Assembly: GCA_018824725.1 (NCBI GenBank)
Contig: JAHJGB010000124.1
Span: 1 to 41,178, forward strand
Direction: 5' to 3'
Origin: Candidatus Omnitrophota bacterium
Lineage (GTDB): Bacteria > Omnitrophota > Gorgyraeia > Gorgyraeales > Gorgyraeaceae
DNA length: 41,178 bases
Both the position numbers and the translations under genes were made by a program. Under the pieces are notes generated by a model, which saw nothing but the letters and a program-made list of their open reading frames with translations, did no database searches and had not been told where the DNA came from. Every line of letters begins with the position of its first letter. Position 1 is the first letter of the stretch. Shown here one piece after another: positions 1 to 41,178 of this stretch.

Positions 1-45
1 ATTTTTCGTATATTAAACTTTTTTAAAAAGTTATCCATATTAGTA

Positions 46-77
46 GGCAAAAAAAGGCCACATTTCCATGGCCTTTA
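46..77 (-). terminator. Rho-independent-like terminator downstream of the homospermidine synthase gene
   Basis: Minus strand reads AAAGGCCATGGAAATGTGGCCTTTTTTT: 8-bp stem AAAGGCCA/TGGCCTTT followed by a U tract, about 90 nt past the stop codon at 163. Confidence 0.7.
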
Positions 78-135
78 TATACAGCTGGATTCTTATTTTA
101 TTGAGCTAAATTGTACCAAATTATGGGCTAAAAGT

Positions 136-171
136 CAACTATAAAAACGACGATGTTGAATTTTATGGTTT
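136..171. repeat. 3'-end hairpin repeat, copy 1 (CAACTATAAAAACGACGATGTTGAATTTTATGGTTT)
   Basis: Near-identical 28-nt core shared with 25535..25571 and 31001..31052; inverted-repeat arms; adjoins/overlaps the stop codon of the 163..1620 gene. Confidence 0.7.
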
Positions 172-1620
172 GGAGAGGAAGTTTTTGAAGGCCCAGGGGG
201 TTTTTTTGTCGAGGTACGCGTTCGGGTTTTCTTTGAAGAATACCTGGTAGTTTTTGAACGGGGTCCAGTCTGAAGGTTCTGATATTAATTTTCCGAGATA
301 CGGCTTTGCTATCTTCAATATATATTCGTGGGGCAGCTCGTCAGGCTCTAATACGCCCCGGTCAGGGTTTTCTATGGCCCACATAATGCCTGACACGACT
401 CCTATGGCCACCTGAAGCGTGGTGGCATTCTGATGTTTGATTAATTTTCTGGATTCGCCTATGCTCAGCATACTGCCTGTCCACCACGAGTTATACCTGT
501 GGCCCATTATAAGCGCGCCGAGCGTATCAGAGCCGCTGATTATCTCGTCGTTCATGATGCGTATTCTAGGCTGTAATTCATAATTCCTGCACCTGAGCTC
601 GTAAAGCGAGGAAAGCGTTTCGTTGCAGGGCATATAGGCATAATGAACCGTAGGCCTGTAAACAGCTTTTCCTTTTCTCCACATAGTGAGCCTGTCTGAA
701 ATAGTAAAGGCTTCTGCATGCCTTATGACCATACCGACGACTTCGCCGTAAGGAACCCATGAGCGCACCCACGTATTCATTCCCATGCGCGAAAGAAATA
801 TCTGATTTCTGGGACCGACTTCAGGGACGTTGGCTAGTTCAGGCAATTCATTCTCGTGCGTGCCCCATCCTATCTCAGCAGGGGCAATCCCCTCTTCCCT
901 GAGGCCTTCTATGCTCCAGGTGCCTACGAATTCGTCCACCTGTTTCGGCTTATCCGTTATCTGGGTGTCGCGCTCGCTTATGTGTATTACTTTTATGCCG
1001 AGCTTCATGCTCAGCTCCGGAAACTTTTCCTCTTTTATAAAATGCTCAAGGATCTTTTCGTCTTTTTTCGCAACAGCCCTGTCTTTTAAAACCCTTTCGG
1101 CAATATCAATGATGCCTTTTTTGGTAAAATGCGAGATAAGGCCGGGATTCGCGCCGTGGTCCAGTACAGCTGTTGTGGTTTTGTGGTCAGTGTCCCACCT
1201 GGAAATCAGTTTCCAGATCTCCATCTGTTTGTAATAAAGGGATTTTTCGTAAGGCGTTTTCTTCTCGATATTGGCGTACGGGTCCCATTCTTCCACCGAG
1301 GTGTTGACATACAATACTTTATTTTCGTGGCACCAGTTAAGCATGCTCACGGATTCTATGTTCCAGGCGAGATCCACGACAAGCCCGCCGGGAGACACGT
1401 GCCTGGAAAGGGTACTGGCTATATTGACAGGCGTGATCCTTTCCTGGAAATATTTCATGCCCTTTTTTATCCAGGGGCCTAGTTCTTCGCGCTTATCCAC
1501 GAAATCTATCACGGTGATATTCTTGTAAGGGGCGCTGATGTGCTTTATCAGAAGCGGCAACGTGCATCTGCCCACTGCGCCGTGGCCTATCATGAGGATT
1601 TTATTTTTGAACTTTATCAT
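163..1620 (-). CDS. Homospermidine synthase-like protein (saccharopine dehydrogenase-like fold), paralog 1
   Basis: 485-aa ORF; N-terminal Rossmann motif GHGAVGRCTLPLL; HSS-like blocks VIHISERDTQ, WSIEG, PAEIGWGTHE, RPTVHYAY, WWTGS, NATTLQVA. Confidence 0.85.
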   Translation of the reverse strand: MIKFKNKILMIGHGAVGRCTLPLLIKHISAPYKNITVIDFVDKREELGPWIKKGMKYFQERITPVNIASTLSRHVSPGGLVVDLAWNIESVSMLNWCHENKVLYVNTSVEEWDPYANIEKKTPYEKSLYYKQMEIWKLISRWDTDHKTTTAVLDHGANPGLISHFTKKGIIDIAERVLKDRAVAKKDEKILEHFIKEEKFPELSMKLGIKVIHISERDTQITDKPKQVDEFVGTWSIEGLREEGIAPAEIGWGTHENELPELANVPEVGPRNQIFLSRMGMNTWVRSWVPYGEVVGMVIRHAEAFTISDRLTMWRKGKAVYRPTVHYAYMPCNETLSSLYELRCRNYELQPRIRIMNDEIISGSDTLGALIMGHRYNSWWTGSMLSIGESRKLIKHQNATTLQVAIGVVSGIMWAIENPDRGVLEPDELPHEYILKIAKPYLGKLISEPSDWTPFKNYQVFFKENPNAYLDKKTPWAFKNFLSKP

Positions 1621-1743
1621 AATTTTCTTTCTATAGTTTACAACAATTCCGCGCTTATGTCAAACGCGGTAAAAATTTTATTTGATTAAAAAAATATTTT
1701 TGATAGAATAAACCTATAAAAATTAACTAAAGTAGGGGGTGTG

Positions 1744-3195
1744 ATGAGGTTCGCAGGAAAAATTCTAGTTATCGGATGCGGTTCTGTTTCGCAGTGCGCA
1801 ATACCGCTCGTATTAAAAATTATAGACGCCCCGCCAAAAAATATCACCATAATGGATTTTACGGATAACCGGTACCGCGTAAAAGACAGCCTGGATAAAG
1901 GCGTAAATTATGTGATTGACCGCGTTACCCGCGAAAACTACCCGAATCTTTTAAAAAAATACGTCGGCCCGGGAGATCTGATAATCGACCTGGCATGGAA
2001 TATAGGCTGCATGGAAATACTTCAGTGGTGCAGAGACAATAAGGTGCTGTACGTGGACACATCTGTCGAGGTCTGGGATCCCTATTCAATGGATGTCAAA
2101 GACCCGAGAAACCTGACTCTCTATGTCAGGCAGATGGAGATACGTAATCTCATCAAGAAATGGGGCGATAATAACGGCCCTACAGCGGTAGTGGACCACG
2201 GCGCCAATCCCGGACTTGTGTCCCATTTCACAAAAATCGCCCTGGAAGATATTGCCAAAAAAATTATTTCCGATAAATCTAAGGATAAGCGCGTAAAAAT
2301 ATTAAAAGAAGCCCTGGATAATAAAAATTATCCTACGCTCGCAAAAACAGCTGCTGTCAAAGTCATACACATAAGCGAGCGGGATACGCAAATCAGCGAC
2401 AAGCCCAAAGAAGTGGATGAATTTGTAAATACGTGGAGCATCGAAGGGTTTTTTGAGGAAGCCATTGCTCCGGCTGAAATGGGCTGGGGAACTCATGAGA
2501 AAAATATCCCTGAGGGCGCGTGTTTTCACAAGTCAGGGCCTAAAAACCAGATATGCCTGGAGAGCATGGGCGTAAATACATGGGTCAGATCGTGGGTGCC
2601 TGACTGCGAGATAGTGGGAATGGTCATCCGTCACGGCGAGGCATTCGGGATATCTGACAGATTAACTCTCTGGGATAAAAAAGGTAAGGCTATCTACAGG
2701 CCCACAGTGCACTATGCGTATTGCCCTAGTGACGCCGCGATAACTTCCCTGCACGAACTCGAGATGAGGCGCTATAACCTTCAGGAAAAACAAAGGATAA
2801 TGAACAACGAGATTACTAAAGGTGAAGACAGGCTAGGGGTGCTCGTCATGGGACATGATTTTAATTCATGGTGGACAGGAAGCCTTCTGGACATCGAAGA
2901 GGCAAGAAGGCTCGTCCCTAACCAGAATGCCACGACCCTACAGGTCGCAATATCAGTAGTGGCTGCTGCCAGATGGATGATAGAAAACCCCAATAAAGGC
3001 TTTAATCTTCCTGACGACCTGCCGCACGAAGACATAATGAAAATTTCAAGGCCGTACCTGGGGCCTTTTATTTCAAAACCAGTTGACTGGACGCCGCTTA
3101 AGAACTACAATAAGACTTTCCGGACGCTCGGCCTTAAAAAACCGAAAGAAAAAGATATCTGGCAGTTCACGACATTTTTAATAACCCAGTCATGA
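1744..3195 (+). CDS. Homospermidine synthase-like protein, paralog 2
   Basis: 484-aa ORF clearly homologous to the 163..1620 product over its whole length; AGGGGG Shine-Dalgarno upstream of GTG(1741)/ATG(1744). Confidence 0.85.
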   Translation: MRFAGKILVIGCGSVSQCAIPLVLKIIDAPPKNITIMDFTDNRYRVKDSLDKGVNYVIDRVTRENYPNLLKKYVGPGDLIIDLAWNIGCMEILQWCRDNKVLYVDTSVEVWDPYSMDVKDPRNLTLYVRQMEIRNLIKKWGDNNGPTAVVDHGANPGLVSHFTKIALEDIAKKIISDKSKDKRVKILKEALDNKNYPTLAKTAAVKVIHISERDTQISDKPKEVDEFVNTWSIEGFFEEAIAPAEMGWGTHEKNIPEGACFHKSGPKNQICLESMGVNTWVRSWVPDCEIVGMVIRHGEAFGISDRLTLWDKKGKAIYRPTVHYAYCPSDAAITSLHELEMRRYNLQEKQRIMNNEITKGEDRLGVLVMGHDFNSWWTGSLLDIEEARRLVPNQNATTLQVAISVVAAARWMIENPNKGFNLPDDLPHEDIMKISRPYLGPFISKPVDWTPLKNYNKTFRTLGLKKPKEKDIWQFTTFLITQS

Positions 3196-4319
3196 AAAAT
3201 AAATCCGGTGGCATAGAAAATCTGATACGTAAAATGCTCAAGAAGCACTCCTCCCCTCTTATGCTTATACAGGAGGAGGCGCTTGAGAAACAATTCAGGG
3301 CTTTCCTCAAAGCCCTGCCTGAAGTCATGCCTTACTACGCGATAAAGGCAAATCCGTATCCGGGAATCATTAAAAAGTTCATTGAATTAGGCGCTGGTTT
3401 TGACGTGGCGAGCGCCAACGAGATGAATACTGTTCTGGAACTCGGCGCAAATCCTGACAAAATAATCTTCGCTAACACTATAAAGTCCCATGAAGATATG
3501 AGATCCGCTTGCAAGAAAAAAGTAAAGCTCATGACCTTTGACAATGAGCCGGAATTATACAAAATAGCGAAAGCCTGCCCTGGCGCAAAAGTCATTATAA
3601 GGATCAAAGTGGCAAATATCGGCAGTATCGTAGAGCTCTCTCTGAAATTCGGGGCGGATCCGGAGCAATCGATATCCCTCCTCAAAAAAGCAAGGTCGCT
3701 GGGACTAAAACCCGTGGGCGTGAGCTTCCATGTGGGATCGCAATGCACCAATGCTGAAAATTATTTACAGGCCCTAGAGGTGTCTAGTGTGATATTCAAC
3801 GAAGCAAAACAATCAGGGATATTCTTAAATATACTGGATATAGGCGGCGGATTCCCTATAAAACATTTTGACGCTGACAGCCACCTTACATTTGAGCGCA
3901 TGGCAAACCCGATAAGGAAAAAATTACAGAGGCTTTTTGATAAAAACGTAAAGTTCATCGCTGAGCCCGGCAGATTTTTTGCAGGCCCTTCAGGAATATT
4001 GATAACGCAGGTGATAGGCAGGGCTTTCAGGAATAATAAAAACTATTATTATTTAAATGACGGCCTGTACGGCGATTTTTCAGGTATAGTGTTTGACCAC
4101 TGCAAATATGAATTCAAGACTTTAAACCGCGGGCAAAGGTTCCTGAGCACCCTGGCAGGACCTACGTGCGATTCATTTGATACGATTTCCTTAAGCGAAG
4201 ATCTTCCTGAGCTGGATGTGGGTAATGTGGTCTATGTGAAAAATATAGGCGCCTATTCATGCGCAAGCGCTGTGCCGAACTTCAACGGTTTTAAACCCGC
4301 AAAGATCGTGATGTGCTAG
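3192..4319 (+). CDS. Ornithine/lysine/diaminopimelate-type PLP decarboxylase (fold type III), probably ornithine decarboxylase-like
   Basis: Motifs PYYAIKANP (PLP lysine), HVGSQC, DIGGGFP, EPGRFF, GPTCDSFD; ATGA overlap with the upstream HSS gene. Confidence 0.85.
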   Translation: MKNKSGGIENLIRKMLKKHSSPLMLIQEEALEKQFRAFLKALPEVMPYYAIKANPYPGIIKKFIELGAGFDVASANEMNTVLELGANPDKIIFANTIKSHEDMRSACKKKVKLMTFDNEPELYKIAKACPGAKVIIRIKVANIGSIVELSLKFGADPEQSISLLKKARSLGLKPVGVSFHVGSQCTNAENYLQALEVSSVIFNEAKQSGIFLNILDIGGGFPIKHFDADSHLTFERMANPIRKKLQRLFDKNVKFIAEPGRFFAGPSGILITQVIGRAFRNNKNYYYLNDGLYGDFSGIVFDHCKYEFKTLNRGQRFLSTLAGPTCDSFDTISLSEDLPELDVGNVVYVKNIGAYSCASAVPNFNGFKPAKIVMC

Positions 4320-6063
4320 CTTCAAAAAATAAAATACTTCCTGCGTCGTAAAGAGGCCCATCGTATAATTCTACTATTTTCTTTCCCCTCTTCTTTATAA
4401 AATCTCTTATCGCGCAGCCGTCAGGATGATTTTTTAACGAGCCTATAAAAAATACCCTGTCTTTATGAACTCCTGATGCGCCGCCTATAAAACCAGTGCC
4501 GTAACCAGGTAGTTTTATATTTCCCGGCTTTACAAGCAAGGCATTTTTGCCCCAGATATCCTTTATGGATTTATCAGATGTAATAATACTCTTATCGTCC
4601 ACAGGCGCAATAGAACATTTCGCATATCCCTGTTTTACTTTTATAAATTTTACGTTTAGATTTTCTATATGCTTTTCGATTTTACCGTCATAGCGGATTA
4701 TGTATTTTCCGACACTGCACGCGTCGTAAATAATGTCTCCCGGATAGGCGGAAGATTTAATGACTTCGCCTTTAATACACTCATAGCCGTTATCCCTTAA
4801 AAGCCCGGCTATTTTTTCTAAATACGGTTCGTATATAACTTTTTTAGCATAAGAAAATAACATCATATCTGAGTGGCCTTTGACAGGCCCGGCCAGTTTT
4901 GGATGTAAAGGCACCTCTCTGACATAATAACCCATCTGCTTTAGTCTAAGTTTTGCTTCGGCCGGGATTCTAGGGTCAATAATGGCTATAACTTTTCTTA
5001 AATCTTTTATTTTAAAAATTTTAGACTCCCGTAATGAAATTTTAGCGCTATAAATTTTTTCCAAATATCTCTTCTCTTCTCCTTTATGCCCAGAGATGAA
5101 GCTGAAAAACTTTTTCGGGCCGTGGATTTCTATTAACCTGCGGTTTGGGATTTTTTTGGGGCCTAAAACACTTATTATTCTATTGCGCATTTGTCTGGCA
5201 CGCGCCATTTCCCCAAAGCTCACGTGATACGGCCCTGCCAGAATCGCAGCTTTTGAATTTAAATCTTCTGACGGGTGAAGGCCTATGCGGATTACTTTTA
5301 CGCCGGCTTTTTCAAAGATATCGCAAACTATAGCTGACCATTCTATTGCATCTTCGATCGAAAGCGGCTTGTATTTGCCATGTTTAAATAAATCCCCGAG
5401 CCCTGTGCCTTTTAAAACAATCGCAGGATATATGCGGCTTGTTTTTGGTTTTAACTTTACCAGCTCCAAAGCTGTCTTTATTGATTTCAGAAGCGTATCT
5501 CCGGGCAAGCCCAGCATCACCTGGATGCCTAAATCAAGGCCTGATTTTTTTATGATGCGGCTTGCGTTTTTAATCGTACTGAAATTCATGGCCCTATTAC
5601 ATTTCTTCAAAACCTCTTTATCAAGCGACTGTACGCCAAGCTCCACCAGGCATCCGCCCATTTTCTTAAACAGCTTCATTGATTTTTCAGTAACAGCCTC
5701 AGGATGCGTGGACATGCGGATCCCGGCTATTTTTTTATACATTCGCCCCGATTGCAATCGGGGCTCAGTATTCCGCCTAAGGAACCCCGGGCTTAAGCCC
5801 GGGTGGGCTCCATTTTCCACATAAGGGAAAACTGTTTCGAGGTACTTTTGCTGCAGCGCTTCAGGCAAAAGCGTAAACGTGCCGCCGAAAAAGGCAAGCT
5901 CCACCCTTTCGCGTCTTGGGATTGTTTTTAAATTTCTATCTATGACGGCTTTAATGTCTTTTTCTGAAGGGATGTTTACTGCGCCTGATATTTTATGCTG
6001 GTCGCAGTAAATGCACCTGTACGGACAGCCTGCGTGCGGGATAAATATGGGTATGATTTTCAC
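4291..6063 (-). CDS. Elp3-like radical SAM protein fused to a DUF6873-type (GME-fold) C-terminal domain
   Basis: CX3CX2C motif CPYRCIYC in FIPHAGCPYRCIYCDQHKISG, FFGGTFT, STHPEAV; C-terminal half KVKQGYAKCSIAPVDDKSIITSD...GFIGGASG...DGPLYDAGSILFF resembles DUF6873 proteins. Contains an in-frame palindromic insertion at 5745..5816. Confidence 0.8.
   Translation of the reverse strand: MKIIPIFIPHAGCPYRCIYCDQHKISGAVNIPSEKDIKAVIDRNLKTIPRRERVELAFFGGTFTLLPEALQQKYLETVFPYVENGAHPGLSPGFLRRNTEPRLQSGRMYKKIAGIRMSTHPEAVTEKSMKLFKKMGGCLVELGVQSLDKEVLKKCNRAMNFSTIKNASRIIKKSGLDLGIQVMLGLPGDTLLKSIKTALELVKLKPKTSRIYPAIVLKGTGLGDLFKHGKYKPLSIEDAIEWSAIVCDIFEKAGVKVIRIGLHPSEDLNSKAAILAGPYHVSFGEMARARQMRNRIISVLGPKKIPNRRLIEIHGPKKFFSFISGHKGEEKRYLEKIYSAKISLRESKIFKIKDLRKVIAIIDPRIPAEAKLRLKQMGYYVREVPLHPKLAGPVKGHSDMMLFSYAKKVIYEPYLEKIAGLLRDNGYECIKGEVIKSSAYPGDIIYDACSVGKYIIRYDGKIEKHIENLNVKFIKVKQGYAKCSIAPVDDKSIITSDKSIKDIWGKNALLVKPGNIKLPGYGTGFIGGASGVHKDRVFFIGSLKNHPDGCAIRDFIKKRGKKIVELYDGPLYDAGSILFFEASTSRSLRV
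5745..5816 (-). repeat. Dispersed palindromic element, copy A, inside the radical SAM ORF
   Basis: Perfect palindrome GCCCCGATTGCAATCGGGGC followed by core GCTCAGTATTCCGCCTAAGGAACCCCGGGCTTAAGCCCGGGTGGGCTCCATT; core shared with 7662..7714. Confidence 0.8.
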
Positions 6064-6066
6064 TTA

Positions 6067-6318
6067 TTACTTGTGGAATAGGACTGTAAAAACCATTACA
6101 AGCGTGAAGAAGAAAAAGTTTACATAGGTAAAAGTCCTATATACTATGTCAGGGCTTTGTATGCCCGTAGGAAACATTGCCAGGAAACAAACCCACACGC
6201 CTATTGCCCAGTATAGGCTCAGGTCCTTGGACGAGCGGCGCTTTATAATCCTAACTATAAGCGGGATGTTCCAGAGCGGGAGTATTATGCTGGCGATTAA
6301 AGCTATCTTAGTTAACAT
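6067..6318 (-). CDS. Small PQ-loop / SemiSWEET-like membrane protein
   Basis: 83 aa, three hydrophobic segments, NIPLIVRIIKRRSSKDLS resembles a PQ-loop motif followed by K-S-x-(D/E)-L-S. Confidence 0.55.
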   Translation of the reverse strand: MLTKIALIASIILPLWNIPLIVRIIKRRSSKDLSLYWAIGVWVCFLAMFPTGIQSPDIVYRTFTYVNFFFFTLVMVFTVLFHK

Positions 6319-6365
6319 ATATTAAGGGGACACATCTCCGATTGGCTCTAGAACCGTCCCTATCT

Positions 6366-7337
6366 TTATGCCTTGCCTGCGGAGCCCAGGACTTGCTCGT
6401 TTTTATGCTTATACATCTTTATAAGCTCGTCTCTTGCAGGGCCCAGGTATTTACGCGGGTCGAATTCTTTCGGGCTAGTCGCAAAAACTTCTCGTATCTT
6501 GGCTGTCATTGCGAGGCGGCCGTCTGAATCAATATTTATTTTACAGACAGCTGAAGCGGTGGCTTTTCTCAGCTGTTCTTCAGGAACGCCCGCTGTATTT
6601 TCAAGCTTTCCCCCGTATTTATTGATAAGGTCCACGTATTCTTTTGTGACAGAGCTTGCCCCGTGTAAAACTATGGGAAAACCCGGTATTCTTTTTTCAA
6701 CTTCTTCCAATATATCAAATCTCAGGGGCGGAACGCTTTCTCCGGGTTTTAATTTAAATTTATACGCGCCGTGGGAAGTGCCTATGGAGATCGCGAGGCT
6801 GTCAACGCCTGTCTTTTTTACAAAATCTTCCACTTCTTCAGGATGGGTGTAATGGCTAGCTTCGTGGCTTACCTCATCCTCTATCCCTGCCAGGACTCCG
6901 AGCTCGCCTTCTACTGTAACGTCGTATTTATGTGCATATTCGACTACTTTTTTAGTAAGGGCTGCATTGTCTTCGTATTTATGCGCTGAGCCGTCTATCA
7001 TGACAGAAGAAAATCCTGACTCTATGCAGGAAACGCAGAGTTCATAAGTATCGCCGTGGTCCAGGTGAAACGCCACAGGGATATTGGAACTTGCTGCTTT
7101 TATTATTTCCATTGAGCCCATTGCCATGTGCCTCAATAAAATCTGGTTTGCGTATTTTCTGGCGCCTGAAGAAACCTGTAAAATTACAGGAGACTTTGTT
7201 TCTATACATGCGGTGATTATTGCCTGGAGCTGTTCCATGTTATTAAAATTATAGGCTGGGATAGCGTATTTGCCCGCCATTGCCTTTTTAAACATATCTT
7301 TTGTATTAACCAGTCCTAATTCTTTGTAAGAATGCAT
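6366..7337 (-). CDS. fba: Class II fructose-bisphosphate aldolase family protein
   Basis: AIPAYNFNNMEQLQAII, VAFHLDHGD, SVMIDGSAHKYEDN, GELGVLAG, SIGTSHGAYK, VLHGASSV, KINIDSD. Confidence 0.92.
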   Translation of the reverse strand: MHSYKELGLVNTKDMFKKAMAGKYAIPAYNFNNMEQLQAIITACIETKSPVILQVSSGARKYANQILLRHMAMGSMEIIKAASSNIPVAFHLDHGDTYELCVSCIESGFSSVMIDGSAHKYEDNAALTKKVVEYAHKYDVTVEGELGVLAGIEDEVSHEASHYTHPEEVEDFVKKTGVDSLAISIGTSHGAYKFKLKPGESVPPLRFDILEEVEKRIPGFPIVLHGASSVTKEYVDLINKYGGKLENTAGVPEEQLRKATASAVCKINIDSDGRLAMTAKIREVFATSPKEFDPRKYLGPARDELIKMYKHKNEQVLGSAGKA

Positions 7338-7379
7338 GAAATCCTCCTTTTTTTATGTGATATTTATTATACCATTATA

Positions 7380-8453
7380 TTAAACGTTGGTCAATTTTCT
7401 AAAGGACTGGATAATCTCCAGCATGCCTTCTTTTGTCTTTGTGCGGAAAGCCTTTTCCCTGAAAGACCTGACGCTGGGGATGCCTTTTGTGTACCATGCG
7501 AAAAATTTATGAAATCTCCTGATGCCATGAAGGGCGTCATAGAAATCAATATAGGAATTCATGTGCTCTATCATAACATCAGCTATTTCATCTATACTAG
7601 GTTTTTTGATACATTCGCGGCCACCTATCCACGGCCTTAAGGCCGTGGATAGGTAATGACCGCTCAGTATTCCGTCCAAGGGATCCCGGGTTTTAGCCCG
7701 TGTGGACTCCATTATCTTTTTATTTTTTAAGAATGTCTTTATCTGCTCGAAGATCCAGGGGTTCCCCAGCGCCCCCCTGGCCACAAGTAAGCCGTCGCAT
7801 CCTGTTTCATCCAGCATTTTTTTACCAAGCTCGGGACTAAGCACATCCCCGCTTCCTATAACAGGGATGTCCAGGGCCTTTTTTACATCTTTTATGGCGT
7901 CATAATCCACTTCTCCGCTGTAGCCCTGCTCCCTGTTTCTTCCGTGGATAAATAAAGCACTTATGCCTGCGTCCTGGCTCGCAAGAGCTGAATCTTTTGC
8001 GTTTATAGAATCCCTGTCCCAGCCTGTGCGGATTTTTACAGTGACAGGCTTGGCGGAATTTTTGACAATAATCTTTAATAACTTATTCAGCTTTTTAGGA
8101 TCTTTTAATAATGCAGCGCCTTCGCCGCGGCGCGCAACCTTTTTCACAGGGCAGGCTGCGTTAAAATCCAGGACATCGTACTCGTAAGAACCGAGTACGT
8201 CTAATGCCCTGGATATAAATTCTTCTTCGCAGCCTATGATCTGTATGCCGAGCGGCCTGTCCTTAGGGCTCGTGGAAAGCATTTTCTTCGTTTTACGCAT
8301 CTTATAGCTCAGGGACCTTACATTAATCATTTCTATAAAGCCGAGCTCGCAGCCAAACCTGCGGTTTAAGAGCCTGAAAGGCAGATCACTTACCCCTGCC
8401 ATAGGCGCCAGGATGAGATTTGACTTTAATTTTAAACTTCCGATTTTCAGCAT
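7380..8453 (-). CDS. dus: tRNA-dihydrouridine synthase
   Basis: LILAPMAGVSDLPFR, DFNAACPVKKVARRGEGAALL, VTVKIRTGWD, IHGRNREQGYSG, VIGSGDV, LLVARGALGNPWIF. Contains an in-frame palindromic insertion at 7623..7714. Confidence 0.92.
   Translation of the reverse strand: MLKIGSLKLKSNLILAPMAGVSDLPFRLLNRRFGCELGFIEMINVRSLSYKMRKTKKMLSTSPKDRPLGIQIIGCEEEFISRALDVLGSYEYDVLDFNAACPVKKVARRGEGAALLKDPKKLNKLLKIIVKNSAKPVTVKIRTGWDRDSINAKDSALASQDAGISALFIHGRNREQGYSGEVDYDAIKDVKKALDIPVIGSGDVLSPELGKKMLDETGCDGLLVARGALGNPWIFEQIKTFLKNKKIMESTRAKTRDPLDGILSGHYLSTALRPWIGGRECIKKPSIDEIADVMIEHMNSYIDFYDALHGIRRFHKFFAWYTKGIPSVRSFREKAFRTKTKEGMLEIIQSFRKLTNV
7623..7714 (-). repeat. Dispersed palindromic element, copy B, inside the dus ORF
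   Basis: Perfect 32-nt palindrome ACCTATCCACGGCCTTAAGGCCGTGGATAGGT, then core GCTCAGTATTCCGTCCAAGGGATCCCGGGTTTTAGCCCGTGTGGACTCCATT matching copy A. Confidence 0.8.
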
Positions 8454-8478
8454 AGATCTTATGTTGCCTTATAGTCAT

Positions 8479-8526
8479 GATGGAAGCCCGACTCCCATCA
8501 TAAATGATGGGAGTCGGGCTTCCATC
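8479..8526. repeat. Intergenic palindrome, GGGAGYCCGACTCCC family
   Basis: Perfect 23-bp arms GATGGAAGCCCGACTCCCATCAT / ATGATGGGAGTCGGGCTTCCATC, 2-nt loop. Confidence 0.85.
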
Positions 8527-8549
8527 AAACCCTATTTTACCTCATACCA

Positions 8550-8578
8550 TTGATTTTTGGCAAATTATATGGTATATT
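8550..8578 (+). promoter_or_regulatory. Putative sigma70-type promoter for the PAS/HD-GYP gene
   Basis: TTGATT - 17 nt - TATATT immediately upstream of the probable ATG at 8590. Confidence 0.4.
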
Positions 8579-8589
8579 ATGTTTCTTAT

Positions 8590-9630
8590 ATGAAAATTAA
8601 AAGACGGCTTTCAAAAAATAAGAAACCCCGCAGATCATATAAAGAGCTGAAGTCCACCCTTTCTCTTGAAAGAGCGCTTCTGCAGAACCTTTTAGACAAT
8701 ATACCTGACGCCATATACTTTAAAGACACTGACAATAGGATCATCAGGGTAAACAAGTTTTACGCGGAAGGCTTTAAGCTGTCACCTGAAGACATCATAG
8801 GCAAGACTGATTTTGACTTTTTCCCCAAAGACCAGGCCCAGAGGATGTTTGAGGACGACACCTATGTGCTTAAAACCGGCAAGCCTATTATAGGTAAGAT
8901 TGAGCGCACGCTTTTGCCTAACGGCACATATAACTGCGTCACCACCACAAAGATCCCGATAAAAAATAAAGAAGGCAAAGCCATAGGCACCCTGGGAGTG
9001 ACCAGGGATATCACAGCTTACGACAATACCGAACGCACAAACCTGGACATGATAATCAATTCCCTCAAGGTCCTGGATAAGATACTTGAAACCAAAGACC
9101 CGTACACATTCGGCCACACAAGGCGTGTCTCTCTGATCGCCGAAAGAATAGCCAAAGAGCTCGGCTGGGAAGAAAACAGGGTCCTGGAATTAAAGATGTC
9201 CGCGGAACTGCACGATATAGGCAAGATACTCATACCTCTTGAGATACTCAATAAGCCCGGAAAGCTCTCAGACCTGGAATATAAAATGGTGCAGGAACAT
9301 GTGCAGCAGAGCTATGACATGCTAATACCTTACTCGTTCCCTTCACAGCTTCCTGAGGCAATATACCAGCATCACGAAAGGCTGGACGGAAAAGGCTATC
9401 CCAGAGGTTTGGTGGCTGATAAAATTTTACCCGAAGCAAAAATCCTGGCCATATGCGACGTCTTGGAAGCCATGATATCGCACAGGCCTTACAGGCAGGC
9501 ATTGGGTATGGATGTAACGCTGCAGGAGTTAAGAGACAATGCAGGCAATAAATACGATAAGGAAGTCGTAGACGTTGTTTTAAGAATAATCAATGAAAAT
9601 AACAACAAGCCTTTTTGGTTAAACTCATAA
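8590..9630 (+). CDS. PAS domain + HD-GYP domain protein (putative c-di-GMP phosphodiesterase/response protein)
   Basis: PAS: LLDNIPDAIYFKDTDNRIIRVNKFYAEGF; HD-GYP: ELHDIGKILIPLEILNKPGKLSDLEYKMVQEH, HHERLDGKGYPRGL. ORF track starts at TTG 8557; ATG 8590 preferred. Confidence 0.88.
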   Translation: MKIKRRLSKNKKPRRSYKELKSTLSLERALLQNLLDNIPDAIYFKDTDNRIIRVNKFYAEGFKLSPEDIIGKTDFDFFPKDQAQRMFEDDTYVLKTGKPIIGKIERTLLPNGTYNCVTTTKIPIKNKEGKAIGTLGVTRDITAYDNTERTNLDMIINSLKVLDKILETKDPYTFGHTRRVSLIAERIAKELGWEENRVLELKMSAELHDIGKILIPLEILNKPGKLSDLEYKMVQEHVQQSYDMLIPYSFPSQLPEAIYQHHERLDGKGYPRGLVADKILPEAKILAICDVLEAMISHRPYRQALGMDVTLQELRDNAGNKYDKEVVDVVLRIINENNNKPFWLNS

Positions 9631-9660
9631 CCTTCTCTGTAGCCTCCCTCTCTTATTAAG

Positions 9661-10974
9661 ATGAAATTCCTTGGCATAAAACTTTCTCCCGATAAAAAGA
9701 TATTGCTTGTAATGCCGCCTCCTTTCTGGCCGAAGATGCCGCCTATAGGCATAGGGTATCTAGAGGCATTCCTGGCAGATAATAATATCAACTGCGGCAT
9801 ATTGGACCTGAATAATATATTTTATAATCTCGCTTCGGACGAACTTAAAAAATCGTGGCTAGTGAGCTGCAATACATTTCTGGAAGAAAATATTTTCAGC
9901 CTGATGCAAAAAAATCATCCTGAAGAATTTAAATCACTTATGGCTAAAATGCTGAGATATGAAATAATAGGGTTCTCATGTTTCAAAAGTAACATGCATA
10001 CTACCATGAAATTGGCAAAGCTACTTAAATCCCGTAATAAAAATATCAGGATAATATTCGGCGGGCCTGAGATGACAAGGGAATATTTCAAAAAATCCTG
10101 TAAGATTAAAGGTGCGGCTGATTTTACAGTGGTCGGCGAAGGTGAAAAGCCATTACTAGACCTTGTCCAACCTGTCCCGCCGACGCAGCGGGACAGGTGT
10201 TATTTATTTAATGAGATGGATAATCTGGATCAGCCGGCCTTTCCTACCTATAAAGGCCTTGATATGGATACATACCCGCGCAAAAACAGCGTCTCTATAC
10301 TATTTTCAAGAGGGTGCGTGAGGAAATGCAGGTTCTGCTCTGAAAGGCTTCTTTATAAAAAATTCAGGGTAAGGCCTGTTAAAAGCGTGATTGAAGAAAT
10401 CCGATATCATAAATCAAAAAATAAAACAGGTTTCTTCGTATTCCACGACTCTCTTATAAACGGCGACCTCAAAAAACTTGAAGAGCTTTGCGATGAGATA
10501 ATCAAAAACTTCGGCTCTATCAATTGGGAGGCGCAGATTGCTGTGCGTAACGATATGAGCCTGGAACTTTTAGAAAAAATGAAAAAAAGCGGGTGTTATA
10601 ATCTGTTCGTAGGACTTGAATCAGGCTCTGCCAGGACATTAAAAAATATGAATAAAGGTTTTACGCCTTTAGATGCTGTGAGGTTTTTTAAAAAATTAAA
10701 TACTAGAGGGTTATTTTTCGGGGTGAGCATTATAATAGGCTATCCCGGTGAAACAGAGACTGAATTCAGGGAAAGCCTGGACTTTATTATAAAGAATAAG
10801 CCTCTTATACCGAAAATCGAACAGGTAAACCCGTTCACTTATTACGACGGCATAAGCGCAGGCAAAAAGGCAGATAAAAATGCCCCAAAAAGGCTGGATA
10901 TTTTTATAAAAGAAATAAAATCGCATGGCTTTAAATACACAAATGCCTTCATAGGCAACCTTATAGAAAAATGA
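9661..10974 (+). CDS. Radical SAM protein with N-terminal B12-binding-like domain
   Basis: LLVMPPPFWPKMPPIGIGYLEAFL, IIFGGPEMT, VVGEGEKPLLDL, CX3CX2C in SRGCVRKCRFCSERL, VGLESGS. Confidence 0.85.
   Translation: MKFLGIKLSPDKKILLVMPPPFWPKMPPIGIGYLEAFLADNNINCGILDLNNIFYNLASDELKKSWLVSCNTFLEENIFSLMQKNHPEEFKSLMAKMLRYEIIGFSCFKSNMHTTMKLAKLLKSRNKNIRIIFGGPEMTREYFKKSCKIKGAADFTVVGEGEKPLLDLVQPVPPTQRDRCYLFNEMDNLDQPAFPTYKGLDMDTYPRKNSVSILFSRGCVRKCRFCSERLLYKKFRVRPVKSVIEEIRYHKSKNKTGFFVFHDSLINGDLKKLEELCDEIIKNFGSINWEAQIAVRNDMSLELLEKMKKSGCYNLFVGLESGSARTLKNMNKGFTPLDAVRFFKKLNTRGLFFGVSIIIGYPGETETEFRESLDFIIKNKPLIPKIEQVNPFTYYDGISAGKKADKNAPKRLDIFIKEIKSHGFKYTNAFIGNLIEK
10169..10199. repeat. In-frame palindrome inside radical SAM ORF
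   Basis: CCTGTCCCGC-CGACGCA-GCGGGACAGG, 10-bp arms, coding QPVPPTQRDRC at the domain junction. Confidence 0.7.
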
Positions 10975-11834
10975 TCGAATATAAAGAGGTCAAAATCTCC
11001 AGGATACTTAATCCCACAGGCATTGACCTGGGCGAATACGTGATAAACCCTTTTATGGGATGCGAATATTCCTGCCTTTACTGCTACGTAAGGTCCAATA
11101 AGGTCATCAGCAAACGCTCAGGCGAATGGGGTAAGTATGTGGATATAAGAATAAATGCCCCGGATTTATTGGAAAAAGAAATACTGGCAAAAAAGCCGAA
11201 ATGCGTGCTTTTAGGCTCCACCACAGACTGTTTCCAGCCGATTGAAACAAAATACATGATTACAAAAAGGATCCTCGAAATCCTGAATAAACATAAAGTT
11301 TATTACCACATACTTACAAGATCCCAGAATATCACAGAATACACAGATTTACTTAAACAGGGTTTTTGTAAAAAAATCTATTTTACGATAAATAACATTA
11401 CGCCTGAACTTAAAAATAAACTCGAGCCGAAAAGCCCGGGATTTGAACTTAGGGTCAAGGCCATTAACAAAATGCTGGATGAAAATATAGCAGTGGTACC
11501 ATATTTCTCGCCCATCCTGCCCTGGATATCTGACTTCAAAGACATATTTAGCCGCTTTCCAAAATCAGATTCAGTTGAATTTGAAGGCCTGAATATGACT
11601 CTTGTGAATATAAACGATATAATATCCGGAATCTCCTCTCTCTATCCCGTCTTAAGGCCGGAATACGAGAAACTGCTCAAGGACAAGACCTTTTACGATT
11701 CTTTCTGGGCTAGCGTAAAAAAAGATATAATTAGAGAGGCAATAAAGGCAAAAAAGAACTATAATATATACATTCACAATTTCCGCGCCTACTTCACCAA
11801 CAAATACGCCCCGGGGGATAAAAGAGAAAAATGA
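10971..11834 (+). CDS. SplB-like radical SAM protein (COG1533-type)
   Basis: NPFMGCEYSCLYCYVRSNKV (CX3CX2C), VLLGSTTDCFQPIE, THILTRSQ-like YYHILTRSQNI; ATGA overlap with upstream gene. Confidence 0.8.
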   Translation: MIEYKEVKISRILNPTGIDLGEYVINPFMGCEYSCLYCYVRSNKVISKRSGEWGKYVDIRINAPDLLEKEILAKKPKCVLLGSTTDCFQPIETKYMITKRILEILNKHKVYYHILTRSQNITEYTDLLKQGFCKKIYFTINNITPELKNKLEPKSPGFELRVKAINKMLDENIAVVPYFSPILPWISDFKDIFSRFPKSDSVEFEGLNMTLVNINDIISGISSLYPVLRPEYEKLLKDKTFYDSFWASVKKDIIREAIKAKKNYNIYIHNFRAYFTNKYAPGDKREK

Positions 11835-12895
11835 CGAAAAGCGAAGTGTTTTTTATAGAAGTTAAGTCTACTGATTTAGAGGCGAGATGCGAAGCGCTTC
11901 AAAAACTGCTGGAAAAAGTAACTCCTTTCAAAGATTACAAAAAAGAGGAGTTTATACCTGTAAAACTCACTATCGGGGACAGCCAGTGCGCTTATAACAT
12001 GCACCCGGAACTGGTAAAGGTGATTGTGTCCGAGATAAAAAAATCAAAGGCAAAGCCTTTTTTATTCGACACAAACGTTATATATAAAGGAGAGCGAATG
12101 AACGCGGTGAACCATTTGACCCTGGCGCAGACTAAGGGATTCGGCCACGCAAAAGTGGGCGCGCCTTTTATAATAGCTGACGGGGTATTCGGCCAGGACG
12201 GCAAAGAATACGCCATAGATTCAGAGTATCTTAAAAAAATAAAAGTCCCTTCTTTCATAGGTTCACTTGATAGCCTGCTCGTATTGTCGCACGCCACAGG
12301 CCATATCTTATCAGGATACGCGGGCGCGATAAAAAATGTCGCGATGGGCATGGTTTCAAAGCCTATGAAACAGGTTCAGCATTCATCCCTGAAACCCCAC
12401 GTGCTGGAGAAAAAATGTACTGCCTGCAGGTGCTGTATAAAAATTTGCCCCGTAGAGGCAATATCTTTTAAAAAAGAAAAGGCCTTCATAGACCAGGCAA
12501 AGTGCATTGGGTGCGGGGAATGCCTTTGCGCGTGCAAATTTGACGCTGTATTCATAAACTGGTCCGAAGACCACGATGTATTCGCAAAGCGCATGATAGA
12601 TACGGCGCATTTCATCCTCTCAAAGTTTAAAAATAAGTTTTTTATAACTTTCGGCTTTGACATCACAAAGGAATGCGACTGCATATCAATTAAAGGCGAA
12701 AAGATATTTTCGGAAAATATAGGGATCCTCGCTTCCATTGACCCTCTGGCAATAGACAAAGCGACCGTCGACCTGATAAATAAAAATAAGGACCTGTTCA
12801 GGGAAACCGGCATCCCGGCTACCTACAGGACAATATTTGATTACGGCTCTAAAAAAGGCGTTGGGAGCTTAGATTATAACCTCATAAAGATATGA
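11831..12895 (+). CDS. DUF362 domain protein with two [4Fe-4S] ferredoxin motifs
   Basis: CTACRCCIKICPVEA and CIGCGECLCACKFDA; DUF362-like KLTIGDSQCAYNMHPELVKVIVSEIKKSKAKPFLFDTN and HATGH; ATGA overlap with upstream gene. Confidence 0.8.
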   Translation: MTKSEVFFIEVKSTDLEARCEALQKLLEKVTPFKDYKKEEFIPVKLTIGDSQCAYNMHPELVKVIVSEIKKSKAKPFLFDTNVIYKGERMNAVNHLTLAQTKGFGHAKVGAPFIIADGVFGQDGKEYAIDSEYLKKIKVPSFIGSLDSLLVLSHATGHILSGYAGAIKNVAMGMVSKPMKQVQHSSLKPHVLEKKCTACRCCIKICPVEAISFKKEKAFIDQAKCIGCGECLCACKFDAVFINWSEDHDVFAKRMIDTAHFILSKFKNKFFITFGFDITKECDCISIKGEKIFSENIGILASIDPLAIDKATVDLINKNKDLFRETGIPATYRTIFDYGSKKGVGSLDYNLIKI

Positions 12896-13587
12896 CAAAA
12901 TTCGAAACGCTGTTCGGCATAAAAGAATCCGAAGTAAAAAATACATGCGTCTTGATGCCTCTGGTGCCTAAAGATTCATTGGAACCTCTCGGCGTAAAAA
13001 AATTGTCCAAAGGCAGAATATATTCTTCAGGAAACTCCTCTTCTTTTACGCTGATAAATACGCTCATGGGCGCGGCATTCACAGGAGACGCAGCGCTTTA
13101 TCTCAGCCAGACAAATTGCAAAAACCTCATACTTTTCGGCTCATGCGGCCTTGTAAAACCATGCGAAAAACTTGACATAGGAAGCCTTGTGGCGCCTATT
13201 GAATGTTATTCCATGGAAAGTTTCTCGGATCTACTATTAAAAAATCATAATTTTAAGGCGTTTTACCCGGACGATGGCCTGTTAGGATCTTTTTTAAAAA
13301 CTAACAAATCAGTCCGGGAAGTGAGCTGCGCGACCCTGGGCTCTTTAAAACTGGAAGAAGACTATCTGGGCCTGTTTTCCGAAAAAAATATCCAGGTAGT
13401 GGATATGGAATGCTCGGGTTTCTTCTCAGCAGCCACCCAGAAAAACCTCAAGGCCATGGCCCTCTTCTATATCTCGGACATAATAAACGAAAAGCCTTTT
13501 TACGGGCCCTTGATCGATGAAGACCGGGTAAGGCTATCGTCTTCTATCAAAGAAGGCATATATTCCATATGCAGCTTTATAAAATAG
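12892..13587 (+). CDS. Nucleoside phosphorylase family protein
   Basis: NTLMGAAFTGDAA, LILFGSCGLV, DIGSLVAP, VVDMECSGFFSAA; ATGA overlap with upstream gene. Confidence 0.75.
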   Translation: MTKFETLFGIKESEVKNTCVLMPLVPKDSLEPLGVKKLSKGRIYSSGNSSSFTLINTLMGAAFTGDAALYLSQTNCKNLILFGSCGLVKPCEKLDIGSLVAPIECYSMESFSDLLLKNHNFKAFYPDDGLLGSFLKTNKSVREVSCATLGSLKLEEDYLGLFSEKNIQVVDMECSGFFSAATQKNLKAMALFYISDIINEKPFYGPLIDEDRVRLSSSIKEGIYSICSFIK

Positions 13588-14885
13588 CCTCCTATTTTCC
13601 CGGCTTCGGCGTCAATAAAAGACAGGAAATCGAACGGCTCGTTTACGAAATATCCAAAAGAGATAAAATAAGCCCGGAAGAAATACTCAATCCGATTGAT
13701 TCCAATAATTTTGAATCTGTAAAAAACAGGCTTTTAAAAATAAGGTTTCCGTACGCCTCTAGGCATAACGAGGATATAAGGCCACACCTGCCTAAAATAG
13801 CGATAAAACCCGCCAATGAGTTTAATCTCGGCGATTCGGAATTCAGCCCTGCCAGAATATTTATTGAAAAATCAGCTGCTTTATCCGGCCTGAAAAATAA
13901 CTTCAAGAAATCTTTCCCTGAAGCGAAATTCATGGAAATATCCTCGCTAAAGGATTTTATCCGGGACGATAAAACATCAGGCATATCCTCTTACAACAAA
14001 AGGCGCGACAGGGTTTTTATCACAAATGAAAAATACGACTTCTTTAAAAAATGCCCGTGCACAAAAGGCGCCGCAGGCTGCGGCTACCATATATTCAATC
14101 TCGGGTTCGGGTGCATATTTGACTGCACATACTGCTATCTCCAGGAATATAACAATGCGCCGGGGCTTATATTCCCAGCGAATATCGATAAATTCTTCGA
14201 AAGATTCAGGCGCTACAAAAAACCAAAGATGCGCATCGGAACAGGAGAATTTTCAGACTCCATGATGCTGGACCATATAACAGAATATTCACTCGATATA
14301 ATAGAATTTTTCAATAATCATAAAGACGCTGTTTTCGAATTCAAAACAAAAAGTTCCACTATAGATAATATCTTAAAGGCGAGGCATTCCGGGAATATAG
14401 TTATTTCATGGTCTTTGAACCCAAAGAAGATAATAGATAAGAACGAATTTTTTACAGCTTCTTTGAGCAAAAGGCTCGAGTCGGCTGAAAAATGTGTTCA
14501 GGCAGGCTACAAGATAGGGTTTCATTTTGACCCGGTGATTTATTTTAATGGCTGGGAAAAAGAATACCAAGGCGTAATAGATTTATTATTCAGTAAAATA
14601 AACCCCAAAGACATAGCGTGGATAAGCATAGGCACATTCAGGTTCAAGCCTGAACTAAAGCCGATAATAGAAAACCGTTTTCCGGAAAATCAAATCCTGG
14701 ATGAAGAACTTTTACTGGGATACGACGATAAACTAAGGTATCCTTACGGCCTGAGATGCAATATGTATAAAAGTCTACTTAATAGCTTTAAAAAACATTC
14801 CAGGAAATTGCCAATCTATCTATGCATGGAAGAATTTAAAATGTGGAAGGATTTGAACCTCCTCCGCTGCTTAGGTGGGGTTTAA
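13569..14885 (+). CDS. Spore photoproduct lyase-like radical SAM protein
   Basis: CGYHIFNLGFGCIFDCTYCYLQEYNN with CX3CX2C, IGTGEFSDSMMLDHITEYS, EFKTKSS, GYKIGFHFDPVIYF; overlaps upstream gene by 19 nt. Last codons lie in a palindrome. Confidence 0.82.
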   Translation: MQLYKIASYFPGFGVNKRQEIERLVYEISKRDKISPEEILNPIDSNNFESVKNRLLKIRFPYASRHNEDIRPHLPKIAIKPANEFNLGDSEFSPARIFIEKSAALSGLKNNFKKSFPEAKFMEISSLKDFIRDDKTSGISSYNKRRDRVFITNEKYDFFKKCPCTKGAAGCGYHIFNLGFGCIFDCTYCYLQEYNNAPGLIFPANIDKFFERFRRYKKPKMRIGTGEFSDSMMLDHITEYSLDIIEFFNNHKDAVFEFKTKSSTIDNILKARHSGNIVISWSLNPKKIIDKNEFFTASLSKRLESAEKCVQAGYKIGFHFDPVIYFNGWEKEYQGVIDLLFSKINPKDIAWISIGTFRFKPELKPIIENRFPENQILDEELLLGYDDKLRYPYGLRCNMYKSLLNSFKKHSRKLPIYLCMEEFKMWKDLNLLRCLGGV

Positions 14886-14905
14886 ACTCCGCCTACGCAG
14901 CGGAG
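14862..14905. repeat. Palindrome between convergent genes, GGTTTAAACC-centred family
   Basis: CTCCGCTGCTTAGGTGGGGTTT / AAACTCCGCCTACGCAGCGGAG, imperfect 22-bp arms; overlaps the end of the SPL-like ORF. Confidence 0.7.
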
Positions 14906-14917
14906 AAAACAAAGTTA

Positions 14918-16324
14918 TTATGGCAAAACTCGTATGGCTCTTTCGGGCCTCGTGGGGCACTTATTCTGGCAAATCCCGCATCCCACGCATAAAGAAATAT
15001 CCACATAAGGCTTGCGGATCTTTTTACCCGCAATAACTTCTTCATAGGTCTTAATGGCTTTACTGGGCACAGGGCAATGCTCTTCGCATACAATGCATTC
15101 TTTATTCTGCGACCAGGGAAGGCAGATAAATTTATCAATGAATGCCGTACCCAGCTTTTGTTCCTGTTTTTGAACCAGGCTTAATTTAGGTATAGCGCCT
15201 GTCGGGCAGACGTTTCCGCAAAGATTACAGTTATACTCGCAGTATCCTATTTCAGGCACAAGATGAGGCGCCCATATGCCGATCAAGCCTGATTCAAATA
15301 TCGCAGGCTGGAGGCCGTTGGTCGGGCAGATCTTCATGCAATTACCGCATCTTATGCATTTATTTAAAAATTCATGCTCATTTTTAACTCCCGGAGGCCT
15401 GATAAGTTTTTTCTTGGCAGCCTCTTCCCTTCCTTTAAACCCTAAAAATAAAAATGAAGACGCTATCAAGAATAAAAAATCTTTGCGCGTTATGGAATCT
15501 TTGGCCTGGGGTTTAGCAGGCTTCGCAGGCCAGACGAACCTCGTAGAATGGACAGGGCAATCATATACGCAGTCCATGCATAATACGCATTCGCTTTTTT
15601 TATAACTCATATCCTCATTTATCGCTGACATGCGGCAGTTGATTTTACACTTCATGCAATTAACGCATTTATCCACACGCCGGATTAATATAGAAAATTT
15701 AGCAACGATAGAATATATCGCGCCCAAAGGGCAGATTATGCGGCACCAGAATCTTTTCGTTGCAAACGCAAGTCCGCAGATTATAACAAAAAAACTTAAA
15801 GTGATAAAAGAGTGCGGGAAATAAAATATCTTTGTTCCGAGTATGGATAATTTCAGCATGCGGTAAAAATCATAGAGCGGCGCGTAAAAATTAAGGCTCT
15901 TTATAAGAAAAATGAATGATTTGTCCAGGGCCAGGGTAAAAGACGGTATAAAATTTAAAGAAATAAATCTCGCTGTAATAACAAGCGGATCAAAAATCCA
16001 CGCAATCTGTATCCCCAAAAAAGCGAATATAACAATAACCCCGAGCACATAATACTTAACCTTTCTAAGAAACCCGGTATCTCTATTTTTCGCTTTTATT
16101 CCGCATACATCAATAATAGTCCCAAGCGGACAAACCCATCCGCAGAAAAATCTTCCTATTATAAGGGTCGCGCCAAGCATTATCAGGGAAAACAGGCTAA
16201 ATATTGAAATAAGCGGGTCTATTTTAAAAAACGCGGCTGTGTGCGGGGTCAGCCACAAAAGATAAATAAATAATAATAGAAATAGCGCCTGGCTGAGCTT
16301 TCTGGCTAAGATTAGTTTTTTCAT
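14918..16324 (-). CDS. NapH-like membrane polyferredoxin fused to a NapG/MauM-like multi-[4Fe-4S] domain
   Basis: Multiple TM segments; GRFFCGWVCPLGTI and FWCRIICPLGAI motifs; CVNCMKCKINC, CVLCMDCVYDCP, CIRCGNCMKICPT, CVGCGICQNKCP; internal SITRKDFLFLIASSFLFLGF. Confidence 0.82.
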   Translation of the reverse strand: MKKLILARKLSQALFLLLFIYLLWLTPHTAAFFKIDPLISIFSLFSLIMLGATLIIGRFFCGWVCPLGTIIDVCGIKAKNRDTGFLRKVKYYVLGVIVIFAFLGIQIAWIFDPLVITARFISLNFIPSFTLALDKSFIFLIKSLNFYAPLYDFYRMLKLSILGTKIFYFPHSFITLSFFVIICGLAFATKRFWCRIICPLGAIYSIVAKFSILIRRVDKCVNCMKCKINCRMSAINEDMSYKKSECVLCMDCVYDCPVHSTRFVWPAKPAKPQAKDSITRKDFLFLIASSFLFLGFKGREEAAKKKLIRPPGVKNEHEFLNKCIRCGNCMKICPTNGLQPAIFESGLIGIWAPHLVPEIGYCEYNCNLCGNVCPTGAIPKLSLVQKQEQKLGTAFIDKFICLPWSQNKECIVCEEHCPVPSKAIKTYEEVIAGKKIRKPYVDISLCVGCGICQNKCPTRPERAIRVLP

Positions 16325-16325
16325 A

Positions 16326-17312
16326 TTAGACTTCGATGGTTAATATGTCTGACTTTGCTATATCAGTATATTCGCCTTTGCCTATATTGTATTTCACAGC
16401 CTGCTTTATATAACTCATGGAAGACGGCTCCTGGCCCATCAATACGCAGGAGTACGCGTCGCACAATACAGGATCCGTGCCGACTATCAGGGTTTTCATA
16501 TCCACGACATCTGCAAGATTACCGCCTGAGGGCCCGTTTCTTTTGAGAATCCTGTAGGCGTCTATCACGTTCAGGTCAGGTTTTATGAAATCTGTAAGAT
16601 GCGCCAGCTTTGTTCCTATATCAAAATGTATGAGGCCCCTGTTGCCACTGCAGATACCCATCAGGTTTTTCATGGAAATCGTGAGGCCTGCCAGTGAATG
16701 ATGTTTCAATATAGGCACGTTTATAAAAGTATCGCATTCCAGAGCATCCCTGTAGATAGGCCAGCCTTTCATGGGGCTTTCATAATTAAATTTTGCCTTT
16801 ACCACGTTCCAGTCATCAGGAGAATAGACGTTGGCGCCTTTTTCCCTGGCGATTTTTTCTATGCCGCTATTTTTATAACAGCGCTTTTGGTCGTTACATG
16901 ACCTGTCGAATATATTTACCCTTTTAGCGCCTGAGTTAAAGCACAAATCCACAAGAGCCCCTACAACCTGAGGATTGGTATTTGCTGCCTGCTCAGGAGA
17001 ACGGTCCCATCCTATGTTTGGCTTCACAAGCACAGTGCTGTTTTTCCTGACAAATTTTCCCATCCCGCCCATTGCCTCTATCGCCTTAACAGTCATTGCG
17101 TAAGGGTCTCCCCCTTTTGCAACAACCAGGTCGTGCAGTCCTTTTATTTTTTTGCCGGGTCTTCCGGTAGAAACTTCTTCCTTGCCAAACGCGAATTTAA
17201 CGAGCGCGCTGTTTAATGCAAGGCTTCCCGCGCCTATCCCGCATAGTTTCAAAAATCCTTTTCTTGTAATTTTTCTCTTGGGCAAGCTTTCAAATATTGA
17301 AACCTTATTCAT
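16326..17312 (-). CDS. DUF362 domain protein with Tat-like signal sequence
   Basis: N-term KRKITRKGFLKLCGIGAGSLALNSAL; DUF362-like STVLVKPNIGWDRSPEQAANTNPQVV, CDTFINVPILKHHSLAGLTISMKNLMG. ATG at 17312 gives ATGA overlap with the tatC stop. Confidence 0.82.
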   Translation of the reverse strand: MNKVSIFESLPKRKITRKGFLKLCGIGAGSLALNSALVKFAFGKEEVSTGRPGKKIKGLHDLVVAKGGDPYAMTVKAIEAMGGMGKFVRKNSTVLVKPNIGWDRSPEQAANTNPQVVGALVDLCFNSGAKRVNIFDRSCNDQKRCYKNSGIEKIAREKGANVYSPDDWNVVKAKFNYESPMKGWPIYRDALECDTFINVPILKHHSLAGLTISMKNLMGICSGNRGLIHFDIGTKLAHLTDFIKPDLNVIDAYRILKRNGPSGGNLADVVDMKTLIVGTDPVLCDAYSCVLMGQEPSSMSYIKQAVKYNIGKGEYTDIAKSDILTIEV

Positions 17313-18040
17313 GCCTTTCTTCTCTTTTCTATTACCCATGACGCAAATATGCCTGCCTCATAAAGCGCAAGCATAGGCACTGCGAATATCAGCATGTTCA
17401 CGATATCCTGCGTCGGCGTAATGATAGCGGCTATTATAAAGATAGCCACTATGGCGTATTTGCGATTTTTCCTAAAAAATACTGTGTTCAGTATCCTGAT
17501 ATAAGATAAAAGCGCCATGACAACCGGTATCTGGAATATCCCCGCTCCTACCAGAAGTAAAGCCCCTGCGAATGAAAAATATTTACCTATGCTTATCATG
17601 GGGGCTGCCGCGCCTTTTGCAAAACTGATAAGAAACTTAAGCGCGAAAGGCAATGCAAGAAAATAAGAAAATATTATGCCCAGCATTGAAAGTAAAAATG
17701 AGATTATTAGCCAGCTTACTATGGCTTCTCTTTGATCCCGCTGCACCGCAGGCATTAAAAAAAGTCCCAGCTGCAGCAGGATAAACGGCAGGGAGATTAC
17801 AAAACCGGCAAGGATTGACATCCTAAGATACGCGGTGAAAACCTCTGTCGGGGTAAGAAATATGAAATTTTCAATAATACCTAAGGCCGGCAGCCTCAGG
17901 ATATCGGAAATTTTATCCGCAAACATGAAGGAAAAGATAGATGCTAGTGTAAAAAAAATAAGGCTGGCAATAATGCGTTTACGCAATTCCTCAAGATGCT
18001 CTATGATTGACATCTTGTTTGGATATATATCATCAGCCAT
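17309..18040 (-). CDS. tatC: Sec-independent protein translocase TatC
   Basis: MSIIEHLEELRKRIIASLIFF; FLTPTEVFTAYLRMSILAGFVISLPFILLQL; TPTQDIVNMLIFAVPMLALYE. Start at MADDIYP with SD AAAGGA. Confidence 0.93.
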   Translation of the reverse strand: MADDIYPNKMSIIEHLEELRKRIIASLIFFTLASIFSFMFADKISDILRLPALGIIENFIFLTPTEVFTAYLRMSILAGFVISLPFILLQLGLFLMPAVQRDQREAIVSWLIISFLLSMLGIIFSYFLALPFALKFLISFAKGAAAPMISIGKYFSFAGALLLVGAGIFQIPVVMALLSYIRILNTVFFRKNRKYAIVAIFIIAAIITPTQDIVNMLIFAVPMLALYEAGIFASWVIEKRRKA

Positions 18041-18058
18041 TTTTAATCCTTTCATTGA

Positions 18059-18123
18059 CTATGGGAGCCCGACTCCCGTAGTTTTTCTTGCCAGCCCTCA
18101 CTATGGGAGTCGAACTCCCATAG
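18059..18123. repeat. Tandem pair of short hairpins, GGGAGYCCGACTCCC family
   Basis: CTATGGGAGCCCGACTCCCGTAG and CTATGGGAGTCGAACTCCCATAG separated by about 20 nt. Confidence 0.8.
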
Positions 18124-18209
18124 TTTTACAGAGCTTTATTTCTTTACAAGCCATCAGGTATTAGGTATATTATAGTATATTATATGATATTTGGAAAGAG
18201 GAGGTATTT

Positions 18210-18335
18210 ATGGCTGTAAAAAAGGCCGGTGAAAAGTACAAATGCAATGTCTGCGGAAATGAAGTGACCGTGACAAAGGTAGGCGGCGGGGAACTGGTGT
18301 GCTGTAACCAGCCCATGGAAAAAACAGCCGGTTAA
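18210..18335 (+). CDS. Desulforedoxin / desulfoferrodoxin N-terminal domain small protein (41 aa), absent from ORF track
   Basis: Translates to MAVKKAGEKYKCNVCGNEVTVTKVGGGELVCCNQPMEKTAG; CX2C...CC arrangement of desulforedoxin; SD GAGGAGG 7 nt upstream. Confidence 0.88.
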   Translation: MAVKKAGEKYKCNVCGNEVTVTKVGGGELVCCNQPMEKTAG

Positions 18336-20755
18336 ACTAACTGAACGTCTATTATATTTAAACCCTTTCCTGCCAGGCTCAGGAATTCTTCCCTTTTTAC
18401 AGGTAACATTTTTACGGCCTTGCCATTTATAGAGATATTGTCTATCTTATACTCGCCGTAATCAAGATTACCAGGATTAAAATAATTGATCCGTATAGCT
18501 TTATCTGCAAAAGTCGTAGTTACCGAAACCTTTTTGGATTTTCCGAACTGCGATTTCACCAGCTTCGGATCTATCATAAGGCTCCCCATATCCCCTCTTA
18601 CCCCGAATACCTGGGTGAGCATCGTAAATAAAAGCCAACTGGCTGAGCCTGTCAGGTAATGATACATGCCGCGGCCCTCGGAATTAAAATACTCGGGGAT
18701 GCCGGGATAAATCTTACTGATGCCCGTATTTAGGCACATGCTGCATATGGATTTTATAACCTCGTATCCTTCCCTGGCAAATCCCCTTTTATAAAGCGCA
18801 TACGCAAACATCACGTTCATGTGGCTGAAGAATGCCCCGTTTTCTTTTTCGCCGTAACTAAACCCGAATGCCCTGCCAAGATTAGGCTGGATCTCTTTAA
18901 AATCAGTGTTCAGCCTGAAACCCTCCAGAGTCTTGTCCCATAAATATCGTTTTACGCTTCTGTATATTTCATGCACCTGCTCGTCTGTAGCTATCCCGCT
19001 CATTATCGGAAATACCTGTCCTGTGAGAGTCATGCGCACACCATTTATATGATCCCCCTCCACCCTCTGGCCCAGGTTATCATAATATCCGTTAAAGAAA
19101 CTGCAGCCTGAATTAATCTTTATCCATTCATCCCTTCTTATGTGTTCCGCCAGGCTATCGGCCTTTTGGCGCAGCTCGCTTATTGTTTCCTTTTTATAAT
19201 TTATTTTTTCAAGCAAGTTTGCCAGGTCAAAAAGGTTTCCCGCGTAAGCAGCGGTAAACGCAACGCTCTCCCCGTTTTCCCCGGCCATATCAAGCCCGTC
19301 GTTCCAATCAGCGCCTTCCAGAAGAAAATTCCCGTGTTTGCCTATTTTTGTAAAAGGCCTCTGGTGCTGTAATAGGATATGTTCTAGCACGGTATCTATC
19401 CTGTCGCTTTCAAAAAAACCGGCTTTTTCAAAAAGTATATCCTTATCGCCTGACTGATTTATATAAAGATTCAAGGTCACCAGCGGCCAAAAGCCATGAT
19501 CCATCCAAGTGCGGGAAATATTATTCCTGTCAGAGATAAACTCCCCCCGGGTTTTTCCTATTATAGTGGCGTTTGAACCATCGGGCCGCACTCCCCCGAA
19601 ATTATTTATAAGCATAGCGCGCGCTTCTTCGGGATGCATTAAAAGCAGCGTCAATAAATCCTGCCACAGATCTCTCCACCCGCGGCCGCCTCTACCATAA
19701 TCAAAATCAGGAAGGAATGAACAGCCGAATATCTTTCTGAATATAGGCTGGCCGCCTACCCACTTCATCCACCTGTCAAAATCCTTGTCATCCGTAGAAA
19801 AATAAACCCCCTCCGATTTTTCAACCCAGAATTTTTTATTAAAAGCCAGGGTCTTGTTTAATTTTTTAGCGGAATTAAACTTTTGGAATATCTTCTCCGG
19901 GCTAGATTCTGTTATACCCATGGCGGCGATGTATTTCATTGATTTGCCCGGAGTTATAGAGAGTGTTTTAAATCTTACGGCGCCCATTGCCTCTTTGCCC
20001 TGCCTTCCAATGCCTGATTTTTTCTCAGGGGCTTTATTTTTTAAAACAGCTTCCGGCTTTTCAAGGCTTCCGCCTTCACCTGTAAACTCCATCAGCGTAG
20101 GAAAAACCCCTTCAGGTAAATCGGCATTACCCTGGCTCCCAAACACAAAATAAGATAATTTATTTATTTTATGGCCCCTTTCATCAAAACTCATCGTAGG
20201 AGTTACTGTAACGCCATACTTAGTTAGCCTGATTCTATTTAAAAGGGAAGTCACATGCCTGTGATCGCGAAGATTATCACTAGACCTGGCGTATATAGGT
20301 ATAGCCAGGGTAGGGGTTATTTTTAATTTCTTTTTTGAAATATTAGTGACTTCCAAAGACATCAGCTCAACCGGTTCGCCATGGGCAGGGATAAAATTTA
20401 ACGCCTCTACTTTTATCCCGAGTTTTCTATTTATCTTTATAACCTTATGCCATAAAAATCCGGCCTCCACCAATGTCTCGTCGCTCTCTCCAAAAGCAAC
20501 AGACCATGCGCAGCCAGGATCAACATACAGCCAAAAATTGCGATTATACAGGGTGTTAGCCAAATCTTCCGCGGAAACCGGGACTGTCAGGAATGAATGC
20601 TGGCCTGTTTTTATATCTCCGTGCAGATTCGGGGTGATGGAGCTCATTATGCCGGATTCGTTTGCAAGAGGGAAATAAAGCCTTGAGATTTTATCCGGGT
20701 TCTCGGCTACAAAAGTGGCGTCATCGTCTATGAATCTCCAGAACGTGTTATGCAT
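18332..20755 (-). CDS. Glycoside hydrolase family 94-like (cellobiose phosphorylase-type) protein
   Basis: DYGRGGRGWRDLWQDLL, RPDGSNATIIG, WMDHGFWPL, LLEGADWNDGLDMA, GSASWL. ORF track start 20812 overlaps the upstream gene; ATG 20755 (MHNTFWRFIDDD) preferred. Confidence 0.82.
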   Translation of the reverse strand: MHNTFWRFIDDDATFVAENPDKISRLYFPLANESGIMSSITPNLHGDIKTGQHSFLTVPVSAEDLANTLYNRNFWLYVDPGCAWSVAFGESDETLVEAGFLWHKVIKINRKLGIKVEALNFIPAHGEPVELMSLEVTNISKKKLKITPTLAIPIYARSSDNLRDHRHVTSLLNRIRLTKYGVTVTPTMSFDERGHKINKLSYFVFGSQGNADLPEGVFPTLMEFTGEGGSLEKPEAVLKNKAPEKKSGIGRQGKEAMGAVRFKTLSITPGKSMKYIAAMGITESSPEKIFQKFNSAKKLNKTLAFNKKFWVEKSEGVYFSTDDKDFDRWMKWVGGQPIFRKIFGCSFLPDFDYGRGGRGWRDLWQDLLTLLLMHPEEARAMLINNFGGVRPDGSNATIIGKTRGEFISDRNNISRTWMDHGFWPLVTLNLYINQSGDKDILFEKAGFFESDRIDTVLEHILLQHQRPFTKIGKHGNFLLEGADWNDGLDMAGENGESVAFTAAYAGNLFDLANLLEKINYKKETISELRQKADSLAEHIRRDEWIKINSGCSFFNGYYDNLGQRVEGDHINGVRMTLTGQVFPIMSGIATDEQVHEIYRSVKRYLWDKTLEGFRLNTDFKEIQPNLGRAFGFSYGEKENGAFFSHMNVMFAYALYKRGFAREGYEVIKSICSMCLNTGISKIYPGIPEYFNSEGRGMYHYLTGSASWLLFTMLTQVFGVRGDMGSLMIDPKLVKSQFGKSKKVSVTTTFADKAIRINYFNPGNLDYGEYKIDNISINGKAVKMLPVKREEFLSLAGKGLNIIDVQLV

Positions 20756-21245
20756 ATTTCTCCCAGTGCAAAACATCCTTGAGGCCTCTTTTAGCGTGAG
20801 GCTTAACTTCATTTTTGGGATATCCGGCTGTTATCATGCTGACCAGCTTATACCCATCCGGCGCGTTAAATATCTTGCGGATATCTTCCGCATAATCTTT
20901 TTTATCCCCCGCTATCCAGCAGCCAGCCAGGCCCAGCGCTTCTATAGCCAAAAGCATATTCTGGGTAGCCGCGGAGCAGTCTTCAATATAGTATTTTGTG
21001 TCTTTTGAAAATACCGCTACTAGATGCGGAACATCTTTAATGAAAGGCCCGTTCGGGCACATGTCGCATATTTTTTTAAGAGTTTTTTTGTCAGATGTCA
21101 CTACAAATTCCCACGGCTGCTCATTCCTGGCAGTCGCAGCCAGCCTTCCCGCGTCTATGATTTTTTCTATAAGGAGCTTGGGCACGACTTTATCAGAATA
21201 TTCCCTGACGCATTTCCTGTTTTTTATTACTTCGAAAAAATCCAT
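20748..21245 (-). CDS. Nitroreductase family protein
   Basis: MDFFEVIKNRKCVREYSDKVV, ATARNEQPWEFVVTSD, QNMLLAIEALGLAGCWIAG, GYPKNEVKP. Confidence 0.88.
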   Translation of the reverse strand: MDFFEVIKNRKCVREYSDKVVPKLLIEKIIDAGRLAATARNEQPWEFVVTSDKKTLKKICDMCPNGPFIKDVPHLVAVFSKDTKYYIEDCSAATQNMLLAIEALGLAGCWIAGDKKDYAEDIRKIFNAPDGYKLVSMITAGYPKNEVKPHAKRGLKDVLHWEKYA

Positions 21246-21262
21246 ATTAACCGCCCCAGCTG

Positions 21263-21293
21263 CGCAGGGGACGGTTTAAAACCGTCCCCTGCG
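21263..21293. repeat. Intergenic palindrome, GGTTTAAACC-centred family
   Basis: CGCAGGGGACGGTTT-A-AAACCGTCCCCTGCG, perfect 15-bp arms. Confidence 0.85.
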
Positions 21294-21308
21294 GTAACCT
21301 ACAAGGTT

Positions 21309-22577
21309 TTATGTTTTATTAAGATTTGACGTAAACCGCCTTATCTCCCTTGCCTTACGGACATAGGCCGGCATCAAAAGTTCGGAGAAAATCGACTTAT
21401 TGTGCCACAAAGGATCGATGTTATCTTTTATTATATTATTTTCAACAAGTATCTTATAATCCAGGGTCCCGGGTATGGGGGAATAAGACGCTATAATCGC
21501 CTTTGCGCCGAGAGCATTTATAAAAATTATATCCTCCATGGTCTTTTCCATATCAATATAGCTAGCGCCCATCAATATATAAACGCCCAGATCTTTTTTC
21601 GTAAAGCCGGCTTCTTTCAGATTTCTGAGAGCGAGCTTCAGGTCATTATTACTGACCTTCCCGCCCGTAAACTGCTGGACGCCTTCATCTGAAGTCTCAA
21701 GCGATATGCGCAGCTCCCTGAAATTTGTCTTCCTAAAAAGATCCGCAAGCTCTTCGTCTATAAACCTGGCGTGCAAGCCGTTCGGCGTATGAAAAGTAAA
21801 CTGCACGCCTGAGGCGATAACAAGCCTTAAAAATCTTTTGATGCCTTCCGCGTTTCTATACAAAAGCGCGTCGTCATAAAAAACAAAGCTCTTTGTCCCG
21901 AACACCCTAGTGTAATGCATCACCTCTTCAAACAGGCTTACAGGGTCTTTCATCTCAAATTTTGCGCCGAACATCCTGGAGGCGCAGTAGGTGCACCTGA
22001 AAGGGCATCCTGTTGTAAGCTGTATCGGGAGGATCTCTTTATCCGCCAATAAATCATATGCGGGATAAAACCCGCTCTGATAAAAACATTCCTTATCAAG
22101 AAAATTGCCTTTCCACACGATATCCGCATTGCTTGTGAGGCGCGCGTGCTTATGGCAGATAGTGGCGTAAATACCGCCGAGTATGACAGGCGTATTTTTA
22201 AAACGCTCTTTCAACAGCTTTATAGCCAGATGAGCCCCGGGATACCAGTAAGTCATTCCGGAAGCTACGTAGATCTCATCTATTTCTGAAAACGCGGATA
22301 TCTTTTCCATAAACTCCGAAATAGATATGCCGTACCTGAAATAAGGCCTTTCTATATTTTTCAACATATCAGGCTTTTCCGCTTTTTCTTTTCGTATCTT
22401 TGAAAAGCCGTATTCGTCTTTGCGCCTTGCGCACCCCTGGAGGCAATCCACCAGGTCTACCCTGGCGCCTTTACTGCGCAGAGATTGGCCTATGCGTAAA
22501 AGCCCTACCGGCTTTATGCCAAAGTCATACGCGCTGAAATCATATATCCATGGATTTACTAAAAGTACTTTTTTCAT
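21309..22577 (-). CDS. B12-binding-like radical SAM protein
   Basis: VLLVNPWIYDFSAYDFGIKPVGLLRIGQSLRSKG; LTTGCPFRCTYCASRM (CX3CX2C); RISLETSDE. Confidence 0.85.
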   Translation of the reverse strand: MKKVLLVNPWIYDFSAYDFGIKPVGLLRIGQSLRSKGARVDLVDCLQGCARRKDEYGFSKIRKEKAEKPDMLKNIERPYFRYGISISEFMEKISAFSEIDEIYVASGMTYWYPGAHLAIKLLKERFKNTPVILGGIYATICHKHARLTSNADIVWKGNFLDKECFYQSGFYPAYDLLADKEILPIQLTTGCPFRCTYCASRMFGAKFEMKDPVSLFEEVMHYTRVFGTKSFVFYDDALLYRNAEGIKRFLRLVIASGVQFTFHTPNGLHARFIDEELADLFRKTNFRELRISLETSDEGVQQFTGGKVSNNDLKLALRNLKEAGFTKKDLGVYILMGASYIDMEKTMEDIIFINALGAKAIIASYSPIPGTLDYKILVENNIIKDNIDPLWHNKSIFSELLMPAYVRKAREIRRFTSNLNKT

Positions 22578-23143
22578 TAAAAAATAACTTTCGGGACCTC
22601 TTTTGCGCCTTCCACTGCCTTAAAATAAACCCTTGGCTGGCTCAGGCCTCTCAAACTGCAGAAAACACTGCCGAATATAGTCCTCTGGTACGCGTTAAAA
22701 GTTTTTACAGCGTCATTATATCTCATCCTCTCTACCGCGATCCTGTTTTCAGTGCCTTCCAGCTGCGCCTGAAGGCTCAGAAAATTTTCATTTGCCCTTA
22801 ATACAGGATAATTTTCAGCAACCATTAAAATTTTTGACAGCGTTTCAGTGATCGCGTTCGATGTTTCTATCTTTTCTTGCGTGCTGGCTGCCTTTGCCCA
22901 CTGGCTCCTGAGCTCTGTTATTTTTTCAAAGGTGCCTCTTTCATGCTCCATATAGCCTTTTACAGTGCTCACCAGATTCGGAATCAGGTCAACCCTTCTT
23001 TGGAGCTGATTCTCAACCTGAGCCCAGGTATTATTCACCTGCTCGTCCAGGATCACAGGCTTATTAAGCCCTGCTATTACCATGCCTCCTAAAACCACTA
23101 TCACCCCTAAAATAACCAATAAAACCATTCCTATTTTTTTCAT
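22577..23143 (-). CDS. lemA: LemA family protein
   Basis: N-terminal TM; VNNTWAQVENQLQRRVDLIPNLVSTVKGYMEHE; LKANENFL-like LRANENFLSLQAQLEGTENRIAVERMRYNDAV. Confidence 0.92.
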   Translation of the reverse strand: MKKIGMVLLVILGVIVVLGGMVIAGLNKPVILDEQVNNTWAQVENQLQRRVDLIPNLVSTVKGYMEHERGTFEKITELRSQWAKAASTQEKIETSNAITETLSKILMVAENYPVLRANENFLSLQAQLEGTENRIAVERMRYNDAVKTFNAYQRTIFGSVFCSLRGLSQPRVYFKAVEGAKEVPKVIF

Positions 23144-23162
23144 ACCACCCTCCTTGGTTTAA

Positions 23163-23906
23163 TTACCAGCTGCCTGAGGCGCCACCGCCGCCAGAAAAAC
23201 CGCCTCCGAAGCCTCCAAACCCTCCGCTAAATCCGCCTGAATTTCCTCCGCCTGACCAATAACCTCCGCTCTTACCGCCTACCCGGCCTGACATCGGAAA
23301 AAACCAGAAAAGGCGGATCCTTATTAATATTATAATAACAAAAATAATAAATAAAAAGTCAAAAATGGAAGGCTGCTTTGAAGAGGCGGCTATTTTTATA
23401 TTTTCTAATTCAGAGATTTCTACATGATATTCGCCGGCTATAAGCTTACTTACAACTGCCGCGCCCTGAAGAATCCCGGCGTTGTAATCCCCGCTTTTAA
23501 AAAACGGGCGCATAAACTTTTCGATTATATTTTTAGCCAGCACATCAGGTATTGCGCCTTCCAGGCCATATCCCACTTCTATCCTTACCTGCCTGTCTTT
23601 TACAACCACCAGGATCAGGACGCCGTTATCTTTGCCTTTTTGGCCGATGCCCCATTTTTCAAAAAGCTTTACCGCATAAGTTTCTATATCCAGCGGCGCA
23701 GTCGTATCCAGCGTCAGGATAGCCAGCTGGCTCGTGGTTTTAGCTTCAATCTCCGAAGAAAGCGCAGCGAGCTTTGCTTTTGCTTCATCTGATAAAATGC
23801 CTGCGTAATCATTTACATAACCTGCGTAGTTCTGGAAACGCGGCTCTTCGCAGAGTCCGATGCCTGTAAAAATAAAAAAGGCGGCTATTATAAATATCTT
23901 TTTCAT
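23163..23906 (-). CDS. TPM domain protein (YgcG-like) with Gly/Ser-rich C-terminus
   Basis: Signal peptide; GYVNDYAGILSDEAKAKLAALSSEIEAKTTSQLAILTLDT, KDNGVLILVVVKDRQVRIEVGYGLEGAIPD; C-term GGFSGGFGGFGGGFSGGGGASGSW. Confidence 0.92.
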   Translation of the reverse strand: MKKIFIIAAFFIFTGIGLCEEPRFQNYAGYVNDYAGILSDEAKAKLAALSSEIEAKTTSQLAILTLDTTAPLDIETYAVKLFEKWGIGQKGKDNGVLILVVVKDRQVRIEVGYGLEGAIPDVLAKNIIEKFMRPFFKSGDYNAGILQGAAVVSKLIAGEYHVEISELENIKIAASSKQPSIFDFLFIIFVIIILIRIRLFWFFPMSGRVGGKSGGYWSGGGNSGGFSGGFGGFGGGFSGGGGASGSW

Positions 23907-24625
23907 GAAAGCTTTTCTATCTCCTTCAGGTACTTTTCAAAAAATACCTCTACGTCCTCGCCTTTTATCTTTTCATCGTTCATCCTGTCTCTCAGAATAG
24001 CTATAAACACGTCTTTGGAAAGGCCGTAATAATTGCAGAACTCTATGAGTATCTGTTCTTTATCCACAGGAGGCTTTTGGGGCTTCTGCCTTAAGAGCGC
24101 CCTGAATACAGGGATCAGTGAATTCAAGGATTCTTTCATGAGCGCCTCGACGCCTTTTTTCTTAAGCCCTATTTCCAGATAAGCCTGGCGGATCCTTATA
24201 AGCTTTCCCTCTATCTCTTTTTTGCAGAAAAGCCTCAGGTTAGCTTCGTCTATCTCTAAGCCGCTGAACACGTCTTTGCCGTAGACTAAAATATTATTTT
24301 CTTTTATCTCAATAAATTCTATGGGGAAGGTGTCCTTGGATGTTGCAATGCGGGACAGAGATAAAAATAAAGGCGCTGTTATTCTTCTGGATATGCCGGA
24401 ATTTATAACCCGGAGAGAATCTTTCAGCTGCTTTAATCCAAGATCCTTGAATACAACAGCCAGATTTATATCTGATTTTTCGGGAATGAAATACTTCCCG
24501 GTAGCGCTCCCGTACAAAACTACAGAGATTATATTTTCTTTATGTATTTCAAGGAGCTTGATAAGATAAGGCTGAATAACGGCCTTTAATTCAGGCTTTA
24601 TGCCGTCTAATTTTAAACTTTCCAT
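23903..24625 (-). CDS. Nucleotidyltransferase domain protein
   Basis: VVLYGSATGKYFIPEKSDINLAVVF. ATG 24625 preferred; the upstream 15 codons of the track ORF lie partly in a palindrome. Confidence 0.75.
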   Translation of the reverse strand: MESLKLDGIKPELKAVIQPYLIKLLEIHKENIISVVLYGSATGKYFIPEKSDINLAVVFKDLGLKQLKDSLRVINSGISRRITAPLFLSLSRIATSKDTFPIEFIEIKENNILVYGKDVFSGLEIDEANLRLFCKKEIEGKLIRIRQAYLEIGLKKKGVEALMKESLNSLIPVFRALLRQKPQKPPVDKEQILIEFCNYYGLSKDVFIAILRDRMNDEKIKGEDVEVFFEKYLKEIEKLS

Positions 24626-24641
24626 GTTAAATTTTCCTCTG

Positions 24642-24692
24642 AATTTTGCCCCCGCCGCTTTGCTTCGCAAAGCGAAACAGCGGGGACAAAAT
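24642..24692. repeat. Intergenic palindrome
   Basis: AATTTTGCCCCCGCCGCTTTGCTTCGCAAAGCGAAACAGCGGGGACAAAATT, outer arms AATTTTGyCCCCGC/GCGGGGaCAAAATT plus inner CGCTTTGC/GCAAAGCG. Confidence 0.75.
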
Positions 24693-24704
24693 TGGTTAAG
24701 GAAT

Positions 24705-25286
24705 TCATAGGTGGAATATCTGGATAATGCCTTTCCGGATAAGCATTACTGCTATTGCAGCTAAAAGAAGATTTGTAACTTTTGACAATGCCCTTGAACC
24801 AGCCTTCCCGAGAATTTTTATTATGACATCGGAAAGCGAAAGTATGACGCCTGCCAATAAAATATTGATCAGCACTGATATGAGCGTGGCAGGCAGGCCG
24901 TATTCACCTCTCATAATAAGCGATGTGGTAAGAACAGCCGGCCCTACGATAAGAGGCGTGCCTAAGGGTACGGCCCCAAGTTCCTGATTAGCATAATGGC
25001 TCCCCTTGCCAGGCCCCCTGATGTCCGCAACGGCAATATAAAAAAGAATCGAGCCTCCGGCGACCATGAAATCGCCCAGGGTGATACCCATAAGGTTAAA
25101 AACAGCCTTGCCGAGGAATATAAAACATACTGCCAGGCACATGGCTGTAATCATTGACTGAAATATTATTCTGGATTTTTCTTCTTTCTTGTGGCTTTCC
25201 GTGAGGCTGACAAAAAGCGGCAGTATACCTATAACGTCAACCGCCACAAAGATAGGAATAAAAGCCAATAAGACATTCTTAATCAT
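24705..25286 (-). CDS. MarC family integral membrane protein
   Basis: FIPIFVAVDVIGILPLFVSLT, GGSILFYIAVADI, VPLGTPLIVGPAVLTTSLI. Confidence 0.9.
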   Translation of the reverse strand: MIKNVLLAFIPIFVAVDVIGILPLFVSLTESHKKEEKSRIIFQSMITAMCLAVCFIFLGKAVFNLMGITLGDFMVAGGSILFYIAVADIRGPGKGSHYANQELGAVPLGTPLIVGPAVLTTSLIMRGEYGLPATLISVLINILLAGVILSLSDVIIKILGKAGSRALSKVTNLLLAAIAVMLIRKGIIQIFHL

Positions 25287-25313
25287 GATCTACCTCTTTC
25301 CGGTAGCCGTCGC

Positions 25314-25433
25314 CTATTTATTTTTTCTTTTTCTTTCCTGCTGCTTCAATAGGCCTTTTATATTTTTGATTAAAAGATATGCCCTGACTTTATTAATTCT
25401 GATAAAACCGCGAGGCTTTTTACTGTCTTCCAT
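25314..25433 (-). CDS. Possible 39-aa basic small protein upstream of marC
   Basis: ATG...TAG: MEDSKKPRGFIRINKVRAYLLIKNIKGLLKQQERKRKNK; weak SD; composition only. Confidence 0.25.
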   Translation of the reverse strand: MEDSKKPRGFIRINKVRAYLLIKNIKGLLKQQERKRKNK

Positions 25434-25534
25434 TGATGCAATTCTTTCTATCTATATTAAGGCTGCTTTATAATTTTAAACCAATGTGCCGATGGAAATA
25501 TAATACATATAATAGGCATCATAGTCAAGACCAA

Positions 25535-25571
25535 ACAACTAGAAAAACGACAATGTTGATTTTCTAGTTGT
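25535..25571. repeat. 3'-end hairpin repeat, copy 2
   Basis: ACAACTAGAAAA-ACGACAATGTTGA-TTTTCTAGTTGT, perfect 12-bp arms, immediately at the stop codon of the UPF0016 gene. Confidence 0.8.
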
Positions 25572-25843
25572 TATAGTTTGCCGAAGAGCATCAGTACGCC
25601 GAGTATTATAAATAACGACGCGCCGCAGTATTTTATGATTTCCGGTTTTATATATTTTCCGAGCGTAGCGCCTATTAAAACCGAAACAGCCGTAATGATC
25701 ATGTATGCGCAAACCGAACCGAAAAATACCGTCAAGGGCTTCGCTGACTTTGAAGCCATGCCTATCCCCACCATCTGCGTCTTATCCGCCATCTCCGCAA
25801 AAAATACAGCTGTAAACGTGGCAAAAAATATTTTCAAATCCAT
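25571..25843 (-). CDS. UPF0016/GDT1-like single-domain membrane protein
   Basis: 90 aa, FFAEMADKTQMVGIGMASKSAKPLTVFFGSVCAYMIITAVSVLIG resembles the E-x-G-D-K-(T/S) motif family. Confidence 0.85.
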   Translation of the reverse strand: MDLKIFFATFTAVFFAEMADKTQMVGIGMASKSAKPLTVFFGSVCAYMIITAVSVLIGATLGKYIKPEIIKYCGASLFIILGVLMLFGKL

Positions 25844-25876
25844 GCTGCCTCCTGAATAATCAGCGCTCTGCGCATT

Positions 25877-27196
25877 TTAAAACTGGGTTGTCATGATAGC
25901 TGTTAACTGGTCGTTACTGGCCTCTTGCGTAGAAGGGCCTGTTTCCCTATTCCAATCGTAACCAAGTTTCAGAAGCGTGTTATCACTCCATCTGTATCCC
26001 ATGCCAAGCGAATAACGGTCATACTTATTCGCGGTAACGCTGTTCAATCCTGCCGTTACTTCATCTTCCAGGTTCACATAACTATATCTCCCGGCGGCAT
26101 AAACCTTCTTGGTTAAATTATACATGCCCTCGATAAAAGCAAAATCCCCCGCTCTTTCAACTGCTCCTGCAGTGCTCGTAATATCATGAAATCCTCCGTA
26201 CGAAAGCCTTACGATAGCCTTGCTGTCAGAATAAGCAAGCGGGTCTAGCGGCTTTTTGCCTTTTTTAAAATCATATCTTGTGTCAAATTCCCATATATTT
26301 CTCTGCCAGTCAGTTGCGCCAGTAGGTCTGGTCTTTAACCCTGCTATGGATAATTCTGAATCAGAAGACTTCAACCTGCCTGAATCATAATAGCTGGCAG
26401 ATAGATAGAGCGGCTCGATGGGCGCATAATACAGTTTCCCCATAAACGCCTTTCCGTTGCCTGAATCAGAACCTGCGGTAGTATTACCATCACTTATAGA
26501 AGTGACCCAGCCTAGAGGCTTTAATCCTGCTTTGTCTAATTTTATTTTACCTGCTAATTCTAATCCTTCATCGTTGACAGTAGCATTGGCCGCAGAAGTA
26601 GATGGTAAAACACCATCTACTATATTATTAGACCATGTCTCTTCCCCAAAACCAAGTTTAAATCTGCCAAGCCTGCTCGAAAGGCTGAAAGGCGTATCTT
26701 TCAAAGATGGTATAAAATCCGTGGACTGCAGATAAAAGTAATCCAATAACGGGTTTGTTGTTGATATGCCTGTCACGCCATTATCCAGCTTAAACCGCAT
26801 AACCACTGTATTTACCTCGTCAGGCTGAAAACTGAATTGGAGTTTTGCGTCCGGCATCTCAAAAGACCCTGAAGAAAACGAGCCTGCGCTCCCTGATTTA
26901 TAATATCCTGTTGCCAACCTGCCCTTTATTTTAAGGTTTGACAGCGCATTTGAAAGGTCCACTTTCGGAGCCGCGCCTGCCGGACCGGTTTCCTTTATCT
27001 TTGCGAGCTCTTCTTTTGTCTTGGCTGTTTCATTCTTTGCCTGTAATTGCTCAGATTCCAGCTTTTCAATACGCTGCATAAGCTGCTGAACCTGCTGTTT
27101 CAATGCCTGGATTTCTTCATCTGTACCTGCAAAACTGCAAGGGATAAACAAAGCCAGCAACGCTAACGCCAGCATAGATATCAATATGCTTTTCAT
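25877..27196 (-). CDS. Outer-membrane porin-like protein with N-terminal coiled coil
   Basis: Signal peptide MKSILISMLALALLALFIPCSFAG; coiled coil EEIQALKQQVQQLMQRIEKLES; beta-rich repeats ending MTTQF (terminal aromatic). SD TAGGAGTGAAT before ATG 27196. Confidence 0.75.
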   Translation of the reverse strand: MKSILISMLALALLALFIPCSFAGTDEEIQALKQQVQQLMQRIEKLESEQLQAKNETAKTKEELAKIKETGPAGAAPKVDLSNALSNLKIKGRLATGYYKSGSAGSFSSGSFEMPDAKLQFSFQPDEVNTVVMRFKLDNGVTGISTTNPLLDYFYLQSTDFIPSLKDTPFSLSSRLGRFKLGFGEETWSNNIVDGVLPSTSAANATVNDEGLELAGKIKLDKAGLKPLGWVTSISDGNTTAGSDSGNGKAFMGKLYYAPIEPLYLSASYYDSGRLKSSDSELSIAGLKTRPTGATDWQRNIWEFDTRYDFKKGKKPLDPLAYSDSKAIVRLSYGGFHDITSTAGAVERAGDFAFIEGMYNLTKKVYAAGRYSYVNLEDEVTAGLNSVTANKYDRYSLGMGYRWSDNTLLKLGYDWNRETGPSTQEASNDQLTAIMTTQF

Positions 27197-27397
27197 ATTC
27201 ACTCCTATCAATCCTTTTTCTCTCAGATTTCGCAGTGTAGCGGGACAAACCTTGATAAGATCTGCAGTAATGCCTATGGTGTAAAGAGACGTGGTATGTT
27301 TTTCTTGCACTTTATTTCCCTATGTATAATAGATATTTTTATATCATATATAATTATTGTTCGCAAGTACTTTTTTATTTTTAGAAAAAAGGGTATA

Positions 27398-29287
27398 ATG
27401 GTGGGTATGATTTATGACCCTTTTCAGGAAAAAGCTATCAATTACATCAAGGAAGGTTATTCTGTAATAGTGTCTGCCCCCACAGGCGCAGGCAAAACCG
27501 TCATAGCCGAACACGTGATAAATGACTGCCTGGCCAAAGGCACCAAGGCTATATACACAGCTCCTATAAAAGCTCTCTCTAACCAGAAATTCAGGGATTT
27601 CCAGGAAAATTTCAAAGACCATATAGGCATACTCACGGGAGACGTAACGATAAACCCTGCTGCATCAATACTTATCATGACAACAGAAATCTTTAGGAAC
27701 AAAGTACTGGAAGAAGAAACCAACCTGAACGAATATTCCTGGATAATTTTTGATGAAATACACTATCTGGACGATTACGAGCGCGGCACTGTATGGGAAG
27801 AGTCTCTCATATTTCTGCCGCCCAGGATGAAAATGCTCGCGCTTTCAGCGACCATACCCAATATAGACGAATTTGCCAGGTGGATCGAGTCGATACACAA
27901 AAAACCTCTTAAAGTAATCAAAGAGGATAAAAGGCCTGTGCCGCTCCATTTCTTTTTTCAATGCCATAACAAAATTCTGGATAATACCATAGCTATAAAA
28001 AATATCGGGCGACATGAACAGTTCAAGCCGAATAAGCCTGTAGGGCTGATAAAATACCTTTTTGAAAACAATAAATTGCCTTGTATCTATTTCTGTTTCT
28101 CAAGAAGGCACTGCGAAAGGCTCGCAGAGGAAATCATGTGTTTTGATTTTTTAAATTACGATGAAAAACAGGCTATAAAAACTCTTTACCGCGAGCTGCG
28201 GCAGAGATTTGACCTTTTGAATGAAAAAAGCGCTGAGGCCATGCTTCCTTTTGTAGAAAAAGGTATTGCATTTCATCACGCCGGGATGATGCCCACGCTG
28301 AAGGAAGTAGTGGAAAGGCTTTTTACTTCCAGATTGATAAAAGTGATATTTACAACAGAGACATTTGCGCTGGGCATAAACATGCCGGCGCGGACAGTCG
28401 TGTTTAATGAGCTCAGGAAATTCTACGGAAATTTTTACAGCGCCTTGAAAACAAGGGATTTCTATCAGATGGCAGGCCGCGCAGGAAGGCGCGGCATAGA
28501 CGAAGAAGGCTTTGTCTATTCCCGGATAAACCCGCACCATACTTCCGGCCAGGAATTAAATAAAATAATTTACGGCACCCCGGAAAAGGTGGAAAGTAAA
28601 TTCAATGCATCTTACGCCACCATATTGAACCTTTACAGTAAATACAAAGAAAAATTATATGAGATCTATCCTCTTTCATTTCATTATTTTCAGGCAAATA
28701 AACACTCAAGGCAAAAAGCCCTGGACCTTTTGTATAATAAAGTCAGGCTGTTGAAGGACCTGGGATATATAAAAAATAATTCTCTTACAAAAAAAGGGGA
28801 ATTCGCCAGTAAAATCTACGGTTATGAACTCTCGCTCGCAGAGCTTTACGAAAGAGGGATTCTGGAAAACCTATCAGAAACAGAGCTTGGAATACTCTGC
28901 CTCGGCCTTGTATTTGAGCCGAGAAAGACCAGTATCCTGCCCAAGCTCTCTAAGACCGCAAAATCCATTAAAAATATCACTGATACGGTCCTGGAAATAA
29001 TAGAAAAATCCGAGAGAAAGATGAGGATAAGGCCTTTCAGCAAAAGATATTACTATCATCTTTCGCCCTGCCTGGAGGCGTGGGTAAGAAATGAAAGTTT
29101 TGACAATATCCTGCGGCATACAGATTCTGACGAAGGAGAGATAATACGCTATTTCAGGATGGGGGTCCAAATACTAAGGGAACTCATGGACACACCCTGC
29201 TCTCCGGAATTCAAAGAAAAGGCGCTAAAATTAATCCGCATCATTAACCGCGATATAATAGACGCGGAAAAACAGCTAAGAGGGTAG
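27398..29287 (+). CDS. Ski2-like superfamily II DExH helicase
   Basis: SAPTGAGKTVIAEH, YTAPIKALSNQKFRDF, GDVTINPAASILIMTTEIFRNK, DEIHYLDD, LSATIPN, HHAGM, FATETFAL-like FTTETFALGINMPARTVVF, QMAGRAGRRGID. Track start 27296 is probably too early; ATG 27398 or 27407. Confidence 0.9.
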   Translation: MVGMIYDPFQEKAINYIKEGYSVIVSAPTGAGKTVIAEHVINDCLAKGTKAIYTAPIKALSNQKFRDFQENFKDHIGILTGDVTINPAASILIMTTEIFRNKVLEEETNLNEYSWIIFDEIHYLDDYERGTVWEESLIFLPPRMKMLALSATIPNIDEFARWIESIHKKPLKVIKEDKRPVPLHFFFQCHNKILDNTIAIKNIGRHEQFKPNKPVGLIKYLFENNKLPCIYFCFSRRHCERLAEEIMCFDFLNYDEKQAIKTLYRELRQRFDLLNEKSAEAMLPFVEKGIAFHHAGMMPTLKEVVERLFTSRLIKVIFTTETFALGINMPARTVVFNELRKFYGNFYSALKTRDFYQMAGRAGRRGIDEEGFVYSRINPHHTSGQELNKIIYGTPEKVESKFNASYATILNLYSKYKEKLYEIYPLSFHYFQANKHSRQKALDLLYNKVRLLKDLGYIKNNSLTKKGEFASKIYGYELSLAELYERGILENLSETELGILCLGLVFEPRKTSILPKLSKTAKSIKNITDTVLEIIEKSERKMRIRPFSKRYYYHLSPCLEAWVRNESFDNILRHTDSDEGEIIRYFRMGVQILRELMDTPCSPEFKEKALKLIRIINRDIIDAEKQLRG

Positions 29288-30988
29288 CCGGGCCGGCTGG
29301 ACTAAAGCCCTCTGCCAGTTTCTTTCCTTGATATCTTTGGCTACGTAAACACTTTCTCCGGTAAACGGGTTTTTACCTGTCCAGTACATGGCAGCTGATG
29401 CAGTCATCGGAAGGGGTATAAAATCCTGGATCTGTTCCGGCCTGATTTTTTTTTCTGAAAAGTATCGCGCCATTTCCAGGCTTGCAGGCTTATCCGCGCC
29501 CGGATGAGATGTTATAAAATAATTCACGATAAACTGTTTCTTGCCAAGTTCTCTATTTACATTCTGAAACCTCTTTACAAATCTTTCATATACCCTGATC
29601 CCGGGCTTATTCATAAGCTCCAGGACCTTACCGGAGACGTGTTCAGGAGCTACTTTCAGATAACCGCTTACATGTTCCCTGCATAAAGCCTTCAGGTATC
29701 TGTCAGACTGCTTGTCTGTCAGGAGATCGTATCGCAGACCGCTTCCTATAAATATATGTTTCACGCCTTTAATCTTTTTAACCCTGTCCCAGAGGCTCAG
29801 GGTTTCGTCGTAGCCAAGCTCAAGATTAGGGCATTTCGAAGGCATAAGGCATTTTTTATCTTTACAAGCCCCGCGCCTCTCCCATGATTTGCAGCCTGCG
29901 GCGTATAAATTCGCGGTAGGGCCTCCTATATCCGTTATCGTACCTTTGAAATATTTTTGCTGCGTCAGAATTTCTATTTCTTTAACTATAGATTCCCTGC
30001 TCCTTGACTGTATTATGCGGCCCTGATGAATCCCCAGAGAACAGAAGCTGCATTCACCGCTACAGCCCCTGTGGGAGATTATTGAATTTTTTATCGTCTC
30101 AAAACCCGGCACCCCTCCCTCTTTGTCATAGCTGGGATGGGGCAGCCTCACATAATCAAGCAGATATATATCGTCCAGCTCTTTAGGGGTCAGGGGTTTT
30201 TCCGGAGCTAGCTGTACGACAAATCTATCGCCGTGCTTCTGGGCAATAGTTTTGCCTCTCACAGGATCAGACTCCAGATAAAATAATTTGAACGCTTCGT
30301 TAAACTTATCTTTATTTTTTTCAACCTCTTCAAAAGAAGGTATTTCTATATAATTTTTCAGGCCATCCAATGTCTTTTTTACAATCACTGTCCCGCGTAT
30401 ATTATCAAAACTTTTTACGTCTTCGCCTTTCTCTATGCGCCTGGCTATTTCTACAATCTGTTTTTCTCCCATGCCGTAGGCAAGTAAATCCGCTTTTGCA
30501 TCTAAAAGAATCGAGCGGCGCACCGTGTCTGACCAGAAATCATAATGAGCCAGCCTTCTCAGGCTAGCCTCTATGCCGCCTAGCACAATCGGCGTGTCTG
30601 GAAAAAGTTCTCTTATCTTGTTCGCGTAAACAATTGTGGCCCTGTTAGGCCTCAAACCTATCCTGCCCCCCGGCGAATAATCATCTTGTTTCCTCTTGGA
30701 GCGATTGATGGTGTAATTAGAAAGGATCGAATCCAGATTGCCTGCTGTAATCCCGAAAAATAACTTTGGTTTTCCCAGTTTTAAAAAATCATCCGAGGTC
30801 TTCCAGTCAGGCTGGCTGATAATACCTACTTTATACCCGGTCTGCTCCAAGACCCTGGCAATAACAGCTGCGCCAAAAGAAGGATGGTCCACATATGCGT
30901 CGCCTGTCACAAGGATAACATCCAGATGATCCCAGGCTCTATCTTTAATATCCTGCCCGCATACAGGCAAAAACTTTGATTTCACCAT
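29276..30988 (-). CDS. ygiQ: YgiQ family radical SAM protein
   Basis: ILVTGDAYVDHPSFGAAVIARVLE, GGRIGLRPNRATIVY, PIVLGGIEASLRRLAHYDFWSD, SHRGCSGECSFCSL (CX3CX2C). Confidence 0.93.
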   Translation of the reverse strand: MVKSKFLPVCGQDIKDRAWDHLDVILVTGDAYVDHPSFGAAVIARVLEQTGYKVGIISQPDWKTSDDFLKLGKPKLFFGITAGNLDSILSNYTINRSKRKQDDYSPGGRIGLRPNRATIVYANKIRELFPDTPIVLGGIEASLRRLAHYDFWSDTVRRSILLDAKADLLAYGMGEKQIVEIARRIEKGEDVKSFDNIRGTVIVKKTLDGLKNYIEIPSFEEVEKNKDKFNEAFKLFYLESDPVRGKTIAQKHGDRFVVQLAPEKPLTPKELDDIYLLDYVRLPHPSYDKEGGVPGFETIKNSIISHRGCSGECSFCSLGIHQGRIIQSRSRESIVKEIEILTQQKYFKGTITDIGGPTANLYAAGCKSWERRGACKDKKCLMPSKCPNLELGYDETLSLWDRVKKIKGVKHIFIGSGLRYDLLTDKQSDRYLKALCREHVSGYLKVAPEHVSGKVLELMNKPGIRVYERFVKRFQNVNRELGKKQFIVNYFITSHPGADKPASLEMARYFSEKKIRPEQIQDFIPLPMTASAAMYWTGKNPFTGESVYVAKDIKERNWQRALVQPARLPS

Positions 30989-31000
30989 ATACCCTTCCAA

Positions 31001-31052
31001 ACAACTATAAAAACAACAATGTTGAATTTATTGTTAAAAGTGTTATTGTTGT
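31001..31052. repeat. 3'-end hairpin repeat, copy 3
   Basis: ACAACTATAAAAACAACAATGTTGAATTTATTGTTAAAAGTGTTATTGTTGT; core shared with copies 1 and 2; 12 nt past the yjbQ stop. Confidence 0.65.
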
Positions 31053-31064
31053 CATAATTTTAAA

Positions 31065-31481
31065 TTAGTCTCCTATTATTTTTATTAAAATTCTCTTTTT
31101 TCTCTGGCCGTCGAATTCGCCGTAGAAAACCTGTTCCCACGGCCCGAAATCAAGCTCGCCTTTTGTTACCGCTACCACAACTTCCCTTCCCATAATAGTC
31201 CTTTTAAGGTGCGCATCGCCATTGTCTTCTCCTGTGAGATTATGCTTATACTTATCAACTCCGTATGGCGCGAGCTTTTCCACCCATTTCAGGAAATCTT
31301 CATGCAGGCCGCTTTCGTTGTCATTTATGAATACGCTGGCTGTTATATGCATTGCATTCACAAGGCAGATGCCTTCTTCTATGCCGCTTTTTCTGACAGC
31401 GTTTTCTACCTCCGAAGTAATATTCACTATCTCGTATCTATTTTCGGTATTCATCCAGATGTATTCTGTAAAATGTTTCAT
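31065..31481 (-). CDS. yjbQ: YjbQ/UPF0047 family protein
   Basis: [74 protein letters not shown]. Confidence 0.92.
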
Positions 31482-31518
31482 AACTCACCTCATTTTCGTT
31501 CGCCGAACGGAGTAGTTA

Positions 31519-31559
31519 CTATGGAAGTCCGACTCCCTGTGGGAGTCGGACTTTCTATA
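31519..31559. repeat. Palindrome overlapping hemW stop codon, GGGAGYCCGACTCCC family
   Basis: ATGGAAGTCCGACTCCC-TGT-GGGAGTCGGACTTTCTAT; hemW stop TAG (31557..31555) lies within it. Confidence 0.8.
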
Positions 31560-32688
31560 AAAATGCCGATGAAACAGTGTCTGAAAACAAAAAACCTTTT
31601 TCAGTAAGCACTATACCTGTCCTCTCCCGAGTCACTTTATCTATTCTATACTCCAGAAGATTGTCTTTGAAAAGTTCATCAAGAACGCCTTTTTCCAGGA
31701 TATCCTCGAAATCAAAGCCTGTTTTATTTTTAAACCATTCATAATCTATTCCCTGTTTCGTCCTTATTTTCACTGCCGCAGCCTCTTTTGCCATTCTGAC
31801 GCCTGATAGATTTTCCCTGTACGCAATAAGGCTCACGCCTTTTTCGTACCTATCAATGTATTCCTCTACCCCGGCTACATTTTCAGAACGGCCGCTTTCT
31901 ATATACGAAACAGCTGACGGCCCCAGGCCTATATAAGGATTATTATCCCAGTAATTCAAATTATGAGCGCATTCAAAACCTGGCTTTGCAAAATTTGAAA
32001 CCTCATAATGATTAAAGCCTTTAGCGGGCAGATAAGACATTGTATATCGATACATCTCTGCCATGGTTTCATTATCCAGAGGCGCAATGCGATTTTTTTC
32101 TCTCATCCTGAATAAAGGCGTATCTTTTTCATAACTAAGGGAGTAGCAGGATATGTGCTGGCTAGCGCATCCTGCGACATTTGCAAGGTCAGCCTGCCAC
32201 GCCTTTAAATCTTCTGTGCTTATGCCGAATATCATATCAATACTTATATTTTTAAAGCCTGCTTTCTTTGAAAGCTCTATCGCTTCCATTGCCTCTCTTG
32301 CGTCATGAATCCTTCCAAGCGTTTTTAATTTTTTATCATCAAACGACTGGACCCCTATACTGATGCGGTTTACGCCTTTATCCAGAAATAATTTAAGTTT
32401 TTCTGAATCCACGCTTTCCGGATTCGTCTCTATTGTAAATTCCATATCAGATTTTAGAAATTTTTTTAAACCTGATAATAATTTATCCAATAAATTCAGG
32501 CTTAAAATGCTCGGGGTGCCTCCGCCTATATAAATAGTTGAAAAATCCTGATTCAATCCCTGAAGCTGTTTTAAAATCACTGATATGTATGAACCCGCCA
32601 GGCTTTCGGAATACTGGGCGCTGTAAAAATCGCAATACAGGCACTTCTCTTTGCAAAAAGGGATATGTATGTATAATGCGGATTTCAT
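31555..32688 (-). CDS. hemW: Radical SAM heme chaperone HemW / HemN-like
   Basis: YIHIPFCKEKCLYCDFYSAQ, TIYIGGGTPSILS, FTIETNPES, RISIGVQSFDD, HYEVSNFAKPGFECAHNLNYW. Confidence 0.93.
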   Translation of the reverse strand: MKSALYIHIPFCKEKCLYCDFYSAQYSESLAGSYISVILKQLQGLNQDFSTIYIGGGTPSILSLNLLDKLLSGLKKFLKSDMEFTIETNPESVDSEKLKLFLDKGVNRISIGVQSFDDKKLKTLGRIHDAREAMEAIELSKKAGFKNISIDMIFGISTEDLKAWQADLANVAGCASQHISCYSLSYEKDTPLFRMREKNRIAPLDNETMAEMYRYTMSYLPAKGFNHYEVSNFAKPGFECAHNLNYWDNNPYIGLGPSAVSYIESGRSENVAGVEEYIDRYEKGVSLIAYRENLSGVRMAKEAAAVKIRTKQGIDYEWFKNKTGFDFEDILEKGVLDELFKDNLLEYRIDKVTRERTGIVLTEKGFLFSDTVSSAFL

Positions 32689-33176
32689 GCGTTGGGCTTA
32701 CAGGCAAAGATATTTTTTATGAATTTCTTTTTACAATTTTCATCTCGAAGCCTTTCTTCGTCTTCTACAGGCAAGGCGCGAAAACGCTTTATAACTTCCA
32801 TTGCGAAGATACCAGTGCCTTTTTTATGAAACACTTTATGCAAACCGCAACTTGGAGAATTATTTTTAAAAATAAAACCTGAGATATTCTCCTTTTTAAG
32901 CTCATTTAGCCTTTTTTCAGACCACTTAAGCATTCTATCTGTATGGTCTATCTTGGAATTTCTTGTGACAAGCCTGATAGACTCAACAGTACCCACCAAA
33001 TGCATTGCCTCTCTTGGGATCCCGAGCCCGCATTCAGTTTCAGGACATACACCGGTCCATTCAACGAACTTGCCAATCGTATCTTTCAGATAATGATCCA
33101 GCTTATGCCCGCCGTCATATCTGACGTTCTCGCCCAAAAGACAGCTAGATATCCCAAGTTTAATCTTCTTATCCAT
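32685..33176 (-). CDS. DUF523 family protein
   Basis: LGISSCLLGENVRYDGGHK, CPETECGLGIPREAMHLV, GFIFKNNSPSCGL. Confidence 0.9.
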   Translation of the reverse strand: MDKKIKLGISSCLLGENVRYDGGHKLDHYLKDTIGKFVEWTGVCPETECGLGIPREAMHLVGTVESIRLVTRNSKIDHTDRMLKWSEKRLNELKKENISGFIFKNNSPSCGLHKVFHKKGTGIFAMEVIKRFRALPVEDEERLRDENCKKKFIKNIFACKPNA

Positions 33177-33499
33177 TATCTTCTCGGGGTTTCATCGGAA
33201 AGCCACTTCAAATAATCCTTACTCCCCTTTATAATAGGAATGGCTATAATTTCAGGGACTTCATAAGGATGTATTTTTTTAACTGCGCTTTCCAGTTTTT
33301 TATAAAGCCTGCCTTCGGTTTTTATGGCCAAGGCCCATTCCGTTGTCTTTTCGACTTTGCCTTTCCACCTGTATACGCTTTTAAACGGGCCTATAATCTG
33401 CACGCACGCGGCAAGCCTCTTGTCAATAAGCGCCTTTGCTATTTTCTCAGCCCCAGCTTTGCTGGATATAGTCGTGATTACCTGTATATACCTATTCAT
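33176..33499 (-). CDS. cutA: CutA family divalent cation tolerance protein
   Basis: KIAKALIDKRLAACVQIIGPFKSVYRWKGKVEKTTEWALAIKT, HPYEVPEIIAIPIIKGSKDYLKWL. Confidence 0.93.
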   Translation of the reverse strand: MNRYIQVITTISSKAGAEKIAKALIDKRLAACVQIIGPFKSVYRWKGKVEKTTEWALAIKTEGRLYKKLESAVKKIHPYEVPEIIAIPIIKGSKDYLKWLSDETPRR

Positions 33500-33516
33500 A
33501 TAAAATTCAGCTGTGG

Positions 33517-33867
33517 CTATACATCTGATTCGACTTCAATGTTATCTATGTAAAATTCTTTGCCAGGACTCATCAAAACGCCCAGACCGCGGCATTTTGG
33601 ACAGTTAAAATCCGTTTCCTGATGTTCAAATATTTCGCCGCAGTCTTTACATTTTAACTTTGATTTAACGGGTTTAATAATAAGTTTCGCGCCTTCAAGA
33701 ATATTTTCTTTGGAAAGATTATTAAAATACATCCTGATAGATTCTTCCTGTAATCCTGAAAGTTCGCCTAAAATAAGCGTAACGCTGGTTATTTTTTTAG
33801 CATCGGAGTTTTTTGCTTTTTCCAGTATCTGCTTAACCATCCCTTCCACAATATGATACTCATGCAT
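33517..33867 (-). CDS. hypA: Hydrogenase nickel incorporation protein HypA-like
   Basis: MHEYHIVEGMVKQI; zinc motif CKDCGEIFEHQETDFNCPKC. Confidence 0.88.
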   Translation of the reverse strand: MHEYHIVEGMVKQILEKAKNSDAKKITSVTLILGELSGLQEESIRMYFNNLSKENILEGAKLIIKPVKSKLKCKDCGEIFEHQETDFNCPKCRGLGVLMSPGKEFYIDNIEVESDV

Positions 33868-33905
33868 TACAAAATATCTCCTCTCTATTTGTCAACTACT
33901 ACCTT

Positions 33906-33950
33906 CACTATGGGAGCCCGACTCCCATCGGGAGTCGGGCTCCCATAGTG
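33906..33950. repeat. Intergenic palindrome, GGGAGYCCGACTCCC family
   Basis: CACTATGGGAGCCCGACTCCC-ATC-GGGAGTCGGGCTCCCATAGTG, perfect 21-bp arms. Confidence 0.88.
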
Positions 33951-33953
33951 ACC

Positions 33954-34625
33954 TTATTCTTTTAGTTTCTCCGGGTGGTGCTTTACAACCTCTGCCTGAA
34001 CCATGTATATCACATCTTCTGCAATATTTGTGGTGTGGTCGCATATGCGTTCCAAGAAACGCGCTATCAATAACAGCTGGACAGCCCTGGGGGCGCTGGA
34101 AGAGTCCTTTGCCATATAATCTTCTGTTAATTCTTTCTGGACCAGGTCGCGCAGGGCATTAGCCTCCGGATCGGATAAGAGTACTTTTTTGGCAAGTTCT
34201 ATGTCCCTTTTTATGAAAGCATCTATGGACATCTTAACCATATTCTGAGCTACAGAAGTCAACTTAGGTATATCAATCAAAGGTTTTAATAATGGCTTAT
34301 CTACTAGCTCAAGCGTGCGCTGAGCTATATCCACAGCAATATCAGCTATCCTTTCCAGCTCAGCGTTTATTTTCATGCCTGTTGCAATAAAGCGGAGATC
34401 CTTGGCCATAGGCTGGTACCGGGCTATCAGGTCTATACACTTTTCATCTATAGCCAGCTCCAGATTATCGACATCATTATCATGATCAATAACCGCATGA
34501 GCTAACTTCGTATCCTGATTTTTCAAAGCCTCCACAGATTTATAAATAGCCTCTTCTGCAAAGGCGCCCATTTTCAGTATTTCCTGATTTAAATCTTTTA
34601 ACTCCTGGTCAAAATGTCTTTCCAT
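33954..34625 (-). CDS. phoU: Phosphate transport system regulator PhoU
   Basis: MERHFDQELKDLNQEILKMGAFAEEAIYKSVEAL, ERIADIAVDIAQR, FLERICDHTTNIAEDVIYM. Confidence 0.94.
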   Translation of the reverse strand: MERHFDQELKDLNQEILKMGAFAEEAIYKSVEALKNQDTKLAHAVIDHDNDVDNLELAIDEKCIDLIARYQPMAKDLRFIATGMKINAELERIADIAVDIAQRTLELVDKPLLKPLIDIPKLTSVAQNMVKMSIDAFIKRDIELAKKVLLSDPEANALRDLVQKELTEDYMAKDSSSAPRAVQLLLIARFLERICDHTTNIAEDVIYMVQAEVVKHHPEKLKE

Positions 34626-34639
34626 ACAAACCCTCCTTT

Positions 34640-35398
34640 TTATCCATACCTGCCTGTAATGTAATCTTCTGTGCGCTTATCGCTGGGAGCAGTAAATATT
34701 TCATGCGTATCGCGGAATTCTACAAGTTCTCCAAAAAGCATAAATCCTGTATTGTCTGAAACGCGCGCTGCCTGCTGCATATTATGCGTAACTATTATTA
34801 TAGTATAGTTATTCTTAAGCTCCCTCATCAATTCTTCTATCCTGGCTGTTGATTGCGGATCCAATGCGGAACACGGCTCATCCATTAATAATATATCTGA
34901 CTTTACAGCTATGAGCCTCGCGATGCAAAGCCTCTGCTTCTGTTCTAAAGATAGCTTCATGGCTGATTTATTCAGCCTGTCTTTCAATTCATCCCACAAA
35001 AGTACGCTTTTTAAACTTTCTTCAACAATATCGTAAAGTTTGTCTTTTTTTATGTTATCTCCGTGAATTTTTTCTCCGAAAACTATATTTTCATAAATAG
35101 ATAACGGGAACGGGTTTGGCCTCTGAAAAACCATTCCTACTTTTTTTCTTAAATTCACAAGGTCTATGTCCGGATTAAGGATATTTTCACCTTCAACAAG
35201 AATTTCGCCATTCATTTTAACGCCTTCTATCAGGTCATTCATGCGGTTAAATACCCTGAGCAAAGTAGACTTGCCACAGCCTGAAGGCCCGATGATGGCT
35301 GTAATCTTATTTGCCTTGAAACCGGAATTTACGTTTTTTAAGGCCTGAAAATCTCCATACCATAGATTTAAATTTTTAGTTATTATCTTTTCCATCAA
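34640..35398 (-). CDS. pstB: Phosphate ABC transporter ATPase PstB, copy with degenerate signature motif (LSLEQ)
   Basis: Walker [11 protein letters not shown]-loop VFQRPNPFP, signature [10 protein letters not shown], Walker B ILLMDEP, H-loop VTHN. Confidence 0.92.
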
Positions 35399-36141
35399 CC
35401 AAATTTTCCTCTGATGTATCCGTCTGTGCGCTTATCTCTAGGCGCTGTAAAAATTTTGTCTGTCTTATCCAGTTCAACAAGTTCGCCGTTTAGAAAAAAA
35501 GCTGTCCTGTCGCCTACCCTGGCTGCCTGTTTTACATTGTTAGTCACAAGGATTATCGTATATTTTTCTTTTAATTTAACCATGGCATCCTCTACCTTTG
35601 CCGTAGAAATAGGGTCAAGGCCTGAGCATGGTTCATCAAAAAGAATCACTTCAGGTTCCACTGCAAGAGTTCTGGCTATACATAAACGTTGCTGCTGGCC
35701 GCCGGATAATTTAAACGCTGACTCGGTAAGCCTATCTTTAACCTCATCCCACAGATAACCCTGCCTCAACGCCTCTCTTACTTTTTCCGCCATTCTGGTT
35801 TTATCAGTTAAACCGTGCATCCTGACGCCATACGCTACATTATCGAATATTGATAATGGAAGAGGCAAAGGTAATGCAAAAACCATTCCTATTTTTCTTC
35901 GCAAGAGCTCCACATCTATTTTCATTATATCTTCTTTTTCGAACATAACATTTCCGCTCATCCTGAAATTAGGGTTAAGGTCATTCATGCGATTAAGCAT
36001 CCTTAAAAAAGTGGTCTTGCCGCTATTGGACGGACCTATGACGCTTAAAACTTCATTGGGCAGGATCTGCATGCTGACATCTTTTAATGCCTGAGTAGAA
36101 TCAAACCAGATGTTAAGATCATTTATTTCAAATTTTACCAT
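35395..36141 (-). CDS. pstB: Phosphate ABC transporter ATPase PstB, copy with altered Q-loop and H-loop
   Basis: Walker [11 protein letters not shown]-loop VFALPLPLP (Q to A), signature [10 protein letters not shown], Walker B VILFDEP, H-loop VTNN (H to N). Confidence 0.92.
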
Positions 36142-36986
36142 TTCTTTTTCTTTCTGAATTTATAACGTATGATTATTGCCACCAGATTCATAAATAAAAC
36201 CAGCGCCAGTAATACAAAAGCAGTCCCGTATCTTATTTTCTCATCAACATTTGGCACCTGGGTGGAGATAACATACAGATGATACGGCAGGGCCATTGCT
36301 TGGTCAAAAATAGATTTCGGAAGCTGCGGCAGATAAAAAGCAGCAACTGTAAATAGTATCGGCGCTGTCTCTCCGGCAGCTCTTCCCAGCCCCAGAATAG
36401 TTCCTGTCAAAATCCCAGGTATGGCATTCGGCAGGACAATATGACGTATAGTCTGCCACTTACTTGCTCCCAAAGACAGGCTTACCTCCCGGAATGACTG
36501 AGGAACGCTTTCAAGCGCCTCGCGCGAAGTAGTAATTATTATAGGAAGTATCATTATTCCAAGCGTAAGAGAACCTGAAAGAATCGATGCCCCGAATTTA
36601 AAAAATACGACAAAAAGCGCCAGGCCGAAAAGCCCGTAAACCACTGACGGCACCCCTGCCAGATTAACAATGGCCAGTTTTATAATGCGATTAAGCGGAT
36701 TATCTTTAGAATATTCGCTTAAATATATTGCAGCTAAAAGACCTATGGGCAAAGCAAATATAATTGCCCCTGTAACTAAATATATTGTTCCTACGATTGC
36801 AGGGAATATGCCTCCGGCGCGCATTCCCTGCCTCGGGACATCAGAGAGAAACTGCCAGTTTATGGCAGGCAAGCCTTTTTGAATAATAATTACAACTATC
36901 AGGCTCACAGGCACCACTATTAAAAGCATTGCCACCAGTAAAAAGAAAAAAGCGATATTCTGCGTTCTATGAGGATTTCTCTTCAT
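36135..36986 (-). CDS. pstA: Phosphate ABC transporter permease PstA
   Basis: [91 protein letters not shown]. Confidence 0.94.
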
Positions 36987-37846
36987 TGTTTTTTATGCAG
37001 GAATAAATCCGCTGTTACGTTAACTATAAAACTTATGACAAATAAAACTATGCCTACAGCAAAAAGAGCGAAATAATGTTCGCTGCCGACCACTGCCTCT
37101 CCCATCTCAGCTGCAATAGTAGCTGTTAAAGTACGGACCGGGGCCAAAATACTATTTGGTATAACAGCCGCATTTCCTGTAATCATCATAACTGCCATGG
37201 TCTCGCCGATCACCCTTCCTATCCCTAGCATTATAGCAGCCAGTATGCCGCTAGATGCAGCAGGAAGCATGATCCGCCATATTGTCTGCCAGTGAGTTGC
37301 CCCAAGCGCAAGAGCGCCTTCTTTGTAAGTTTTCGGGACAGAATAAAGCGCATCTTCAGCGATTGAGACTATTGTAGGCATAGCCATAAAAGCAAGCATT
37401 ATAGAGCCTGACAATGCTGTCAAGCCTGTCGGCAGATGAAAAATATTTTTTACAAGAGGCACAAGGGTCACCATACCTATAAATCCTAACACCACGCTTG
37501 GGATTGCAGCCAAAAGCTCTATGCCTGCCTTAAGAGTTTCTTTAATCTTTCCGGGCGCAACTTCTGCAATATAGACTGCGCAGCCCACTCCTATAGGAAT
37601 AGAAATAATAGCTGCGCCTAAGGTAACCAATAATGACCCGAGAATCAGAGGAAGTATTCCCAACTGCGGCGGTTCTGAAATAGGATACCAACTTTTACCG
37701 AATAAAAAATTAAAAGGGCTTACAGTATTAAATACTGAAAGCCCTTCTTTAAGAAGAAACAGGAATATCAATACAACAAAAAATATTGAGGCAATGCCGC
37801 TGATAAGTATCAGCTTCTCTATGATAAATTCTTTAAACTTACGCAT
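36983..37846 (-). CDS. pstC: Phosphate ABC transporter permease PstC
   Basis: ILGSLLVTLGAAIISIPIGVGCAVYIAEVAP, IPSVVLGFIGMVTLVP, GATHWQTIWRIMLPAASSGILAAIMLGIGRVIGETMAV. ATG 37846 (MRKFKEF) preferred over 37867, which lies in a palindrome. Confidence 0.93.
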   Translation of the reverse strand: MRKFKEFIIEKLILISGIASIFFVVLIFLFLLKEGLSVFNTVSPFNFLFGKSWYPISEPPQLGILPLILGSLLVTLGAAIISIPIGVGCAVYIAEVAPGKIKETLKAGIELLAAIPSVVLGFIGMVTLVPLVKNIFHLPTGLTALSGSIMLAFMAMPTIVSIAEDALYSVPKTYKEGALALGATHWQTIWRIMLPAASSGILAAIMLGIGRVIGETMAVMMITGNAAVIPNSILAPVRTLTATIAAEMGEAVVGSEHYFALFAVGIVLFVISFIVNVTADLFLHKKQ

Positions 37847-37857
37847 ATCCTTTACAG

Positions 37858-37905
37858 TTAGCCACAAAGTAGGGGAGGTTTAAACCGCCCCTACTTTGTG
37901 GCTAA
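37858..37905. repeat. Palindrome between pstS and pstC, GGTTTAAACC-centred family
   Basis: TTAGCCACAAAGTAGGGGaGGTTT / AAACCgCCCCTACTTTGTGGCTAA, 24-bp arms with one mismatch. Confidence 0.88.
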
Positions 37906-37910
37906 CTAAT

Positions 37911-38765
37911 TTACTTGCTAACTGGGACGAAATCAGTGGCTAAAACTATATCCTGGCCTTCTTTGGAAAGCGCAAAATCAATAAACTTTTTTACCAGGTC
38001 CTGAGGCGCGCCATTTGTATAAATAAGCAATGGCCTTGATATAGGATATTTATTGTTCAAAACATTTTCAATTATAGGCTCCACATATTCTGATTTTTCA
38101 TCTTTGGCTATAGCAACTGGTTTTTGCTTGGCTGAAATATAGCCCATACCATAATATCCTATAGCGCTGGAATTTCCAGCCACTTCATCAGCAATGGCCT
38201 GGGATGACGAAAGCATCAAGGCGCCAGGCGAAAACTCTTCTTTGCTATTCGGATCATTTTTTCTTAAAACATGCTCTTTAAAATAAACATGCGTGCCTGA
38301 ATTCACTTCGCGGGAAAGCACCACTATTCTTTCATCTTTACCGCCAAGTTCTTTCCAATTAGTTATCCTTCCCGTAAAAATACCTGAAAGCTGGTCCAGT
38401 GTAAGTTTATCCACAGGATTAGAGGGATTGACTACCACTGCTAAACCGTCCAAAGCTACTTTAATCTCATTCGGATTTATGCCTTTCTTATTTGCCAGGC
38501 TTATTTCTTTTTCTTTTATATTCCTAGAACTCATTGCAATATCGCACGTGCCGCTTATGAGGCTGGAAAGCCCTGTGCCGGAACCCCCTCCTGTAACAGC
38601 AACAAAATCTCCAGGATTTTTTTCCATATATTTCTCAGCCCATGCCTGGCCTAAATTAACCATGGTATCGGAACCTTTTATCTGTATAGAATTCTTGCTC
38701 TGGCCAGCAAGCGCAGAAGCCGCAAACATGAAAATAGCCAAAATAAATACTGCTTTCTTAAACAT
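37911..38765 (-). CDS. pstS: Phosphate ABC transporter substrate-binding protein PstS
   Basis: Signal peptide; IQIKGSDTMVNLGQAWAEKYMEKNPG, VTGGGSGTGLSSLISGTCDIAMSSR, LDGLAVVVNPSNPVDKLTLDQLSGIFTGRITNWKELGG, SREVNSGTHVYFKE. Confidence 0.94.
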   Translation of the reverse strand: MFKKAVFILAIFMFAASALAGQSKNSIQIKGSDTMVNLGQAWAEKYMEKNPGDFVAVTGGGSGTGLSSLISGTCDIAMSSRNIKEKEISLANKKGINPNEIKVALDGLAVVVNPSNPVDKLTLDQLSGIFTGRITNWKELGGKDERIVVLSREVNSGTHVYFKEHVLRKNDPNSKEEFSPGALMLSSSQAIADEVAGNSSAIGYYGMGYISAKQKPVAIAKDEKSEYVEPIIENVLNNKYPISRPLLIYTNGAPQDLVKKFIDFALSKEGQDIVLATDFVPVSK

Positions 38766-38831
38766 CTTTCCTCCTGAATATTATAAATTTTCTCATGTTA
38801 ATCATAGGAAATATATTTTACCCCTAAAAGC

Positions 38832-38867
38832 AAAAAATCCCAAGCAAATTCTGCCTGGGATTTTTTT
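38832..38867 (-). terminator. Rho-independent terminator downstream of mscL
   Basis: AAAAAATCCCAaGCAaattcTGCcTGGGATTTTTT; strong stem and U tract (symmetric, could act bidirectionally). Confidence 0.8.
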
Positions 38868-38902
38868 GCCTTGCCACTCATTGGATAACTCTAACTGCCT
38901 GA

Positions 38903-39247
38903 TTATTTTGCTGCGCTTTTTTTCAAATAATTAATACCTTTAACTGCTAGAAAAATACAAAACGCCACAATCAAGAAATCAATTACTGTGTTTATAAATA
39001 ACCCGTAATTAAGAGTAACTGCCGGAATTGACGGAGTTGGTGGCGTATTAATAACTGCTTCCTTAAGAACTACTTTCAGGCTTTTGAAATCAACTCCTCC
39101 AAGCAATATTCCTAAAGGCGGCATCATTACATCGCCTACCAGAGAAGTGACTATTTTTCCAAACGAAGCTCCGATTACAATGCCTACTGCCATATCCACT
39201 GCGTCGCCTTTAACGGCAAATTCCTTAAATTCCTTGATAATAGACAT
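38903..39247 (-). CDS. mscL: Large-conductance mechanosensitive channel MscL
   Basis: [49 protein letters not shown]. Confidence 0.96.
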
Positions 39248-39265
39248 TAGGCCACTCCTTTTTTA

Positions 39266-39601
39266 TTACGCCTGCTTTTCCGCCATATCTCCGACTATGG
39301 GCAATTTGAACTTCTCTCCCTGATAAGACTTGATCATCAAAACTACCCAAAGTATCAGGCTTGCAATACTTATTATAGGTATTATTATAGCTCCTACTAC
39401 AGGAATAAATGCAAATACTATCTGAATCACAAATAATCCGCCAAAGGTTATTATGGATTGCATTGCGTGAAACCGCACAAATTTATTTTCTTTCTCAATT
39501 ATTAAAAAGATAACCCCTGTAAGAACACCCAACACATAACTTAATAGGGCTGCTACATTAGGCTGTATGCCGGTTGAGGTCTTTCCCAGATCATTTGCCA
39601 T
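39266..39601 (-). CDS. DUF4870-like small membrane protein
   Basis: NVAALLSYVLGVLTGVIFLIIEKENKFVRFHAMQSIITFG and a hydrophobic C-terminal half. Confidence 0.82.
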   Translation of the reverse strand: MANDLGKTSTGIQPNVAALLSYVLGVLTGVIFLIIEKENKFVRFHAMQSIITFGGLFVIQIVFAFIPVVGAIIIPIISIASLILWVVLMIKSYQGEKFKLPIVGDMAEKQA

Positions 39602-39618
39602 ATACTCCTCCTTTTTGG

Positions 39619-39858
39619 CTATAGCTTTATCAATGCCAGTTTTTTATTTCTTGTCCAGCTTTTGATTTCTGATTCACGCTTGAGAGCCAGGGATCTATCT
39701 GGATATGCTTTTTTATATAACAATTTTACCGGCCGGCGGGCCATGGTACAGTGGCCGCCTTTGCCGGAATTGTGTTCTTTTATGCGGCGAGGAATATCAG
39801 TAGTAATTCCGGTGTAAAGGGAATTGTCAGAACAGGAAATTATATAGACATGCCACAT
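39619..39858 (-). CDS. GIY-YIG nuclease family protein (UPF0213-like)
   Basis: MWHVYIISCSDNSLYTGITTDIPRRIKEHNSGKGG. Confidence 0.93.
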   Translation of the reverse strand: MWHVYIISCSDNSLYTGITTDIPRRIKEHNSGKGGHCTMARRPVKLLYKKAYPDRSLALKRESEIKSWTRNKKLALIKL

Positions 39859-39894
39859 ATTGCAGATATATTTAAAGCCTTGAGACGCTACCTT

Positions 39895-40062
39895 TTAACG
39901 GCCGCTATCTTTACGCTTCGAGAAACATTCTTTGCAGTATACAGGACGGTCTCCGCTGGGCTTGAAAGGAACTTCGCATTCTTTCTTGCATTCTGAACAA
40001 GTCACCTTATGCATTTCCCTTGGTCTCCCGCCGAATCCGCCATCACGTTCTTGAAACCCCAT
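39895..40062 (-). CDS. Small zinc-ribbon protein (55 aa), absent from ORF track
   Basis: Translates to MGFQERDGGFGGRPREMHKVTCSECKKECEVPFKPSGDRPVYCKECFSKRKDSGR; two CX2C motifs; SD GGAG upstream. Confidence 0.82.
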   Translation of the reverse strand: MGFQERDGGFGGRPREMHKVTCSECKKECEVPFKPSGDRPVYCKECFSKRKDSGR

Positions 40063-40095
40063 ATTATCTCCTTTTTAATTTTCTTTGCATCAAAG

Positions 40096-40299
40096 TTATA
40101 CCTTTCTTACATTTGTTGCCTGAGGGCCTTTTGGTCCTTGTTCTACTTCAAACTCTACTTCCTGGCCTTCGCCTAAAGATTTAAAACCTTCTCCCTGAAT
40201 TGCCTTATGATGAACAAAACAATCTTTCGATCCATCATCCGGGGTGATAAATCCATAACCTTTCTGGTCATTGAACCACTTCACTTTTCCTTTTGCCAT
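40096..40299 (-). CDS. csp: Cold shock domain protein
   Basis: [64 protein letters not shown]. Confidence 0.97.
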
Positions 40300-40348
40300 T
40301 ATCCGCTACCTCCTTCCGATAAGATTTTAGTAAATAACATCGAGTATC

Positions 40349-40389
40349 AAAAAAAACCGCAAGGCGAATTATCTTTTACCTTACGGTTT
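40349..40389 (-). terminator. Rho-independent terminator downstream of the cNMP-binding gene
   Basis: Minus strand AAACCGTAAGG-loop-CCTTGCGGTTTTTTTT. Confidence 0.75.
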
Positions 40390-40483
40390 AAAATCTCTAC
40401 TCACCTATTTACTATTCGACTCATTATATTTCTATTCTCTGTATTTGTCAATAAAATTAACTTGGCTGTAACTTATGATGCCT

Positions 40484-40966
40484 TTATTTATTTTCTACAT
40501 TTATACTATAAACATCCAGAAGCTGGAGCCTTGTCGCTTCGAGGCGCTGGGTAAAAACACTCATAAGCCTCTTTAATAACTCATATCCTAAGTCAGAATT
40601 CTTTTCACATTTTTCTCTCAGGCATTTTCCATCCAATACCACTGCCCTGGTATTTTCCACAGCTTCAGCGCTGAACCGATATCTATACGGCGGGATAAGC
40701 CATGACCATCCCAGGATATCGCCTTCTTTAATAGTCTGTATCGGATTCTGGCGGCGCTGGTCTATATAGATAGCTACAAGACCGCCGCGAATGACATAAA
40801 ACTTATCCGCAGATTGGCCCTCTTTGAGGATAACCTCTCCCTTTTTAAATACAGCGTTAGAAGCGCAGCCCACTATAAAATCGAAATATTTTGACGGCAA
40901 ATCTTTGAAAAACGAATGCTCTTTCAAAATAGATTCAATTGTTATCATCTGTCCTCCTTGTTTCAA
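40484..40966 (-). CDS. Cyclic nucleotide-binding domain protein (Crp-like, no HTH domain)
   Basis: FKKGEVILKEGQSADKFYVIRGGLVAIYI, IQTIKEGDILGWSWLIPPYRYRFSAEAVENTRAVVLDG; ORF ends before an HTH region. Confidence 0.85.
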   Translation of the reverse strand: MKQGGQMITIESILKEHSFFKDLPSKYFDFIVGCASNAVFKKGEVILKEGQSADKFYVIRGGLVAIYIDQRRQNPIQTIKEGDILGWSWLIPPYRYRFSAEAVENTRAVVLDGKCLREKCEKNSDLGYELLKRLMSVFTQRLEATRLQLLDVYSINVENK

Positions 40967-41178
40967 AAAAATGGCTCCCCGTATTGGCCGAGTTTCGCAA
41001 CTTCTTGGAGGAGTTTAGGCCATATTGTATCACAGAAGAAGCGAATAAGCTATATAAAGAACTTGCTATTGCGTAAAGCATCCTATCCCGCAAAAAATCC
41101 AAAAAAGGTCAAAATAGCGCCAAGGATAAGCGTAACAATTGGATGAATTATTTGCAAGCTTTTATTTTTCTGGTAAGC

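Follow-up and report, generated by a model that had tools for sequence, protein, structure and literature searches.

Within the gene for the tRNA dihydrouridine synthase DusB of an Omnitrophota bacterium lies a stretch of palindromic DNA that is translated in frame with its host, and a related stretch lies in frame in a radical SAM gene of the same contig. This raises the question of what such DNA is, how it came to interrupt conserved genes without breaking them, and whether nucleic acid or peptide is the conserved entity. We analyzed the window (contig C146, 41,178 nt) together with the rest of its genome, a draft MAG of 1.66 Mb in 181 contigs, and with related genomes. It is important to note that the genomes are draft MAGs and that gene calls rest on open frame and homology. 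The element is very probably a non-autonomous, palindromic, MITE-like mobile DNA of Omnitrophota that was recently amplified and is tolerated in frame.

Two copies of the element in the window

The two copies, their parts, and their host genes are listed in Table 1. An earlier note on this DNA had aligned a core shared by the copies, and this core was recovered at positions 7662-7713 and 5763-5817 (84% over 55 nt). The palindromes that it placed 5' of the core were likewise perfect and of the sizes given, 32 nt in copy B and 20 nt in copy A (5745-5764). The interval that it assigned to copy B, 7623-7714, does hold the element, but the element starts 12 nt earlier, with ACATTCGCGGCC, and ends 2 nt sooner. 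This palindrome forms the inside of hairpin 1, and part of the outer hairpin-1 stem (CGGCC/GACCG) falls beyond that interval. Hairpin 1 of copy A is of a short type, CCCCGAT/ATCGGGG.

Table 1. Coordinates in the window of the two element copies, their parts, target sites, and host genes.
Feature	Positions	Strand	Remarks
Copy A, complete element	5739-5813	+	75 nt; in frame within radical-SAM gene
Target pentanucleotide TTTAT	5734-5738	+	5' of copy A
Copy A host gene, radical SAM protein	4291-6063	-	Radical_SAM_C + DUF6873
Copy B, complete element	7611-7712	+	102 nt; in frame within dusB
Target pentanucleotide TTGAT	7606-7610	+	Immediately 5' of copy B, outside element
Copy B linker 1 (left end), ACATTC	7611-7616	+	Invariant across copy alignment
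Copy B hairpin 1, long type	7617-7663	+	Holds perfect 32-nt palindrome, 7623-7654
Copy B linker 2, TCAGTATTCC	7664-7673	+	Nearly invariant among copies
Copy B hairpin 2	7674-7707	+	Outer stem GTCC...GGAC
Copy B right end, TCCAT (consensus YYCAT)	7708-7712	+	Junction from empty sites, 2-nt AT ambiguity
Copy B host gene dusB, tRNA dihydrouridine synthase	7380-8453	-	Pfam PF01207 4.5e-70, TIGR00737 4.4e-98

Copy B is read antisense to the element and encodes 34 residues (MESTRAKTRDPLDGILSGHYLSTALRPWIGGREC), which form residues 248-281 of DusB and separate the barrel from the C-terminal part. The junction expected from the sequence proved right to about one residue, as the sister gene reads ...FLKNKKI/IPRPGIDEIADI.... 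Copy A encodes about 25 residues, E-N-GAHPGLSPGFLRRNTEPRLQSGRMY-K, and its site is empty in L056 and in G168/L167. The difference in reading frame described for the two copies was confirmed (K-I-MESTRAK... in copy B, E-N-GAHPG... in copy A), as was a paired change in the outer stem of hairpin 2, which is GTCC/GGAC in copy B versus GCCC/GGGC in the consensus; the corresponding stem of copy A, GCCT/GGGC, keeps one half of the consensus.

Element anatomy and structure

Across the copies, the common plan was TTTAT^ ACATTC - hairpin 1 - TCAGTATTCC - hairpin 2 - YCAT, with two hairpins and copy lengths from 63 to 153 nt. Hairpin 1 came in three types: a long type, GCGGCC...GGCCGC, with an inner palindrome; CCCGCCA...TGGCGGG; and CCCCGAT...ATCGGGG. 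The usual hairpin 2 was GCCCAAGGAACCCCGGGCTTTAGCCCGGGTGGGC; in some copies it is shorter or longer, or another hairpin takes its position. The modular build proposed earlier, a variable palindrome joined to a fixed 50-nt core, therefore stands in one respect, since hairpin 1 is swapped at one and the same site across three species (see below), but the core is not fixed: hairpin 2 also varies, through lost parts, nested inserts, and replacement in chimeras. What is nearly invariant is instead a set of three single-stranded linkers, ACATTC, TCAGTATTCC, and YCAT, placed around the two hairpins.

To describe the stems, we used 21 long-type copies, in which standard pairs made up 93.4% of stem cells and 9 of 22 stem pairs had changes on both sides. 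Double changes occurred in 27 cells (10.9 in shuffles), a count that none of 500 shuffles reached; controls in which the pairing partner was slid gave at most 7. Because this covariation is between paralogous copies, it demonstrates structure-dependent copying and does not demonstrate a function in the host gene. Rfam contained no match to the element at gathering score.

Several copies were more complex. A nested repeat, GGTTCGACAAGCTCACC...GTCGAGGG, was found inside hairpin 1 or 2 of four copies (L005, L039, the second copy of L051, and the + copy of L190), and CCTGCCTGCCGGCAGGCAGG was nested within hairpin 2 of L004 and L009. In three chimeras (L188, L189, and the - strand copy of L190) the left half of the element was joined to unrelated hairpins, one of which was terminator-like with a T run.

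Copy number and distribution

A 13-nt motif of the element, GCTCAGTATTCCG, had 39 exact occurrences in the genome and 15 more with a single mismatch (reversed control, 2), numbers that chance does not account for, and ACATTCG lay upstream of essentially every one. In total, the 1.66-Mb genome holds about 54 copies and 3 chimeras; a scan for left ends contributed one canonical copy and the three chimeric ones. Left ends lacking a right end, which would be the signature of an autonomous element, were also sought in this way, and only more copies, the three chimeras, and chance matches were recovered.

When the exact linker pattern was searched against 85,462 species, real copies were confined to Omnitrophota; the few matches outside the phylum lacked the rest of the element. 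A covariance model, the check that the earlier note had suggested, placed the family in 32 of 191 Omnitrophota genomes, with a second expanded lineage in G037 (14 copies).

Empty sites, target, and exchange of hairpins

We used the flanks of 20 sites of this genome, with the element removed, as queries against 12 genomes of the genus. The nearest relative, G168 (82 to 89% identity over empty flanks), was empty at 15 of these sites, and no element was seen there at an orthologous position among the 20 searched, which points to a recent burst. The comparison of occupied and empty sites proposed in the earlier note thus yielded clean insertions at orthologous positions of sister species. In these alignments, the gain was exactly ACATTC...YCAT after the pentanucleotide, and the rest of the site was unchanged. 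About 17 sites with empty counterparts had such a clean insertion with a T-rich pentanucleotide on the 5' side. The pentanucleotide was TTTAT in most copies and in empty sites, with TTGAT and ATTAT as the main variants and TTTCT as the left flank of L049, and the 3' flank in empty sites was also T-rich. Apart from an ambiguous AT, the target was not duplicated; with AT present at each junction, a duplication of 2 nt would look the same as none.

Five sites (L005, L036, L045, L049, and L052) were common to several species. At the L005 site, this genome and G193 carried the long hairpin 1, G196 carried the CCCGAT type, and hairpin 2 was recognizably alike in all three, while the site was empty in G194 and G092. 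A differing hairpin 1 next to the same hairpin 2 is direct evidence that hairpin 1 has been exchanged in situ, and hairpin cassettes are probably exchanged between copies by recombination via the common linkers. At another site, where this genome holds copy L026, the sister species G168 (L180) and G016 (L181) held unrelated hairpin inserts, and this location may be an insertion hot spot for hairpin elements.

In-frame inserts in protein-coding genes

About 28 copies were read through by an open frame. For 16 of these inserts, alignment to uninterrupted sister orthologues showed a clean gain of 21 to 42 residues each. Two of the 16 lay in opposite orientations in the single gene for UvrA (L030, G000:C148), and the others in valyl-tRNA synthetase, TilS, DusB, QueE, MurB, MurF, HolB, NAD synthase, thioredoxin reductase, a CAAX protease, a YfhO membrane protein, a DHODB Fe-S (PyrK-like) subunit, a polysaccharide deacetylase, and a radical SAM enzyme. 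Pfam/NCBIfam domains were found on both sides of the inserts and the flanking protein was conserved; in housekeeping genes, such conserved flanks suggest that host proteins keep their function with the insert.

The earlier note had proposed looking for a bias in length modulo 3, and the bias was pronounced. All 16 gene inserts were multiples of 3 (63 to 126 nt, nine different lengths), compared with 12 of 24 copies outside read-through genes (Fisher P = 0.0005). With the modal length of 102 nt left out, the counts were 12 of 12 in genes and 3 of 15 elsewhere (P = 2.6e-5). We infer that this length filter reflects survival of the host gene.

The frames in use were sense 0, 1, and 2 and antisense 0 and 1; the remaining antisense frame, in which TACTGA and GTATAA give fixed stops, was never used. 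Copies in sense orientation lay mostly at the N terminus, just ahead of signal or membrane segments (L002, L007, L009, L013, and L046), where TTTTTAT was common in the insertion regions. As five frames are used and the stems covary, no peptide is conserved. This agrees with the proposal of a copied, structured nucleic acid, and neither of the outcomes that the earlier note had set against it, stems without paired changes or the use of one frame only, was found: copies occur in five of the six frames, and every shuffle had fewer paired stem changes.

Proposed mechanism and alternatives

Under the mobile-DNA explanation, insertion would be blind to genes and frames, gene-breaking insertions would be purged by selection, and the surviving inserts would be neutral peptides of 21 to 42 residues, translated within the protein in loops or N-terminal leaders. 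Many insertions could survive, given common lengths that are multiples of 3 and the possibility of an open frame in five of the six.

For the movement itself, we give about even chances to a model drawn by analogy with IS200/IS605 elements, in which the element would move as folded single-stranded DNA and a Y1 (HUH) transposase would cut it in trans, at the left end 3' of TTTAT and at the right end 3' of YCAT. Both hairpin stems are directly preceded by ATTC(C); pairing of this motif with TTAT/YCAT does not follow the IS608 pattern, whose guide/target pairing the element fails to match base by base. The T-rich 3' flank of empty sites is also less typical of such a step. Of the 191 Omnitrophota genomes, 153 had Y1 genes, and with such near-ubiquity their co-occurrence with the element is uninformative. 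None of the five Y1 genes of this genome had an adjoining copy, and no copy lay at the ends of its RAYTs at C17, C128, and C139. A flanking RAYT or IS200 element was thus rejected as the source; the Y1-like ORFs at L131 and L132 adjoin a different repeat, GGGAGTCGGGCTCCC. Elsewhere in the phylum, a weak, divergent copy was observed about 150 nt downstream of a RAYT stop codon (G055:C6, L149), and this was the only transposase-linked copy seen. Lagging-strand bias is known for IS608 and ISDra2. In G037, which has a strong GC skew, the orientation of copies by replication strand was 7:7, with no such bias in this small sample.

The main rival to the HUH step is a serine recombinase, IS607-like or large, that would mobilize the element by way of a circle in which AT is the 2-bp crossover core; the hairpins would then be incidental or serve another purpose. 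AT occurs at each junction of an occupied site but a single time in the unoccupied one, the pattern that such a core predicts, the genome has one large serine recombinase gene, and a lack of strand bias fits as well. However, the left target is a T-rich pentanucleotide, which is more than AT, covariation in both hairpins indicates that structure matters for copying, and no TnpB-type partner was found, so that we consider this route unlikely. A functional RNA or DNA site (a regulatory hairpin, terminator, or RNase site), kept in its host loci because it is useful, seems less likely still. In its favor, numerous copies are intergenic or located at stop codons, related palindromes elsewhere act as RNA hairpins, and at shared sites the linkers are unchanged where flanks differ by 8 to 30% and hairpins diverge or are swapped; this linker conservation is biased, because shared sites were mostly found via an exact linker match. 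Moreover, a search by flanks only showed almost all sites to be empty in sister species, and copies sit in both orientations within unrelated housekeeping genes, both of which speak against this explanation.

Two further explanations concern the product of the interrupted genes. The insert might be left untranslated, spliced from the mRNA or bypassed by the ribosome, a thought prompted by the normally compact enzymes that are interrupted (ValRS, MurB, MurF, NAD synthase, TilS, and HolB). Removal needs neither lengths in multiples of 3 nor frames free of stops, yet both were observed, and there was no match to an Rfam ribozyme; we regard this explanation as very improbable. That the peptide itself is selected as a common protein module has next to no probability: same-frame copies do look alike (MEPTRAKARGS...), but five of six frames give unrelated peptides, and five element peptides compared with Pfam/NCBIfam had no match even at E<=10. 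Returning to mobile DNA, it is possible, although less likely than not, that the element represents a phylum-specific, single-strand-type mobile DNA with swappable hairpin cassettes, shaped for coding DNA by its usual multiple-of-3 lengths and by five frames that can be open, and moved into essential genes by a mechanism outside the known Y1, RAYT, and serine systems of this genome.

Other repeats in the genome

A second palindromic repeat, GGGAGTCGGGCTCCCATAGT, occurred in the window at positions 8477-8527, 18058-18127, 31515-31552, and 33905-33952 and was mostly intergenic. The RAYT-like ORFs at C7 and C162 (L131 and L132) are bordered by copies of this repeat, which is therefore probably their REP. 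The repeat AACAACTATAAAAACGACAATGTTGA was found at 131-169, 25531-25569, and 30997-31035 of the window and also beside the element copy in L035. In addition, a promoter-like box, TTGAAAGAAAAC-N-TGTCTTAT, lay ahead of an ECF-type sigma factor gene and of three RAYT transposase genes (L001 at about 504 and 1561; upstream of the RAYT start in L128, L129, and L130; and L091 and L103). This box would put the transposases under an alternative sigma factor.

Comparison with known systems

In kind, the element belongs with phenomena already known: the Rickettsia palindromic elements (RPE; Ogata 2000, 2002) and Wolbachia palindromes (Ogata 2005), as summarized in PMC2229807 and PMC10969869, and intragenic REPs. 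Like RPE, it is a multicopy palindromic element of about 100 nt, with many copies in frame in conserved genes and others intergenic, and for RPE likewise the mobilizing transposase is not established. The Gmk of R. conorii is cited in PMC2229807 as remaining active with an RPE insert. The present element differs from RPE in occurring in Omnitrophota, in having two separate, non-identical hairpins with invariant linkers rather than one long stem, in its exactly established target and junctions, and in the use of five frames, where each RPE has one conserved peptide (PMC10969869). The five element peptides had no match to described RPE families in the NCBIfam/Pfam comparison above (E<=10), which covers the peptide level only.

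Intragenic GTAG/CGTC REPs (Di Nocera 2013, PMC3733652) are also small hairpin repeats of 20 to 30 residues in housekeeping and DNA repair genes of several phyla. In Opitutus and Thioalkalivibrio, uvrA was hit twice by these other palindromes (PMC3733652), as it is by the element here. Unlike those REPs, the element has no GTAG/CGTC tag (its tag is ATTC), is a two-hairpin composite of 63 to 126 nt in fixed order, has no flanking RAYT in its own genome, and has a sharp TTTAT target.

The element also resembles the ends of IS200/IS605 elements and group A IStrons. Group A IStrons insert downstream of exactly TTGAT, ATTAT, or TTTAT (PMC4227781), and the element shares this T-rich 5' pentanucleotide and the absence of target duplication and of terminal inverted repeats (PMC4227781, PMC6006769). 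Its two subterminal hairpins, each with a short motif directly before the stem, look similar to those of such ends (PMC6006769). In contrast to IS200/IS605, no transposase lies within or adjoining it, its right end is YCAT and not TCAG, and lagging-strand bias was not seen in G037. ERIC, RU-2, and Correia elements (PMC2229807) are likewise small and non-autonomous, and their open frames become fused to genes; most of those have terminal inverted repeats and target duplications, whereas this element has neither. We found no published description of the element in the literature searched, and absence there is no proof. New here are the phylum, the build of two hairpins and three linkers, the base-resolved target, and the cassette exchange.

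Implications

The route by which Rickettsia-type palindromes enter genes has been hard to settle, as neither their insertion sites nor their ends had been resolved. In the present data, a dozen close genomes define both occupied and empty sites to the base, and they also yield a target rule and cassette swaps at the same site, which makes the mechanism testable. In-frame palindromic DNA is thus not peculiar to obligate intracellular bacteria. The inserts amount to natural peptide-insertion experiments in ValRS, UvrA, MurB, MurF, NAD synthase, TilS, and DusB, and annotators and structure predictors will see them as unexplained loops of 21 to 42 residues.
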